In this document: one piece after another, positions 1 through 59,007 of the stretch
Position numbering within the stretch: the stretch's first letter is position 1
How the letters are laid out: the number at the start of each line of letters is the position of its first letter
Origin: Bacteroidales bacterium
GTDB taxonomy: Bacteria > Bacteroidota > Bacteroidia > Bacteroidales > P3
Length of the DNA: 59,007 nucleotides
Assembly (NCBI GenBank): GCA_017449975.1
Contig: JAFSYK010000057.1
Location: 1 to 59,007, forward strand
Reading direction: 5' to 3'
The notes under the pieces: generated by a model
Seen by the model: the letters and a program-made list of their open reading frames with translations, nothing else
Told to the model about the DNA's origin: nothing
The model's database searches: none
Program-made: the position numbers and the translations under genes

Positions 1-318
1 CACGTTCTTGTTGCTGTAGGCCACCACCTGGCGGATCTGGTCGTAGACGCGGCCGGTGACGAACTCGGCGAAGCCCCCGATGAAGGGCACCTTGCCGCAG
101 AGCGACAGACCGGCGGCGATGCCGACCATGTTGGCCTCGGCGATGCCGCACTGGATGAAGCGCTCGGGGAATTCCTTGGCGAAGCCGTCCATCTTGACGC
201 TGCCTTTCACGTCGGCGCTCAGGGCGACGACATTGCTGTTACGCTTGCCAGCCTCTACCAGGCCTTCGCCCATGCCGGCACGCAACTCTTTCATTGATTG
301 TTTTTCGTAGTGGGTCAT
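1..318 (-). CDS. Transketolase C-terminal subunit, partial (5' end only)
   Basis: First 106 residues of the pyrimidine-binding/C-terminal half of a two-subunit transketolase of the pentose phosphate pathway; the rest lies beyond the left edge of the window. The start is the ATG ending at 318 (MTHYEKQSMKELRAG). The stretches GIAEANMVGIAAGL and PFIGGFAEFV are typical of this subunit and carry the conserved Glu that activates thiamine diphosphate in the family. Its partner, the N-terminal subunit, is at 3795-4643 on the same strand, but the two are separated by about 3.5 kb of other genes. A truncated second copy of the first 68 codons lies at 1012-1323. Confidence 0.9.
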   Translation of the reverse strand, partial: MTHYEKQSMKELRAGMGEGLVEAGKRNSNVVALSADVKGSVKMDGFAKEFPERFIQCGIAEANMVGIAAGLSLCGKVPFIGGFAEFVTGRVYDQIRQVVAYSNKNV

Positions 319-331
319 AATATTGATTATT

Positions 332-991
332 TTATCTATTTAACTTTATTATTCTATCGTCAGCAGTTGTCGTGGGAGTGGTGTTCACGACGAAACTGCC
401 GTCGTCGACGGAGAAGTCAGTGTACTCGCGAATCCAGTCCTCATAGATGAAGTCTCGCACCACGTACCAATAGTTGTCATCATCCGGTGAGGCTTTGGCG
501 CGCTGCACGGGGATGTAGTTGTTGGTGTCGACCAACAACTCGAAAGGGACGCCTTCCATGCGACTGCGGCTGTCGATAGGCTGTGCCGTGTGGAAGAGCG
601 TCACCACGTCGCTGTACATTCTTTCCTTGAACGGTAGGCTGCAATGGTGTATCAACTCGCGGGGAATGCCCATGTCCATCATATCCCCGACAACTTCCTC
701 CCAATGGGCGGAGTCGACGATGTCCAAAACGATAAGGTAGTAGATGCGCCACAGCGAGGTGTCCATGGCGGCGACGGCCTTCTGCGTCGACTCGTTCATC
801 TGGCGGCAGCCGTAGCAGTAGGGACTGGTGAAGATGAGGGCGCGGTAGTGCGTGGTGTCCTGCGCGATGGCGGCCAGCTCCTCCATGCCGATGGAGCCCT
901 CGGGCTCATAGAGTTGCTTCTTTTCTTCATGCTTACAGCCAGAAATGAGCAGTGCTGCAATACTAAGGGTAAAAAAGAGTGTGCGTTTCAT
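332..991 (-). CDS. Thioredoxin-like lipoprotein
   Basis: 219 residues. The N-terminus is a lipoprotein signal with lipobox LLISGC (Cys19), so the protein is probably lipid-anchored in the envelope. At about residues 50-65, ALIFTSPYCYGCRQM has the strand-then-CxxC arrangement of a thioredoxin fold, with CYGC as active site. The rest (WRIYYLIVLDIVD, VPFELLVDTNN) fits a divergent thioredoxin-like domain. It lies 13 bp upstream of the transketolase C-subunit gene on the same strand. A role in periplasmic thiol redox chemistry is inferred; the substrate is unknown. Confidence 0.7.
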   Translation of the reverse strand: MKRTLFFTLSIAALLISGCKHEEKKQLYEPEGSIGMEELAAIAQDTTHYRALIFTSPYCYGCRQMNESTQKAVAAMDTSLWRIYYLIVLDIVDSAHWEEVVGDMMDMGIPRELIHHCSLPFKERMYSDVVTLFHTAQPIDSRSRMEGVPFELLVDTNNYIPVQRAKASPDDDNYWYVVRDFIYEDWIREYTDFSVDDGSFVVNTTPTTTADDRIIKLNR

Positions 992-1011
992 TGCTGTTTG
1001 TTTGATGTTTC

Positions 1012-1323
1012 TTACTGATTATTCTTGTTAATCAAATTCACCACAACCTTAACCATCACGTCCTTCTCCTCGGGGCGGCTCTCGGCAATCATCAGCGTGA
1101 GGGCAACGAGAGTGCCATCGGCGATGCCGACCATATTAGCCTCGGCGATGCCGCACTGGATAAAGCGCTCGGGGAACTCCTTGGCGAAGCCGTCCATCTT
1201 CACGCTGCCTTTCACGTCGGCGCTCAAGGCCACGACATTCTCATTGCGCTTGCCAGCTTCCACAAGGCCTTCGCCCATGCCGGCGCACAACTCTTTCATT
1301 GATTGTTTTTCGTAGTGGGTCAT
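1012..1323 (-). pseudogene. Truncated second copy of the transketolase C-subunit gene
   Basis: 103 codons. The first 68 or so (through GIAEANMVGIA) nearly match the transketolase C-subunit gene starting at 318, including the bases just before the ATG. Homology then stops abruptly, and the remaining 35 residues (starting DGTLVALTLMIAESRPEEK) are unrelated to transketolase. Most differences between the copies are at third codon positions, with only a few amino acid changes (for example R13C and S28E), suggesting the copy was selected as protein before truncation or came from a related strain. It lacks most of the subunit and cannot be active. It remains an open frame, so a short chimeric protein could still be made. 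Confidence 0.75.
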
Positions 1324-1343
1324 TGTTATTTTGATTTTTCTAT

Positions 1344-1625
1344 CTAGATAGGTTTAATGGGCTTAATGGGTTTAATGGGCGGCTGTCGCATGATGGCTAG
1401 TTCCATCTCCTTCGATGTGATGCCGTCAATGTTGCCCTCCGCGAGGTTCTGCTTGCCGCTCCGCGCCGCCTGCACCATCTGGTCTATCGTACGATCACCC
1501 TTCTCCAGAAACCTATTGGCAAAATAATAGGTCACGTCATAGACGCACTCCGCCTTGCGGAACGCCTTTAACGTCCTATAGTTGTGGTCCTGCCTTAGAA
1601 AGTCCTGGTTGTCGGGGGTAGCCAT
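1344..1625 (-). CDS. Four-helix-bundle protein, C-terminally truncated
   Basis: 93 residues. The body (YRTLKAFRKAECVYDVTYYF, RTIDQMVQAARSGKQNLAEG) matches the S23/four-helix-bundle family found in rRNA intervening sequences and elsewhere in Bacteroidetes. Family members usually run beyond 110 residues; this one breaks off after SKEMEL and ends in a PIKPIKPIKPI tail encoded by a 9-bp repeat array (1351-1380). It is probably a broken or remodelled gene. It lies between the PrsW-vWA gene and the truncated transketolase copy, in a stretch that looks rearranged. The molecular function of the family is not established. Confidence 0.6.
   Translation of the reverse strand: MATPDNQDFLRQDHNYRTLKAFRKAECVYDVTYYFANRFLEKGDRTIDQMVQAARSGKQNLAEGNIDGITSKEMELAIMRQPPIKPIKPIKPI
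1351..1380. repeat. 9-bp tandem array (TTTAATGGG type)
   Basis: Three consecutive 9-bp units (GGTTTAATG, GGCTTAATG, GGTTTAATG) and the start of a fourth. They form the 3' end of the four-helix-bundle reading frame. Related in period and sequence to the arrays at 33561 and 36332. Confidence 0.75.
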
Positions 1626-1648
1626 AAGATAATTCCTGGTCTAACTTT

Positions 1649-3763
1649 TTAATTACTCAAATTCAAATTCGTTATTTGGGCTGGGGTGATGGTGATTCGG
1701 TGGGTTTTCTCTTTTTGGTAGGAGCTGTTTTGGGGTTTGATGACTATCACGTATTTTCCGGGCAGCAGTACCAGATGCTCGACTGCCACATTGGGGTTCA
1801 GCCGGCAGACCTCCTCCAGCACGCCGTCACGGTCGACGAACAATACGCCGTCGGAGAGCACACGCGGCTTGGCAATGTTGAGCAGTCCCGGCATCGGCAG
1901 CTCGATATCGGTGGCATTGCCCGCCTGGATGGTGATGTTGTCGAGGTGCATGCGGGGCTGCGAGAGGATGTCGATGTCGTAGCTTCCCGCGCACAGCTGC
2001 GACCGTTCACCCATACGCTGTCTGGAGAGTAGCGCGGCGTCGCCGTGGCGGCGCACCAGCACGTCGTACTGCGGCACCTGCCATGTGGTACGTTGCGCGT
2101 TATGGAACAGCCGCAGCGACCCCTCCCCTACCTCTATCGCCAGGTTGTTGGCTTCGCCAGCGTGAAAATGCAGTCCATCCTTGCGTATGGCGGGCTGCGA
2201 GCCCACCACCACATCGTACTCCACCAGCGGGTCGACCCACAGCGTGTCGGGCGTCTGGATGCCGTCGGAGCTGTAGAGCACCGTGTATTGTGCCACCTGT
2301 GTGGTGCGGTTGTAGAACACGACGGGGGTTACCGTCTCATACGGTGTCCCGCTCTGCAGCAGCTGCAGCACCACCGGTGCCCGCGCTTCGGAGCGACGGA
2401 ACACATCATAGAGCGCCTCCGTATAGTCCGCCTCGTCGGGCAGATAGGAGAAGGTGCCGGCACAGTCGAGGCTGTGACGGAAATCGTCGGGATTGCCAAT
2501 GCCCAGTATAAACGTTTGCACCACAATGCCGCTGAGCTGCACATGACGCGCCACCGTACAGATGTCGCCGTCAGAATCGTCGATGCCGTCGGTGATGATG
2601 ACGATGATGTTGCGCGATGCCCCCGTGGCGGGGAAATCGTTGAGCGAGCTTGTCAGCGCCGTCGCCGTGGTGTTGCCGCCGTTGGGCACCAGCGTGCGTA
2701 TCTTGCTTTGCAGCGCATAGTTGTTGTCGGGTGCGAAAGGCACCTCCAGCCGGGTGGTATAGGCCCCCCTGTTGAGGTGGCCGAAGACGCGCAGCGCCAC
2801 CTCGATATCGTCGTGCGACGCGATGCTGTCGAGAAAGCGCAGCAGCACCTTCTGTGTCACCTTAATCTTGGCGTCGCTCTGCCAGGCGTCCCACATGCTG
2901 TGGCTGCAGTTGAGGATAATCAGCATGCGTGTCTTGTCGGGATTCGGAGCTTCGCCACGCGCCGTCTGTGCTTGTCCCGAAAGGGGCAGCAACAGCAGGA
3001 GCAGGCAGAACCATTTGAACCCGGCGAAGGGCTGGCTGCGGTCGAAATGTTGCTGCTGCGACATCTCCTGCAACGCCCGTATGCGTCGCATACCCCAACG
3101 CCACATATATATGTCGAACACCACAAACGCCACAAAGAGCAAACCCGTCACACCACCGCCGTCGGCTCCCAAGGCCGACGAGAGCATCAGCAGCGTGTCG
3201 TAGGTGCCATGCAGCAACAGGGGGACGAACAGCGCGTGGAACAGATGCCGGGTGCGGTGCTGCGGGTCGAACTTGGCCAGCGCGAAGTGGTAGCCCATGA
3301 CCACGGCAAACAGGAAGTGTGCCGGCACGGCCAGCAACGCACGCATGGATCCGGTGAAGAACGACGACAGGAACGAATCCTGTCCGAACACATACATCAA
3401 GTTCTCGCTGGCGGCGAAGCCCAGCGAAAGGAAGACGGCATAGACAATGCCATCGAAATACTCGTCGAAATTGCGGTTGCGCCATATCAGCCACGACAGC
3501 AGCAACAGCTTGGTCAGCTCCTCACAGAATCCCGCAACACAGAATCCGTTGTAAAATGAGGCCCCCACCGGGTCGGCAGGCTGGTAGAGCGACATGACCG
3601 ACTCCATCAACGCTGCGGGTAGCACCGAGAGGAGTCCCGCGACAAAGGTGAGGAGCAACAGCGGCAAAGGCTCACGCTCGTAGCTGTCCTTGCGATAGAC
3701 AAAAATCAGCAGAAACAGGACAGGCGCGACAGACAGGACGAGTAGCAGGATTGGGAAAGACAT
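1649..3763 (-). CDS. PrsW-family intramembrane protease fused to a von Willebrand A domain
   Basis: 704 residues. Residues 1-230 are a polytopic membrane domain with the PrsW signatures: CEELTKLLL at 80-88 (the EE-x-x-K motif), SENLMY at 119-124, and conserved His in AHFLFAV (149) and LLHGTYDTLL (185). Residues 251-266 (WFCLLLLLLPLSGQAQ) look like an internal signal peptide or transmembrane segment. A vWA domain follows (about 279-460) with MIDAS-like NCSHS at 285-289 (the usual first Asp is Asn), NTTATAL at 364 and TDGIDD at 391. Residues 460-704 are beta-rich with no family I recognise. Topology would put the protease in the inner membrane and the vWA part in the periplasm. This may be a true fusion or two genes joined by loss of a stop; Met234 could be an internal start. 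Confidence 0.8.
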   Translation of the reverse strand: MSFPILLLVLSVAPVLFLLIFVYRKDSYEREPLPLLLLTFVAGLLSVLPAALMESVMSLYQPADPVGASFYNGFCVAGFCEELTKLLLLSWLIWRNRNFDEYFDGIVYAVFLSLGFAASENLMYVFGQDSFLSSFFTGSMRALLAVPAHFLFAVVMGYHFALAKFDPQHRTRHLFHALFVPLLLHGTYDTLLMLSSALGADGGGVTGLLFVAFVVFDIYMWRWGMRRIRALQEMSQQQHFDRSQPFAGFKWFCLLLLLLPLSGQAQTARGEAPNPDKTRMLIILNCSHSMWDAWQSDAKIKVTQKVLLRFLDSIASHDDIEVALRVFGHLNRGAYTTRLEVPFAPDNNYALQSKIRTLVPNGGNTTATALTSSLNDFPATGASRNIIVIITDGIDDSDGDICTVARHVQLSGIVVQTFILGIGNPDDFRHSLDCAGTFSYLPDEADYTEALYDVFRRSEARAPVVLQLLQSGTPYETVTPVVFYNRTTQVAQYTVLYSSDGIQTPDTLWVDPLVEYDVVVGSQPAIRKDGLHFHAGEANNLAIEVGEGSLRLFHNAQRTTWQVPQYDVLVRRHGDAALLSRQRMGERSQLCAGSYDIDILSQPRMHLDNITIQAGNATDIELPMPGLLNIAKPRVLSDGVLFVDRDGVLEEVCRLNPNVAVEHLVLLPGKYVIVIKPQNSSYQKEKTHRITITPAQITNLNLSN

Positions 3764-3794
3764 GGGCTAACAGTCGGGATGAAACAGACGCATA

Positions 3795-4643
3795 TCAGAA
3801 ATCGCCCAGTGTCTCTGTCAGCTGCGCCAGAGCCTTGGGCAGGTCGTCGGCGCTGAGCACCGCACCATGGTACTTGTTGGTGTCCTGCATAAAGTCGACA
3901 CCGTAGCCCATCTTAGTCGTCAGGATGACGCAGACGGGGCTTCCCTGGCCGCTCATGGCCTTGGCCTTCGCCATGCCGTCGAGCACCTGCTGCATATCGT
4001 TGCCGTTGTCGATAACCACCACCTTCCAGAGGAAGCTCTCGAACTTGGCTTTCAAGTCGCCGAGCGTCATCACCTCGTCGACGGTAGCGTCGATCTGCTG
4101 GTTGTTGTAGTCGATAGTAGCGATGAGGTTGTCCACCTTCTTGGCGCCGGCAAACATCGCCGCCTCCCAAATCTGGCCTTCCTCCAGCTCACCGTCGCCA
4201 TGCATCGTGTAGACGAGGTGCTTGTCGCCCGTCATCTTCTTGCCGAGGGCGGCGCCCACACCGACGCTGAGACCCTGTCCCAGCGATCCGCTGGCCATGC
4301 GGATGCCCGGCAGGCCGTGCTCGGTGGAGGGGTGTCCCTGCAGACGGGTACCGAACTTGCGGAACGTCTTGAGCTCGTCGACAGGGAAGAATCCGCGGCG
4401 CGCCATGGTGCTGTAGATAACCGGCGTGATATGGCCCTGCGAGACGAAGAGCATATCCTCGCCTGCTCCGTCCATGGTAAACTTGGCGGGGTCAAACTCC
4501 ATGATGTTGAAATTCATCGCCACAAACCAGTCGGCAGTGCCGAGCGAGCCGCCCGGGTGTCCGCTCTTGGCGTTGGTGGTCATTCTCAAAATGTCGCGAC
4601 GCACCTGTGTCGCAATCTGTTGTAACTCTTGTGTTGTTTTCAT
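3795..4643 (-). CDS. Transketolase, N-terminal subunit
   Basis: 282 residues, the thiamine-diphosphate-binding half of a split transketolase, which moves two-carbon ketol units between sugar phosphates in the non-oxidative pentose phosphate pathway. GHPGGSLGTADW near residue 28, HGDGELEEG at 148-156 and DYNNQQID at 178-185 are the cofactor and Mg-binding signatures (GDG...NN). Length is normal for the subunit. The catalytic partner begins at 318 on the same strand; the two are normally adjacent but here are separated by inserted genes. The PrsW-vWA gene starts 31 bp downstream. Confidence 0.95.
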   Translation of the reverse strand: MKTTQELQQIATQVRRDILRMTTNAKSGHPGGSLGTADWFVAMNFNIMEFDPAKFTMDGAGEDMLFVSQGHITPVIYSTMARRGFFPVDELKTFRKFGTRLQGHPSTEHGLPGIRMASGSLGQGLSVGVGAALGKKMTGDKHLVYTMHGDGELEEGQIWEAAMFAGAKKVDNLIATIDYNNQQIDATVDEVMTLGDLKAKFESFLWKVVVIDNGNDMQQVLDGMAKAKAMSGQGSPVCVILTTKMGYGVDFMQDTNKYHGAVLSADDLPKALAQLTETLGDF

Positions 4644-4670
4644 TATTGTGGTTTGTTATTTGATTATCTG

Positions 4671-5111
4671 CTATTCTTCGCTATATTTCAGCACATACTG
4701 GCGCGAGTTCTGGTCGACGGCAAAGAGCTCGTCGCCATGACGCGTGCAGCGGATGTTGTAGTGGTTCTCCTCCGCGTCGTGGATGACGCCGGTGCCCTGG
4801 TCGCCCTTGAGGGTCACATAGCCCCACAGGCGGCCATAGGAGTTGTAGCCCGTCACATAGACCTGACGGGACGGACCCGTCGCCTTTGCCTGCTGCTTCT
4901 TCGCCTTCGGCTTCACCGGCGCCGGTTGGGCCTCCGGCTGGGGTGCGACAGGCTCAGCCACTGTATCGACATCGGCCACCACCGTGTCGACGGCGGGCTC
5001 AACCGCAGCGACGGTATCGGGTTGGGGCGTTGGCTGGCGATGGCAACCGGTGGCGAAAGTTAGCAGTGCCGCCATCACGAAAAACGGGGATGAAAAAAGA
5101 CGCATATTCAT
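4671..5111 (-). CDS. Small lipoprotein with a proline-rich linker
   Basis: 146 residues. A lipoprotein signal ends in TFATGC. Residues 25-80 are low-complexity, rich in Pro, Ala, Val and Lys, and look like an extended linker. The C-terminal 65 residues (VYVTGYNSYGRLWGYVTL, YNIRCTRHGDELFAVD) appear to be a small beta domain I do not recognise. ATG at 5111 and ATG at 5105 are both possible starts. It is the first gene of the minus-strand run, just below a clear Bacteroidetes promoter at 5149-5156. Function unknown; likely outer-membrane or periplasm-facing. Confidence 0.7.
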   Translation of the reverse strand: MNMRLFSSPFFVMAALLTFATGCHRQPTPQPDTVAAVEPAVDTVVADVDTVAEPVAPQPEAQPAPVKPKAKKQQAKATGPSRQVYVTGYNSYGRLWGYVTLKGDQGTGVIHDAEENHYNIRCTRHGDELFAVDQNSRQYVLKYSEE

Positions 5112-5148
5112 AGCATGTTCCGATTAAAACAGACGAGATAAGAAACTA

Positions 5149-5156
5149 CAAAGATA
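5149..5156 (-). promoter_or_regulatory. Bacteroidetes -7 promoter box (TATCTTTG)
   Basis: Read on the minus strand, 5156-5149 gives TATCTTTG, an exact match to the TAnnTTTG -7 consensus of Bacteroidetes. It lies about 38 bp upstream of the lipoprotein start at 5111 and probably drives the minus-strand transketolase run. Confidence 0.7.
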
Positions 5157-5183
5157 GCATTTTTTTATATTTTATTACCTATA

Positions 5184-5212
5184 TTGATAACCAATATATT
5201 TTCGTAAATTTG
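5184..5212 (+). promoter_or_regulatory. Bacteroidetes promoter for yidC
   Basis: TAAATTTG at 5205-5212 matches the TAnnTTTG -7 consensus, and a TTG at 5184-5186 sits about 20 bp upstream, as expected for the -33 element. yidC starts at 5275, giving a leader of about 55 bases. Confidence 0.65.
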
Positions 5213-5274
5213 CAAATGCTTTTTTACACTCAACTGAACAATTAATTAACACAACAACAAGCAGATAGGCTAAA

Positions 5275-7218
5275 ATGAACAAGCAATCAGCCATTGGATT
5301 TATCTTAATTTTCGCCGTTTTTATCGGTTATATGTGGTGGATTTCACCCAACGAGGAGCAGCGTGCCGAGATGCAACGCAAGGCCGATTCCATCCGGCTG
5401 GCACAGCTGGAGCAGGCTTATCGCGACTCGTTGGCCGCCGCCAACGACACGGCCGTCGTGGACGTGCAAGCGAAGAGCAATGTGGACCTGGGCGTTTTCA
5501 CCGGCAGCAGCAAGGGCGACAGCACGATGCTGACCGTCGACAACGGACTGCTCACCCTCTCGTTTGACAACCACGGCGCCATGGTGAAAGAGGTCATTGT
5601 GCAGAACTTCACCACCTACGAAGGCCTGCCGTTGAGACTCATCACCCCGTCGGACGACAACATGAGTCTGATTTTCGCCACCGAGGACAACCGCACCGTA
5701 CGCACCAAAGACCTGGTGTTTGCGCCGATAGTCAATGGCACCCGCTGGTCGAACGGCGACACCACGCTCACCATCGGCGAGGGCGACTCGCTACTGCTGC
5801 AGTTCCGTGCCTACGTTGACGACAGCACCAGCCAGAACCAGGAGCGCTACATCGAATTTGCCTATCTCGTCCACGGCAACAGCTACCAAGTGGACTTTGA
5901 CATCACCTTCCACCAGCTGGACGGCATCATCCGCAACACCCCCTATCTGGACTTCGAGTGGCAGAACCGGATGGTGCGGCAGGAGAAAGTGGACGCCAGC
6001 AGCAAAGGTCGCCGCAACCGTAACAAAGACCCGGAACGCTTCTACAGCAATATCTATTATAAGCCTTCTAACGACGATGTGGACCATCTGCGCGACGGTC
6101 GCGACAGCGACGAGAAGGTCAAGACCTCCGTCGATTGGGTTGCCTTCAAGCAGCAGTTCTTCTGCGCCATCCTGATGAACGACAACGGCTTCGCCAATGC
6201 CGACCTGACATTGAAATCCAACACCAAAGATACAGCCCGCAACTACCTGTGCAACATGTACAGCACCATCGGACTGCCATATGAGGAGGGCGGCAACAAC
6301 ACCTCACACATGGCCTTCTACTACGGTCCCACCAAATTCCACGACCTGAAAGCCATGGACCGCGGATTCGAGAAGATGCTGCCCCTCGGCATGTGGGTCT
6401 TCTCGAAACTCATCAGCCGCTACGTGATTATCCCCGTCTTCAACTTCCTGGAGACCTTCAACTGGAACTACGGTATCATCATTCTGGTGCTCACCTTCCT
6501 GATGCGACTGGCGCTCTTCCCCCTCACCTTCCGCTCGTACCAGAGTTCGGCCATCACGCGCATCCTGAAACCCGAGATGGACGCCATCAACAAAAAATAT
6601 CCCAACCAAGACCAGATGATGCAGAAGCAGCAGGAGATGTCGCGTCTGCAGAAACGCGCCGGAATCAACCCAGTGGCGGGCTGTCTGCCGCTGCTCATCC
6701 AGCTGCCCATCCTCACCGCCATGTTCTGGTTCTATCCCGCCTCCATCGAGCTGCGACAGAAGAGCTTCCTCTGGTGCGACGACCTGTCGACCTACGACTC
6801 CATACTTGACCTGGGATTCAATATTCCGCTCTATGGCGACCATGTGTCGCTCTTCTGCCTGCTGATGTTTGCCGTGCAGTTCTTCTACACCTGGTACACC
6901 ATGCGCAATCAGTCCAGCCAGATGAGCATGCCGGGTATGAAATTCATGATGTACTTCATGCCGTTCATGATGCTGTTCCTCTTCAACAGCCAGTCGGCGG
7001 CTTTGAACCTCTACTACTTCACCTCGCTGAGCATCACCATGGCACAGATGATTCTCATCCGTCGTTTCACCAAAGAGTCGACCATCCGCGCCCGTATGGC
7101 TGCCTACGACTTGAAACACAAGAACGGCACGCAGAAGAAATCGAAATTTCAGCAGCGTCTGGAGGAGATGCAGAAACAGGCCGAGGCCATGCAGAAACAG
7201 AAAAACAACAGACGATAA
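5275..7218 (+). CDS. yidC: Membrane protein insertase YidC
   Basis: 647 residues. YidC inserts and folds inner-membrane proteins, alone or with SecYEG. The layout is standard for a Gram-negative YidC: an N-terminal membrane segment (residues 5-22), a large periplasmic beta domain (about 60-370), then the conserved five-helix C-terminal core starting near VFNFLETFNWNYGIIILVLT, with NPVAGCLPLLIQLPI and MKFMMYFMPFMMLFLFN. The basic tail (KHKNGTQKKSKFQQ, QKQKNNRR) is typical of Bacteroidetes YidC and may contact ribosomes. nhaD follows 24 bp later and may be cotranscribed. Confidence 0.97.
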   Translation: MNKQSAIGFILIFAVFIGYMWWISPNEEQRAEMQRKADSIRLAQLEQAYRDSLAAANDTAVVDVQAKSNVDLGVFTGSSKGDSTMLTVDNGLLTLSFDNHGAMVKEVIVQNFTTYEGLPLRLITPSDDNMSLIFATEDNRTVRTKDLVFAPIVNGTRWSNGDTTLTIGEGDSLLLQFRAYVDDSTSQNQERYIEFAYLVHGNSYQVDFDITFHQLDGIIRNTPYLDFEWQNRMVRQEKVDASSKGRRNRNKDPERFYSNIYYKPSNDDVDHLRDGRDSDEKVKTSVDWVAFKQQFFCAILMNDNGFANADLTLKSNTKDTARNYLCNMYSTIGLPYEEGGNNTSHMAFYYGPTKFHDLKAMDRGFEKMLPLGMWVFSKLISRYVIIPVFNFLETFNWNYGIIILVLTFLMRLALFPLTFRSYQSSAITRILKPEMDAINKKYPNQDQMMQKQQEMSRLQKRAGINPVAGCLPLLIQLPILTAMFWFYPASIELRQKSFLWCDDLSTYDSILDLGFNIPLYGDHVSLFCLLMFAVQFFYTWYTMRNQSSQMSMPGMKFMMYFMPFMMLFLFNSQSAALNLYYFTSLSITMAQMILIRRFTKESTIRARMAAYDLKHKNGTQKKSKFQQRLEEMQKQAEAMQKQKNNRR

Positions 7219-7242
7219 TCAATAATTAAAAACAAGAAAAAA

Positions 7243-8625
7243 ATGGTAGTAGCTCTCGTTACCATCTTTATTATCGGATACTTCTTCATCGCGATGGAGC
7301 ATCCGATGAAAATCAACAAAACAGCCACAGCGCTGGCTCTTGGTGCATTCCTTTGGACCTTCTTCGCCTTCTGCGAAAAGACCTTCCTGGGCACGGCAGC
7401 CTCTCCCGAGGACATTGCCTTCATCCAAGCGCACGACTGGCACAAATTCCTCAGCGAGCATCTCATCGACCACCTCGGCGAGACCGCTGAAATTGTCTTC
7501 TTCCTGCTGGGTGCCATGACCATCGTGACACTGATTGACGACTATCAGGGTTTCCGGGTCATCACCGACAGCATCAAGACCAACAACAAGAAGAAGCTGT
7601 TGTGGGTACTCTCCATCCTCACCTTCTTCCTTTCCGCCCTGCTCGACAACATGACCACCGCCATCGTCATGGTGGCGCTGCTGCGTAAAATCATCGCCGA
7701 CAAGAAAGAGCGCTGGCTCTATGCCGGTATGGTAATCTTGGCCGCCAACGCCGGCGGTGCCTGGAGCCCCATCGGCGACGTGACCACCATCATGCTGTGG
7801 ATCGGCGGACAGGTGACCACCTTCAACATCATCGTCAAAACTATCATCGCCAGCTTGGTCTGCATGGTGGTGCCCGTCCTCATCGTGAGCTCCACGATGA
7901 AAGGCGACATCCAGCGTCCCGATGACACCCACGGCGGCATCGAGGTGCCCTCGCACCTGCGCAAGCTGATACTCTTCATGGGTATCGGCGTCCTCATCTT
8001 CGTCCCCATCTTCAAGACCATCACCCATCTGCCTCCCTATCTGGGCATGCTCTTCGGCTTGGCCATTCTGTGGATGACCACCGAGATCATCAGCCGCAAA
8101 TACGAGAAAGAGGGTCACAAGCTGCCCACTGCCGTGAGCACACTTGAACACATCGACACCCCCACGATTCTCTTCTTCCTGGGTATTCTGATGGCTGTCT
8201 CTTGCCTGAAGGTTGCCGGCATCCTGGGCGGCCTCGCCACCGGACTCAACAACACCTTTGGTAACGATGTGCCAGGCTTCTTCTTCATCGACCTCATCAT
8301 CGGCGTGCTCTCCTCGATTGTCGACAATGTACCGCTGGTGGCTGCCGCCATGGGCATGTATCCCCTCGATGGCACTGGCGCCATCTTCAGTGCCAACCAT
8401 CCCTTCTGGGAGTTCCTGGCCTACTGCGCCGGTACGGGTGGATCGCTCCTCATCATCGGTTCCGCCGCTGGCGTGGCCGTCATGGGCATGGAGAAAATCG
8501 ATTTCATCTGGTATCTCAAGAAAATCTCTTGGCTCGCCTTCGTCGGCTATATCGCCGGTGCCATCGTCTTCATTGCGATGAACCTGTTGCTCGAGCCCTA
8601 TTCCTGGTGGAGTGAAATGGTATGA
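7243..8625 (+). CDS. nhaD: Sodium:proton antiporter NhaD
   Basis: 460 residues, an inner-membrane Na+/H+ antiporter of the NhaD branch of the ion transporter superfamily. About a dozen hydrophobic segments are visible. Signature stretches are SALLDNMTTAIVMVALL near residue 125 and NAGGAWSPIGDVTTIMLWIG near 168, with a second-half counterpart SSIVDNVPLVAAAMGMYPL near 350, reflecting the inverted-repeat architecture of the family. It exports Na+ for pH and sodium homeostasis. The last four bases (ATGA) overlap the start of the next gene, indicating translational coupling. Confidence 0.93.
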   Translation: MVVALVTIFIIGYFFIAMEHPMKINKTATALALGAFLWTFFAFCEKTFLGTAASPEDIAFIQAHDWHKFLSEHLIDHLGETAEIVFFLLGAMTIVTLIDDYQGFRVITDSIKTNNKKKLLWVLSILTFFLSALLDNMTTAIVMVALLRKIIADKKERWLYAGMVILAANAGGAWSPIGDVTTIMLWIGGQVTTFNIIVKTIIASLVCMVVPVLIVSSTMKGDIQRPDDTHGGIEVPSHLRKLILFMGIGVLIFVPIFKTITHLPPYLGMLFGLAILWMTTEIISRKYEKEGHKLPTAVSTLEHIDTPTILFFLGILMAVSCLKVAGILGGLATGLNNTFGNDVPGFFFIDLIIGVLSSIVDNVPLVAAAMGMYPLDGTGAIFSANHPFWEFLAYCAGTGGSLLIIGSAAGVAVMGMEKIDFIWYLKKISWLAFVGYIAGAIVFIAMNLLLEPYSWWSEMV

Positions 8626-9902
8626 TCAAGAAACTCTGGAATGACTTTAAGCAGCGCTCGCTGCGACGCAAGATTTTCGACATCGCGCTGGTGCTGTTTG
8701 CCGGCGCAGGTGCCGCCATCATCGGAGCCTGGCTCTTCTTCGAGCTGGGCGGCACGCGGCAACGCGGCGGCGTAGACAAGAACTACCGCTACCTGATGTC
8801 GGTGAGCGAGATAGAGACCATGCGCGATTCCAAGCGCGACCCTGCCGAAATCGACGCACACTGGATGAAGCAATATGTGCGGCTGGCCGCCCTGAGTCGC
8901 TTCTATCCCGTCAACGCACGACTGATAACCGAGGCGGCACAGCACTCGAACAACCCCTATATTGTGGACCGTATGGTTGCCGCCGCCGAGATGTATATCG
9001 ACAAGCCAGAGGCCTACCAAAAATTCTGCCGCGAGCTGACGACCCTCTACGAGCGTCAGCCCCAACAGAAGACGCCCAACATCATCCCATGGATGAACAC
9101 CCAAGAGTGGGAATGGCTGCGGGAGTCGGTCATCCGAGACAGCGCCCTCATCAACGAGGCGGGCCGTCTGTCCGGTGTCGAGCCTCGCATGATAGCCGGT
9201 TGCCTGATAGGCGAACAGATACGTCTCTTCAACTCCAAACGCGAAGTGGTGAAGAAATACCTGGGACCGGTGAAAGCCCTCAGCGTGCAGTCGCAGTTCT
9301 CCTTCGGTGTCAACGGTGTGAAACTGTTCACCGCCCAGGCGGTGGAGCAGCACCTGAAAGACCCCTCGTCGCCGTTCTACATGGGCAAGCACTATGAGAA
9401 CTTGCTGGACTTTGAGAGCGACAACCACGAGAACGAACGCTACGAGCGACTGGTAGACTACCGCAACCACCTCTACAGCTACCTCTACACCGGCTGCATC
9501 CTGCATCAAATCATGCTGCAGTGGCGCCGTGCCGGCTACGACATCAGCGACCGTCCCGATATCCTGTTCACCCTGTTCAACATCGGCTTCGAGCAGTCGC
9601 AGCCCAAGCCCGACCCCGTGTGTGGCGGCAGCCACATCAAAGTCGACGACCGGGTCTACACCTTCGGTGCCATCGGCTTCGACTTCTACTACAGCGGTGA
9701 GCTGGCAGAAGCCTTCCCCTATTGGAACCAGCGCTTCATCGACGACGACGGCAAACAGATGTCGGACGATCAGGTATCGCGGATACAAGACAATGTCAGC
9801 GACTGCCGTCGGCCGTCGCGTACCGACGATTCGACAAAAGGTGCCGCCTCCAGCGACAGCTCCTACGGACAGCTGCCCGCCACCTCGGCCATCAACCTAT
9901 AA
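8622..9902 (+). CDS. Membrane-anchored protein with a probable lysozyme-like fold
   Basis: 426 residues. An N-terminal membrane anchor (IFDIALVLFAGAGAAIIGAWLF, with the soluble part outside) is followed by a mostly helical domain. Residues 165-250 contain INEAGRLSGVEPRMIAGCLIG, EQIR and a following SFGVNG stretch, the order seen in lytic transglycosylase/DUF1402-like proteins, where Glu in an xEx context is catalytic. That resemblance is weak, and activity on peptidoglycan is inferred. The tail is Ser/Asp rich and probably disordered. It overlaps nhaD by 4 bp and is followed 39 bp later by a Wzz-like gene. Confidence 0.55.
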   Translation: MIKKLWNDFKQRSLRRKIFDIALVLFAGAGAAIIGAWLFFELGGTRQRGGVDKNYRYLMSVSEIETMRDSKRDPAEIDAHWMKQYVRLAALSRFYPVNARLITEAAQHSNNPYIVDRMVAAAEMYIDKPEAYQKFCRELTTLYERQPQQKTPNIIPWMNTQEWEWLRESVIRDSALINEAGRLSGVEPRMIAGCLIGEQIRLFNSKREVVKKYLGPVKALSVQSQFSFGVNGVKLFTAQAVEQHLKDPSSPFYMGKHYENLLDFESDNHENERYERLVDYRNHLYSYLYTGCILHQIMLQWRRAGYDISDRPDILFTLFNIGFEQSQPKPDPVCGGSHIKVDDRVYTFGAIGFDFYYSGELAEAFPYWNQRFIDDDGKQMSDDQVSRIQDNVSDCRRPSRTDDSTKGAASSDSSYGQLPATSAINL

Positions 9903-9941
9903 AAATAGATACTCATATTACATTTACAAACAATATCTAAC

Positions 9942-10826
9942 ATGCAAGAAAAATTCATAGACAACCGATACGACCACAACGCCACATGGGCCTTTCTGCG
10001 TCACAACCGCACCGTGCTGCTCATCGTGTTCATCCTGTCACTCGTTATATCGACGGTGGTGGCTTTCCTCATCAAGCCGACCTTTCAGTCGACGGCCACC
10101 ATCATCCCGTCGAACAGCAACCGTATGTCGAAAGCCATTCTGGCTGATCGTTACAGCATGGACTTTATGGACTATGGCAGCGAGCGCGACTGCGAATATG
10201 CATTACAGATACTCACCTCCACCTCGATGGAGGACTCGCTGATGCAGCATTTCAACCTGTCGGAGCACTACAAATTGAAAGCCGACGACCCGCATCGCAT
10301 CACCAAGACACGCAAAAAACTGGAGAGCAACATCAACGTGAAGCGTACCAACTACATGGCTGTTTCCATCACCGTCATCGATCAAGATCCGCAGATGGCG
10401 TCGGACATGGCCAACTTCATGGCCACCTACTACGACACACTGTGCCACCGCATCCACGAGGCGCGTGCCAAGAACGCCTACGCCATTATGGAAGAGTTGT
10501 GTGAAGAGGTGACTGCCGACATCCTGCGCATGGAGGACTCGCTGCGCAAGGCTCCCCACAGCAGTGGGTCGCTCAACACCCTTATCGCCGACAAATGTCA
10601 GCAGTTGGCCGAGCTGCAGACCCGCACCGCACAGACCAAAGTGGACCTCAACCAGCACATCCAGTACAAGTTCTGGGTCGACCACGCACAGCCTGCCGAC
10701 AAGAAGCATGCGCCCAAACGCTCGCTCGTCATAGTGGGCGGCGTGGCAGGATGCCTGGCCATCGCAGTCTTTGTCCTGCTGCTGTTGGGCTGCGGCTGCC
10801 GCCGTGAAAACGAATGCCAACAGTAG
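9942..10826 (+). CDS. Wzz-type chain-length determinant family protein
   Basis: 294 residues. Two membrane segments, at about 24-44 (TVLLIVFILSLVISTVVAFL) and 262-284, bracket a periplasmic helical region, the topology of polysaccharide copolymerases. The first helix is followed by KPTFQSTATIIPSN, the usual Wzz entry into the periplasmic domain. No kinase domain is present. Such proteins set the length of O-antigen or capsule chains. The O-antigen ligase homologue starts 12 bp downstream, supporting a role in surface glycan assembly. The Cys-rich end (LLGCGCRRENECQQ) is unusual. Confidence 0.75.
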   Translation: MQEKFIDNRYDHNATWAFLRHNRTVLLIVFILSLVISTVVAFLIKPTFQSTATIIPSNSNRMSKAILADRYSMDFMDYGSERDCEYALQILTSTSMEDSLMQHFNLSEHYKLKADDPHRITKTRKKLESNINVKRTNYMAVSITVIDQDPQMASDMANFMATYYDTLCHRIHEARAKNAYAIMEELCEEVTADILRMEDSLRKAPHSSGSLNTLIADKCQQLAELQTRTAQTKVDLNQHIQYKFWVDHAQPADKKHAPKRSLVIVGGVAGCLAIAVFVLLLLGCGCRRENECQQ

Positions 10827-10838
10827 TCCGGTCAGCGC

Positions 10839-12296
10839 ATGACCCTCACACCGAAAAAGAAACGCATCCTCGCGCTGCTGCTCACCCTCGTCTACATGGT
10901 GGCAGCAGTGATAGGTCTGTTGCAAGAACAGATGTGGGAGATGCTGCTCCCCTTGGCCTGTGTCGCCCTCGCATTCTGCGTACTACGACTGGAAGAGACG
11001 CTCATCTTCATTGCTTTCTGCACCCCCTTCGCCATCGATGTCGCCCTCTTTGAGGGCATGGAACTCTCCTTGCCGACAGAGCCATTGCTCATACTCAGCT
11101 CGCTGGTCTTCCTGTTCCGCGCACTGGTGGTCAAAGGCTACGACAATGCCGTCCTGCGGCACCCTGTCACCATCACCCTGCTGGTCTCGCTGGCATGGAT
11201 GTTTGTCACCGCCCTGTTCTCGCACGACATCGCCGTGTCGCTGAAATATCTGGCGGCACGACTGTGGTTTGTCATTCCCTTCTTCTTTGCCGCCACCATC
11301 GTCTTCAAAGAGCCGCGACGCATCCGACAGGTCTACACCGCCTATGCCATCGCGCTGAGCGTCATCGTAATCATCACCACCCTAAAAACCTTGGGCAACA
11401 CGCAGGACCTGCAGGTGCTGCACCGTGTGATGCGGCCTTTCTACAACGACCATACCGCCTACGGATGTGTGACGGCGCTCTTCCTGCCCGGCGCTCTCTA
11501 CTACATCTTTGAGCGCGATGCAAAAATATGGCAGCGTCTGTTCTACCTCGCCCTGGCTGTCGTGCTGGGCGTGGGTGTCGCCCTCTCGTATGCCCGCGCG
11601 GCATGGATCAGTTTGGTGGGCGCGCTGGGCGTATGGATGCTGGTACGCTGGGGCATGAAAGTCAAATGGATGATAGCCATGATGGCGGTCGGCGTGGCCC
11701 TGTTCTTCGCCCACCAGTCCGACATCTTGTACCAGATGGGCAAAAACACGCAAGACAGCAGCCTGACGGTATCGGGACAGATACAGTCCATCTCCAACAT
11801 CTCCACCGACGCCAGCAACCTGGAACGCCTCAACCGCTGGGCCTGCGCCTTCCGCATGTTTGGCGAATACCCGATTATGGGCTACGGCCCCGGCACCTAT
11901 CAATTCTTCTATGGCAGCTACCAGCGCAGCGACCAGCTGAGCACCATCAGCACCAACGCCGGCGACCTGGGCAACGCGCACAGCGAATACATCGGTCCGC
12001 TCTCGGAACAAGGACTGCCCGGCATGCTGATCGTCCTCGTGCTGTTTCTTTACACCTTCTCGACAGGTATCAAAGTCTACCGCACTGCCGCCGACCCCAA
12101 GCGGGCACGTCTGGCATTGGCGCTGACGCTCTGTCTCACCACCTATTATATCCACGGCTTCTTCAACAACTTCCTCGACACCGACAAGCTGTCTGTGCCG
12201 TTCTGGGCGTTCACCTCAGCCATTGTGGCCTTGGATTGCTACAGCGAGAAGAAGGAGGCTGCACCCGACGACAAACGGGGTCTATCGTCCATTTGA
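10839..12296 (+). CDS. O-antigen ligase / Wzy-like membrane protein
   Basis: 485 residues with about 12 hydrophobic segments and a large periplasmic loop at about 290-375. The loop region contains RLNRWACAFRMFGEYPIMGYGPGTYQFFYGSYQ and then AHSEYIGPLSEQGLPGM, the pattern of the Wzy_C/O-antigen ligase family (PF04932-like). The enzyme would transfer or polymerise glycan from undecaprenyl carriers at the periplasmic face. Ligase (WaaL) and polymerase (Wzy) cannot be told apart from sequence alone. It sits with a Wzz-like gene 12 bp upstream, about 20 kb from the main glycosyltransferase cluster. Confidence 0.8.
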   Translation: MTLTPKKKRILALLLTLVYMVAAVIGLLQEQMWEMLLPLACVALAFCVLRLEETLIFIAFCTPFAIDVALFEGMELSLPTEPLLILSSLVFLFRALVVKGYDNAVLRHPVTITLLVSLAWMFVTALFSHDIAVSLKYLAARLWFVIPFFFAATIVFKEPRRIRQVYTAYAIALSVIVIITTLKTLGNTQDLQVLHRVMRPFYNDHTAYGCVTALFLPGALYYIFERDAKIWQRLFYLALAVVLGVGVALSYARAAWISLVGALGVWMLVRWGMKVKWMIAMMAVGVALFFAHQSDILYQMGKNTQDSSLTVSGQIQSISNISTDASNLERLNRWACAFRMFGEYPIMGYGPGTYQFFYGSYQRSDQLSTISTNAGDLGNAHSEYIGPLSEQGLPGMLIVLVLFLYTFSTGIKVYRTAADPKRARLALALTLCLTTYYIHGFFNNFLDTDKLSVPFWAFTSAIVALDCYSEKKEAAPDDKRGLSSI

Positions 12297-12328
12297 CGAG
12301 GCCGTTCCTCAAAATAAAGCGTTAGCGA

Positions 12329-13306
12329 TTACTGCTCCAGCAGATTCAGAATCTGATCCAAGCGTGGCGTCAGAATAATCTCCGTGCGACGGTTGGCGGC
12401 CTTGTTGGCGGCACTGTTGTTCTCCACCTTGGGCGCATACTCGCCGTGTCCACAGGCCTCGATACGTGCGGGGTCGATTTTCGGACCATATTGCAACAGC
12501 AGCTTCACGATGGCGGTGGCGCGCATCACGCTGAGGTCCCAGTTGTCGCGCACACCGGAGCTGCCCTTGTAAGCGTCGTTGTCCGTATGTCCCTCGACCA
12601 TGATGTTCAGGTCGGGGTTCTCCTCCAGCACACGGGCGATACCTTTCAACGCCTGGTTGCCCTCCTCCGACACCGTCCAGCTGGCGGAGGGGAACATCAG
12701 CTTGCTGGCCATCGACACATACACCTTGCCGTCACGGGTTTCCACCTCCAGCCCTTTGTCGGCAAAGCCCACCAGCGCATTGGTGACCGCCGTGCGCACC
12801 GCCTCCAGCTCGCGCTCCTTGGCAGTCAGGGCGGCCTTGGCGGAAGCCTGCGACTGTTCCAGCTCATACTGACGCTGCTGCAACGCCAGCTCACGCTGTT
12901 GGAAAGCCGCCTCTTTCTCCTCCAGCTCCTTGGTGCGGGCCGTCAGCAGATTATTGGCACGTATCAGGTCACGGTCACGACCCGACAGCTGCTGCGAATA
13001 GTTCTCCATGGTGGTGTCGTACTGCTGCTGCATCGCATCGATACGTCTGCGCAGCGTGGCAATGTCACCCTCGTTGCGGCTCCGCTCCGACTGCAGGTCG
13101 GTAAGCTGTGTCGACAGCGACTGGTTCTGACGCAACAGTTCGGCATTCTCGCTCTTCAAAGCGTCGATCTCTGAACGCAGATGACCCATATCCCTTACAC
13201 TCTGCATATACTTGGAATCCAACGCCTCGTACTGGCTGGTGGAGACACAGGAAGCGAGCGATAAAAGGGCAACGGAAAGAACGATGGAAGTGAGCGCGTG
13301 TTTCAT
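12329..13306 (-). CDS. OmpA-family lipoprotein with coiled coil
   Basis: 325 residues from the ATG ending at 13306; an upstream in-frame start is less likely because only this one gives a lipoprotein signal (LLSLASC). Residues 35-190 are a long heptad-rich coiled coil. Residues 205-320 are an OmpA-type peptidoglycan-binding domain: VEGHTDNDAYKG, NWDLSVMRA, CGHGEYAP and NRRTEI are its signature steps. It probably links the outer membrane to peptidoglycan. Transcribed against both neighbours. Confidence 0.9.
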   Translation of the reverse strand: MKHALTSIVLSVALLSLASCVSTSQYEALDSKYMQSVRDMGHLRSEIDALKSENAELLRQNQSLSTQLTDLQSERSRNEGDIATLRRRIDAMQQQYDTTMENYSQQLSGRDRDLIRANNLLTARTKELEEKEAAFQQRELALQQRQYELEQSQASAKAALTAKERELEAVRTAVTNALVGFADKGLEVETRDGKVYVSMASKLMFPSASWTVSEEGNQALKGIARVLEENPDLNIMVEGHTDNDAYKGSSGVRDNWDLSVMRATAIVKLLLQYGPKIDPARIEACGHGEYAPKVENNSAANKAANRRTEIILTPRLDQILNLLEQ

Positions 13307-13355
13307 AAGACTGTATTTAACTTTCCAATAATAACGCAGAAGTAATATTTTTTCG

Positions 13356-13363
13356 TATCTTTG
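13356..13363 (+). promoter_or_regulatory. -7 promoter box (TATCTTTG) for the ClC gene
   Basis: Exact match to the TAnnTTTG Bacteroidetes consensus, 52 bp before the ATG at 13416. Confidence 0.65.
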
Positions 13364-13415
13364 TCCATCAAATAAATAGCGACAACACCACCAATCTTGG
13401 TGTTTGCCCCATAGC

Positions 13416-15203
13416 ATGAAAGGCGACAGACTCTATAAACGACTGCATATCTGGCGACTGCGACACATGTCGGACACCTCGCTGCTACTGCTTCTCAGCG
13501 TACTGGTAGGCGTGCTGTCGGGCTGTGCCGCCGTGTTGCTGAAGACCGTCGTCCACTGGGGCAGCGTCTTCATGCTACGCCTCAGCGACAACACGAGTCA
13601 CTGGCTCATGCTGCTATTCCCGTTGGTGGGTATCACGCTGACCCTGCTGTTTGTGCGCTATGTGCTGGTGCATCCCATCGGTCACGGCATCCCCAACGTG
13701 CTGTTTGCCATCTCTCGACGCGGCGGCAAGTTGCCGTCGCGCAACATGTGGGGTTCCATGGCTGCCTCCACCCTCACCGTCTCGTTTGGCGGCAGCGTCG
13801 GTCTGGAGGCCCCCATCGCGTCGACCGGCAGCGCCATCGGTTCCAATGTCGGTCGCTTGTTCCGACTGAACCCCAAGCAGGTACGCCTGCTGCTGGGGTG
13901 CGGTGCCGCGGGTGCCATCGCCGGCATCTTCAAGGCGCCGTTGGCCGGCATGCTGTTTGTCGTCGAGGTCTTCCTGCTCGACTTCACCAAAACCTCGGCC
14001 ATCCCGCTGCTGCTCTCCTCCATCAGCGCCACCACCGTCGCCTACTTCCTGATGGGCAACGAGGTGCAGTTTGCCTTTCAGGTGGTCGAGACCTTTGAGC
14101 TTTCGCAAATCCCCTACTACATCGTGCTGGGCGTATTCTGCGCCCTGGTCTCCATCTATTTTCTCCGCATCACCGACCGCGTGGAGGGCTGGTTTGCCCG
14201 GCGGCGGAGCACCTGGATGCGCGCCCTTATCGGCGGCGTGGCGCTGGGCGTGCTCATCTACCTCTTCCCGCCCCTCTACGGCGAGGGCTACAACTCCCTG
14301 TCGGCGTTGCTGGGCGGACGGTTCGACGACATCAACTGGGCGCTACCCATCATCGACGGCCGCATGGACAAAGAGATATTGCTGCTGGCCGTACTGCTGG
14401 CGCTCATCCTGTTGAAAGCCGTGGCCACCGCCACCACCATCGGCAGCGGCGGCGTCGGCGGCACCTTCGGTCCTTCGCTTGTGGTGGGCGGCGTCAGCGG
14501 CTTCTTTGTCGCCACCCTCAGCAACTACCTGGGACTGCCCACACAGTCCACCGCCAACTTCGCCCTGGTGGGCATGGCGGCCGTCATGGCTGGCGTGATG
14601 CACGCCCCGCTGATGGCCACCTTCCTCATCGCCGAAATCACCGGCGGCTATGCCCTGATGGCGCCCCTGCTCATCAGCGTGGCCGTCACCTACCTCTGCG
14701 TCAACCCCTTCGAGCAACACTCCATCTATGCCCGCAAGCTGGCGGCACATGGCGACCTGATGACCCACGACAAAGACCAGTCGGCCTGGCAGCTGATGGA
14801 CATGCACAAACTCATCGAGAACAACTTCATCATTGTGCGACAGGGCGATACGCTGCGCCAACTGATTTCCGCCATCGAGGAGTCGCGCCGCAACATCTTC
14901 CCCGTGTTGGACGACGAGGACCACTTCCTGGGTGTCATCCACCTGGACGACGTGCGGCACATCATCTTCCGCCCCGAGCTCTACGACAAACGGCGCGTCG
15001 AAGAACTGATGCATCCGCTGTCGGAAGGCGACATTGTGCGCATCGAGGACCCGCTGGTCGAAGTGGTCAACAAATTCCGACTGGACAGCAGCCGCTACAA
15101 CCTCATCGTCATCGACAAGGACGACAACTACATCGGCTTCCTGTCGCGCGCCAACACCTTCACCGCCTACCGCCGGTTCATCTCCGAGAGTTCCGACGAA
15201 TAG
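13416..15203 (+). CDS. ClC-type chloride channel/transporter with CBS domains
   Basis: 595 residues from the ATG at 13416 (an upstream TTG at 13404 would add four). The first about 430 residues form the ClC membrane core: GHGIPNVL corresponds to the family GSGIP anion-site motif, GGSVGLEAPIA carries the gating Glu of GxExP, and GSGGVGGTFGPSLVVGG is the third signature. Residues about 455-595 hold two CBS domains (IIVRQGDTLRQLISAIEE, ILDDVRHI region, then MHPLSEGDIVRIEDPLVEVV) that may bind adenine nucleotides. The gating Glu suggests Cl-/H+ exchange rather than a passive channel, but this is inference. Confidence 0.92.
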   Translation: MKGDRLYKRLHIWRLRHMSDTSLLLLLSVLVGVLSGCAAVLLKTVVHWGSVFMLRLSDNTSHWLMLLFPLVGITLTLLFVRYVLVHPIGHGIPNVLFAISRRGGKLPSRNMWGSMAASTLTVSFGGSVGLEAPIASTGSAIGSNVGRLFRLNPKQVRLLLGCGAAGAIAGIFKAPLAGMLFVVEVFLLDFTKTSAIPLLLSSISATTVAYFLMGNEVQFAFQVVETFELSQIPYYIVLGVFCALVSIYFLRITDRVEGWFARRRSTWMRALIGGVALGVLIYLFPPLYGEGYNSLSALLGGRFDDINWALPIIDGRMDKEILLLAVLLALILLKAVATATTIGSGGVGGTFGPSLVVGGVSGFFVATLSNYLGLPTQSTANFALVGMAAVMAGVMHAPLMATFLIAEITGGYALMAPLLISVAVTYLCVNPFEQHSIYARKLAAHGDLMTHDKDQSAWQLMDMHKLIENNFIIVRQGDTLRQLISAIEESRRNIFPVLDDEDHFLGVIHLDDVRHIIFRPELYDKRRVEELMHPLSEGDIVRIEDPLVEVVNKFRLDSSRYNLIVIDKDDNYIGFLSRANTFTAYRRFISESSDE

Positions 15204-15283
15204 GGCTTCCTTATTTCTGTTTTTTTCATCACATCGGGATAACGTAATAACGTTATATCGACTGTGGAATGGATTTTTTTTCG

Positions 15284-15291
15284 TATTTTTG
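15284..15291 (+). promoter_or_regulatory. -7 promoter box (TATTTTTG)
   Basis: TATTTTTG fits TAnnTTTG and lies 37 bp before the start of the M28-like gene at 15328. Confidence 0.55.
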
Positions 15292-15327
15292 TAGTTTATT
15301 TATTATATACGACAAAAGTACTTCATT

Positions 15328-16803
15328 ATGAAACAGATAAAAAGCATCCTATTCTTGCTGCTAACCCTCATGGTTTCACCCGTTTGGAGTCAGCAGGCCG
15401 ACATCGACACACTGATGAAGCATATCCAACGGCTGTCGTCGGAGGAGTATGCCGGCCGCATGGCTGGCACCGACGGCTATCTCCGTGCCGCCGATTATGT
15501 GGCTGGCGTGCTGCACCGCTACGGTGTGGAGCCTTGCAGCGACGACGGTTCCTGGACGCAGTACTTCCAAGTGGAGTGCAACGAGGTGGAGAACTGTTCG
15601 CTGGAGACCTACGTCAACACCAACGACATCCGCACGACCTATGTGCTGGGTCGTGACTTTGTATGCGCGGGAATGACGGGCCGCGGCTATGCCGACGCCC
15701 AGGTGGTATTCTGCGGCTACGGCATCGACCACCCCAGCTTCAACGAATACGCCTCGGTTGACGCTCGCGGCAAAATCGTGTTGGTCCTGACGGGCGTACC
15801 CTCGTTCCTGCCCTCGCAGGTGACCAAGGACTACGCCACCCTGCGCGACAAGGCACGTATCGCCCGCAGCCACGGCGCCGTGGCACTGGTGGCCATCAAC
15901 ATGTCGGAGCGTTGCCGCAGCAACGAGGTGCAGAGCCACATCTTCTCGGGCTTCGGCAGCCACCAGCCCACCTTCCCCATCCTGCAGCCCACCCGTCAGT
16001 GTGGCGAGAGCCTGCTGCAGGACGAGGACCGCAGCATCGACAGCACCCTGTCGCTGATGAACACGCTGCACACCCCCCAGTCGTACCTGTTGCGCAAGAA
16101 ATTCACCATCAACATCAACGCCCTGTACCAGCCCAAAGCCATCACCTGCAACGTGGTGGGCATGATGAAAGGTTCTGACAGAATCCTGAGCAAAGAGATT
16201 GTGGTGGTGGGTGCGCACCTCGACCACGTGGGCATGCAGGGCGAGACCTGCCTCTTCCCCGGCGCCGACGACAACGCGAGTGGCATCGCCACGCTGCTGG
16301 AGACGGCACGCCTGCTGTCAATCAGCGAAGAGAAACCCCGTCGCACCATCGTTTTCGTCTGCTTCTCGGGTGCTGAAAGCCAGTATGTAGGCTCGCAGGT
16401 CTTCGTGTCGAACTTCCCGAAGCTGTCGAAGGTCGACGCCTTCGTCAACATCGAATGCGTGGGCAACGGCGACAGCATCGCCGTACTGGGCAACAAACGC
16501 TTTCCCGCCCTGTGGCAGGTGGCCAACAAACAGGACTCCCTCTACACGCAGATGATGGTTCACGGCTTCAAGACCCTGCCCAAAGGTGACGCTGTGGCCT
16601 TCACCGAGACGGGCATCCCGTCGCTGGTCTTCTCGACCTTCAACGGCAACCGCTACGCCCATGTGCCCAGCGACATTCCGGAGAACATCGACCGTCAGAT
16701 GCTGCGACAGGCTGCCACGCTGGTGTGGCGCACCGTCGAAGCGCTGGGAGAGGGCGACTACCAAGGTCGCGACCCGAAAACACGCAAAGTGCAATTTCAA
16801 TAG
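15328..16803 (+). CDS. M28-family metallopeptidase homologue lacking the usual catalytic Glu
   Basis: 491 residues with a Sec signal peptide ending near SPVWSQQ. A protease-associated insert spans roughly 100-230. The M28 core starts near VVVGAHLDHVGM (His and Asp zinc ligands), then GADDNASGIATLLETARLL (bridging Asp), then CFSGAESQYVGSQVF. In active aminopeptidases the last motif reads SGEExGLxGS, where the first Glu is the general base and the second a zinc ligand; here it is Ala-Glu. The later Asp ligand appears as Glu in NIECVGNGD, and the final His is in YAHVPSD. Zinc may still bind while peptidase activity is reduced or lost. gldFG starts 15 bp downstream. Confidence 0.8.
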   Translation: MKQIKSILFLLLTLMVSPVWSQQADIDTLMKHIQRLSSEEYAGRMAGTDGYLRAADYVAGVLHRYGVEPCSDDGSWTQYFQVECNEVENCSLETYVNTNDIRTTYVLGRDFVCAGMTGRGYADAQVVFCGYGIDHPSFNEYASVDARGKIVLVLTGVPSFLPSQVTKDYATLRDKARIARSHGAVALVAINMSERCRSNEVQSHIFSGFGSHQPTFPILQPTRQCGESLLQDEDRSIDSTLSLMNTLHTPQSYLLRKKFTININALYQPKAITCNVVGMMKGSDRILSKEIVVVGAHLDHVGMQGETCLFPGADDNASGIATLLETARLLSISEEKPRRTIVFVCFSGAESQYVGSQVFVSNFPKLSKVDAFVNIECVGNGDSIAVLGNKRFPALWQVANKQDSLYTQMMVHGFKTLPKGDAVAFTETGIPSLVFSTFNGNRYAHVPSDIPENIDRQMLRQAATLVWRTVEALGEGDYQGRDPKTRKVQFQ

Positions 16804-16818
16804 TTATTCCGTATCGCC

Positions 16819-19296
16819 ATGCTCGCACTCTACAAGAAAGAACTCGCCGGCTTCTTCTCCTCCGTCATCGGATACTTGACCATTGTCGTCTTCCTGGTCA
16901 TGAGCGGACTGATGCTTTGGGTCTTCCAAAGCAACTTCAACGTGCTGGACTACGGCTTTGCCGACATGGACGGACTCTTCCTCATCGGACCGTTCCTGTA
17001 CCTCTTCCTCATCCCCGCCATCACCATGCGCATGCTGGCCGAAGAGCGTCGTGTGGGCACCATCGAATGGCTGCTCACCAAGCCCGTCAGCGAATGGCAG
17101 CTGGTGTGGAGCAAGTTTCTGGCGGGCATCACACTGGTCTTCATCTCGCTGCTGCCCACCTTGGTCTGCTACGTCAGCATCTACCTGTTGGGCAGCCCCA
17201 TCGGCAACATCGACTCGGGCAGCGTGGCAGGCTCCTATCTGGGACTGTGGCTGCTGGGCTGCGCCTTTGTGGCCATCGGCCTCTTCGCCTCGGCACTGAC
17301 CGCCAACCAGATTGTCAGCTTCATCATTGCCGCCGTGCTCTGCGCTTTCTGCTACCTCGGCTTTGAGTCCCTCTACAACATGAACCTGCTGGGTGGCGGC
17401 GGCCTGTGGATCAAATGGCTGGGTCTGCGCCACCACTACGAGTCCATCAGCCGCGGCGTCATCGACACCCGCGACGTCATCTATTTCGCCAGCGTGGTGA
17501 CGCTGTTCCTGATGCTCACCCGCCTGGTGCTGCAGAGCCGCAAATGGTCGGGCTGGGAAAAACAGCAACGCCACCAGCTGCGCCGCAGCAACTGGATCGA
17601 ATGGGGAGCCACCCTGCTCATCATCGTCGCCCTCAACACCATCGGCCAGTTCCTCTTCGGCCGTGTCGACCTCACCGCCGAACACCGCTATACCCTGTCG
17701 AAGTCGACCAAAAAGATGCTCAAATCGCTGGAAGAGCCGGTGCTGTTCCGCGTCTATCTGGAGGGTGAGTTCCCGTCGGACTTCAAGCGGCTGCAGAATG
17801 AGACCAAAGAGATGCTGAACCAGTTCCGCGCCTACAGCCGCTACGTGGAATACGAGTTCATCAACCCCAACGACTTTGAAAGCAAAGAGGAGCGCACCGT
17901 CTTCTACCAGAAGCTGATGAGCAAAGGCATCCGTCCCACGCAGGTGCAGAGCAACACCGCCGACGGCACCACGACACAGGTGCTGGTGCCCGCCGCCGAC
18001 GTCATCTACCAGGGACGCGAGACCTCCATCGAGCTGCTGCAGAACCAGAAATACGTGTCGGAAGAGGAGCTCATCAACAACTCCATCCAGAACCTCGAAT
18101 ACCAGTTAGGTAGCGCCATCCGCGGACTGGCACGGCCCATCAAGCCCACCATCGGCTTCACCATCGGCCACGGCGAGCTCAACGGACCTGCGCTCTACGA
18201 CCTGCAGATGTCGCTGCAGCAGTACTACAACCTCGACACCGTGCGCCTCAACGGCAACATCAACGCACTCACCGCCCGTGTGCAGAACCCCGACTCGAGC
18301 TATCGTTTCTACAACCGCTTCGACCTGCTGGTGATTGCCAAGCCCACACAGACCTTCAACGACAAAGACCTCTACCTGCTGGACCAGTATGTCATGTATG
18401 GCGGCAAGGTGCTGTGGCTGGTCGACGCGCTGGGTGCCGACCTCGACAGCCTGGCCGAGCGCCCCGAATTCATCGCCATGCGACTGCCCCTGGGACTCGA
18501 CGAGATGTTTTTCAGCTACGGCTTCCGTCTGAACCCCAACCTGGTGATGGACATCCAATGCCGCCCCATCCCCATCGCCGTGGGCATGGTGGGCGACAAG
18601 CCGCAGTTTCGCTTCTGTCCGTGGTACTACTTCCCCGACCTGATACCCACCTCGCAGCACCCCATCGTGCGCAACCTCGACATCATCAAATCGGACTTCG
18701 TCAGCACCATCGACCCCATCGAACAGGAGGGGCTGACGCAGACCCCGCTGCTCACCACCTCGGCCTACGCGCGGGTGAAGAACGCGCCGGCCATCGTGGA
18801 GCTGGCGGAGGCACAGGCCGAACCTGACCAGCGACTCTACAACCGCTCCAACATGCCGGTAGCCATGCTCATCGAGGGCACCTTCCACTCCATGTGGCGC
18901 AACAGGCTGGCACCCGAATTCACCGCCCTGCCCGCCATGGGCTTCCGCACCGAGAGCGATCCCAGCAAGATGATTATCGTCGCCGACGGCGACATCATCA
19001 AGAACCGCTACAATGCACAGGAAGGGATGGGCTATCCGCTGGGCTACGACCACTACACACAGACCCAGTACGCAAACAAGGTGTTCCTGGAGAACGCCAT
19101 CGACTATCTGATTGGCGAAGACGGCATGCTGGATTCACGGGCTCGCAGCATCAAGCTGCGCAAGCTCGACGCCGTCAAGCTACACGACCAGCGCAGCCTC
19201 TACCAGTGGGTCAACCTGCTGGTGCCGTCGGCCCTCATCCTGCTGGCGGGTGGCGTCATCGTCGTGCTGCGCCGTCGTCGCTATGTTAAGAGATAA
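16819..19296 (+). CDS. Fused gliding-motility ABC proteins GldF-GldG
   Basis: 825 residues. Residues 1-245 match GldF, the ABC-2 type permease: FFSSVIGYLTIVVFLVMSGL, AEERRVGTIEWLLTKPVSEW and six membrane spans. From about 250 the sequence is GldG: a membrane span (ATLLIIVALNTIGQFL), then DLTAEHRYTLSKSTKKMLKS and a large periplasmic region with GFTIGHGELNGPALYDL and DLLVIAKPTQTFNDKDLYLL, ending in a C-terminal span before RRRRYVKR. The two are separate genes in Flavobacterium. With the ATPase GldA (not in this window) they form an ABC complex needed for gliding in some flavobacteria. The next gene, a DUF4340 protein, is the usual companion. Confidence 0.9.
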   Translation: MLALYKKELAGFFSSVIGYLTIVVFLVMSGLMLWVFQSNFNVLDYGFADMDGLFLIGPFLYLFLIPAITMRMLAEERRVGTIEWLLTKPVSEWQLVWSKFLAGITLVFISLLPTLVCYVSIYLLGSPIGNIDSGSVAGSYLGLWLLGCAFVAIGLFASALTANQIVSFIIAAVLCAFCYLGFESLYNMNLLGGGGLWIKWLGLRHHYESISRGVIDTRDVIYFASVVTLFLMLTRLVLQSRKWSGWEKQQRHQLRRSNWIEWGATLLIIVALNTIGQFLFGRVDLTAEHRYTLSKSTKKMLKSLEEPVLFRVYLEGEFPSDFKRLQNETKEMLNQFRAYSRYVEYEFINPNDFESKEERTVFYQKLMSKGIRPTQVQSNTADGTTTQVLVPAADVIYQGRETSIELLQNQKYVSEEELINNSIQNLEYQLGSAIRGLARPIKPTIGFTIGHGELNGPALYDLQMSLQQYYNLDTVRLNGNINALTARVQNPDSSYRFYNRFDLLVIAKPTQTFNDKDLYLLDQYVMYGGKVLWLVDALGADLDSLAERPEFIAMRLPLGLDEMFFSYGFRLNPNLVMDIQCRPIPIAVGMVGDKPQFRFCPWYYFPDLIPTSQHPIVRNLDIIKSDFVSTIDPIEQEGLTQTPLLTTSAYARVKNAPAIVELAEAQAEPDQRLYNRSNMPVAMLIEGTFHSMWRNRLAPEFTALPAMGFRTESDPSKMIIVADGDIIKNRYNAQEGMGYPLGYDHYTQTQYANKVFLENAIDYLIGEDGMLDSRARSIKLRKLDAVKLHDQRSLYQWVNLLVPSALILLAGGVIVVLRRRRYVKR

Positions 19297-19299
19297 AGG

Positions 19300-19368
19300 G
19301 AAGTTAAAGGGGGAGTTAAATTGGGAGTTAAATAAATTGGGAGTTAAACTGGAAGTTAATTCACTACG
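19300..19368 (+). repeat. GGGAGTTAAA phrase repeat
   Basis: Five imperfect copies of GGGAGTTAAA-like units, with spacing of roughly 9 to 19 bp, fill the gap between gldFG and the DUF4340 gene. It is one of several unrelated short repeats found in the gaps of this window. Confidence 0.6.
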
Positions 19369-19371
19369 ATC

Positions 19372-20463
19372 ATGGAAGTTAAAAAACGCAAGAAAAATAT
19401 CATCATCGTCAGCATCGCCGTTGTGCTGGCCATCGTCGCCGTCTGGGTCGCCCTGCGGGGACTGCGCACCGCGACATTTGAGCAAGACTACCATATCGAA
19501 GACATCGCATCGGTATGCCGTGTCTACATCAGTGACAAAGAGAACAACAATGTGCTGCTGGAGCGCAACGACGCCGACAGCACCTGGCTGGTCGACGGAA
19601 AATACGAAGCCAGCCAGCCGATGGTCGACCTTATGCTGGAGACGCTGCACACCATGCGCATCCGTCAGCAGGTCAACAAAAACGCCGTCTCCAACGTCAT
19701 CAAGCGCATCTCTACCAGCAGCGTGAAGGTGGAGGTGTATCAGCGCAAGCCCTTCATCAACTGGTTTGGCGGCCGCCTTCAGCTGTTTCCCCGCACCAAG
19801 CTGACCACCACCTACTTCATCGGCTTCGAGACACAGGACCAGATGGCGTCGCACATCTACCGCAAAGGCGACAAGCTGCCCTACATCATCCATATCCCCG
19901 GTTTCCGTGGATTTTTGGCACCGCGTTTCCCCACCGCGGCCACCGCTTGGCGCAGCCACCGCATCGCCGCCGTCGACATCAAACATCTGTCGCGTGTCGA
20001 GTTGACTATCCCCGCCTGTCCGGAGGAATCGTTTGCCATCTTCCGCGAAGGTGACGACTTCCGCATGGAGCTGACATCGCCGCGCCGTCCTGTCGACGGT
20101 TTCGACACCATGCGTGTGGCACAGCTGCTGTCGTCGTTCACCAACCTCAACTTCGACGAATATGCCAGCGCCGTGCCCAATGCAAATCCCGACAGCTCGC
20201 TGGCGCAGGCGCCGCGCGCCATACTGCGCATCACCGACACCGACGGGAACACCCACGAAGTGAAGACCTACATCAAATACCAGAACCCCGACGACCACCG
20301 CGCCATGCCCGACGAGTCGATGTACGAGATGTTCGACATCAACCGACTGTATGCCATCGTCGACAACACCGATACGGTGCTCATCCAGTACTACATCTTC
20401 GACAATATCCTGCAGCCGGCCAGCTACTTCCGGGGACAGGCACCCTCCTCTTTTGCCCAATAA
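19372..20463 (+). CDS. DUF4340 domain protein
   Basis: 363 residues with one N-terminal membrane segment (IIIVSIAVVLAIVAVWVAL) and a large periplasmic beta-rich part. The start of the domain (VCRVYISDKENNNVLLERN, WLVDGKYEASQPMVDLMLE) is characteristic of DUF4340, which regularly follows GldG-type ABC auxiliary proteins. A role as accessory subunit of that ABC system is inferred from position. The start is the ATG at 19372, directly after the repeat phrase. Confidence 0.75.
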   Translation: MEVKKRKKNIIIVSIAVVLAIVAVWVALRGLRTATFEQDYHIEDIASVCRVYISDKENNNVLLERNDADSTWLVDGKYEASQPMVDLMLETLHTMRIRQQVNKNAVSNVIKRISTSSVKVEVYQRKPFINWFGGRLQLFPRTKLTTTYFIGFETQDQMASHIYRKGDKLPYIIHIPGFRGFLAPRFPTAATAWRSHRIAAVDIKHLSRVELTIPACPEESFAIFREGDDFRMELTSPRRPVDGFDTMRVAQLLSSFTNLNFDEYASAVPNANPDSSLAQAPRAILRITDTDGNTHEVKTYIKYQNPDDHRAMPDESMYEMFDINRLYAIVDNTDTVLIQYYIFDNILQPASYFRGQAPSSFAQ

Positions 20464-20473
20464 ACCGCACGCC

Positions 20474-20758
20474 ATGAAGATCCCCTCACACTTTCGACAA
20501 GACCGCTGGGAGACCGGCATCGTGGCCGTCGTGGCCACCGAGCTGCCCGTGGTGCTGCTCTGGTGGGTGGTACTCAGTATTGTCGGCCTGCCCTTGATTG
20601 AAAATCTGCGCTGGCTGGCATTGGCCTTCCTTCCACCGGCATTGCTGCTGCGCAGCATGGCCAAACGGCAACAGCTGCCCAACGCCACCAAAGGGGCCAT
20701 CGTGACCCTCTTCGCCACCTTCCTCCTCTTCATCATCGTATACCTGAAAAACGCATGA
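20474..20758 (+). CDS. Small membrane protein upstream of lpxB
   Basis: 94 residues from the ATG at 20474 (MKIPSHFRQDRWE). Two or three hydrophobic segments are visible: TELPVVLLWWVVLSIVGLPL, a middle LALAFLPPALLL, and LFATFLLFIIVYLKNA at the end. No family recognised. It starts 11 bp after the DUF4340 gene, and its last four bases overlap the lpxB start (ATGA), so it is translationally coupled to lipid A synthesis. Confidence 0.65.
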   Translation: MKIPSHFRQDRWETGIVAVVATELPVVLLWWVVLSIVGLPLIENLRWLALAFLPPALLLRSMAKRQQLPNATKGAIVTLFATFLLFIIVYLKNA

Positions 20759-21900
20759 AATACTACATCATAGCCGGCGAAGCATCGGGCGACCTGCATG
20801 GGGCCAATCTTATACGTGCCCTGGCGCAGCGCGACCCGGCAGCGGAAATCCGCTACTGGGGTGGCGACCAGATGGCGGAAGCCTGCCGCGAGGCCGGCCT
20901 CCATGCCGTACAGGTACGACACATCAGCACGCTGGCCTACATGGGCTTTCTGGAGGTGGTCACCCACCTGAAAACCATTCTGCACAACATGCGGATGTGC
21001 AAGAGCGACCTCCTCGCCTTCCAGCCCGATGCCATCATCTATGTCGACTACCCGGGATTCAACCTCAAGATAGCACGTTACGCCCACCAACACGGGCTGC
21101 GCAACTTCCACTACATCTCGCCGCAGCTGTGGGCCTGGAAGAAGGGACGCATCAAAAAGATGCGCAAGATTTTGGATCGCCTCTACTGCATCCTGCCCTT
21201 TGAAGAAAAATTCTATGCCGACAACCACTTCGCACCGGCACGCTATGTGGGACACCCGCTTCTGGATGCCGTGAATCAGTTTCGCAGCAACAAGTCAGCG
21301 GCGTCGCCATTCCCCTGGAGCGTCGACAAAACAGTAGCGCTGCTCCCTGGCAGCCGTCGGCAGGAGCTGCGCAAGGTGCTGCCCCAGTTGATGGAAGTGG
21401 CTCGCCGCCACACGGACTATCATTTCGTGGTGGCCGGCATGTCGCTGCTGGGTTCTCCCATCTACGATGAATTGCTGCAGTCCCGTCCCGACAACCTCAC
21501 GGTGGTCTACGACAAGACCTATTGGCTGCTGGCCCACAGCGCTGCCGCCATTGTCTGCTCCGGCACCGCCACCCTGGAGACAGCTCTCTTCGGCGTGCCG
21601 CAGGTGGTCTGCTACCGTGCCAACCCCATCTCCGTCGCCATCGCCCGCATGGTGGTGAGCCGACGGGTGCGCTTCATCTCGCTGGTCAACCTCATCGCCG
21701 ACCAACGTATCGTCACCGAGCTCATCCAAAACGACATGACCGACCAGAACCTCGACCGCGAGCTGGAGGCCATCTATATCGACAACCCCAAGCGCGACGC
21801 GATGCTGGAGGGCTACGCCATGGTGCGTGAAATGCTGGGTGGCGGCGGTGCCTCCAACCGTGTGGCCGAAGATATCATCCAAACCATCCAACACCAATAA
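20755..21900 (+). CDS. lpxB: Lipid-A-disaccharide synthase LpxB
   Basis: 381 residues, the normal length. LpxB joins UDP-diacylglucosamine to lipid X to form the lipid A disaccharide at the cytoplasmic membrane. YYIIAGEASGDLHGANLIRA at the N-terminus is the family signature, followed by YWGGDQMAE, YVDYPGFNLKIA, SPQLWAWKKGRIKKM and the donor-site region LPGSRRQELRKVLPQ and CSGTATLETALFGVPQVV. It places the surrounding genes in outer-membrane biogenesis. Confidence 0.97.
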   Translation: MKYYIIAGEASGDLHGANLIRALAQRDPAAEIRYWGGDQMAEACREAGLHAVQVRHISTLAYMGFLEVVTHLKTILHNMRMCKSDLLAFQPDAIIYVDYPGFNLKIARYAHQHGLRNFHYISPQLWAWKKGRIKKMRKILDRLYCILPFEEKFYADNHFAPARYVGHPLLDAVNQFRSNKSAASPFPWSVDKTVALLPGSRRQELRKVLPQLMEVARRHTDYHFVVAGMSLLGSPIYDELLQSRPDNLTVVYDKTYWLLAHSAAAIVCSGTATLETALFGVPQVVCYRANPISVAIARMVVSRRVRFISLVNLIADQRIVTELIQNDMTDQNLDRELEAIYIDNPKRDAMLEGYAMVREMLGGGGASNRVAEDIIQTIQHQ

Positions 21901-21927
21901 GCAACCCTACCACCTCCTATACTCCCC

Positions 21928-23256
21928 ATGCGTCGGTTCCTCTTCATACTACTCCTTGCCCTCGTTGCCACCGCAGCGGCACAGCCCAACCACGTCAGGG
22001 TGCGCATCTTTTCGGCGGCAACCATCGAACAGATGACGGTCTCTTTCGACCTGGGGGCATACCGACTCTATGCCGACGACACGCTGCTGGACTCCACGCT
22101 CACAGAAGGCACCGCCATCGACATAAAACGGCAAGGGAAAACGGTGTCTGTCATCGTCGGCAACGTCGATTACGGCACCCACCAACTGGTGCGGCTGGAA
22201 GCCACCGACACGGCATGCATCCTCTGCCTCAACCCGCGCGGCACAGCACCCCGCTCCTATGAAGGGAACCTCGAGATATCCGCAGCCAAGGGGAAAGGGC
22301 TGCTGATTATCAACGACGTGGAGTTCGAGACCTATCTAGCCGGCGTAGCCCAGTCGGAAATCTACGGCGAATCGAGCGAGATATTCCGTGTGCAGGCCAT
22401 CATCTCGCGTACCTGGGCGTTGCGCAACATCAACAAGCACAAGGCCGACGGCTACAATTTCTGCGACCACGTGCACTGTCAGGCCTACCACAACCGCTGC
22501 GTGCGTCCCGACATCATGCTCGGCACCATCGCCAGCACCGGCGAGACCATCGTCGACAAAGACGGCAACCTCATTGAGACTCCCTTCCACTCCAATTCGG
22601 GCGGCGAGACCGCCAACTCGGAAGATGTGTGGCGCACGGCACTGCCCTACCTGCGCGCTGTGCCCGACACCTTCTCCTATCGGATGCGCCAGAGCGACTG
22701 GGAGAAGAGCTTCACCGAAGAGCAGTGGCTCAGCTATTTTTCCCAAACCCACCGACTCAACACCTCCGACTGGGCTGTCCGTCGCACGCTGCTCACCTTC
22801 CAGCAGCCACATCGGTTGAAACACCTGCTACAGGTGCCGCTGACGCGCATCCGTGTGGACCTCAAACTCAAATCGACCTTTTTCTCCGTCGACTACGACA
22901 GCGTACACCACCGCGTGACGCTGCACGGCCACGGCTACGGACACGGCGTGGGACTCAGCCAGGAGGGCGCCATCCGCATGGTACGGCTGGGCATACCCTA
23001 CAACAAAATCATCCAACACTACTACACCGGCGCCAAAATCCACAAAGACGAAAACACGCAGTTCAACTACGTCCAGAACTACGTCAAGCATATCGAACAA
23101 ATCATCGAGGAAGACAAGCACAAAGCCAGCCAGACCCGCTCCAAGAAAGACGACTGGCTGGGACGTCTGTTCCGCTTGCGCGACCGCGAGGAACGCGAAG
23201 AGACCTACGACCCACTCCTGGAGGACCCCGACAGCGAATGGAAATACGAATGGTGA
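21928..23256 (+). CDS. SpoIID/LytB domain protein
   Basis: 442 residues with a signal peptide (RRFLFILLLALVATAAAQ). The SpoIID domain runs from about 125 to 370: EFETYLAGVAQSEIYGESS, VQAIISRTWALRNINKH, TPFHSNSGGETANSEDVW and GHGYGHGVGLSQEGAIRM are its hallmarks. SpoIID of sporulating bacteria is a lytic transglycosylase acting on denuded glycan strands; in Bacteroidetes the homologues are of unproven role in wall remodelling. The C-terminus is charged and probably disordered. Confidence 0.88.
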   Translation: MRRFLFILLLALVATAAAQPNHVRVRIFSAATIEQMTVSFDLGAYRLYADDTLLDSTLTEGTAIDIKRQGKTVSVIVGNVDYGTHQLVRLEATDTACILCLNPRGTAPRSYEGNLEISAAKGKGLLIINDVEFETYLAGVAQSEIYGESSEIFRVQAIISRTWALRNINKHKADGYNFCDHVHCQAYHNRCVRPDIMLGTIASTGETIVDKDGNLIETPFHSNSGGETANSEDVWRTALPYLRAVPDTFSYRMRQSDWEKSFTEEQWLSYFSQTHRLNTSDWAVRRTLLTFQQPHRLKHLLQVPLTRIRVDLKLKSTFFSVDYDSVHHRVTLHGHGYGHGVGLSQEGAIRMVRLGIPYNKIIQHYYTGAKIHKDENTQFNYVQNYVKHIEQIIEEDKHKASQTRSKKDDWLGRLFRLRDREEREETYDPLLEDPDSEWKYEW

Positions 23257-23260
23257 GGAA

Positions 23261-23310
23261 AGTAAAAACTAAAAGCTAACGCAATAACGCATTAACACAA
23301 TAACGCAATC
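23261..23310 (+). repeat. AAAAACTAAAAGCTAA and TAACGCATTAACACAA phrase repeat
   Basis: Gap between the SpoIID and thioredoxin genes. It joins two phrases that recur in the window: AGTAAAAACTAAAAGCTAA (again at about 32470) and CGCAATAACGCATTAACAC (again at 32545, 39999, 41060, 47945, 48104 and 52225). Confidence 0.7.
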
Positions 23311-23314
23311 TATT

Positions 23315-23878
23315 ATGCAACGTTTCAAACAACTGCTCCTCATGAGCGTCCTGCTGGGACTGCTTGGCACCGCCGGAGCACAGCAGGTCAACTGGACTCA
23401 AATTGAAAAAGCGCCACAGAATAGCAAGAAGCTCTACATGGTGGACTTTTTCACCAGCTGGTGCGGCTACTGCAAGAAGATGGACCGCGAGACCTTCACC
23501 AACCCCACCGTGGTGAAGATTCTCAACCAATACTACACCCCCATCAAGTTCGACGCCGAGGGCACCTCCTCCTTCATGTGGCAGGGGGTCAAATACACCT
23601 CCACGCCCACCCCTCCGGGCAGCCGTCCCAGCGTGCACATGTTCGCCAAATCGGTGCTGGGAAAACAGATAGGATTCCCCTCCTTCGCATTCTTCAAAAG
23701 CGACCAGTCGCCCCTGACCATTGTGCAAGGCTATCATACGGCCGACGAGTTCATCATGATTCTCTGGTATCTCGCCTCCGGCGACAACGAGCGCTATTCC
23801 TTCGACCGCTACCGTGCCATCTTCGACAAAGAGATACGGCCCACCATGAATCGAACACTTAACATTGATAAAAAATAG
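23315..23878 (+). CDS. Exported thioredoxin-family protein
   Basis: 187 residues. A signal peptide ends at about TAGAQQ. The thioredoxin motif is MVDFFTSWCGYCKKMDRETF, with active-site CGYC, followed by VVKILNQYYTPIKFDAEG. A cis-Pro region (GFPSFAFFKS) is also present. It is probably a periplasmic thiol-disulfide protein of the DUF255/thioredoxin-7 style. ftsY starts 10 bp after the stop. Confidence 0.85.
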   Translation: MQRFKQLLLMSVLLGLLGTAGAQQVNWTQIEKAPQNSKKLYMVDFFTSWCGYCKKMDRETFTNPTVVKILNQYYTPIKFDAEGTSSFMWQGVKYTSTPTPPGSRPSVHMFAKSVLGKQIGFPSFAFFKSDQSPLTIVQGYHTADEFIMILWYLASGDNERYSFDRYRAIFDKEIRPTMNRTLNIDKK

Positions 23879-23888
23879 GGAGGTGACC

Positions 23889-24839
23889 ATGGGACTGTTT
23901 TCACGCAACAAACAACAAGACGTGCTGCAGAAAGGCATCGCGCGCACCAAAGAAAGTTTCCTGGCCAAACTGACCCGCACCATTATCGGCCACTCCACGG
24001 TCGACGACGAGGTGCTGGACCGCCTTGAGGAGACGCTCATCACCTCCGATGTAGGTGTCGAGACCTCGCTCAAAATCATCGAGAAGCTGCAGGAGCGCAT
24101 CAAACGCGACAAATATATCAGCACCTCTGAGCTCCACTCCATCCTCCGTGCCGAGATTGCGCAGTTGCTGCGCCAGCAATCCAACAGACTGTCCACAGGA
24201 TTCGACGCCCCGCTGAACGCCCATCCCTACGTCATCCTTGTGGTTGGCGTGAATGGTGTGGGCAAGACCACCACCATCGCCAAGCTGGCCTACCAATACA
24301 AACAGGCGGGCAAAAAAGTGATGCTGGGTGCCGCCGACACCTTCCGTGCCGCCGCCGTCGAACAACTCACCATGTGGGCCGAGCGGGTGGACGTGCCCAT
24401 CGTGCAGCAGGGCATGAATGCCGACCCGGCCTCTGTGGCCTACGACACCTTGCAGTCGGCCATCGCAAAAGACATCGACGTGGTCATCATCGACACTGCC
24501 GGACGTCTGCACAACAAGGTGGGACTGATGAACGAGCTGGGCAAAATCCGCAAAGTGATGCAGAAGCTGCTGCCCGACGCGCCGCAGGAAGTGCTGCTGG
24601 TACTCGACGCCACCACCGGCCAGAACGCCATCGAACAGACCCGTCAGTTCACTGCCGCCACACAAGTCAACGCACTGGCGCTCACCAAGCTCGACGGCAC
24701 CGCCAAGGGCGGCGTCATCATCGGCATCAGCGACCAGTTCCAGATACCTGTCCGCTACATCGGACTGGGCGAACAGATGACCGACCTGCAAATCTTCAAC
24801 CCCGACACCTTCGTCGCCAGCCTCTTCGACAACGAATGA
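23889..24839 (+). CDS. ftsY: Signal recognition particle receptor FtsY
   Basis: 316 residues from the ATG at 23889, just after the strong purine-rich GGGAGGTGACC; a TTG at 23865 would lie in front of that site and is unlikely. FtsY is the SRP receptor GTPase. An N domain (1-95) is followed by the G domain with VVGVNGVGKTTTIAKLAYQY (P-loop), DTFRAAAVEQL, DTAGRLHNKVGLMNELGK and TKLDGTAKGG. It lacks the long acidic A domain of E. coli FtsY, as usual in this phylum. The stop overlaps the rimO start. Confidence 0.96.
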   Translation: MGLFSRNKQQDVLQKGIARTKESFLAKLTRTIIGHSTVDDEVLDRLEETLITSDVGVETSLKIIEKLQERIKRDKYISTSELHSILRAEIAQLLRQQSNRLSTGFDAPLNAHPYVILVVGVNGVGKTTTIAKLAYQYKQAGKKVMLGAADTFRAAAVEQLTMWAERVDVPIVQQGMNADPASVAYDTLQSAIAKDIDVVIIDTAGRLHNKVGLMNELGKIRKVMQKLLPDAPQEVLLVLDATTGQNAIEQTRQFTAATQVNALALTKLDGTAKGGVIIGISDQFQIPVRYIGLGEQMTDLQIFNPDTFVASLFDNE

Positions 24840-26176
24840 AAGTCAACATCATCACCCTGGGCTGCTCGAAAAACACCGTCGACTCGGAGAATGTGGCAGG
24901 TGACCTGCTGCGGCAACAGCATGCCGTCTATTTCGACCGCAACGTCAACGACTGCGATGTGGTCATCGTCAACACCTGCGGCTTCATCTGCGACGCCAAG
25001 CAGGAATCCATCGACACGCTGTTAGCGCAAATCGAAGCCAAGAAACGTTTCAACCGCAACCACCGCCACGACGGACGCCAGCGGCGCCTCATCGCCGTCG
25101 GCTGTCTGGTGCAGCGCTACCGCGACGAGCTGAGCAACGAGATGCCCGAAGTCGACAACTGGTACGGCGTCCACCAATGGAAAGAAATTGTTCAATGCGT
25201 AAGTGAATCGACTAACGCATTCACACATTCACGCATTCAAGCATTCTCCCGCTGCCTCTCCACCCCAAGCCACTACGCCTACCTGAAGATTGCCGAAGGC
25301 TGCAACCGCAGCTGCGCCTATTGCGCCATACCACTCATCCGCGGCGCCTACATATCGCGTCCTATCGAAGTCTTGGTGGATGAAGCCAAACAGCTGGTCG
25401 CCAACGGTGTGCGGGAACTCCTCATCATCGCCCAGGACACCACCTACTACGGTCTCGACCTCTACGGCAAGCGGCGGTTGGCGGAATTGCTGGAACGGCT
25501 CGCCACCGAGAGTGGCGCCCGCTGGATACGGCTGCACTACACCTACCCTGCCGACTTCCCGATGGAGGTGCTGGAGGTAATGCGTCGGCACGACAATATC
25601 TGCAAATACATCGACATCCCATTGCAGCACATCAACAGTCGGCTGCTGCGCTCCATGCGTCGTGGCATCGACCGTAAGGGGACGCTGGCGCTCATCCGAC
25701 AGATACGCCAACTGCTGCCCGACGTCTGCCTGCGCACCACCCTCATTGTCGGGTTCCCTGGCGAAAGCCGGAAGGAATTCGAGGAGCTGAAGGACTTTGT
25801 TCGCGAGGCACGCTTCGACCGCATGGGCTGCTTCGCCTACTCGCCCGAAGAGGGCACGCCCGCCGAGCCGCTGGGCGACCCGGTCGACGACGAAGAAAAA
25901 CAGCGTCGTGTCAGCGAACTGATGGCGGTACAGGAGCAGGTCTCGCAGGAACGCAACGAAGCCCTCGTCGGACGAACACTCGCCGTACTCATTGACCGTC
26001 GCGAAGGCGACTTCTATATCGGCCGCACCGAATACGACAGTCCCGAAATCGACGACGAAGTGCTCATCGACCGGAACAAACTACCCCAACGGAGCCTTCG
26101 CATCGGTCGCTACTATAAAGTTCGCATCACCAAGGCAATGGAGAACGATCTCTACGGAGAAATAGTGAAGCAGTAA
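24836..26176 (+). CDS. rimO: Ribosomal protein S12 methylthiotransferase RimO
   Basis: 446 residues from the ATG at 24836, overlapping the ftsY stop. RimO adds a methylthio group to an Asp of ribosomal protein S12. The UPF0004 domain carries cluster Cys in ITLGCSKNTVDSE (Cys10) and NTCGF; the radical-SAM CxxxCxxC is CNRSCAYC at 156-163; a TRAM domain closes the protein. Residues 122-137, the linker between the first two domains, are encoded by a copy of the intergenic TAACGCATTCACACATTC phrase. The linker has roughly normal length, so function is probably kept. Confidence 0.95.
   Translation: MKVNIITLGCSKNTVDSENVAGDLLRQQHAVYFDRNVNDCDVVIVNTCGFICDAKQESIDTLLAQIEAKKRFNRNHRHDGRQRRLIAVGCLVQRYRDELSNEMPEVDNWYGVHQWKEIVQCVSESTNAFTHSRIQAFSRCLSTPSHYAYLKIAEGCNRSCAYCAIPLIRGAYISRPIEVLVDEAKQLVANGVRELLIIAQDTTYYGLDLYGKRRLAELLERLATESGARWIRLHYTYPADFPMEVLEVMRRHDNICKYIDIPLQHINSRLLRSMRRGIDRKGTLALIRQIRQLLPDVCLRTTLIVGFPGESRKEFEELKDFVREARFDRMGCFAYSPEEGTPAEPLGDPVDDEEKQRRVSELMAVQEQVSQERNEALVGRTLAVLIDRREGDFYIGRTEYDSPEIDDEVLIDRNKLPQRSLRIGRYYKVRITKAMENDLYGEIVKQ
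25208..25247 (+). repeat. Phrase repeat inside the rimO coding region
   Basis: About 40 bp with four ACGCATTC/CACATTC-like units. It is read in frame as TNAFTHSRIQAF between the N-terminal and radical-SAM domains of RimO. Elsewhere in the window this phrase is intergenic. Confidence 0.65.
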
Positions 26177-26229
26177 GAAAAGATAAAGATTAAAGTATTA
26201 ATTCTATTTTTCATTTCCAAAAAAAGTAG

Positions 26230-26237
26230 TATCTTTG
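26230..26237 (+). promoter_or_regulatory. -7 promoter box (TATCTTTG) for DUF177-rpmF
   Basis: TATCTTTG followed by CAAACTC, 25 bp before the ATG at 26262. It sets the DUF177 start: an upstream TTG at 26235 lies inside the promoter box. Confidence 0.7.
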
Positions 26238-26261
26238 CAAACTCAAAGTGTGCGAGATACG

Positions 26262-26780
26262 ATGCAAACAAACGACACAGTCGTACAGTTTAGTGGTTTA
26301 AAAACAGGCACATACACCTACCACTACACGTTGGATGACACGTTTTTCGAGGCATTCGAAAACGAGGAAGTGAGACAGGGAACTGTGGAGTTTGAGGTCG
26401 TTTTGGAGAAGAAAGAGCGCATGCTGGTGTTCCATTTTTCCTTCCACGGAACGATGGCTACCATATGCGACAGATGCTTGGGACCGATGGTGGTTCCGGT
26501 CGAAGGGGAACGGATCATGTGTGTGAAGCTGAGTGACGATGCCCCCGAGGAAGACGAAGAAATGACAATCGTCCCCGAGCAGACCTTCCAAATCGACTTG
26601 GCGCAGTGGATGTATGAATACGTGGTGATGGCGATGCCGATGTGTCATGCGCACGATGAGGCCGACTGCGACCCCGACATGTTGCAACGATTGGATCGCC
26701 AACAGTCAGACGCACAGGTAGAACAACAGGCAGTGGATCCCCGATGGGCGGCACTGCTGAACTTAAAAGAAGAAAAATAA
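26262..26780 (+). CDS. DUF177 (YceD-like) protein
   Basis: 172 residues from the ATG at 26262. The family is known for being encoded directly upstream of rpmF, as here (rpmF starts 21 bp later), and for a role in 23S rRNA accumulation in plants and bacteria. The Cys pair in TICDRCLGPMVVPVEG is the conserved core. The acidic stretch DDAPEEDEEM and the C-terminal DPRWAALLNLK are typical of the Bacteroidetes form. Confidence 0.9.
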   Translation: MQTNDTVVQFSGLKTGTYTYHYTLDDTFFEAFENEEVRQGTVEFEVVLEKKERMLVFHFSFHGTMATICDRCLGPMVVPVEGERIMCVKLSDDAPEEDEEMTIVPEQTFQIDLAQWMYEYVVMAMPMCHAHDEADCDPDMLQRLDRQQSDAQVEQQAVDPRWAALLNLKEEK

Positions 26781-26801
26781 CAAATAAAAAAACAATAAAC
26801 T

Positions 26802-26987
26802 ATGCCACATCCAAAACACAGATTCTCACAGACCCGTACGGCGAAGAGAAGAACTCACGACAGTCTGGAGTCGGCGCAGCTGACCACTTGCAGCAACTGC
26901 GGCGCCCAGGTGATGTATCACCATGTATGCCCCGAGTGCGGCTACTACAGAGGCAAACTCGCCATCGAGAAAAACGCTGAGGCGTAA
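26802..26987 (+). CDS. rpmF: 50S ribosomal protein L32
   Basis: 61 residues. PHPKHRFSQTRTAKRRTH is the conserved N-terminus, and the two CxxC pairs in TCSNCGAQ and VCPECGYY form a zinc ribbon. The last codons and stop (GAG GCG TAA) lie inside the first copy of an 80-bp direct repeat whose second copy is 2 kb downstream. In many genomes plsX and fabH follow rpmF; here an AT-rich island follows instead. Confidence 0.97.
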   Translation: MPHPKHRFSQTRTAKRRTHDSLESAQLTTCSNCGAQVMYHHVCPECGYYRGKLAIEKNAEA

Positions 26988-27057
26988 ACGCCCAAGCGTA
27001 GCAAATTGAAAGAGGACATCCCCAACGGGATGTCCTCTTTCGTTGTAATTAGACACA
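26978..27057 (+). repeat. 80-bp direct repeat, copy 1 (rpmF 3' end plus terminator)
   Basis: Covers the last three rpmF codons including the stop, TAAACGCCCAAGC, the terminator hairpin and GTTGTAATTAGACACA. About 90 percent identical to 29003-29082. The two copies bound the AT-rich island. Confidence 0.85.
27008..27041 (+). terminator. rpmF terminator hairpin
   Basis: A perfect 15-bp stem (arm GAAAGAGGACATCCC) with loop CAAC; the stem ends in CTTTC. No long T tract beyond it. Its twin at 29033-29066 has the loop in the opposite sense. Confidence 0.75.
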
Positions 27058-27111
27058 GCCCAAACAACACCCAATCAGGCTGGAACACTTGATAAATCCA
27101 AAACAGTTTCT

Positions 27112-27119
27112 TACCTTTG
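27112..27119 (+). promoter_or_regulatory. -7 promoter box (TACCTTTG) in the island
   Basis: TACCTTTG fits TAnnTTTG. It lies 133 bp before the likely start of the first island gene, leaving a long leader that contains the first palindrome. Confidence 0.55.
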
Positions 27120-27124
27120 CAGGT

Positions 27125-27148
27125 GAAAACCGGACTTGCAGATACCAA
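27125..27148 (+). repeat. 24-bp direct repeat of the island, copy 1
   Basis: Starts GAAAACCGGACTTGCAGAT and ends ACCAA. An exact copy is at 28149-28172, immediately after the second palindrome. Each copy precedes one of the two island genes. Confidence 0.8.
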
Positions 27149-27198
27149 ATAAAGGAACTCGATGGCGACAGCGTGGAGAGCCGCTGGATCTACGACAC

Positions 27199-27231
27199 CC
27201 GTTGTTTCGGATTGCAAATCCGAAACAACGG
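27199..27231. repeat. REP-like palindrome, copy 1
   Basis: Perfect 14-bp arms (CCGTTGTTTCGGAT) with loop TGCAA. The loop is the reverse complement of that in copies 2 and 3. It lies in the leader of the first island gene. Confidence 0.85.
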
Positions 27232-27251
27232 AAATCCTCAAATCTTTAGAT

Positions 27252-28106
27252 ATGATAATAAAACATTTTTTGGACGCAGACAACTACCGTAAATTATTGA
27301 TGTTAGCATTGATTATGGTAATGTCCAATGAAGTGTATTCTCAACTGTTAGCAGTGGATTCTGTAGAATACATCAGAATGGATCGTTTTGGTTACAATAA
27401 GATTGTCTGTTATTCTGACTCTTCCTTTTTATCGTATTCGTACTCAAATCATACAGGGAGGGTTTCACGATACTCTTTCGGTAAGTATGAATACGATAAG
27501 CATTCTAGGAAAATGACATTTAGGACTATACCTAATTCACAGTGGAATATTTCCTTTGATTCATTATCATTTTCTTCAGGTTTTCTTAGTATATATGTAT
27601 ATTGGCCAATATTAGACTCTTCTAGATATTTGTTTGTTGTTAATACCGATTCAGTAATCGTAGCATATCAGGATTCGCAGAATATGGTATTATCTGATAC
27701 GGTTAGAATTACCAATGATTTTCCATATTTAGAAAAGACAATGATACGGAAACTGGATTTCGTTCAATTATACAACCAACCCAATCACATTAGTGTTATT
27801 GAATGTGAGAGCGGGTTGCAGCTTATTGAATATTATGGATTTGCGGATAATTTACATGTAAAACTAATGAGGACACCTATTGTTCCACCAGAATTATTTG
27901 AGAATTATGAAAAGAATCAGTTTTTTGTGGATGATTTGGGAAACCTTACAGACGAGAAAGGGAATATCCTTTTGTACTATTATGCTGAAATAGATAGAAG
28001 TATAATGCCTGTCAGGAAAATACTTGATGATATTGTTGATCCAACAATAGGGTCTTATCCCATAATTAGTATTGGGACTTCTAATAATAAAGACATCGGC
28101 AATTAG
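27252..28106 (+). CDS. Exported protein of unknown function, AT-rich island gene 1
   Basis: 284 residues from the ATG at 27252; an ATG at 27300 is also possible and would place the hydrophobic signal (MLALIMVMSNEVYSQ) right at the N-terminus. The frame is open upstream to 27162, but that part runs through the palindrome and is unlikely to be protein. The mature part is rich in Tyr, Ser and Asp with alternating beta-strand patterns (SFLSYSYSNHTGRVSRYSFG). No family recognised. Base and codon use are AT-rich, unlike every neighbour. A surface or periplasmic protein is inferred. Confidence 0.65.
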   Translation: MIIKHFLDADNYRKLLMLALIMVMSNEVYSQLLAVDSVEYIRMDRFGYNKIVCYSDSSFLSYSYSNHTGRVSRYSFGKYEYDKHSRKMTFRTIPNSQWNISFDSLSFSSGFLSIYVYWPILDSSRYLFVVNTDSVIVAYQDSQNMVLSDTVRITNDFPYLEKTMIRKLDFVQLYNQPNHISVIECESGLQLIEYYGFADNLHVKLMRTPIVPPELFENYEKNQFFVDDLGNLTDEKGNILLYYYAEIDRSIMPVRKILDDIVDPTIGSYPIISIGTSNNKDIGN

Positions 28107-28113
28107 GTAAAGG

Positions 28114-28152
28114 TTTCCGTTGTTTCGGATTTGCAATCCGAAACAACGGAAA
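28114..28152. repeat. REP-like palindrome, copy 2
   Basis: Perfect 17-bp arms (TTTCCGTTGTTTCGGAT) with loop TTGCA, eight bp after the first island gene's stop. The second copy of the 24-bp repeat (28149-28172) begins at its right end. Confidence 0.85.
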
Positions 28153-28172
28153 ACCGGACTTGCAGATACCAA
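28149..28172 (+). repeat. 24-bp direct repeat of the island, copy 2
   Basis: Identical to 27125-27148 (GAAAACCGGACTTGCAGAT followed by ACCAA). It sits between the second palindrome and the start of the second island gene. Confidence 0.8.
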
Positions 28173-28188
28173 TCTCCATAGGCAGCAC

Positions 28189-28848
28189 ATGAAAAGATTA
28201 TTCATATTTCTTGTGTTAGTGTACAGTGTGTTTTCTGGCAAATCACAAGAAGTAGATTATTTGAATAATGGAAAAAATCTGCTTCCTTTTTCGAGCAACA
28301 ACACATTCCGAGAATCCTACAAACAACATAGGAGTTTTCTTTCTGAAACAGAGTTGATTCCTCAGTGTGAAAGGGATGCCATTGTCATAAACGGTAGCAC
28401 CTCCGCACTCATTTCTTTTCATGCGCTGGACACATGTTCGTGTTATAGTCAAGAATTAATTTTTGCAAACGACTCATTGTACCGTTCGAGAGGAGGACTT
28501 CGACAAATGATAATCCGAATTAAGGTTGACTCCGTTCTTCTTGTGAATATTGGTGACGATTTAGTGGATGCCGATTGGTTTTTAAATATAGGACATCTGC
28601 TTATTGATGACACAACACACTTAAAAAAAGACACTTCATATATCGCAAGTGTAAGAATAGGCTATGACTTAGATGAAATAGTTTGGAACAGATTCTATTC
28701 ATCCAATGTGGTAATTATAAACCCTGATATATGGCACTTAAAATTTGTTTGCAGCTTTGTTCTAAGAACAGAAGATCATAAAGATGCTTACGATTTCAAT
28801 GTAGCACTTTTAAAGAGGGCAATAAAGGAATGTGACAGCCGTAAATGA
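28189..28848 (+). CDS. Exported protein of unknown function, AT-rich island gene 2
   Basis: 219 residues from the ATG at 28189, which opens a clear signal peptide (KRLFIFLVLVYSVFSGKSQ). The longer upstream frame runs through the palindrome and the 24-bp repeat. The mature protein has two close Cys (DTCSCYSQ), a predicted alpha/beta mix and no family I recognise (RMIIRIKVDSVLLVNIGDD region, IWHLKFVCSFVLR). AT-rich codon use matches gene 1, with which it shares flanking repeats. Function unknown. Confidence 0.65.
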   Translation: MKRLFIFLVLVYSVFSGKSQEVDYLNNGKNLLPFSSNNTFRESYKQHRSFLSETELIPQCERDAIVINGSTSALISFHALDTCSCYSQELIFANDSLYRSRGGLRQMIIRIKVDSVLLVNIGDDLVDADWFLNIGHLLIDDTTHLKKDTSYIASVRIGYDLDEIVWNRFYSSNVVIINPDIWHLKFVCSFVLRTEDHKDAYDFNVALLKRAIKECDSRK

Positions 28849-28966
28849 CAAGTTAGTGTCTCAATTATTATTAACCGTTAGAATTGAGTTCTATTTAATA
28901 ATACAAAATATGAAACCGTCTCGCCCAAATCAACGGAAGGTAAACATGAAACAATCATTAGGGCAA

Positions 28967-29003
28967 ATCCGTTGTTTCGGATTTGCAATCCGAAACAACG
29001 GAT
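28967..29003. repeat. REP-like palindrome, copy 3
   Basis: Perfect 16-bp arms (ATCCGTTGTTTCGGAT) with loop TTGCA. It directly abuts the second copy of the 80-bp rpmF-end repeat. The 333-bp gene-free stretch 28849-29181 otherwise holds only that repeat and the promoter of the mutase gene. Confidence 0.85.
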
Positions 29004-29082
29004 GAGGAGTAAACGCCCAAGCATAGCAAGTTGAAAGAGGACATCCCGTTGGGGATGTCCTCTTTCGTTGTAATTAGACACA
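29003..29082 (+). repeat. 80-bp direct repeat, copy 2
   Basis: Second copy of the rpmF 3'-end segment (TGAGGAGTAAACGCCC ... AATTAGACACA), at the right edge of the island. Differences from copy 1 are three single bases and the inverted hairpin loop. Confidence 0.85.
29033..29066 (+). terminator. Terminator hairpin, second copy
   Basis: Same perfect 15-bp stem as at 27008 but with loop GTTG instead of CAAC. It would end transcripts from the island genes before the mutase promoter. Confidence 0.7.
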
Positions 29083-29132
29083 ATCAACCTATTTAATTTT
29101 CTCAACGGCTTTTCCAATACAATAAAAATGAT

Positions 29133-29140
29133 TACATTTG
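29133..29140 (+). promoter_or_regulatory. -7 promoter box (TACATTTG) for the mutase gene
   Basis: TACATTTG fits TAnnTTTG and lies 41 bp before the ATG at 29182. No cobalamin riboswitch is visible in front of the gene. Confidence 0.6.
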
Positions 29141-29181
29141 CAAGATAAACCCTCTCATGAAAAAACATTAAAACACTGATA

Positions 29182-31341
<2,160 letters not shown>

Positions 31342-31355
31342 AGTACCGTCCAACA

Positions 31356-32447
31356 TTGTCGCGCCACACCATACCCATCCTCGTAGGAAACGACAACAGC
31401 AAGAAAGCGTCCTGCATTGAGACTTTCCAGAAGTTGCCGCAAGAGGATTTACACTCATGGCTGGCCGCACAACAGGAGCGCGGACTACAGCTGCAACACG
31501 ACAACGAAAAAACACTCCTTGCATCGTCCAACACCGATGCAGGGAGTGTCTCTTTTTTGGTCATCGGCCGTCCATTGGACACCATCGCGCCACTGGACGA
31601 CCTGCTGAACCGATGCAACAGCCGTCTCACCGACGGCGGCACCCTCTGCTGTGTGGCCACCCCGGCAGCCGTCAAACGGCAACAGCTGCGCCAAAGGTGG
31701 CCGTGGGGCATCCGCAACATCGCAGTGGCGATACACCACTTGTGGCATCATGTGGCAGCCAAGCTGTGGATCAGTCGCGGCCTCTATCGCCTCGTGACGG
31801 GCGAACACCATCGATCCATGAGCCGTGTGGAGATACTGGGGCGGCTTCGTCATGCCGGATTCGACATCACCTACCAGCATGTCCACGGCAACACATTGGC
31901 ACTGTGCGCCACCCGCATCGGCGACCCCATCCTGGAACCGCCGCATATCGGGGCATTCATCGGACTGCCACGCATTGGCAAAGGCGGCAAGCAAGTACGC
32001 ATATACAAGATACGCACCATGCACGCCTACAGCGAGTTTCTGCAGGCCGATCTCTACAGCCGGCACCACCTGACGAAAAAGGGGAAGATACAGCACGACT
32101 ACCGCGTGACCTTCGTCGGCCACTGGCTGCGCAAGCACTGGATTGACGAGTGGCCCATGCTTTTCAACCTGCTGCGCGGCGACATCAAACTGGTGGGGGT
32201 ACGTCCGCTGTCGGAGTCTTTCTTCCGCCTCTACAGTCCCGAGATGCAGCGGCTACGCACACAGTACAAGCCGGGATTGCTGCCACCCCTGTACGCACAG
32301 CCCATCAACGCCAACAATCTGGACTCAGTACAAGAGAGCGAACGCCAATACCTCGAAGCCTATGCCCAACATCCGCTGCGCACCGACTGGCACTACTTCT
32401 GGCGCATCGTGGGTAACATTGTCTTCCGGAGGAGAAGATCGGCTTGA
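31356..32447 (+). CDS. Initiating sugar transferase (undecaprenyl-phosphate glycosyl-1-phosphate transferase family)
   Basis: 363 residues if started at the TTG at 31356; no ATG lies near, so the start is uncertain. Residues 1-190 resemble the degenerate methyltransferase-like region that precedes such transferases in Bacteroidetes (SMSRVEILGRLRHAGFDI). Residues 205-363 are the bacterial sugar transferase domain: VRIYKIRTMH, YRVTFVGHWLRKHWIDEWP, LFNLLRGDIKLVGVRPLS. The domain attaches the first sugar phosphate to the lipid carrier. The usual N-terminal membrane helices are not seen; only a catalytic core with a short hydrophobic part is present. First gene of the polysaccharide cluster. Confidence 0.85.
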   Translation: MSRHTIPILVGNDNSKKASCIETFQKLPQEDLHSWLAAQQERGLQLQHDNEKTLLASSNTDAGSVSFLVIGRPLDTIAPLDDLLNRCNSRLTDGGTLCCVATPAAVKRQQLRQRWPWGIRNIAVAIHHLWHHVAAKLWISRGLYRLVTGEHHRSMSRVEILGRLRHAGFDITYQHVHGNTLALCATRIGDPILEPPHIGAFIGLPRIGKGGKQVRIYKIRTMHAYSEFLQADLYSRHHLTKKGKIQHDYRVTFVGHWLRKHWIDEWPMLFNLLRGDIKLVGVRPLSESFFRLYSPEMQRLRTQYKPGLLPPLYAQPINANNLDSVQESERQYLEAYAQHPLRTDWHYFWRIVGNIVFRRRRSA

Positions 32448-32459
32448 AAAGGTGAAAGG

Positions 32460-32585
32460 TTATTGAATAAGTAAAAAGTAAAAACTAAAAGCTAAAAAGT
32501 AATCGTTCCAACATTAGCGAACAGTGAAACATGATTAGCCAACACTAACGCAATAACACATTCCCACATTAACACATTAAGAGAA
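32460..32585 (+). repeat. Compound phrase-repeat region
   Basis: The gap before the ABC permease holds AAAAACTAAAAGCTAAAAAG (compare 23261) and then CACTAACGCAATAACACATT followed by CCCACATTAACACATTAA, which step at about 9 bp. No promoter box seen. Confidence 0.7.
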
Positions 32586-33437
32586 ATGGAACCGGCTTGG
32601 AGCACTGTTATAACACCCAACAATAGACTGCTGCGGCTGAATCTGCGCGAGGTGTGGCAGTACCGCGACCTTTGCATGCTACTGGTGCGGCGCGCCATCA
32701 CCACACAGTACAAACAGACGCTGCTGGGTGTGCTGTGGTTCGTCATCCAGCCCCTCCTCACCACCGTTATCTACATGGTGGTGTTCGGCGGCATCGCCGG
32801 CATCTCGACCGACGGGCTGCCGCAGCCGCTGTTCTATCTCTCGGGTATCGCACTGTGGAACTACTTCGCCGACAGCCTGACCAAGAACGCCAACACCTTT
32901 GTCGACAACGCCGCCATCTTCGGCAAGGTCTACTTCCCCCGCATCGTGATGCCGCTCTCCATCGTCATCAGCCATCTGCTGCGACTGGCCATCCAGCTGG
33001 GCCTCCTGCTGGTGGTCTACGCCATCTACCAGCTATGGCTGATGCCTGGCGCCATCCACACCAACGGCTACCTGTTGCTACTGCCGCTGCTTATCGTCAT
33101 GCTGGCGGGCCACTCGCTGGCCTTCAGCATGCTGTTCTCCAGTCTCACCACCAAATACCGCGACCTGCAGGTGATGCTCACCTTCCTGGTCGGACTGTGG
33201 ATGTACGCCACACCCGTCATCTACCCGCTCAGCACAATCACCAACAGCCGGCTGCATACCGTGATGATGCTCAACCCCGTGACCAGCATCGTCGAAGCCT
33301 TCCGCTACGGCATGCTGGGCGTGGGAGAACTCAGCTGGTGGGGTCTGGCCTACAGCTTTGGCGTCATGGTCGTGCTGCTGATGCTGGCACTGGTAACCTT
33401 CAACAAAGTGCAGCGCAATTTTATGGATCATGTGTGA
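32586..33437 (+). CDS. Polysaccharide ABC exporter, permease (Wzm-like)
   Basis: 283 residues with six hydrophobic spans. The N-terminal cytoplasmic helix LREVWQYRDLCMLLVRRAIT and the following TQYKQTLLGVLWFVIQPLLT are the hallmark of the ABC-2 O-antigen and teichoic acid export permease family. FSSLTTKYRDLQVML and LNPVTSIVEAFRYGMLG are also conserved. It exports lipid-linked glycan across the inner membrane with the ATPase at 34896-36215. The two genes are separated by a nucleotidyltransferase-family gene and repeats, whereas they are usually adjacent. Confidence 0.93.
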   Translation: MEPAWSTVITPNNRLLRLNLREVWQYRDLCMLLVRRAITTQYKQTLLGVLWFVIQPLLTTVIYMVVFGGIAGISTDGLPQPLFYLSGIALWNYFADSLTKNANTFVDNAAIFGKVYFPRIVMPLSIVISHLLRLAIQLGLLLVVYAIYQLWLMPGAIHTNGYLLLLPLLIVMLAGHSLAFSMLFSSLTTKYRDLQVMLTFLVGLWMYATPVIYPLSTITNSRLHTVMMLNPVTSIVEAFRYGMLGVGELSWWGLAYSFGVMVVLLMLALVTFNKVQRNFMDHV

Positions 33438-33449
33438 TGGGATTTTAAT

Positions 33450-33521
33450 GGTTATTGGTTAGGGGTTATTGAAATTAGTAGTTAAATGAATGGTTATTGG
33501 TTAGGGGTTATTGGTTATGGT
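33450..33521 (+). repeat. GGTTATTGG phrase repeat
   Basis: Five to six imperfect GGTTATT/GGTTAGG units, mostly 7 bp apart, with AGTAGTTAAATGAA in the middle. The same succession occurs at 36202-36292. It is the first third of the 332-bp gene-free stretch 33438-33769. Confidence 0.75.
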
Positions 33522-33562
33522 AATATTTGTAGGGGCGTACCCCCGTGTACGCCCGATATGGG
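33522..33562. repeat. 41-bp palindromic element, copy 1
   Basis: Starts AATATTTGTAGGGGCGTACC. It has 8-bp arms GGGCGTAC and GTACGCCC around CCCCGT. Identical, base for base, to 36293-36333. In both places it joins a GGTTATTGG block to a 9-bp array. Confidence 0.85.
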
Positions 33563-33710
33563 ACCAATTAGTCCAATGGGGCCAATGGGGCCAATGGGAC
33601 CAATAGGACTAATGGGGCTAATTAGTCCAATTAGTCCAATGGGACCAATAGGACCAATGGGGTCAATTAGTCCAATTAGTCTAATTAGTCTAATAGGTCC
33701 AATTAGTCCT
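33561..33710 (+). repeat. 9-bp tandem array, 16 units
   Basis: Sixteen full units in perfect 9-bp phase, varying within about RGNCYAATN (for example GGGCCAATG, AGTCCAATT, GGACCAATA). On the plus strand one frame reads as collagen-like Gly-Pro-Met/Ile repeats; this is a by-product of the period. No spacers, so not CRISPR. Confidence 0.9.
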
Positions 33711-33769
33711 AAAAGTTTTATAGATCACGCCGAAGGCGGGAGGCACAAAGCTTTTAATCGCATTGAACG

Positions 33770-34816
33770 TTGAAATCATCATCTGCCATATGGATATTGT
33801 TGCGCAGCGCGCTGACTGACACGCCGTGCGACGGCTCCGCACTGGCGGGACTGACGGACGACGACTGGCGCCAGCTTATCGCGCTGGCACGCTTCAACCG
33901 AGTGTCGGCGCTGTGCAGCCACGCCGTTGCGCAGTTGCCCCGCGAGCAGCAGCCGCCACGCAAGCTGTGGCTGCCGTGGGTGGCCAGCCAAGACATCGTG
34001 ACGCAGAAAGCGCTCCACAAAAACCGTGTGGCACACGAGCTGGTAACACTCCTGCAGCAGCACGACATCGACACCGTGGTGCTGAAAGGGCCGCGGCTGG
34101 CCGCCTGCTACCCTCACCCCGAGCTGCGGGAATACGACGACATCGATGTCTTTCATCCCGGGAAACAGCGTGAAGCCGACGAGGTGGTGCGACAGACGTT
34201 AGGACTGACGGTCAACACCGACGACCCACACCACAGCACCTACACCTTCCAAGGTGTCACGGTGGAGAACCACTGTTCCTTTGCCCACAACTGGCATGTG
34301 CCGTCGAACAGCGACTACGAAACGTTGCTGCTGCGTCATGTGCCTTCGGCGACGTTCGACGCACTCTACCTGCTGCGACATACCGCCAGCCATTTTGCCG
34401 CCAGCCACGCCACCGTGAAGAGCCTCTGCGACTGGGCGATGTTTGTCCGTAAGCACCGCGACGAGGTGGACTGGGACGAGGTGGCACGACAGACGCGGCG
34501 GTTCGGCATGGCGCCGTTTGTAGCCGCCCTGCAGCGTATCGTCAACGAACAGCTGCATGTCGCCCCCATCGCCCAACTCGACATCGACATCGTACCGACG
34601 CTGGCGGAGCGCGTATGCCACGACATGCTCCACGGCGAGTTTGCGCAGCCGTCGCACCCCAAAGCCGGACTGTCGCGCACGGTGTGGAAATGGCGCCGCT
34701 ACCGCGCCAACCGCTGGAAGCGGCGGCTGGTCTACCGCGACCCCGAAATCGCCATCCTGCTGCGTGGCCTCGTCGGCCACCTGCGTCAGCCCCGCAACCT
34801 GACACACAAACACTGA
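33770..34816 (+). CDS. Nucleotidyltransferase-family protein (NTP_transf_5-like)
   Basis: 348 residues from a TTG at 33770; no nearby in-frame ATG, so the start is uncertain. VVLKGPRLAACYPHPELREY followed by DDIDVF is the family core: KG near a glycine-rich turn, then the metal-binding DxD of a nucleotidyltransferase fold (PF14907-like). The rest is helical, with HTASHFAASHATVKSLCDWA typical of these proteins. They are common in Bacteroidetes polysaccharide loci, with unknown substrate. It sits between the two halves of the ABC exporter, right after a repeat block. Confidence 0.75.
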   Translation: MKSSSAIWILLRSALTDTPCDGSALAGLTDDDWRQLIALARFNRVSALCSHAVAQLPREQQPPRKLWLPWVASQDIVTQKALHKNRVAHELVTLLQQHDIDTVVLKGPRLAACYPHPELREYDDIDVFHPGKQREADEVVRQTLGLTVNTDDPHHSTYTFQGVTVENHCSFAHNWHVPSNSDYETLLLRHVPSATFDALYLLRHTASHFAASHATVKSLCDWAMFVRKHRDEVDWDEVARQTRRFGMAPFVAALQRIVNEQLHVAPIAQLDIDIVPTLAERVCHDMLHGEFAQPSHPKAGLSRTVWKWRRYRANRWKRRLVYRDPEIAILLRGLVGHLRQPRNLTHKH

Positions 34817-34863
34817 GCAGACACATTTACGCTTTTACGCATCCCTATTCTCTTTTTTCTGCG

Positions 34864-34871
34864 TAACTTTG
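34864..34871 (+). promoter_or_regulatory. -7 promoter box (TAACTTTG) for the exporter ATPase
   Basis: TAACTTTG matches TAnnTTTG and lies 25 bp before the ATG at 34896, so the ATPase gene can be transcribed separately from the permease. Confidence 0.65.
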
Positions 34872-34895
34872 CAAAAGGAGTTCGTGTGACACGAA

Positions 34896-36215
<1,320 letters not shown>

Positions 36216-36217
36216 AA

Positions 36218-36292
36218 GGTTATTGGTTATGGGTTATTGGTTATTGAATTAAATTTAGTAGTTAAGGCAAATGAATGGTTATTGGTTATTGA
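36218..36292 (+). repeat. GGTTATTGG phrase repeat, second block
   Basis: Imperfect 7-bp GGTTATT units with AGTAGTTAA phrases, beginning right at the wzt stop codon. Same composition and order as 33450-33521. Confidence 0.75.
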
Positions 36293-36333
36293 AATATTTG
36301 TAGGGGCGTACCCCCGTGTACGCCCGATATGGG
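36293..36333. repeat. 41-bp palindromic element, copy 2
   Basis: Exact copy of 33522-33562 (starts AATATTTGTAGGGGCGTACC), again between a GGTTATTGG block and a 9-bp array. Confidence 0.85.
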
Positions 36334-36466
36334 GTCAATGGGTCTAATGGGGCTAATGGGTCCAATGGGTCTGATGGGGACAATGGGGCTAATGGGTCCA
36401 ATGGGTCTAATGGGTCCAATGGGTCTAATAGGTCCAATTAGTCCAATTAGTCTAATTAGTCCAACA
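36332..36466 (+). repeat. 9-bp tandem array, 14 units plus one degenerate
   Basis: Units such as GGTCTAATG, GGGCTAATG, GGTCCAATG and AGTCTAATT in unbroken 9-bp phase. It ends 17 bp before the methyltransferase start. Same consensus as 33561-33710, but the order of unit variants differs. Confidence 0.9.
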
Positions 36467-36482
36467 AACAGCAAAACACCTG

Positions 36483-37325
36483 ATGGAATCCACTGGAGAA
36501 CGATTCATACCTGAGCAAGATGAAGGTCCGATCAAGGCTGAGCACTTGAGTCGCTACCTGCTGGCGTGCCAGCTGTTGAACATCGACGACAAAACCGTGC
36601 TCGACATCGCCTGCGGCACAGGCTACGGCACCGCACTGCTGGCACAGAGCGCCTGGCATGCCTACGGCGTAGACATCGCACAGGAGGCCGTCGACTACGC
36701 CCAGGCACATCACCAGCGCGACAACCTCACCTATCTGACAGGCGACGGATGTGCCATTCCGATGGACGACGACAGCGTGGACATCGTGGTGTCGTTCGAG
36801 ACAATCGAACATCTTGAAAACCAGACCACCTTCCTCTCCGAAATCAAGCGGGTGCTACGTGCGGACGGCACGCTGATCATCTCCTCCCCCAACAAGCAGC
36901 TATATTCGGACACCCTAAAAACCGAAAACCCCTATCATGTTCACGAGCTGTACACTGAAGAGTTTGTCGAACTGGTCAGGAGTCATTTCTCCCACGCCGT
37001 CCTCTTCGGACAGACACCGCTATGGGGCTCCCTGCTCTACCCCGTCCAGTTGCAGCAGCCACCACAAAAGGCTGTCGCCGACATCACCACGGAGGACATG
37101 ACCCCGATAGCGTCGCTATACAACATCCTCGTCGCTTCAGACAGGCCGCTGCAACTGAACAGCCAGTATGCCTCGTTTGTCTACAACGCCACCGACAACC
37201 TGCAAGACTATCTACAACAGTACTACGAAAGCGGTTACCGCAACTGCCGAAAAACACCGTCGTTCCGACTGGGACACGCGTTATTGCACCCCTTCGCCTG
37301 GATAAAAGGTATATTTCGTTTTTAG
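36483..37325 (+). CDS. Class I SAM-dependent methyltransferase
   Basis: 280 residues. [17 protein letters not shown] (from residue 39) is the SAM-binding motif I, followed by [13 protein letters not shown] (motif II acidic residue), [20 protein letters not shown] and [21 protein letters not shown]. The N-terminal GERFIPEQD is typical of small-molecule methyltransferases in glycan clusters. It probably methylates a sugar or a biosynthetic intermediate; the target cannot be read from sequence. Flanked by a repeat array upstream and glycosyltransferases downstream. Confidence 0.88.
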
Positions 37326-37348
37326 TTCTCTTAATCCACAACTTCCAC

Positions 37349-38269
37349 GTGTCTGCCGTCTCTGTCATCGTACCCAACTACAACCACGCCGCCTATCTGC
37401 AGCAGCGCATCGACAGCATCCTGAACCAAAGCTTTCAGGACTTCGAGCTCATCCTGCTCGACGACTGTTCCACCGACGACAGTCGGGCGGTGCTGGAGCG
37501 TTACCGCGAAGAGCCCCATGTGACCCATATCGTCTACAACACAACAAACAGCGGCTCCCCTTTCCACCAATGGGCCAAAGGGGTGACGCTGGCACAGGGC
37601 GAATGGGTGTGGATTGCCGAGAGTGACGACTGGGCGGATCCCGACATGCTCGACACGCTCCTGGATGCCGCCCACCGGCATCCGTCGTGCGGCATCGTCT
37701 ACGGACAGGCGCGGCGTATGCGCGACGGACAGGAGGCATGGCCGACACCTGTCACGGGAACCGAGCAGGCCTACCCTGGTGCCGACTTCGCACGCAGGCG
37801 GCTGCTCTACGGCAACGTCATCTACAACGTCAGCATGACGCTCATGCGTCGCGAGCTGCTGCAGCACACCGACATGGACGTCCTCGGTGCCCTGCGGCTC
37901 TGCGGCGACTGGATGCTCTACGCCCAGCTCTGCTCACAGACCGACGTTCTGGAGGTGAGCCGTCTGGTCAGCAACTATCGTATGCACGACAGCAACACCT
38001 CTTTCCGTGTCTACTCCGAAGGCGGCGCCTTGCTGGAAGGCATCGCCGTGCTGGAATATATTGCAAAACAATACCATGTGCCCGGCTACCGCTACGCCCG
38101 TCACTGGGGACGCGAATGGATGAAACAATGGCGCGACCTGCACTTCAACCGGCAAACGCAGCGACAGCTGCGCCGACGCATCGCGCCGCGTCACCCACTC
38201 CTCTACGCCTACCATCTGGTCTACCGACTCAAGAACTACTGGAAACAAAGCACCGTATGCCACGAGTAA
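37349..38269 (+). CDS. Family 2 glycosyltransferase
   Basis: 306 residues from the GTG at 37349 (read VSAVSVIVPNYNHA), chosen because upstream frame overlaps the methyltransferase and no ATG lies close. The GT-A core has SVIVPNYNHAAYL, DFELILLDDCSTDDS and the DxD-like AESDDWADP. A C-terminal basic helical part (RHWGREWMKQWRDLHFN) may sit on the membrane. It adds one sugar to the growing glycan; donor and acceptor are unknown. The end overlaps the next gene's start by 13 bp. Confidence 0.88.
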   Translation: MSAVSVIVPNYNHAAYLQQRIDSILNQSFQDFELILLDDCSTDDSRAVLERYREEPHVTHIVYNTTNSGSPFHQWAKGVTLAQGEWVWIAESDDWADPDMLDTLLDAAHRHPSCGIVYGQARRMRDGQEAWPTPVTGTEQAYPGADFARRRLLYGNVIYNVSMTLMRRELLQHTDMDVLGALRLCGDWMLYAQLCSQTDVLEVSRLVSNYRMHDSNTSFRVYSEGGALLEGIAVLEYIAKQYHVPGYRYARHWGREWMKQWRDLHFNRQTQRQLRRRIAPRHPLLYAYHLVYRLKNYWKQSTVCHE

Positions 38270-39273
38270 CCGTTCTGATGCCCACCTACAATGTGGCCCC
38301 CTACATCGACGAGGCCATCGACAGCGTGCTACGGCAACGCTACCGTGACTTCGTGCTGCTGGTTGTCGACGACGCGTCGACCGACGGCACCTGGGAACGG
38401 GTGTGCCGATACGACGACCCCCGCATCCGTCGTGTGCGCCACGACAGCAACCTGGGGCTGGCCGACAACCTCAACAGCGGCCTGGCGCTCATCGAGACGG
38501 AATACACGGCGCGCATGGACGGCGACGACATCGCCGAACCCGACTGGCTGGAATCCGAGGTGGCTTTTCTGGATAGCCACCCCGACATCGGTGTCTGCGG
38601 TGGCGGCTGCGAGGTGTTCGGCAGCAAGCACTACACGGTACGTTTCCCCGCCGACGCGCCGTCGGTGGCCGTCAACATGCTCTTCGAATGCAGCATCACC
38701 GTGCCCACCTTCCGCACCAGCCTGTATCGTGACCAGGGACTGCACTACCGCAGCGACGCCTTCCCCGCCGAAGACTACCGCTTCTGGGCCGACTGCCTGC
38801 AGGTGACCCGTACCTGCAACATCCCGCGCGTGCTCTTCCGCTACCGCATGCACGAGAAGCAGATCAGCACAGCACTACACAGCCGCCAGCAGCAACAGTC
38901 CGATGCCGTGCGGCGCATCATGCTCCATCGACTCAACGCCGACATCAGCGACAGCGATGTCGACTACTTCCTCCGCTGTTACGCCCCCGGCAAGGTGGAC
39001 AGCCGCGCCGACTACCGCGCCATGCGACGCTTCAGCCGCCGGATGGTCGAACTGAACCGGACACAGCGGCACTACGACGCAGCGGCGCTGCGCCGCCGCT
39101 GCCGACATCAGGAGGTGCAGGCCTTGTACCACCACATCATCCGACGCTACTTCCACGACGGCTATACGCTCCGCGCCTATCTGCGCTATCTGCTCAGCGG
39201 CTGCGCCTGGCGCACCACGATGCACTACGAGATACGATTCCTCATCAAAAGCCTACTGCACCGCTCCCTATGA
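38257..39273 (+). CDS. Family 2 glycosyltransferase
   Basis: 338 residues from the ATG at 38257, inside the end of the preceding gene. VTVLMPTYNVAPYIDEAIDS, DFVLLVVDDASTDGTW and ARMDGDDIAEPDWL show the GT-A fold with its DGDD metal/nucleotide site. The C-terminal third (residues 230-338) is Arg-rich and helical. Coupled to the deacetylase-like gene by an ATGA overlap. Confidence 0.92.
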   Translation: MPRVTVLMPTYNVAPYIDEAIDSVLRQRYRDFVLLVVDDASTDGTWERVCRYDDPRIRRVRHDSNLGLADNLNSGLALIETEYTARMDGDDIAEPDWLESEVAFLDSHPDIGVCGGGCEVFGSKHYTVRFPADAPSVAVNMLFECSITVPTFRTSLYRDQGLHYRSDAFPAEDYRFWADCLQVTRTCNIPRVLFRYRMHEKQISTALHSRQQQQSDAVRRIMLHRLNADISDSDVDYFLRCYAPGKVDSRADYRAMRRFSRRMVELNRTQRHYDAAALRRRCRHQEVQALYHHIIRRYFHDGYTLRAYLRYLLSGCAWRTTMHYEIRFLIKSLLHRSL

Positions 39274-39986
39274 TACTACGACGCATCCGACGTAAACTGT
39301 ACAAGATAACCCATCCCGCCATTGCCGAGGTATGGATGCTGCACCGTGTCGTCGACAGCCGCAGCGACCTGCCGGGCGAGCGCACACTGGAGGTGACACC
39401 CGCATGGCTGCGGCAACAGGTCGACCAGCATCTTGCCGCTGGCGGCCGCTTTGTGTCGCTGGACACGCTGATGCACGAACTGCAACAGCCTGCCAAACGA
39501 CAGAAAGGGACGGTAGCCGTCACCTTCGACGAGGGCTGTAGCGAGACCTTGGAGCAGGTGCTGCCCCTCTTCCGACAACGGCAGATACCCTTTGCCCTGT
39601 TTGTCGCCACCGACTTCGTCGGCGGCGCGCACCCTATCGGCTGGTACCGACAACAGCCGCCCATGATGAGCTGGGACAAGCTGGCCGCAGTGTGTCGCGA
39701 CCCGCTCTGCACCATCGGCGCACACACCGTCAGCCATCCCCACCTCTGCCAGCTGAGCGAGGCACAGGTGATGGAAGAGCTCACCCTGTCGCGGCAACAG
39801 CTGGAAGAACGGCTGCACATCCCCATACGCTACTTCTCCTACCCCTACGGCGAGCGCAACGCTGCCGTCATGGAATGCGCACGCCAGGCCGGCTACACGG
39901 CCGCCTTCGAAGCCTGGGGCGGCGCCGTCCGCACCCGTGCCAACCGCTACAACCTCCCACGCATTCCCAAGACTCAAATACCCTAA
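39270..39986 (+). CDS. Polysaccharide deacetylase-family (NodB-fold) protein
   Basis: 238 residues. NodB motif 1 appears as VTFDEGCSE; the usual form is TFDDG, so the metal-binding second Asp is Glu here. Motif 2 is GAHTVSHPHL with both His, and RYFSYPYGERN is motif 3. IPFALFVATDFVGG is the usual strand before motif 2. It likely removes N- or O-acetyl groups from glycan, or has related hydrolase activity. It ends in repeat-rich sequence at 39983. Confidence 0.82.
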   Translation: MILRRIRRKLYKITHPAIAEVWMLHRVVDSRSDLPGERTLEVTPAWLRQQVDQHLAAGGRFVSLDTLMHELQQPAKRQKGTVAVTFDEGCSETLEQVLPLFRQRQIPFALFVATDFVGGAHPIGWYRQQPPMMSWDKLAAVCRDPLCTIGAHTVSHPHLCQLSEAQVMEELTLSRQQLEERLHIPIRYFSYPYGERNAAVMECARQAGYTAAFEAWGGAVRTRANRYNLPRIPKTQIP

Positions 39987-40032
39987 CATAAAGTAGCCCC
40001 ACACTAACGCATTAACGCACTCCCACATCCCC
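39983..40032 (+). repeat. TAACGCATTAACGCACTCC phrase repeat
   Basis: The 46-bp gap between the deacetylase-like and next glycosyltransferase gene is mostly the phrase CACTAACGCATTAACGCACT followed by CCCACATCCCC. It starts at the stop codon of the upstream gene. Confidence 0.65.
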
Positions 40033-41004
40033 ATGCCTCGCTTCTCCGTCATCGTACCCATCTACAACACCGAGACCTATCTGGACAAATGTCTGGATTC
40101 GGTCATCGGACAGTCCTACGACGACTACGAAGTGGTCTGTGTCGACGACGGGTCGACCGACGGCAGCGCGGACATCCTGCAACGTTATGCGGCGCAAGAG
40201 CCACGCATCCGCATCATTCGCCAAGAGAACCACGGCATCGGCAGCGCACGCAACACAGGACTGCGGGCGGCGAAGGGCGACTACATCCTGTTTCTCGACA
40301 GCGACGACTGGCTGGAGGCCGACACCCTGCAGACGCTGGTCTGTCACACCGACGGCAACGACATGGTCTGCTTCGGCGGTCGGCGCTACTTCAACCAAGA
40401 ACAGCAATACGAAGCCTCAGACCCGATGGTGGCCGAGGCGGCGACGACAGGCTGGGACTACTACTGCCATCACGCGCTGGAGTCGCGCCGCTTTGCCTTC
40501 GTGTGTGTCGTGCTGCGCTGCTATCGGCGCGCGTTCCTGCTGCACAACGGTCTCTTCTTCCGCGAGGGCATCTACCACGAAGACAACCTCTTCTCCCCCA
40601 TCGTCTGCTACTACGCCCGCCGTGTCGCCGTCGTCGACCACACGCTCTACTCCTACCGTGTGCGTGCGCACAGCATCATGACCAGCCGCAGTCTTGTACA
40701 CTGGCAGAACCTCATCACCACCGCCAACCTGCTAGCCACCTTCTTTGCCGACAAAGACGACATCGACCGACAGGTGGTCTACCGCGCCATCACACACCAC
40801 TACCAGGCCGCTTTCGCCTCCAGCAACCGCAAGGACGATGCCGACCTCGCCGACAGGGTCGACTGGGACTGCTACCGTCGTGTGTCGCGAACCAAGCTGC
40901 GCCACCGCCTGCAATACAGCCTCATCCGTCTCTGTCCTGCCCTTTTCCGTCTGGAGCTGCGTCTGCTCTCGCCTACTCCCCCCATGCCCCTGCAGGGCAA
41001 ATAG
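40033..41004 (+). CDS. Family 2 glycosyltransferase
   Basis: 323 residues. FSVIVPIYNTETYLDKCLDS, YEVVCVDDGSTDGSADIL, GIGSARNTGLRAAKGDYILF and LDSDDWLEADTL are textbook GT2 motifs. GIYHEDNLFSP holds the likely catalytic-base ED. The C-terminal 90 residues are helical and basic. The stop codon TAG at 41002-41004 overlaps the start of a 9-bp array. Confidence 0.93.
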   Translation: MPRFSVIVPIYNTETYLDKCLDSVIGQSYDDYEVVCVDDGSTDGSADILQRYAAQEPRIRIIRQENHGIGSARNTGLRAAKGDYILFLDSDDWLEADTLQTLVCHTDGNDMVCFGGRRYFNQEQQYEASDPMVAEAATTGWDYYCHHALESRRFAFVCVVLRCYRRAFLLHNGLFFREGIYHEDNLFSPIVCYYARRVAVVDHTLYSYRVRAHSIMTSRSLVHWQNLITTANLLATFFADKDDIDRQVVYRAITHHYQAAFASSNRKDDADLADRVDWDCYRRVSRTKLRHRLQYSLIRLCPALFRLELRLLSPTPPMPLQGK

Positions 41005-41047
41005 GACTAATTGGACTAATTAGACCAATTGGGCAAATAAGACCAAA
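41003..41047 (+). repeat. 9-bp array, five units
   Basis: AGGACTAAT, TGGACTAAT, TAGACCAAT, TGGGCAAAT, AAGACCAAA in 9-bp phase, overlapping the stop codon of the upstream gene. Same family as 33561 and 36332. Confidence 0.8.
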
Positions 41048-41050
41048 TAC

Positions 41051-41112
41051 AATCCCACAATAACGCAATCAAAAAAATTTACAAATTAACGAATTAACGA
41101 ATTCCCGAATTC
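41051..41112 (+). repeat. AATTAACG phrase repeat
   Basis: CCCACAATAACGCAATC followed by AATTAACGAATTAACGAATT in an 8-bp step. Fills the rest of the gap to the next glycosyltransferase. Confidence 0.65.
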
Positions 41113-41115
41113 AAA

Positions 41116-42063
41116 ATGCCACTCTTCTCTGTCATCATACCGCTTTATAACAAGGCCCCCTATGTGCGCAAGGCCGTGGAGAGCGTCTTGGCGCAGACCT
41201 TTGTCGACTGGGAGCTCATCGTGGTGGACGACGGGTCGACCGACGATGGCGGCAAACAGGTTGCAACGCTCTCCGACAGCCACATTCGGATGATCAGGCA
41301 AGAGAACTGTGGGGTGAGCGTGGCACGCAACAACGGGGTGGCCGTCGCACAAGGCGACTATATCTGTTTTCTGGATGCCGACGACTGGTGGTGCGACGGC
41401 TATCTGGAGGCGATGCAGGGACTCATTGCACGGCATCCCGATGCGGGACTCTACAGCACCGCCTACCTCTTGGTCAAAAACGGACGACAACGGCAGGCAC
41501 CCATCGGGGTGGCCTCCGACTTCGCCGAAGGCGCCATCGACTACTGCGCCGTATATGCCCAGACGCTTTGCATGCCCGTCATCACCGGTGCCGCCTGTGT
41601 GCCGCGTCACGTGTTTGACGAACAGGGTGGCTTCCGTCGCGCACTCACACTGGGCGAGGACTTCGACTTGTGGCTGCGCATCGCCCAGAAGCACACGGTT
41701 GTGCTGCTCAACCGTGCGCTGGTGTATTACAACCAGGATGCCGACCCGCGGCACCGTGCCATCCGTCGGCTGCACGACCCCGCACACCATGTGCTGTGGA
41801 ACCTGCCGGAAATAGAGGCTCACGCGACGGAGAATACAAGCTATAAACAGCTTATCGACAGCCTGCGCGTCTATGGGCTCTACCCCTATTATCTCTCACG
41901 ACGTTACCGCGATGCCGCCCGACAGGAGCTCGACAAAGTGGACTGGCAGCGACAGCCCAAAGCATGGCGGCGCCGCTACAACACCCCTGTCGCCCTACTC
42001 CAAATACGGGAGCTGCTGCTGCGGACAGCGGCGGGCATCAAAGGCTACCTGCTGCCACATTGA
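41116..42063 (+). CDS. Family 2 glycosyltransferase
   Basis: 315 residues. LFSVIIPLYNKAPYVRKAVE, WELIVVDDGSTDDGGKQVA, GVSVARNNGVAVAQGDYICF and LDADDWWCDGY are the GT-A/GT2 motifs. TLGEDFDLWLRIA carries the putative catalytic base. It closely parallels the glycosyltransferase at 40033 in architecture, but the two are clearly divergent, so a recent duplication is not indicated. Confidence 0.93.
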   Translation: MPLFSVIIPLYNKAPYVRKAVESVLAQTFVDWELIVVDDGSTDDGGKQVATLSDSHIRMIRQENCGVSVARNNGVAVAQGDYICFLDADDWWCDGYLEAMQGLIARHPDAGLYSTAYLLVKNGRQRQAPIGVASDFAEGAIDYCAVYAQTLCMPVITGAACVPRHVFDEQGGFRRALTLGEDFDLWLRIAQKHTVVLLNRALVYYNQDADPRHRAIRRLHDPAHHVLWNLPEIEAHATENTSYKQLIDSLRVYGLYPYYLSRRYRDAARQELDKVDWQRQPKAWRRRYNTPVALLQIRELLLRTAAGIKGYLLPH

Positions 42064-42074
42064 GAATAATGTCG

Positions 42075-42082
42075 TATCTTTG
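42075..42082 (+). promoter_or_regulatory. -7 promoter box (TATCTTTG) giving a near-leaderless mRNA
   Basis: Exact TATCTTTG match ending only 8 bp before the ATG at 42091. With a start site 5-7 bp past the box, the transcript would begin within a few bases of the start codon. Confidence 0.55.
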
Positions 42083-42090
42083 TATATTCA

Positions 42091-42813
42091 ATGATACCAA
42101 AGATTCTACATTATTGCTGGTTTGGTCGAAAACCGCTACCGCCGCTGGCTCAGCAATGTATTGCCAGCTGGCATCACCACATGCCCGACTGGGACTATCG
42201 CCTGTGGAACGAAGAGACCTTTGATATCGACAGTGTCCCCTACACCCGCGAGGCCTACCAAGCAGGCAAATATGCCTTTGTGAGCGACTACGTGCGGCTG
42301 TGGGCGCTGCAGCAATACGGCGGACTCTATCTGGATGTCGACATGTTTGTCTTCCGCTCCTTTGAACCGCTGCTACACCACACCGCTTTTGCCGGATTCG
42401 AAGGCAGCAAGCGTCATCCTGTCGGCATGGGAGTCCTCGCATCAACGGCACATGGCAGCTGGATCGACGAGATGTGCGCCGCCTACGAAGGTCGCCATTT
42501 CCTGCGTGCCGACGGCGCGCCGGACCTCACCACCATCGTGCAACACCTTACCGCCGTCATGGCCGCCAACGGGCTGCGGCAAGACAACAGCGAGCAGGAT
42601 TACAGAGACCTGCACCTCTTCCCCACCGACTACTTCTCGCCCCACCAAACGACGGGCGAATACCTGCGCACCGACAACACCTACTGCGAGCACCGCGACC
42701 TACATTCATGGGGCGACACAAAGCCCACGTGGAAAGAGCGTCTGCTGCGCTGTGTCGGGACAAACAATCGCATCCGTATCATCAAACTCAAACGACGACT
42801 GTTAGACCGATGA
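42091..42813 (+). CDS. Family 32-type glycosyltransferase
   Basis: 240 residues. IPKILHYCWFGRKPLPPLAQ opens the protein as in capsular GT32 enzymes (mannosyl/galactosyl transferases). SDYVRLWALQQYGGLYLDVD contains the DxD nucleotide-sugar/metal motif. The rest (FEPLLHHTAFAGFEGSK) fits the family. First gene of a tightly overlapped set of four (42091-47961); the stop overlaps the next start (ATGA). Confidence 0.92.
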   Translation: MIPKILHYCWFGRKPLPPLAQQCIASWHHHMPDWDYRLWNEETFDIDSVPYTREAYQAGKYAFVSDYVRLWALQQYGGLYLDVDMFVFRSFEPLLHHTAFAGFEGSKRHPVGMGVLASTAHGSWIDEMCAAYEGRHFLRADGAPDLTTIVQHLTAVMAANGLRQDNSEQDYRDLHLFPTDYFSPHQTTGEYLRTDNTYCEHRDLHSWGDTKPTWKERLLRCVGTNNRIRIIKLKRRLLDR

Positions 42814-44213
42814 TACCCTTTCTGCCCCATCAGATTTCATTAAAAGCCATCGGTCTCTATCTGGGCGCGCTGGCGGCCGTGACGCTACTGTTCTTCCGTT
42901 ACGCCATGCCGGTGGAATACATCGCCATGGGTATCGTATGGGTGACAGCTTTCTTCGGTCTCGTGGCGTGGACCTCGCGCAAGACCTACACCATGAAAAG
43001 CCGCGGCTACCTGGGGGTGATGCTCTCGTTGGCCTTGGCGTTGCGTGTCGCCTGGGTTATCTTCTCCTACTTCTTCTATCAAATCAAGACAGGCCACCCC
43101 TTTGAGTTTGAAGCCGCCGACGCCTGGGAATACCACGCCGACGCCACCTGGCTGGCCACCACCTCATGGCGCTACACCTGGGACTACCTCGTCGCGTCGC
43201 GCTCCACGCTGTCCGACTCGGGCTATCTGCTCTATCTCTCGACACTCTACCGCATCATCGGTCCCAACATCCTCGTCGCGCGCCTGGTCAAGGCATTGAT
43301 CGGTGTCGCCACCTGCTGGCTGCTCTATCGACTGGCGTCGCGCACTCTGGGCGAGAGCACCGGACGGCTGACAGGACTGATGGCGGCCTGCATGCCCAAC
43401 CTCATCATCTACTGCGGACTACACCTGAAGGAGACCGAGATGATTTTTCTTGTCGTCGCCTTTCTGGAGCGTGCCGACGCACTGCTGCGCAGCCGACACT
43501 ACACCGTGCTGTCGGTCGCCGCTCCCCTGCTGTTGGGACTTGCCCTCTTCACCTTCCGCACCGTGCTGGGCGCCACCGCCCTCTTCGCCTTCGTCAGCGC
43601 CGTACTCTTCACCAGCAACGAGATTGTACAGCGGAGCCGGAAACTGGTGCTGGGCGGATGGATAGCGCTGACGCTGGCCATCCTGGCTGGTGGCACTATC
43701 GCCACCGAGACCGAAGGCTACTGGACCAGTCGTCACGAGAACCAGCAGGTGAAGCGCGAACAGCAGACCCTGCGTGGCAACAAATGGGCGCAGTATGCCA
43801 CCGGCACCGTGATGGCCCCCATGATGTTTGTGCTGCCGTTCCCCACCATGGTCGACGTGGAGCAGCAGTACAACCAGAACGTGATGCACGGCGGCAACTA
43901 CGTACGCAACATGCTGGGCGGCTTCGTGGTGTTGTCGGTTTTCAGTGCCTTCTTCAAACGCAAAGACTGGCGCAACAAGGTGTTGGTGGGCAGTTTCATG
44001 ATAGCCTACCTCACCATCATCTCCATGAGTGGTTTCGCCAACTCGGAACGCTTCCTGTTGCCCGGGTTGCCGCTGTTGCTGCTCTTCGCCGCCGACGGGG
44101 TGGCCGGGCTCGACGCCCACAACTATCGTTTCGTCAAAATCTGGTACTGGGTGGTGCCCGTCATGGCCGTCGCCTGGGCCTTTTTCAAAGTGGGAAGCCG
44201 CGGACTGTTATGA
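42810..44213 (+). CDS. Multi-spanning membrane glycosyltransferase-like protein (GT39/ArnT style)
   Basis: 467 residues from the ATG at 42810. About eleven hydrophobic spans. The first periplasmic loop has FEFEAADAWEYHADATWLAT, with acidic residues placed like the catalytic Asp/Glu of GT-C enzymes, and HLKETEMIFLVVAFL follows a later span. A GT-C enzyme uses lipid-phosphate sugar donors at the periplasmic face. An alternative role as polymerase cannot be excluded. ATGA overlaps at both ends show tight coupling. Confidence 0.7.
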   Translation: MIPFLPHQISLKAIGLYLGALAAVTLLFFRYAMPVEYIAMGIVWVTAFFGLVAWTSRKTYTMKSRGYLGVMLSLALALRVAWVIFSYFFYQIKTGHPFEFEAADAWEYHADATWLATTSWRYTWDYLVASRSTLSDSGYLLYLSTLYRIIGPNILVARLVKALIGVATCWLLYRLASRTLGESTGRLTGLMAACMPNLIIYCGLHLKETEMIFLVVAFLERADALLRSRHYTVLSVAAPLLLGLALFTFRTVLGATALFAFVSAVLFTSNEIVQRSRKLVLGGWIALTLAILAGGTIATETEGYWTSRHENQQVKREQQTLRGNKWAQYATGTVMAPMMFVLPFPTMVDVEQQYNQNVMHGGNYVRNMLGGFVVLSVFSAFFKRKDWRNKVLVGSFMIAYLTIISMSGFANSERFLLPGLPLLLLFAADGVAGLDAHNYRFVKIWYWVVPVMAVAWAFFKVGSRGLL

Positions 44214-46171
44214 GAGTGCTCGTCGTCACCAGCTACAACAACGGTGCCGTGGCACCCTTCGTCGCCGAACAGGTCGATGCGCTGCGTCGCGCCGGTGTCG
44301 ACTGCGACTACTATCTGGTGCAGGGCAAAGGGCTGCGCGGCTACCTACGCAACCGTGCCCCGCTGATGGATAAAATCCGCTCCTTTCAGCCCGACCTCGT
44401 CCACGCCCATTACGGTCTCTGCGGCCTGCTGGCCAACCTGCAGCGACAGGTGCCGGTGGTCACCACCTTCCATGGCAGCGATGTCAACTGCCGCCGGCTG
44501 CGGCCACTGAGCCGTCTGGCCTGCCGGCTGTCGGCACACAGCCTCTTCGTCACCGAGCTGCTGCGGAAAAAGATGGGCAGCCGTCGCCCCAACAGCACCG
44601 TGCTGCCCTGCGGCGTGGACACGGTGCTGTTCAAACCCTGCGACCGACAGACGGCACGCCGCCAGCTGCTGCTGCCCGAGGAGCAGCCGCTCGTGCTCTT
44701 TGCCGGCAACTACGCCGACCCCGCCAAAGATGTCGCTCTGGCACGTGCCGCGCTGCAACATCTGCCACAAGTGCGCCTGATAGAGCCTCGCGGCTACAGT
44801 CGTGAACAGATGGTGCTGCTGTTCAGTGCCGTCGACCTGCTGCTGCTCACCTCGCGCAGCGAAGGGTCGCCACAGGTGGTCAAAGAGGCGCTGGCCTGCA
44901 ACTGTCCTGTCGTCAGCGTCGACGTGGGCGACGTGCGGCAGCGCATCACCGGCATCGATGGCTGCGCCATCGCATCCCGCCGTCCCGAAGCCATCGCCAA
45001 CAGCATAGCCACCGTGCTGCTGCGGCAACGCTGCACCGAAGGACGACAGCGCATCCTCTCGCAACAACTCGACAACGACAGCGTGGCACAGCGGCTGCTA
45101 TGCCGCTACCGCAACATTGTCGACAATCCCGAAGTTGGCTGCATAGACCTCACCCAAGAGCAAATACCTCAGGAGTTTACCGACCAGTGGGATGCGCTGT
45201 ACCGCCAATCGGCCACCGCCACCGTGTTCCAGTCGCGGGACTTCCTCCATTTCATCGAGACCCTCGACAACTGGGAACCCTTTGCCCTCGGCGTCACCGA
45301 GGCGGGTGTGCTGAAAGGCGTGATGGTGGGCATCATCCAACACGAGGGCGGTGCGTTGCGCCGCTTCTTCAGCCGCCGCGCCATCGTCAACGGCGGCCCC
45401 CTGCTGGCCGGCGACATCTCCGACAAGGCCGTGAGCGCACTACTCGACAGCGGCGCCCGTCAGCTGCGTCGTCGTGCCATCTACATAGAAACCCGCAACC
45501 TCAACGACTATTCGCAGCACACGGCGCTCTTTGCCAGCCGCCACTATCGCTATAAGCCCCACTACAACTTCCTGCTCACCCTGTCCGACGACTTCAGCGA
45601 CCACTACCACCGCAGTGTGCGACGCAACCTACAGACAGCCCTTCGGCAGCCTTTGCAGATTTGCCACACAGCCACTCTGGACGACGTGCGCCAGTTCTAC
45701 GGACTGCTGCGCGACTGCTACACCCAGCGCGTACACCTACCCTTGCCACCCCTGTCGTTCTTTGAGGCCTGCCACAACAGTCCGCTGTTCCACTACACGC
45801 TGGTCAGAGACGAGGCCGACACCATCGTCGCCGGCACCTTGACGGCTCTCACCGTGGGCAGAACGGCACATCTGTGGTTTGCCGCAGGCAGCCGCAGCGC
45901 TGCCAGACAGCTATATCCCTCAACGGTGGCCTATGGCGCCACGCTGCGCTTCTGCCACGAACAGGGGTTCACCTGCTTCGACTTTATGGGGGCAGGACGA
46001 CCGGGCGACGGCGGCTATGGTGTGCGTGACTTCAAGAAACGCTTCGGAGGCACGCAGGTCGAACAAGGACGCTTCCTCCGCATACTTCACCCCATCCGTT
46101 ACGCCATCGGCTGCCTTGCCGTCGGCATACTCCGACACGGACACTTCCACTCATACTCACAGGACGCATGA
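44210..46171 (+). CDS. Family 4 glycosyltransferase fused to a FemAB/GNAT-type domain
   Basis: 653 residues from the ATG at 44210. Residues 1-305 are a short GT-B family 4 enzyme: LVVTSYNNGAVAPFVAEQVD, FHGSDVN, LPCGVDTVLF and LLTSRSEGSPQVVKEALAC (the ExxxxxxxE region). Residues 312-653 are a FemAB/BioF2-like acyltransferase domain: VFQSRDFLHFIETLDNWEPF, the aromatic and polar HRSVRRNLQTALRQ, and FDFMGAGRPGDGGYGVRDFK then KRFGG at the end. In related bacteria these are separate neighbouring genes. The second domain may add an acyl or amino-acyl group to the sugar placed by the first; this is inference. Confidence 0.85.
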   Translation: MRVLVVTSYNNGAVAPFVAEQVDALRRAGVDCDYYLVQGKGLRGYLRNRAPLMDKIRSFQPDLVHAHYGLCGLLANLQRQVPVVTTFHGSDVNCRRLRPLSRLACRLSAHSLFVTELLRKKMGSRRPNSTVLPCGVDTVLFKPCDRQTARRQLLLPEEQPLVLFAGNYADPAKDVALARAALQHLPQVRLIEPRGYSREQMVLLFSAVDLLLLTSRSEGSPQVVKEALACNCPVVSVDVGDVRQRITGIDGCAIASRRPEAIANSIATVLLRQRCTEGRQRILSQQLDNDSVAQRLLCRYRNIVDNPEVGCIDLTQEQIPQEFTDQWDALYRQSATATVFQSRDFLHFIETLDNWEPFALGVTEAGVLKGVMVGIIQHEGGALRRFFSRRAIVNGGPLLAGDISDKAVSALLDSGARQLRRRAIYIETRNLNDYSQHTALFASRHYRYKPHYNFLLTLSDDFSDHYHRSVRRNLQTALRQPLQICHTATLDDVRQFYGLLRDCYTQRVHLPLPPLSFFEACHNSPLFHYTLVRDEADTIVAGTLTALTVGRTAHLWFAAGSRSAARQLYPSTVAYGATLRFCHEQGFTCFDFMGAGRPGDGGYGVRDFKKRFGGTQVEQGRFLRILHPIRYAIGCLAVGILRHGHFHSYSQDA

Positions 46172-47961
46172 ACATACTCTTCGACATAGGTCATCCCGCC
46201 CATGTACACCTGGTCAAGCATGTGGCACGACAGCTGCAACAGGACGGACACACCGTCTGGTTCACCTGCCGCCGCCAAGCCATCTCGCAACGCCTGCTTG
46301 CCCAGGAAGGCTTCCTCTACACGACCGTGGGTCGCAAACACCGCACCCTCTGGGGGAAAGGGCTGATGGTGATTCACCTAACCCTATGGATGTGGTGGTT
46401 CGTTGTGCGCCATCATATCGACGTCGGTGTCTCGTCAGGCATAGTGCTGTCGCAGGTGTCCCGTCTCAGCCGCCTGAAGGCCGTCATCTTGAACGACGAC
46501 GACGATGCCGTGGAGCCGCTCACCGTACGTTGGGGACACCGCCACGCCTACGCTGTATTGACACCCGACTGCATCCAGCGTCAGACACCGCACGCCGTCT
46601 ACTATGCCGGCACCCACGAGCTGGCCTACCTGCACCCCAACCGTTTCACACCCGACCCTGCGGTGCTGGAACAGGCAGGACTGCGGCAGGGACAGCCCTT
46701 TTTCATCCTGCGTTTCGTGGCCTTCCACGGCCATCACGACCTGCACGAGAGAGGACTCACGCTGCAACAGAAAGAGCAGCTGGTGCGGCTTCTCTCCCCG
46801 CACGGACGGGTCATCATCACTTCCGAGCAGCCGCTGCCACCCTCACTCGAACCCTACCGTGCCGCCATCCCGCCCGAAAAGATGCACCACCTGATGGCCT
46901 TCGCCACGCTCTATGTCGGCGACAGCCAGACCATGACCTCCGAAGCCGCACTGCTGGGTGTGCCCGCCGTCAAATGCAACACCTTCGCCCGACGCCTGTC
47001 GGTGCCCAACATGCTGGAACGCTACGGGCTCAGCCAGAGCTACACACCCGACCGGTTTGACGAGATGTGCCGCTCCATCGAAGCGCTGATTGGTGACCCC
47101 GAGACCCACAACATCTGGGCCCAGCGGCGGCAACACTTCCTGTCGGAGCATATCGACGTCAGCGACTACATCACCCTGTACTTAAAACAGATACCGCAGC
47201 AGCGACGCCGGACAGCCGATTTCACGCCAAGCCAATACCATGAACTGTTGCACGCCCTATCCGCATCGGATATCGGCTACACGCTCTGTCATGATGTCGA
47301 CGCCCACCCCCTGCGGGCGGTAAGCATGGCACAGATAGAACACGACATGGGCCTCCACGCCACCTACTACTTCCGACACCACAGGCAGGGATGGGACGAA
47401 GCGGCCATCCGCGAGATAGCCGCGCAGGGCCACACAATAGGCTACCACTACGAGTCGCTGGCCGTCTGTCGCGGCGACAAGGAAGCCGCCTACGCCGACT
47501 TCTGCCGTCATCTGGAGGAGCTGCGCCAGCTGGCACCCGTCCGCAGCATCAGCATGCACGGCAGTCCCCGCAGTCGCCACGACAACCGCGACCTCTGGAA
47601 GCACCACGACTACCACACGCTGGGTATCGACCACGAGACGTATCTCGACACCGACTTCGACCAGACGCTCTACCTCACCGACACCGGAAGGCGGTGGGAC
47701 GGCTGGCGTTACAGCGTGCGCGACGCTATCCCCAGCCACCAGCAACAATGGCTTAGAGAGGGACTCTGCTTCCAACGCACCGACGACATCATCCGTGCGC
47801 TGCACGACAAGAGCCATCCTATCCACCGTCGCCGACTACTGCTCAACATCCACCCCCAACGCTGGATGCCGTTCGGAGCGGCTTGGTGCTGGGAATGGCT
47901 ATGGCAAACCCTCAAAAACCCGATAAAACGGCTCTACCGAAACAACGCACTAACGCATTAA
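46168..47961 (+). CDS. DUF354 GT-B-like protein fused to a polysaccharide deacetylase-like domain
   Basis: 597 residues. Residues 1-350 match DUF354 (PF04007-like), a GT-B/epimerase-like fold: ILFDIGHPAHVHLVKHVARQ at the N-terminus and VGDSQTMTSEAALLGVPAVK near residue 250. Residues 365-597 are a NodB-like domain: LCHDVDAHPLRAVSM (motif 1), GHTIGYHYESLAV (motif 2), SMHGSPRSRHDNRD and LLNIHPQRW. The last residues, NALTH, and the stop are encoded by the phrase CGCACTAACGCATTAACAC, a repeat found in several gaps. Overlaps the upstream gene by ATGA. Substrate unknown. Confidence 0.82.
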   Translation: MNILFDIGHPAHVHLVKHVARQLQQDGHTVWFTCRRQAISQRLLAQEGFLYTTVGRKHRTLWGKGLMVIHLTLWMWWFVVRHHIDVGVSSGIVLSQVSRLSRLKAVILNDDDDAVEPLTVRWGHRHAYAVLTPDCIQRQTPHAVYYAGTHELAYLHPNRFTPDPAVLEQAGLRQGQPFFILRFVAFHGHHDLHERGLTLQQKEQLVRLLSPHGRVIITSEQPLPPSLEPYRAAIPPEKMHHLMAFATLYVGDSQTMTSEAALLGVPAVKCNTFARRLSVPNMLERYGLSQSYTPDRFDEMCRSIEALIGDPETHNIWAQRRQHFLSEHIDVSDYITLYLKQIPQQRRRTADFTPSQYHELLHALSASDIGYTLCHDVDAHPLRAVSMAQIEHDMGLHATYYFRHHRQGWDEAAIREIAAQGHTIGYHYESLAVCRGDKEAAYADFCRHLEELRQLAPVRSISMHGSPRSRHDNRDLWKHHDYHTLGIDHETYLDTDFDQTLYLTDTGRRWDGWRYSVRDAIPSHQQQWLREGLCFQRTDDIIRALHDKSHPIHRRRLLLNIHPQRWMPFGAAWCWEWLWQTLKNPIKRLYRNNALTH

Positions 47962-48130
47962 CACATTCCGCACCTCCTCGTCCCAGCACTGCCGCCGCTG
48001 CCACTCGGGCAAGCTAATCTGAAAAATAATAACTATTGTCAACCACTAATAAATTAAATAGAACGCGGATTGCACGGATAAAAAGGATCATCAGTGTGGA
48101 TTTGTGATAACGCATTAACACATTCCCAAA
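47945..48130 (+). repeat. Gap with two copies of the TAACGCATTAACACATTCC phrase
   Basis: CGCACTAACGCATTAACACA at 47946 overlaps the upstream gene's 3' end, and GATAACGCATTAACACATTC recurs at 48106. Between them is low-complexity AT-rich sequence with no open frame of note. No terminator seen. Confidence 0.65.
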
Positions 48131-48137
48131 ATATTCT

Positions 48138-48145
48138 TATCTTTG
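48138..48145 (+). promoter_or_regulatory. -7 promoter box (TATCTTTG) for the Wza/Wzc genes
   Basis: Exact TATCTTTG, 25 bp before the export lipoprotein ATG at 48170. Marks a separate transcription unit for wza-wzc. Confidence 0.7.
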
Positions 48146-48169
48146 TAGATTCAAGAAAACGACCTTCCT

Positions 48170-48937
48170 ATGTCGAGAAAACTGTTCACCATACTACTGT
48201 CTGCAACCATTCTGCTGCTCACATCCTGTGTCAGCTCGCGCAGAGTCAACTACCTGCAGGACATGAAGCAGGGTACGCAGATTGAACTGGAGCACCGTTT
48301 TGAGGCGGTCATCCGCCCCTACGACGAGCTCACCATCCAGGTCACCAGTGCCGACGCCGAGATGGCGCGTCCCTTCCAGTGGAACCTGGGCAGCAATGCC
48401 GCCAATATCAGCGCACCAGAGTATCTGGTCGACGTCAACGGCAACATCAACCTGCCGGTACTGGGCACCCTGCATGTCGACGGACTGACACGGCTGCAGC
48501 TGCAAGACACCCTGACCAGCCTGCTGAAGCAGGGCAACATTATCAGCGACCCCTTTGTGATGGTACGCTTCAAGAGTTTCAAGATATTCTTCCTCGGCTC
48601 CACCGGCGGCCGCGCCATCACCATCCCCAACGAGCGCTGCACCTTCCTCGAGGCGCTGGCGCTGGCGGGCGACATCAGCGTCTACACCGACCGCACCAAG
48701 ATTGCTGTCATGCGCGAAGAGAATGGGAAAATCACCACCCGCTATCTCGACCCTCGCAGCTCGGAAATCTTCAACGACCCCTACTTCATGCTGCGCCAGA
48801 ACGATTTCATCATCACCGAAAGCAGCACCGCCAAGACGACGCGCGACGAGGCCGCCTACTGGATGAGCTGGATCTCCTCCATCGCCGCCATCACCTCCCT
48901 CGTCGCCACCATTATGCTATATTCCAGGGTTAAGTGA
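48170..48937 (+). CDS. Polysaccharide export outer-membrane lipoprotein (Wza family)
   Basis: 255 residues. Lipoprotein signal LLLTSC, then VNYLQDMKQGTQIELEHRF. PYDELTIQVTSADAEM begins the polysaccharide-export (Poly_export) domain, and EYLVDVNGNINLPVLGTLHV and FFLGSTGGRAITIPNERCTF (SLBB-like) follow. A C-terminal hydrophobic helix (WISSIAAITSLVATIMLYS) would form the outer-membrane helix barrel in the octamer, as in Wza. Functions with the Wzc kinase encoded next. Confidence 0.93.
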   Translation: MSRKLFTILLSATILLLTSCVSSRRVNYLQDMKQGTQIELEHRFEAVIRPYDELTIQVTSADAEMARPFQWNLGSNAANISAPEYLVDVNGNINLPVLGTLHVDGLTRLQLQDTLTSLLKQGNIISDPFVMVRFKSFKIFFLGSTGGRAITIPNERCTFLEALALAGDISVYTDRTKIAVMREENGKITTRYLDPRSSEIFNDPYFMLRQNDFIITESSTAKTTRDEAAYWMSWISSIAAITSLVATIMLYSRVK

Positions 48938-49010
48938 TACGTGATTAGTGAATGGTGATTAGTGATTAGTGATTAGACAATACAATTCTCAACTCTCAAT
49001 TCTCAGTTTT
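48938..49010 (+). repeat. GTGATTAGTGATTAG and CTCAACTCTCAATTCTCA repeats
   Basis: The wza-wzc gap consists of five GTGATTAGTGA-like units at about 7 bp, then CTCAACTCTCAATTCTCAG at 7-bp steps. Another example of phrase repeats filling a gap in a coupled gene pair. Confidence 0.7.
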
Positions 49011-49012
49011 AG

Positions 49013-51463
49013 ATGCCCGAGAATCCCAATGTACCCGACCTCTCTTTCCTCGATGCGGAACCTTCTGTAAGCTTCCACATCAAGGATTTGCTATACACCC
49101 TGCTGCGCAACATTCACTGGCTTGTGCTGTTCGGCACGGCAGGAGCGCTCATTGCCAACTTCAGCGCCCGCCGGCAGGATCGTCTCTACGAGAGCAACGC
49201 CCGCATCGTGCTGCGCGGCAACTCCACCGAGAGCGACAACTCGCTGCGTGAAGCCGCCATCACCAACATGTTCTCCGACCGACCGTTCTACAACACATCG
49301 GTCAACAACGAGGTGATGATCCTCACCTCCAAGACCACCATGATGAAGACCGTGGAGAACCTGCACCTCAACGTCACCTACAGCGGCAACTCCAAAGTGG
49401 TGCGACGCAAGAAAGACCTCTACGGCAGCACCCCCGTCACCGTCGACTTCATTGACAACAACCCCAACGACTACATCGCGCTGACCATCACACCGCTCAA
49501 CGCCCACTCCATCAATCTGGAGTATGGCGAATACGCACCACTGACACTGCACCTCAACGACACGCAGTCCACACCCTTTGGCCGCGTGGCCGTCAACGCC
49601 ACCTGGTTCTACACCCCCGACTGCTATAACACACCCATCACGGTGGTCCACAGCCCGCTGCACGTCGTCGCCGACCACTACCGCAGGACCATCTCCGTCA
49701 GCCGTGACGGCGAGACGAATACCATTGTCAACATCAGCCTTGTCGACCTGTCGGCACGTCGCGCCGCCGATGTCATCAACGAGCTCATCCGCGTCTACAA
49801 CGAGGAGGCCGTGAAGGACAAGAAACGCATCATTGCCTACACCTACGACTACATCAACGAGCGACTGTCGCAACTGCACCTCGACCTCGACCAGCAGGAA
49901 TCTGTCATCGCCACCTTCAAGCGCGACAACCAGCTCATCAACCTTGACAGCTACGGACTGACCTATCTCAACACCAACAACGAATACTCGCAGGAGATTG
50001 ACAAGCTGAAGCAGCGGCTGTCGCTGGCACGTTATCTGCAACAGCTCAACGACAACAACGACAACAGCAGCCTGCTGCCGCCCGCCGTCGGCATCGACGA
50101 CGCCACCATCGTCGCCACCATGGAGCGTTACAACGAACTCACCATGCGGCTGAACCAGACCAACAACATGGGCAACCCCGTGGTGCAGAAGCTGACTGAA
50201 GAGCGGCAGAAAGCCAAGGCTGACCTGCGCCAGCTCCTCAACGTCTACTGCGCCTCGCTGCAACGTCGCATCGACGACGCCCAATCCATCGTGAGCCAAG
50301 CCACGGGAAAAATCAAACAGATACCGGGTCAGCAGCTCTATCTGGAGAACGTGGAGCGGCTGCAGAAAATCAAAGAGGAGCTCTACCTCAACCTGCTCTC
50401 CAAACGTGAGGAGTTGCTCATCAGCCAGCCCTCCATCGAAGGTAATGCAAAAATCATCGACGAGGCACGTGTCAACGAGAGTCCCGTCTCACCCAACGTA
50501 GGTCGCGCCACGGTGCTGGGACTGCTGCTGGGACTGCTGCTGCCCATCGGACTCTTCCTGCTGCGCCGCATGCTCGACACCAAGGTACGCTACCAGTCCG
50601 ACCTCAAACTGCGCACCACCATCCCCTTCCTGTGTGAGATACCCAGCCGCAAACGTACCGACAGCCGCGACATCGTGGCCGTCGACGGCAAGCAGGATGC
50701 GCTGTCCGAATCGTTCCGACTGCTGCGTTCCAAGATAGATTTTCTGGGACACGGCGCAGAGAGCCAGCTTGACCCGCAAGCCAGTGGGCAGACGGATGGC
50801 TCACGGTGCCGCATCTTCATGGTCACCTCGCTGCTACCGGCGTCGGGCAAGACCTTCGTGTCGTCCAACATCGCCGCCTGCTTCGCTTTGGCGGGCAAGC
50901 GGGTGCTGCTCGTCGACATAGACCTGCGCAAGGGCAGCCTCACCCACCGCTTCTCCTCGCGCCGCAACCCCGGACTCTCCGACCTGCTGGCAGGCAAGAT
51001 TGACAACATCGACACCCTCATCCAGCACAACGTCGTGGCGCCCGGCCTCGACAGCATCTTCTCCGGCATGCTGCCGCCCAACCCCGCCGAGCTGCTGGGC
51101 AACGGCAAGGTGAAACGCCTGCTGCAGACCCTGCGTCAGCGCTACGACTACATCTTCCTCGACAGCGCGCCGCTCTCGGTGGTCGACAACACCATCATCC
51201 AGCAGCTTGTCGACAGCACCCTCTTCGTTGTCCGCTCGGGCAAATACGACAAACGGGTGCTCAACGAGATGGAGGAGCTCTATCAGTCCAAGAGCTTCCG
51301 CGGCATGGCCGTGCTGCTCAACGACGTCTCCTACCCCAAGAGCTCGCCCGTCGACCGCATCTTTGGCCTCGACTACGGCTATGGCTACGGCAAGCGCTAC
51401 AGCTATGCCTACAAAGGCTACAACGACTACTACGCCGAAGAAGACAGTGAAACCAAAAAATAG
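49013..51463 (+). CDS. Polysaccharide copolymerase and tyrosine autokinase (Wzc family)
   Basis: 816 residues. Inner-membrane protein with two spans (about 36-52 and 498-520) around a long periplasmic coiled region, followed by a cytoplasmic BY-kinase: Walker A LLPASGKTFVSSNIA near 607, Walker A' VLLVDIDLRKGSLTHRF, Walker B YIFLDSAPLSVVD. The C-terminus has nine tyrosines in about 22 residues (DYGYGYGKRYSYAYKGYND then YY), the autophosphorylated cluster. Phosphorylation cycles control chain length and export together with Wza. It is odd that the cluster also has an ABC exporter. Confidence 0.95.
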   Translation: MPENPNVPDLSFLDAEPSVSFHIKDLLYTLLRNIHWLVLFGTAGALIANFSARRQDRLYESNARIVLRGNSTESDNSLREAAITNMFSDRPFYNTSVNNEVMILTSKTTMMKTVENLHLNVTYSGNSKVVRRKKDLYGSTPVTVDFIDNNPNDYIALTITPLNAHSINLEYGEYAPLTLHLNDTQSTPFGRVAVNATWFYTPDCYNTPITVVHSPLHVVADHYRRTISVSRDGETNTIVNISLVDLSARRAADVINELIRVYNEEAVKDKKRIIAYTYDYINERLSQLHLDLDQQESVIATFKRDNQLINLDSYGLTYLNTNNEYSQEIDKLKQRLSLARYLQQLNDNNDNSSLLPPAVGIDDATIVATMERYNELTMRLNQTNNMGNPVVQKLTEERQKAKADLRQLLNVYCASLQRRIDDAQSIVSQATGKIKQIPGQQLYLENVERLQKIKEELYLNLLSKREELLISQPSIEGNAKIIDEARVNESPVSPNVGRATVLGLLLGLLLPIGLFLLRRMLDTKVRYQSDLKLRTTIPFLCEIPSRKRTDSRDIVAVDGKQDALSESFRLLRSKIDFLGHGAESQLDPQASGQTDGSRCRIFMVTSLLPASGKTFVSSNIAACFALAGKRVLLVDIDLRKGSLTHRFSSRRNPGLSDLLAGKIDNIDTLIQHNVVAPGLDSIFSGMLPPNPAELLGNGKVKRLLQTLRQRYDYIFLDSAPLSVVDNTIIQQLVDSTLFVVRSGKYDKRVLNEMEELYQSKSFRGMAVLLNDVSYPKSSPVDRIFGLDYGYGYGKRYSYAYKGYNDYYAEEDSETKK

Positions 51464-51485
51464 TTTTTCAATTCACCATTGCGCC

Positions 51486-52223
51486 ATGTCCCGCATACAC
51501 CTTCTCCTCTTGCCGTTATTGTTTGCCCTGCTGCCCATACAGAGCCAGGCGCGTGACTGGTCGACGGCGTCGCGACGCCTCTCGTCGCACCCCATGTACC
51601 TCAGCGCGGGACTCGGCGCACAGCTCTATATCGGCAACGAAGAGACGAGCGACGCACGGTTCAATAGCCTCACCCCCAACCTGTACGTCGAATGGGGCTA
51701 CTCGCTGACCCCTGAGATTGCAGTGGCCTTCAACCTCAACCTTTTCATGGCCCAATCGCAGACCCGCTATCGGCTCAACCCCTACGTCGACTTCTCGCAA
51801 GAGACCATCGACCCCGACGGCTACTGGCCCTATCGGTCGTTCACCTTCTTTGGCGGCACGCTCACCGGATTGCTCGTCCTCGACTGGACGAACATCATTT
51901 CGGGTAGCGACATGCGTACAAAACTGCACATCTCCACGCCCGTCGGCATGGGCGTCACCGTGGCCACAGGGGCGAAGAAGAACCCTTGGACCGAATACAG
52001 CCCGCTCAACCGTGAGTTTTCCATGACGACCGGTCTCGCCTTCGACTATCGAATCAACGATGCCATCGCCCTCTCCCTCACGCCGCGCCTCTATATCCTG
52101 CGAGGATCCTTGGACTATTCGCCCTACTCCAACAACGAAAGTTCTAGACTGGACCTGATACCCATGGTCACTTTCGGCGCCAAATTCACCCTCAACGCCC
52201 GCCTCCCCTGGATCACCAGGTAA
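51486..52223 (+). CDS. Outer-membrane beta-barrel protein
   Basis: 245 residues from the ATG at 51486; a signal peptide (RIHLLLLPLLFALLPIQSQA) fixes this start. The rest has alternating aromatic beta strands (MYLSAGLGAQLYIGNEET, NLYVEWGYSLTPEIAVAFNL, MTTGLAFDYRINDAIALSL) as in small OmpW/porin-like barrels of Bacteroidetes. It lies 22 bp after the Wzc gene and is likely the last gene of that unit. A role in glycan export or anchoring is possible by position only. Confidence 0.78.
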   Translation: MSRIHLLLLPLLFALLPIQSQARDWSTASRRLSSHPMYLSAGLGAQLYIGNEETSDARFNSLTPNLYVEWGYSLTPEIAVAFNLNLFMAQSQTRYRLNPYVDFSQETIDPDGYWPYRSFTFFGGTLTGLLVLDWTNIISGSDMRTKLHISTPVGMGVTVATGAKKNPWTEYSPLNREFSMTTGLAFDYRINDAIALSLTPRLYILRGSLDYSPYSNNESSRLDLIPMVTFGAKFTLNARLPWITR

Positions 52224-52265
52224 GCAAAGCATTAGCGCGATAACGCAATCCCACACTAACGCATT
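52224..52265. repeat. TAACGCA phrase repeat between convergent genes
   Basis: GCGCGATAACGCAATCCCACACTAACGCATTC-type sequence (read in parts: GATAACGCAATCCCACAC, CTAACGCATTC), the same vocabulary as at 32545 and 39999. Lies between the barrel and LysE genes. Confidence 0.65.
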
Positions 52266-52988
52266 CTAAAGATTGTGTCCAATATGGATGCCCTCGATGA
52301 AATTGTTGAGTTGCTGTGCGTCGGGGTCGCTATGGAACAGCACCATCGAGAAGACCACATAGAAAGCAAACACGATGAGAATCACGCCCACCACGCGGTT
52401 GATGATCAGCAGCACCCGATCGGTGATGATGCGGTGAAACAGTGATGCGGTCTTGCACTTGATGAGATCCAGCGACAGCGTGGCTCCCAGCAGTCCGGCA
52501 AAGAACACATACACCTCGCTCGACGAGGCGCCCGTCTCACCCAGCATCAGGGCAATCATCGACACCCAATAGATCCAGATAAGCGGGTTGACAAAGTTGA
52601 GCAAAAAGCCACGGATAAACACATAGCGTCGTTTCTCGACATTCGGCATCTGAACCTCGGTACCGTCTTCCGACATCTCGATACGCGACGGACGTTTGAA
52701 CAGCGTATAGATACCCATAGCCAGAATAACGATGCCCGCTATCGACGCCACCCAGGGGTCGTGCAGCACGCCGTACATATTGACATTCTTCAGCACCGTC
52801 AACATCAGGAAAACGATGAAGAAATCGGCCACAAAGACACCGAAAGCGAAAGGTGCCGCACGCTTGTAGCCATAGTGGATGCTGGTCTGCAGCAGGGAGA
52901 AGAAGGCCGGACCGAAGCTGAAAAACAGCGACAGCAGCACGCCCGAAAAGGCGCCCAGCAGCAATTCCATCAAAATATTTCCCAGCAT
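52266..52988 (-). CDS. LysE-family amino acid exporter
   Basis: 240 residues with six hydrophobic spans. LLGAFSGVLLSLFFSFGPAF and the following YGYKRAAPFAFGVFVADFFI are the N-terminal LysE pattern; NFVNPLIWIYWVSMIALMLG is the conserved second-half motif. Family members export basic amino acids, homoserine or threonine by H+ antiport. The loop from 100 to 120 is charged (EMSEDGTEVQMPNVEKRR). Transcribed from its own promoter box at 53014-53021. Confidence 0.88.
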   Translation of the reverse strand: MLGNILMELLLGAFSGVLLSLFFSFGPAFFSLLQTSIHYGYKRAAPFAFGVFVADFFIVFLMLTVLKNVNMYGVLHDPWVASIAGIVILAMGIYTLFKRPSRIEMSEDGTEVQMPNVEKRRYVFIRGFLLNFVNPLIWIYWVSMIALMLGETGASSSEVYVFFAGLLGATLSLDLIKCKTASLFHRIITDRVLLIINRVVGVILIVFAFYVVFSMVLFHSDPDAQQLNNFIEGIHIGHNL

Positions 52989-53013
52989 CGTAGTTTTATG
53001 CGGTTGTAAATTG

Positions 53014-53021
53014 CAAAGATA
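53014..53021 (-). promoter_or_regulatory. -7 promoter box (TATCTTTG) for lysE
   Basis: On the minus strand 53021-53014 reads TATCTTTG, 26 bp upstream of the ATG ending at 52988. Confidence 0.65.
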
Positions 53022-53080
53022 CGAAATATTTTCAATGTTCCAATGTCCCGTACGACCGACCGTATTAAATACAGAAATCG

Positions 53081-53088
53081 TACCTTTG
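53081..53088 (+). promoter_or_regulatory. -7 promoter box (TACCTTTG) for the PurL-like gene
   Basis: TACCTTTG followed by CATCG, 23 bp before the ATG at 53111; divergent from the lysE box 60 bp away. Confidence 0.65.
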
Positions 53089-53110
53089 CATCGAGATTAA
53101 CGCGATCCAC

Positions 53111-53914
53111 ATGAGTGAACCTGTTTTTGTGCCGGCCGAGGAGGCGGCAGCGATGGGCGTGAGCCGCGAAGCCTACGACGAGTTGGTGTCCGTGGTGGGG
53201 CATCTTCCTTCGATGGAAGAGCTGGGCACACTGCTGGCCATGTGGCAGTCGAACGGACGGCAGCAGAGCCTCTACGGCTGGCTGTGCGGACAGCGCCACA
53301 CGGTGGTGCGGGAATCCTACCTTTACGACGGCAGCGACGAGACGCACCGCAGCATCCAAGAGCCGCGTGTGCAGGAGTGCATCACCATTGCCAAGCATCT
53401 CTGCGGGAATAGGCCAGACCTACAGGCAGGCGGATTTCAACTATCCAAAGGAGAGCTCATCTACATGGTGGGCCGCGTGTCGACCGAGTTCCTCGACTCG
53501 GAGTACGGTCGACGCTACCTGCACATCAGCTCACAGCCGCGCGCCGGCAAAGCGGACGACGATGCCGACTACATCGACCTCATCCTCTCAGTGCTGCGCG
53601 ACAACCACATTGTGAGCCGCTACGCTCCGGTGGGCGCCGGCGGACTGTTCCGCACGCTGGCCTCGGGATGCGGCGAAAAAGTGGGCTTCGACATCTTGAC
53701 CTGCCGCGAGATACGGCTCGACGCCTTCCTCTTCGGCGAAGAGGAGGGCCGCTTTGTGGCCACCCTGAAGGAAGCGGACGACGACACATTCCTGAGCCGC
53801 CTCGACGAGGCACGCGTCGACTGCTGCTTCCTTGGTCGCACCACCAAGGGACGTGTGCTGGTCGACGGCATGGACTTCGGTCCCGCGACGGAATACTGTT
53901 TGAGTGATGCGTGA
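53111..53914 (+). CDS. Miniature PurL-derived protein (FGAM synthase/AIR synthase-related)
   Basis: 267 residues. The first 45 (AAAMGVSREAYDELVSVVGH followed by LPSMEELGTLLAMWQSNG) align by eye with the PurL entry segment, in which the end normally reads MWSEHC; here it is MWQSNG. Residues 110-260 follow the C-terminal AIR-synthase-like half: GELIYMVGRVSTEF, then VGAGGLFRTLASGCGEKVGF for the family MGAAGLTSS region, FLFGEEEGRFVATL for the SESQER region, and CCFLGRTTKGRV. Much of the first domain, with its metal and substrate residues, is absent. Full PurL is about 740 or 1240 residues. Catalysis as FGAM synthase is unlikely; a structural or regulatory role is possible. Confidence 0.7.
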   Translation: MSEPVFVPAEEAAAMGVSREAYDELVSVVGHLPSMEELGTLLAMWQSNGRQQSLYGWLCGQRHTVVRESYLYDGSDETHRSIQEPRVQECITIAKHLCGNRPDLQAGGFQLSKGELIYMVGRVSTEFLDSEYGRRYLHISSQPRAGKADDDADYIDLILSVLRDNHIVSRYAPVGAGGLFRTLASGCGEKVGFDILTCREIRLDAFLFGEEEGRFVATLKEADDDTFLSRLDEARVDCCFLGRTTKGRVLVDGMDFGPATEYCLSDA

Positions 53915-53931
53915 TAAAACAAAGACAGCAG

Positions 53932-53968
53932 TCCATCCAGAAGGAGGACCGCTGTCTTGATTCCAAGC
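53932..53968. terminator. Bidirectional terminator between the PurL-like gene and rplS
   Basis: Arms AAGACAGCAGTCC and GGACCGCTGTCTT with one mismatch and an 11-base loop, between convergent genes. Confidence 0.7.
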
Positions 53969-53988
53969 AGACAACAACAGAGAGGTGA

Positions 53989-54342
53989 CTAGCGTCTCTT
54001 CTCTTTGATACGGGCTTTCTTACCGGTCAGATCACGCAGGTAGAAGATACGAGCGCGACGCACAGCGCCGTGCTTGTTGACATCAATCTGCTCGATAAAC
54101 GGACTGGCGATGGGGAAGATACGCTCCACACCCACGCCGTTGGTGATCTTGCGGACAGTAAAGGTCTCAGTGGCTCCGCTTCCACTGCGCTGCAAAACAA
54201 CGCCCTGGAAGTTCTGGATACGTTCCTTGTTTCCTTCACGGATTTTATAGTGGACAGTGATGGTATCGCCAGCCTTGAACTCGGGGAACTCCTTGCGCTC
54301 GACCAAATTCTCTACATATTGCATTAATTCAGTTTTTCCCAT
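53989..54342 (-). CDS. rplS: 50S ribosomal protein L19
   Basis: 117 residues from the ATG ending at 54342 ([13 protein letters not shown]). [20 protein letters not shown] then [30 protein letters not shown] and [20 protein letters not shown] are canonical L19. L19 lies at the 30S-50S interface. Here it follows rplT by 29 bp; in many genomes rplS is instead near trmD. Confidence 0.97.
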
Positions 54343-54371
54343 GACATACAAAGTTTTAACAGGTGATACAT

Positions 54372-54719
54372 TTATTTCTTAACCATCTTCACAACAGCGG
54401 TGAAAGCCTCGGGATGGTTCATGGCCAGGTCGGCGAGAACCTTGCGGTTCAACTCGATGTTGTTCTTATGGAGTTCGCCCATAAACACAGAATAGGAGAT
54501 ACCGTTGATGCGGCAACCGGCATTGATACGGTTGATCCACAGCGAGCGGAACTCTCTCTTCTTGGCTTTGCGGTCGCGGTAGGCGTAGGTCTGACCTTTT
54601 TCCCACTTATTCTTGGCTACTGTCCAAACGTTTTTACCTCTGCCCCAATAACCCTTGGTGCGGTTGAGGATTTTCTTTCTGCGTGCTCTTGAAGCAACAG
54701 CATTGACTGATCTTGGCAT
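54372..54719 (-). CDS. rplT: 50S ribosomal protein L20
   Basis: 115 residues. [36 protein letters not shown] and [20 protein letters not shown] match L20. L20 binds 23S rRNA early in assembly and in some bacteria represses its own operon by binding the leader. The gap to rpmI (121 bp) holds a 9-bp repeat array instead of the short spacer normally seen. Confidence 0.98.
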
Positions 54720-54798
54720 GTTTTAATTGATTTTTCGTTTCAGCGGCAGGATTGCTGCTCTTTGGTGCTTGAAACAATGGTTAATAACTCCTGGTTTT

Positions 54799-54842
54799 GT
54801 CCGACAGTCGGACTAGTCTGACAAGTCCGACGAGTCTGACTT
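54799..54842. repeat. 9-bp array (GTCYGACNA) between rpmI and rplT
   Basis: GTCCGACA, GTCGGACTA, GTCTGACAA, GTCCGACGA, GTCTGACTT: one 8-bp and four 9-bp units. The last unit runs into the rpmI stop codon (54841-54843). Same period as the arrays in the polysaccharide cluster but a different unit. Confidence 0.8.
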
Positions 54843-55035
54843 ACGCTAAAAGCATACGTTTCACCCGCTTCTCGTCGTCGCGGCTCACAAGGGCCGTGTG
54901 GTCGAGGTTGCGTTTCTGCGTCGTCTCCTTCTTTGTGAGGATGTGACTGTGGTAAGCATGCTTTCTCTTGATTTTGCCGGTGCCGGTGAACGCGAAGCGC
55001 TTCTTGGCAGCGGCTTTGGTTTTCATCTTAGGCAT
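54841..55035 (-). CDS. rpmI: 50S ribosomal protein L35
   Basis: 64 residues. [35 protein letters not shown] and KRVKRMLLA are L35 signatures. Encoded between infC and rplT as in most bacteria, but with unusually long repeat-filled gaps on both sides. Confidence 0.97.
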
Positions 55036-55097
55036 TACTTTACTGTTTTTTAAGTTAGACTATATATTGTTGTTTACTTGGTTTTCCTTTCTTAAGG

Positions 55098-55195
55098 GTT
55101 ATTTTGGTTATTGGTTAGTGAGTTTGTATTTTTTGTTGTCAAAAGCATGCATTGAATTTCAATAACCTATAACCCATAACCTATAACCATTCACT
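55098..55195. repeat. GGTTATTGG phrases in inverted orientation between infC and rpmI
   Basis: GGTTATTTTGGTTATTGGTT at 55098 and, 40 bp on, its complement-type AATAACCTATAACCCATAAC followed by CTATAACC (55160-55190). The two could pair into a long hairpin in the infC-rpmI transcript. The same phrase lies in direct orientation at 33450 and 36218. Confidence 0.65.
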
Positions 55196-55769
55196 ATTTC
55201 TTCGGCGCCACAATCATGTGCATACGTTTGCCTTCCAGACGGGGCATCACCTCGGGTTTGCCGTACTCGAGCAGTGCCTCGGCGAATTTGAGCAGCTGCG
55301 TCTCGCCCTGCTCTTTGTAGACGATGGAGCGGCCGCGGAAGAACACCTCAACCTTTACTTTGTTGCCCTCCTGCAGGAAACGGATGGCATGCTTCAGCTT
55401 GAAGTCGAAATCATGCTCGTCGGTCTGCGGACTGAGGCGGATCTCCTTGACCACCACCTTCGACGAGTTGGCACGACGCTCTTTCTCCTTCTTCTTCTGC
55501 TCATAGAGGTACTTCTGGTACTCGATGATCTTGCACACCGGCGGATTGGCGTTGGGCGAAATCATCACCAGGTCGAGGCCGTCGGCGTAGGCACGCTGCA
55601 GGGCGTCGCGGGTGTTCATGATGGTGGGCTCCATGCCCTCACCCACTACACGCACGACAGGTTCCGTGATGCGTTCATTGATAAGATGGGCAGCCTCCTT
55701 TTTCACAGGACCCCTGCCGCGACCTTTGAAGTTCCCCTTGGGACCATTGGGATTGAACGGTGTTGCTAT
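55194..55769 (-). CDS. infC: Translation initiation factor IF-3, probable non-AUG (AUA) start
   Basis: About 191 residues if started at the ATA ending at 55769; a GTG at 55706 would give 170. The upstream 21 codons read IATPFNPNGPKGNFKGRGP, a basic, Gly/Asn-rich lead of the sort seen in Bacteroidetes IF3, and no ATG is available before the stop at 55784. The body has LINERITEPVVRVVGEGMEP, LDLVMISPNANPPVCKIIEY, KVVVKEIRLSPQTDEHDFDF and VFFRGRSIVYKE. IF3 prevents subunit joining and checks start codons; rare start codons allow autoregulation in other bacteria. Heads rpmI-rplT-rplS on the minus strand. Confidence 0.88.
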   Translation of the reverse strand: MATPFNPNGPKGNFKGRGRGPVKKEAAHLINERITEPVVRVVGEGMEPTIMNTRDALQRAYADGLDLVMISPNANPPVCKIIEYQKYLYEQKKKEKERRANSSKVVVKEIRLSPQTDEHDFDFKLKHAIRFLQEGNKVKVEVFFRGRSIVYKEQGETQLLKFAEALLEYGKPEVMPRLEGKRMHMIVAPKK

Positions 55770-55850
55770 AACTTGGTTCTCCTATTTTAAGTTTATAATC
55801 AGTTGATGCGATGCAATATTACAGAATACACCAAAATGTAATTCAAACTG

Positions 55851-55858
55851 CAAAAATA
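55851..55858 (-). promoter_or_regulatory. -7 promoter box (TATTTTTG) for infC
   Basis: Minus-strand TATTTTTG, about 82 bp upstream of the AUA start codon, allowing a leader long enough for autoregulation. Confidence 0.5.
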
Positions 55859-56087
55859 CAACTCTTTATCATTCTGACAAAATATTTTTTTCAATCGGTA
55901 GTAATTGCACCTGCAGAATCTGGATTGTTCGACCTACTGCGATGTGCGTTTTCGCCTGCTCGCACTCTGCGCTCACGAAATCTACCAATCCAACAAAATC
56001 GATACAATCAGCAAGATTTACAACATTTTACGTGCGTATCGTGTAGGCAATTTTCTCCAACCCAACGCCTATATAAAAAAAATATAG

Positions 56088-56095
56088 TATCTTTA
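56088..56095 (+). promoter_or_regulatory. -7 promoter box (TATCTTTA) for thrS
   Basis: TATCTTTA, one base off TAnnTTTG, 31 bp before the thrS ATG at 56127. Confidence 0.5.
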
Positions 56096-56126
56096 TCAAT
56101 TCAAACGATTATAAAAAAACAACGAT

Positions 56127-58070
56127 ATGAAAGTAACAATCAAACAATTAGGTTCACTTGACGTGGCTGAACCCCGCAGTATTATCGATTTGATACTGCA
56201 AATCAAGCCCGAGGAACTGAACAATTTCTGTGCCGCCAAAATCAACGGCAACGTAGTGGATTTGAGAGATGTGGTCTCGGAGGACTGCGAGATTGAACTG
56301 CTCGACAAGAACGCCCCCGAGTCGCTGCCCATCCTGCGCCACACCACCGCCCACATCATGGCAGAAGCCGTGAAGCACCTTTTCCCCGAAGCCAAACTGA
56401 CCATCGGTCCTTCGACAGACAAGGGGTTCTTCTACGACTTCGACTTCCGTCCCTTCAACCGCGAAGACCTCGACGCCATCGAGAAGGAGATGAAGTCCAT
56501 CATCAAGAAAGCCACCCGTCTGGAGCGCAAGATTGTGTCGCGCGACGAGGCCCGCAAAATCTTCGAGGAGAAGAACGAACCCTACAAACTGGAGCTGCTC
56601 GACGCCATCGCCCCCGATGCCCGCATCACCATCTACAGTCAGGACGACTTTGTGGACCTCTGCTCGGGTCCGCATCTGCTGAACACCCGCCTTATCAAGG
56701 GTTTCAAGCTGATTGCCAACTCCGCCACCTACTGGCGCGGCGACCGCAACGGCAAGTCGCTGACCCGCATCTTCGGCGTGGCCTTCTTCAGCAAGGAAGA
56801 GCTCGAGGCGCACATGGAATATCTGGAGAACATCAAGAACCGCGACCACAACAAGCTGGGCCGCGAGTTGGAGCTCTTCACCGTGGTCGATGTCATCGGC
56901 CAGGGTCTGCCGCTGTTGCTGCCCAAGGGTGCCAAGATTGTGCAGACCATGCAGCGCTGGATTGAGGACCTGGAGGACAACGAGTGGGGCTACATCCGCA
57001 CCAAGACCCCCTTCATGGCCAAGAAAGACCTCTACGAAATCTCCGGCCACTGGCAGCACTACCGTGATGGTATGTTCGTCATCGGCGACCCCGAGGACCC
57101 CGAAGTGTTGGCCCTGCGACCCATGACCTGCCCGTTCCAGTACTTCGTCTACAAGGCCAGCCCCAAGTCGTACCGCGACCTGCCGAAACGCTACAGCGAG
57201 ACCTCTACGCTGTTCCGCAACGAGGACAGCGGCGAGATGCACGGCCTGACGCGTGTGCGCCAATTCACCATCTCTGAGGGCCACCTCATCGTGCGCCCCG
57301 ACCAGATGGTCGAAGAGTTCAAGAAGTGTCTCGCTTTAGCCAAATACTGCCTGACGACCCTTGGCCTGCAGGACGACGTGACCTATCACCTCTCGAAGTG
57401 GGATCCTGCCAACACCAAGAAATACATCGGTACCGCCGAAGATTGGGAGGAAAGCCAGCAGCACATACGTGACATCCTCAACGAGCTGAACATACCGTTC
57501 GTCGAAGACGACGACGAGGCTGCCTTCTACGGCCCCAAGGTCGACATCAACGCCAAGAACGTCTACGGCAAGGAAGACACGATGATTACCGTGCAGTGGG
57601 ACGCCCTGCTGGCACCGCGCTACGACATGTTCTACATCGACCAGAACGGCAACAAGGTACGCCCGAACGTCATCCACCGCACCAGCATCGGCTGCTACGA
57701 GCGTACGCTGGCCTGGCTGATTGAGAAATACGAGGGTGCCCTGCCCACTTGGCTCATGCCCGAGCAGGTGCGTGTGCTCCCCATCTCGGAGAAATTCCTC
57801 GACTACGCCAATGCCGTCAACGCCGAGTTGGTGAAGGCAGGTGTGCGTTCCTCCGTGGACGAGCGCGACGAGAAGATTGGCTATAAGCTGCGCGACCTGC
57901 GTCTGCAGCGCATCCCCTACGCCCTCATCGTCGGACAGAAAGAGACGGACGAAGGTTTGGTCTCGGTGTGGAACCGCAAAGCCGGCGACAAAGATGCCGC
58001 CACGCTGGCCGATTTCATCAAGGAAATCCGCGAGGACATCGACACCAAAGCACTCACGCCGAAAGCGTAA
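56127..58070 (+). CDS. thrS: Threonine--tRNA ligase
   Basis: 647 residues, standard length. TGS domain at 1-65; editing domain with HTTAHIMAEAV near 72 and the later CSGPHLLNT Cys/His region; class II core with GAKIVQTMQRWIEDL, MRPMTCPFQYFVYK and RTSIGCYERTLAWLIE; anticodon-binding domain at about 545-640 (MPEQVRVLPISEKFLDYA). In most bacteria thrS is co-directional with infC-rpmI-rplT; here it is divergent. Confidence 0.98.
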   Translation: MKVTIKQLGSLDVAEPRSIIDLILQIKPEELNNFCAAKINGNVVDLRDVVSEDCEIELLDKNAPESLPILRHTTAHIMAEAVKHLFPEAKLTIGPSTDKGFFYDFDFRPFNREDLDAIEKEMKSIIKKATRLERKIVSRDEARKIFEEKNEPYKLELLDAIAPDARITIYSQDDFVDLCSGPHLLNTRLIKGFKLIANSATYWRGDRNGKSLTRIFGVAFFSKEELEAHMEYLENIKNRDHNKLGRELELFTVVDVIGQGLPLLLPKGAKIVQTMQRWIEDLEDNEWGYIRTKTPFMAKKDLYEISGHWQHYRDGMFVIGDPEDPEVLALRPMTCPFQYFVYKASPKSYRDLPKRYSETSTLFRNEDSGEMHGLTRVRQFTISEGHLIVRPDQMVEEFKKCLALAKYCLTTLGLQDDVTYHLSKWDPANTKKYIGTAEDWEESQQHIRDILNELNIPFVEDDDEAAFYGPKVDINAKNVYGKEDTMITVQWDALLAPRYDMFYIDQNGNKVRPNVIHRTSIGCYERTLAWLIEKYEGALPTWLMPEQVRVLPISEKFLDYANAVNAELVKAGVRSSVDERDEKIGYKLRDLRLQRIPYALIVGQKETDEGLVSVWNRKAGDKDAATLADFIKEIREDIDTKALTPKA

Positions 58071-58090
58071 TTTCGTATTGACGATTTCCT

Positions 58091-58132
58091 AAAACAGAAG
58101 AGCCCTGCGGTGCAGGGCTCTTCTGTTTTTTT
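58091..58132. terminator. Strong intrinsic terminator downstream of thrS
   Basis: 18-bp perfect stem (arm AAAACAGAAGAGCCCTGC), loop GGT, followed by a T tract. The A run on the other side allows function for the nitroreductase gene on the minus strand, whose stop codon abuts it. Confidence 0.9.
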
Positions 58133-58767
58133 TATATCAGCAAATCCGATAGCTGGAGTTTGGGCACGTAGTGGATGCCGTCGCGGCGGTAGTAGGCGCG
58201 TGGCGCCTCGGGCTTGGAGGGCACCAGCTCTATTTTCTCTATTCCCTTTCCAATAGCCAGCACCAATAGCGGGTCGCAGGGCAACGCCAGCGCCTCGCGT
58301 AGCGCCACCTTGTTGAAGGCTCCGATAATCAATCCGTTCAGCCCCATCGAGGCCGCTTTGAGCAACATGCTCTGGGCGGCAACGCCCAGGTCCATGTCGA
58401 CCAGCTTGGTCTCCTCGGCGACGGAACAGATGACGATAAAGGCCTCGGGTTCCGTGCCCGGCAGCGGCAGGTGCAGCTCGGGCAACGCGGCACCCATGCG
58501 CACCAGCGGCAACACACGGTCGGCACCGCTGTCACGCGTCACCAGCCGCAGGCGCAGCACCTGCTGGTTGCAGGCCGACGGGATGCGGGCACAGACGGCG
58601 GCGATGCGCTCCAGCTCGTCGCGGCTGACCACATAGTCCTTGAGGTAGCCACGCGTGCTGCGGTTGCGCAGCAGCAACTCGTCGAAGGTGGGTCCCACAC
58701 GGCGCACCTTGGTGCGTCCTGCTCCAAAACAGGACTCGTAGCGTTTTTCTAGATAATTGTCGGCCAT
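58132..58767 (-). CDS. Nitroreductase-family protein
   Basis: 211 residues. LLLRNRSTRGYLKDYVVSRD and LERIAAVCARIPSACNQQVL are the N-terminal FMN-contacting pattern (R-S-x-R ... P-S-x-x-N-x-Q). VDMDLGVAAQSMLLKAASMG then LNGLIIGAF is the conserved second half. Such enzymes are FMN-dependent NAD(P)H oxidoreductases. The N-terminal 30 residues (CFGAGRTKVRRVGPTFD) extend the usual start. Converges on thrS. Confidence 0.88.
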   Translation of the reverse strand: MADNYLEKRYESCFGAGRTKVRRVGPTFDELLLRNRSTRGYLKDYVVSRDELERIAAVCARIPSACNQQVLRLRLVTRDSGADRVLPLVRMGAALPELHLPLPGTEPEAFIVICSVAEETKLVDMDLGVAAQSMLLKAASMGLNGLIIGAFNKVALREALALPCDPLLVLAIGKGIEKIELVPSKPEAPRAYYRRDGIHYVPKLQLSDLLI

Positions 58768-58786
58768 GGGGGTGTTTTTTGGGGGG

Positions 58787-58840
58787 CTAGATTTTCTAGA
58801 GATTCTAGATTTTCTAGATTATCTAGATTTTCTAGGATTG
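58787..58840 (+). repeat. 9-bp array (CTAGATTTT), six units
   Basis: CTAGATTTT, CTAGAGATT, CTAGATTTT, CTAGATTAT, CTAGATTTT, CTAGGATTG in perfect 9-bp phase, 20 bp upstream of the nitroreductase start. The overlapping frame reading LDFLEILDFLDYLDFLGL is a by-product. Confidence 0.85.
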
Positions 58841-59007
58841 CCGTTCTCTTTTAGAAGCTGTTTAAGTTTGATTGATGAGTTTTATTATGGACATGGGCGA
58901 GCAGATTTTTTGCCTTTCCGATGGAACAATGGGGTTCCATTGTGACTGAGGAAAGGTGAAAATGATGCCGTTCATGTACTTTAAGAAAAACATTGAATTA
59001 AATTTAA
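58841..59007. other. Right-hand end of the window, no gene recognised
   Basis: Contains ACAATGG and CCATTGT arms around GGTT (near 58930) and an A/T-rich end. TAGAAGCTGTTTAAGTTT at about 58853 is reminiscent of the ends of some insertion sequences, but nothing further supports that within the window. Confidence 0.3.

Follow-up and report, generated by a model that had tools for sequence, protein, structure and literature searches.

Several described systems come close to the locus reported here. Integrative elements settle as islands at the 3′ ends of genes, the end of the host gene being reconstituted. Arrays of Rhs toxin tip and immunity genes are found on contig C68 of the genome under study and in the genomes G038, G177 and G151. 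The rAID system, as far as the available part of its description extends, comprises at least two co-directional short genes of about 100-300 codons with a GC content below 41% (PMC12247911), and type VI secretion clusters of Neisseria are flanked by Correia repeat elements according to the accessible portion of the source (PMC10210955). Searches of the largely open-access literature for palindromes with immunity genes, REPIN with Bacteroides and orphan immunity with direct repeats (including PMC10470768, available in part) yielded no description of the arrangement found here. The locus lies within the window, i.e., the whole stretch of 59,007 nucleotides that was analysed, and has the following features:

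26802..26987, + strand: rpmF (ribosomal protein L32; Pfam PF01783, E 4.7e-21), the host gene with duplicated 3′ end
26978..27057, + strand: first copy of the 80-bp repeat, with the final rpmF codons, stop codon and hairpin terminator
27008..27041, + strand: hairpin resembling a terminator, with loop CAAC; folding of a 48-nt stretch gave -27.9 kcal/mol
27112..27119, + strand: match to the Bacteroidetes -7 consensus, TACCTTTG, by pattern only, upstream of ORF1
27125..27148, + strand: 24-bp direct repeat, copy 1
27154..27198, + strand: scrap of an rhs (YD-repeat) gene, abutting palindrome 1
27199..27231, no strand: REP palindrome 1, loop GCA
27252..28106, + strand: ORF1 (284 aa; 33% GC), with a hydrophobic N-terminus and without detected relatives
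28117..28149, no strand: REP palindrome 2, loop TGC
28149..28172, + strand: 24-bp direct repeat, copy 2, overlapping palindrome 2 by one base
28189..28848, + strand: ORF2 (219 aa; 36% GC), with a hydrophobic N-terminus; Rhs-immunity-like family
28969..29001, no strand: REP palindrome 3, loop TGC; the complementary arm extends as far as 29003, the first base of the second 80-bp copy
29003..29082, + strand: second 80-bp copy, whose hairpin loop, GTTG, is inverted with respect to the first copy
29182..31341, + strand: mutA-like methylmalonyl-CoA mutase gene (Pfam PF01642, E 7e-236), the right-hand neighbour, adjoining rpmF in G031

As with integrative elements at gene 3′ ends, the host gene end is whole and is duplicated on the far side of the insert; the island differs by the absence of an integrase in the insert, its size of only 1.9 kb and an 80-bp repeat with a flipped hairpin loop. 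With rAID it shares co-directional genes (284 and 219 codons, 33% and 36% GC), the immunity relation applying to ORF2 alone; a REP palindrome and a 24-bp repeat recur beside these genes. ORF2 is, moreover, about 30% identical to toxin-linked immunity genes, and the genome holds no match to the toxin tip. Unlike rAID, the island has no tyrosine recombinase among 13 scanned neighbouring genes and comprises just two genes; its palindrome also occurs at many sites elsewhere, rhs debris is present, and a duplicated host-gene end encloses it. The Rhs arrays have the immunity family of ORF2 (G038 and G177), the AT-rich, predicted-exported gene type, rhs sequence (C68) and palindromes near cassette boundaries (C68 and G151) in common with the island, but neither a toxin tip nor an Rhs core was detected in the latter, which resides behind rpmF, away from the arrays. 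In so far as the available portions of PMC3733652 and PMC3390384 describe REP and REPIN sequences, short dispersed hairpin repeats are a common trait, here intergenic and including a two-ended composite form, while the core in the island is GGATTnnnAATCC and neither a GTAG nor a CGTC tag was seen by eye in the three copies of the window. Furthermore, no transposase matching the palindrome could be assigned among the Y1 genes of the genome, and REPs here frame defence-like genes. The Correia elements of Neisseria are likewise short inverted repeats on both sides of bacterial-rivalry genes, but they flank whole secretion clusters and belong to another element family, and the accessible text describes no duplicated host-gene end (PMC10210955). 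We read the island as a recombinase-free relative of the acquired-interbacterial-defence islands of Bacteroidales with hairpin-marked joints.

The insert between the two 80-bp copies measures 1,945 bp and has a GC content of 35.8%, compared with 57-58% in the flanks and 57% in the window. ORF1 and ORF2 are its only long frames. The original prediction of an AT-rich two-gene insert of about 1.95 kb, taken up as cargo at the end of a conserved gene without an integrase, agrees with these and the following data. The host gene rpmF has matches in 138 of 149 genomes. In G031, whose RpmF is identical, rpmF and mutA are directly adjacent, representing the empty site that a comparison with relatives had been proposed to reveal. 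ORF1 was found in its own genome only, once among 149 and once among 393 genomes, and a Pfam scan detected no integrase among 13 neighbouring genes nor in ORF1 or ORF2. The two genes are not vertically conserved; vertical conservation in relatives had been named as an outcome that would speak against the island reading. The empty site, the restriction of ORF1 to a single genome and the lack of an integrase among the neighbours scanned support acquisition of the insert at the end of a conserved gene.

Information on the nature of the cargo comes from ORF2. It has two clear relatives in other species of the genus (30-31% identity to ORF2), one in G038 (E 2.6e-13) and one in G177 (E 3.9e-27 with a profile of ORF2 and the G038 protein; 4e-15 by tblastn against a four-locus database). 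In both cases the relative lies directly 3′ of an ORF with an Rhs core (TIGR03696, E 5e-15 and 4e-15), overlapping it by 20 bases with the start codons taken, and more Rhs-core genes were recognized by eye at both loci. The residues that are the same in both relatives, among them cysteines, are conserved in ORF2. The toxin tips of G038 and G177 are 54% identical to each other and hence homologous, showing that the immunity family goes along with its toxin. In G033, a weaker third tip (E 1.7e-6) is followed by a gene weakly similar to ORF2 (E 0.002 in the four-locus database). On the basis of these sequence comparisons, ORF2 is classified as a member of an Rhs-immunity-like family, homologous to genes directly following Rhs-core toxin genes. 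Since the tip of the G038/G177 type has no match in the organism's own genome (95% complete), ORF2 appears to be an orphaned immunity gene. We estimate the probability at roughly 60% that the insert was acquired as an islet whose orphan immunity genes come from an array of polymorphic (Rhs) toxin and immunity genes. Findings that weigh against this interpretation include the lack of an ORF1 relative and the low identity between ORF2 and its relatives, together with the results on the G051 genes, on duplications at REP loci and on the REP-less gene-end duplication given below.

Scanning the genome collection with the ORF2/G038 profile returned one locus, apparently that of G038, and no relatives were present in viral contigs, plasmids or phages. 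The sole Pfam match (GH7, E 0.08) was rejected, with none in NCBIfam, PADLOC or PHROGs, and a hit in G142 (E 3.2e-4) within a 955-codon lectin-like frame was treated as chance. Sequences of solved structures gave chance-level matches only for the ORF2 family, the toxin tip and ORF1, and AlphaFold2 models of ORF1 and ORF2 from single sequences were unusable (mean pLDDT 34 and 37.5). ORF1 has no family in Pfam, NCBIfam and PADLOC at the limits used and reaches only E 0.035 or weaker in PHROGs; relatives are also absent from plasmids, phages and viral contigs. The earlier statement that both proteins belong to no known family is in line with these database results; that ORF2 is an Rhs-immunity relative could not be seen from the sequence alone. 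No homology of ORF1 to any Rhs-toxin-linked gene was found across the 149 and 393 genomes, plasmids, phages and viral contigs, and as ORF1 lacks a relative, a role in immunity may be attributed to it by association only. Export of both proteins is predicted from N-termini whose hydrophobicity was judged by eye.

The two 80-bp copies are 91% identical (73 of 80 positions; E 6e-26 in a search of the own genome, which contains no third copy), very close to the originally stated value of about 90%. The seven mismatches consist of substitutions at 26983, 26998 and 27005 and all four bases of the hairpin loop, CAAC becoming GTTG. The two 34-bp hairpins of the copies are exact reverse complements of each other, so that the four loop mismatches can be explained by one flip. 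The flipped loops are compatible with template switching at hairpins, a process to which loop inversion in perfect hairpins is not unique. Similarity of both hairpins to Rfam STnc320 (E 0.02-0.04, 28-29 bits versus a gathering score of 50) was dismissed as that of a hairpin look-alike, and likeness extending beyond the 80-bp copies, both of which end in a promoter-like TTTGCA, was not accepted as duplicated, its score being reached by 15 of 500 shuffles. The same window has, at its left end, another duplicated gene end, about 225 bp long and with no REP.

The 33-bp palindrome is present in three copies, the first being the reverse complement of the second and third with a difference only in the three-base loop. 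They bracket ORF1 and ORF2 individually, just as had been described from the sequence. The 24-bp repeat supposed to precede each gene is indeed there in two copies, but its position relative to the gene differs: on the ORF1 side it is located outside palindrome 1, with the 45-bp rhs scrap in between, and on the ORF2 side between palindrome 2 and the gene. One side of each palindrome abuts a foreign or duplicated segment, i.e., the rhs scrap, the 24-bp repeat or the 80-bp repeat. A match in G018 to palindrome 2 plus the 24-bp repeat corresponded to a second palindrome and not to the 24-bp repeat.

Under the islet interpretation, ORF2, and ORF1 by analogy with it, would be expressed from the promoter-like site at 27112, a match to TAnnTTTG, the Bacteroidetes -7 promoter consensus. 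The proteins would be exported to the periplasm, where they may neutralise the toxin tip delivered by Rhs-carrying neighbours, such that the cell would be protected without owning the weapon. The cassette may have arrived by recombination with breakpoints at hairpins, i.e., the REP palindromes and the terminator, and the same events would have copied the rpmF 3′ end, keeping rpmF and its terminator whole.

It is unlikely, though the most probable of the alternatives, that the insert is non-functional debris, a decayed rhs locus plus REPs in a permissive intergenic site with frames that are relics or free-running small genes. Such an origin would fit an rhs scrap of only 45 bp (93% identity to C68 of the own genome, E 4e-11), the lack of ORF1 relatives, the REP-less gene-end duplication also present in the genome and the wide scatter of the palindrome core, as CGGATTNNNAATCCG occurs at 19 sites in the genome versus none for the reversed control. 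Decay is, however, difficult to reconcile with intact frames of 219 and 284 codons, export-like N-termini and a promoter-like site, and with the conserved residues, including cysteines, in ORF2. A further match to the rhs query on C84 (75% over 112 bp) resembles another repeat and was discarded.

The palindrome family is present in 27 of 120 genomes of the genus. In the own genome, palindromes lie near Rhs DNA on C68, C12 and C69, and in G151 an imperfect palindrome separates an immunity-like gene from the next Rhs-core cassette. The core was found in none of 68 stretches downstream of rpmF (69 rpmF loci of other genomes; three stretches are under 400 bases and many only 1.5 kb long), and the rpmF end was accordingly rejected as a general island hotspot. 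Degenerate palindromes behind rpmF were seen in G054 and G070, which were examined separately.

A second species shows a layout like that of the rpmF island. There, in G051, the final 67 bp of a DUF6261 gene are found again at two downstream positions (67 bp, 99%; 59 bp, 98%) enclosing small AT-rich genes; one of these gene-end copies is fused to a truncated REP, and another lies 10 bp from a REP. The four genes reach no curated Pfam cut-off and fall into no immunity family; the best sub-threshold matches are Ntox21 (E 0.013, below the cut-off) and PtuA in PADLOC (E 1.4e-4). Host-gene 3′-end duplication was accepted only for this genome among 42 further stretches around REPs. The script had flagged six, from which four with tagged frames of at most 86 codons and one tagging the AT-rich cassette gene itself were dropped. 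It missed the rpmF case of the window, where an antisense frame was kept, so its misses, controls included, mean little. Direct duplications occurred at 3 of 27 REP loci versus 4 of 65 rpmF control loci (Fisher p 0.41; four control loci under 2 kb were left out and short REP loci kept), i.e., without significant enrichment. One of the three is merely a repeated Rhs core, and omission of five short loci and one doubled place gives 3 of 21 REP loci (p 0.35).

Movement of a cassette in trans, with REP-bracketed DNA mobilized by a REP-associated Y1 transposase or as an integrative element that lost its integrase, appears distinctly improbable. The repeat-gene-repeat arrangement does recur, as the original prediction had anticipated: besides the REP-gene-REP order described here, G051, G020 and contig C27 of the own genome have genes enclosed by direct repeats that contain a REP. 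The genome also has, at 98-100% identity on five contigs (C12, C38, C45, C68 and, cut by the contig end, C69), a REP element with two ends and a length of about 141 bp, for which the name REPIN is our own assignment, as well as two Y1 transposase genes. Both Y1 genes, however, reside on contigs without the palindrome core, close to palindromes of other types, and neither is flanked by the same repeat, as would be expected for a RAYT (genome 95% complete). IS200/IS605-type movement, which is not known to make a target duplication, leaves the 80-bp repeat unexplained. With no integrase among the neighbours scanned, two units that are built differently and palindromes at many other places, the proposal of a defined module moved in trans is not supported. 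Very improbable is a two-gene pair of a secreted toxin, ORF1, and its immunity protein, ORF2: the genes are co-oriented neighbours, ORF2 is immunity-like and absence of relatives is expected for a fast-evolving toxin tip, but ORF1 has no detectable Rhs core and only chance-level matches to the loci of the ORF2 relatives (E 0.2 and weaker), and palindrome 2 and the 24-bp repeat separate genes that overlap as tip and immunity gene in G038 and G177.

Returning to the islet of orphan immunity genes, a tentative and rather doubtful extension to the genus would be that such genes are gathered behind housekeeping genes via recombinase-free cassettes. The unit would consist of a promoter, a short leader, an AT-rich exported immunity gene and a REP hairpin, with REP hairpins, possibly through template switching, serving as joints. 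Each insertion would re-copy the host 3′ end and units would be stackable; on this view the DUF6261 locus of G051 would hold two units stacked together, and the rpmF island one unit with two genes.

One described way for gut Bacteroidales to become immune to the toxins of rivals without owning them is an island with a recombinase. The present islet combines cargo of the immunity type with joints marked by hairpins and a duplicated end of the host gene, and the recurrence of this layout at another gene in a second species suggests a different route. Its signature, a duplicated gene end next to a REP with AT-rich exported genes enclosed, can be searched for, and ORF2, its relatives and their toxin tips provide a toxin/immunity family open to direct testing.

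The AT-rich insert between rpmF and a mutA-like gene is probably a recombinase-free orphan-immunity islet. The original prediction of an island at this site proved real, though the island is more specific than first described, and the coordinates proposed for its duplicated segment are correct. The insert comprises 1,945 bp with a GC content of 36%, as opposed to 57-58% in its surroundings, and contains two co-oriented ORFs. Its features, together with the flanking repeat, are as follows:

26978-27057: 80-bp repeat, copy 1 (last rpmF codons, stop codon, hairpin terminator)
27154-27198: fragment of an rhs gene (45 bp)
27199-27231: palindrome 1 (33 bp)
27252-28106 (+): ORF1 (284 aa)
28117-28149: palindrome 2 (33 bp)
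28189-28848 (+): ORF2 (219 aa)
28969-29001: palindrome 3 (33 bp)
29003-29082: 80-bp repeat, copy 2

The two copies of the 80-bp repeat are 91% identical (E 6e-26 in a search of the own genome, which yielded no third copy). The seven mismatches consist of three substitutions and all four bases of the terminator-hairpin loop; the 34-bp hairpins of the two copies are exact reverse complements of each other. Because the loop accounts for four mismatches, the copies are closer than 91% implies if a single flip of the loop took place. Apparent loop inversion with unchanged stems is seen at perfect hairpins both here (CAAC/GTTG, 27023-27026 / 29048-29051) and in the 33-bp palindrome family, termed REP (GCA/TGC); the three-base loop of palindrome 1 is reversed relative to those of palindromes 2 and 3. 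A promoter-like TAnnTTTG lies downstream of copy 1. The 24-bp repeat said to precede each gene does occur twice, but its placement relative to ORF1 and ORF2 is not alike. All three palindromes have one end at a homology break, formed by the rhs fragment, the 24-bp repeat and the 80-bp repeat, respectively, and an arm of palindrome 3 extends to the first base of copy 2.

The insert is acquired. ORF1 was found in the own genome only, both among 149 relatives and among 393 genomes of the order, and no relatives of it were detected in plasmids, phages or viral contigs. rpmF was matched in 138 of 149 genomes. Genome G031 encodes an identical RpmF; here, mutA starts 156 bp past the rpmF stop codon and the interval holds a hairpin and no further element. 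In other genomes, 68 rpmF loci provided sequence downstream of the gene (under 400 bases in three of them), and the palindrome core was absent from all of these stretches.

The rhs fragment is 93% identical to an rhs gene on contig C68 of the same assembly (E 4e-11), and palindrome 1 starts directly at the base after it. The island palindrome also forms both ends of a two-ended element of ~141 bp (98-100% identity) on contigs C12, C38, C45 and C68; a further copy, on C69, is interrupted by the contig end. On C68, C12 and C69 the element adjoins rhs-array DNA or sits within ~120 bp of it, and since the contig breaks of C12 and C69 both fall inside the element, these two may represent opposite ends of a single locus. 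No rhs DNA was seen near it on C38 and C45. An imperfect palindrome also separates an immunity-like gene from the next Rhs-core cassette in G151, a genome of another species. Genome-wide, the palindrome core, CGGATTNNNAATCCG, was counted at 19 sites and its reversed control at none. When the whole island served as query, at least 27 of the 120 genomes of the genus gave a match, counting the own genome, a lower bound since only two candidate places were scored per genome; among the matches listed, all those in other genomes fall on palindromes, and one match continues across a second palindrome. The genome has two Y1 transposase genes, but the contigs bearing them lack CGGATTNNNAATCCG, and the palindromes near both genes belong to other types; therefore, no transposase can be assigned to the island palindrome.

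Judged by sequence, ORF2 is a putative Rhs-type immunity gene whose cognate toxin is apparently absent. Its two clear relatives in the genus (30-31% identity to ORF2) reside in G038 (E 2.6e-13) and G177 (E 3.9e-27 with an ORF2/G038 profile, which matched 3 of 121 genomes including the own). Both begin upstream of the stop codon of a gene with the Rhs core (TIGR03696, E 5e-15 and 4e-15), and by eye their loci contain more such genes together with small exported ones. The toxin tips of these two Rhs-core genes share 54% identity. A third related tip occurs in G033 (E 1.7e-6), followed by a gene weakly resembling ORF2 (E 0.002, four-locus database). The own genome, 95% complete, yielded no toxin-tip match, and its only two TIGR03696 matches both lie on C68. 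All three aligned members of the ORF2 family have a hydrophobic N-terminal stretch, read by eye as a probable sign of export. According to PMC12247911, orphan immunity genes ~30% identical to the cognate one remain protective. The role of ORF1 is inferred solely from its neighbours. Separately, a family of Rhs tips sharing GGTxE[HN]xxxEExxHxxQ was noticed in three of the compared stretches (L097, 1984-2574; L115, 2009-2599 (-); L161, 1357-2229 (-)). Pfam at E 0.01 gave no match in the two members scanned; by its motif, read by eye, the family could be metallopeptidase-like.

An independent parallel to the island is the DUF6261 locus of G051, which by eye adjoins dnaK. The last 67 bp of the DUF6261 gene (22 codons and the stop) are repeated downstream in copies of 59 bp (98%) and 67 bp (99%); one starts right at a truncated palindrome, much as copy 2 in the window is touched by the arm of palindrome 3, and the other is located 10 bp from a palindrome. 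The middle copy is followed by a promoter-like site similar to TAnnTTTG (read by eye). Between the gene and its copied ends lie four small AT-rich genes with a GC content of 0.36-0.43; all point the same way as the host gene, and two have export-like starts. Since none of the four reached a Pfam cut-off, their assignment as immunity genes is only a guess. Three further loci offer looser parallels. In G020, a lipoprotein gene behind groEL is flanked by palindrome-bearing repeats of 164 bp (91%); G032 has an exported gene in such a setting; the third is a ParE-type toxin/antitoxin pair with a small exported protein on own contig C27 (900-3600), where seven REPs form two clusters around the pair and the exported gene, with a 59-bp repeat (98%) on each side. 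On own contig C48 (1-13000), small genes related to one another and by eye HEPN/MNT-like form an array, in which direct repeats of 50-350 bp separate the genes and two REP palindromes are interspersed. In G005 (C44:50000-60740), a 2.6-kb segment of three genes, the longest of 316 aa (nuclease-transposase-like by eye), lies between two REP clusters that align over 216 bp at 94% identity.

A general system of gene-end copying around REP-bounded inserts is a proposal. In the sole controlled comparison, direct duplications of at least 35 bp spaced by 0.3-2.5 kb were present in 3 of 27 REP loci and in 4 of 65 rpmF loci (Fisher p 0.41; p 0.35 with 3 of 21 REP loci). The rpmF loci all had a length of at least 2 kb, whereas five of the 27 REP loci fell below this length and two overlapped at one place. 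The DNA between the copies was AT-rich in all three REP cases (GC 0.34-0.38), and in none of the four controls (0.45-0.60), although the G151 case is a repeated Rhs core and AT-richness extends along the whole locus in two of the three cases. A script for copied gene 3' ends marked 6 of 42 stretches around REPs, five of which were discarded on inspection; the one accepted, with the window not counted, is G051. The script marked none of 40 rpmF loci (three under 600 bases) or of four other window stretches, but the rpmF case of the island escaped it as well. Another gene-end duplication, here of a 5' end and free of palindromes, is found at the window's left edge: ~225 bp spanning the start of a gene that by eye is transketolase-subunit-like are duplicated (114-338 and 1119-1346, - strand; 89%) around a gene for a 219-aa lipoprotein (332-991).

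The island hairpin loops are present in both orientations. DNA would have been joined at the hairpins, and the host-gene end copied by template switching or recombination. The island is akin to Bacteroidales AID islands and to Rhs arrays; its frame, made up of hairpins and a copied gene end, is unusual. Its genes may be expressed from the promoter-like site, and their proteins, once exported, would neutralise the Rhs tips of competitors.
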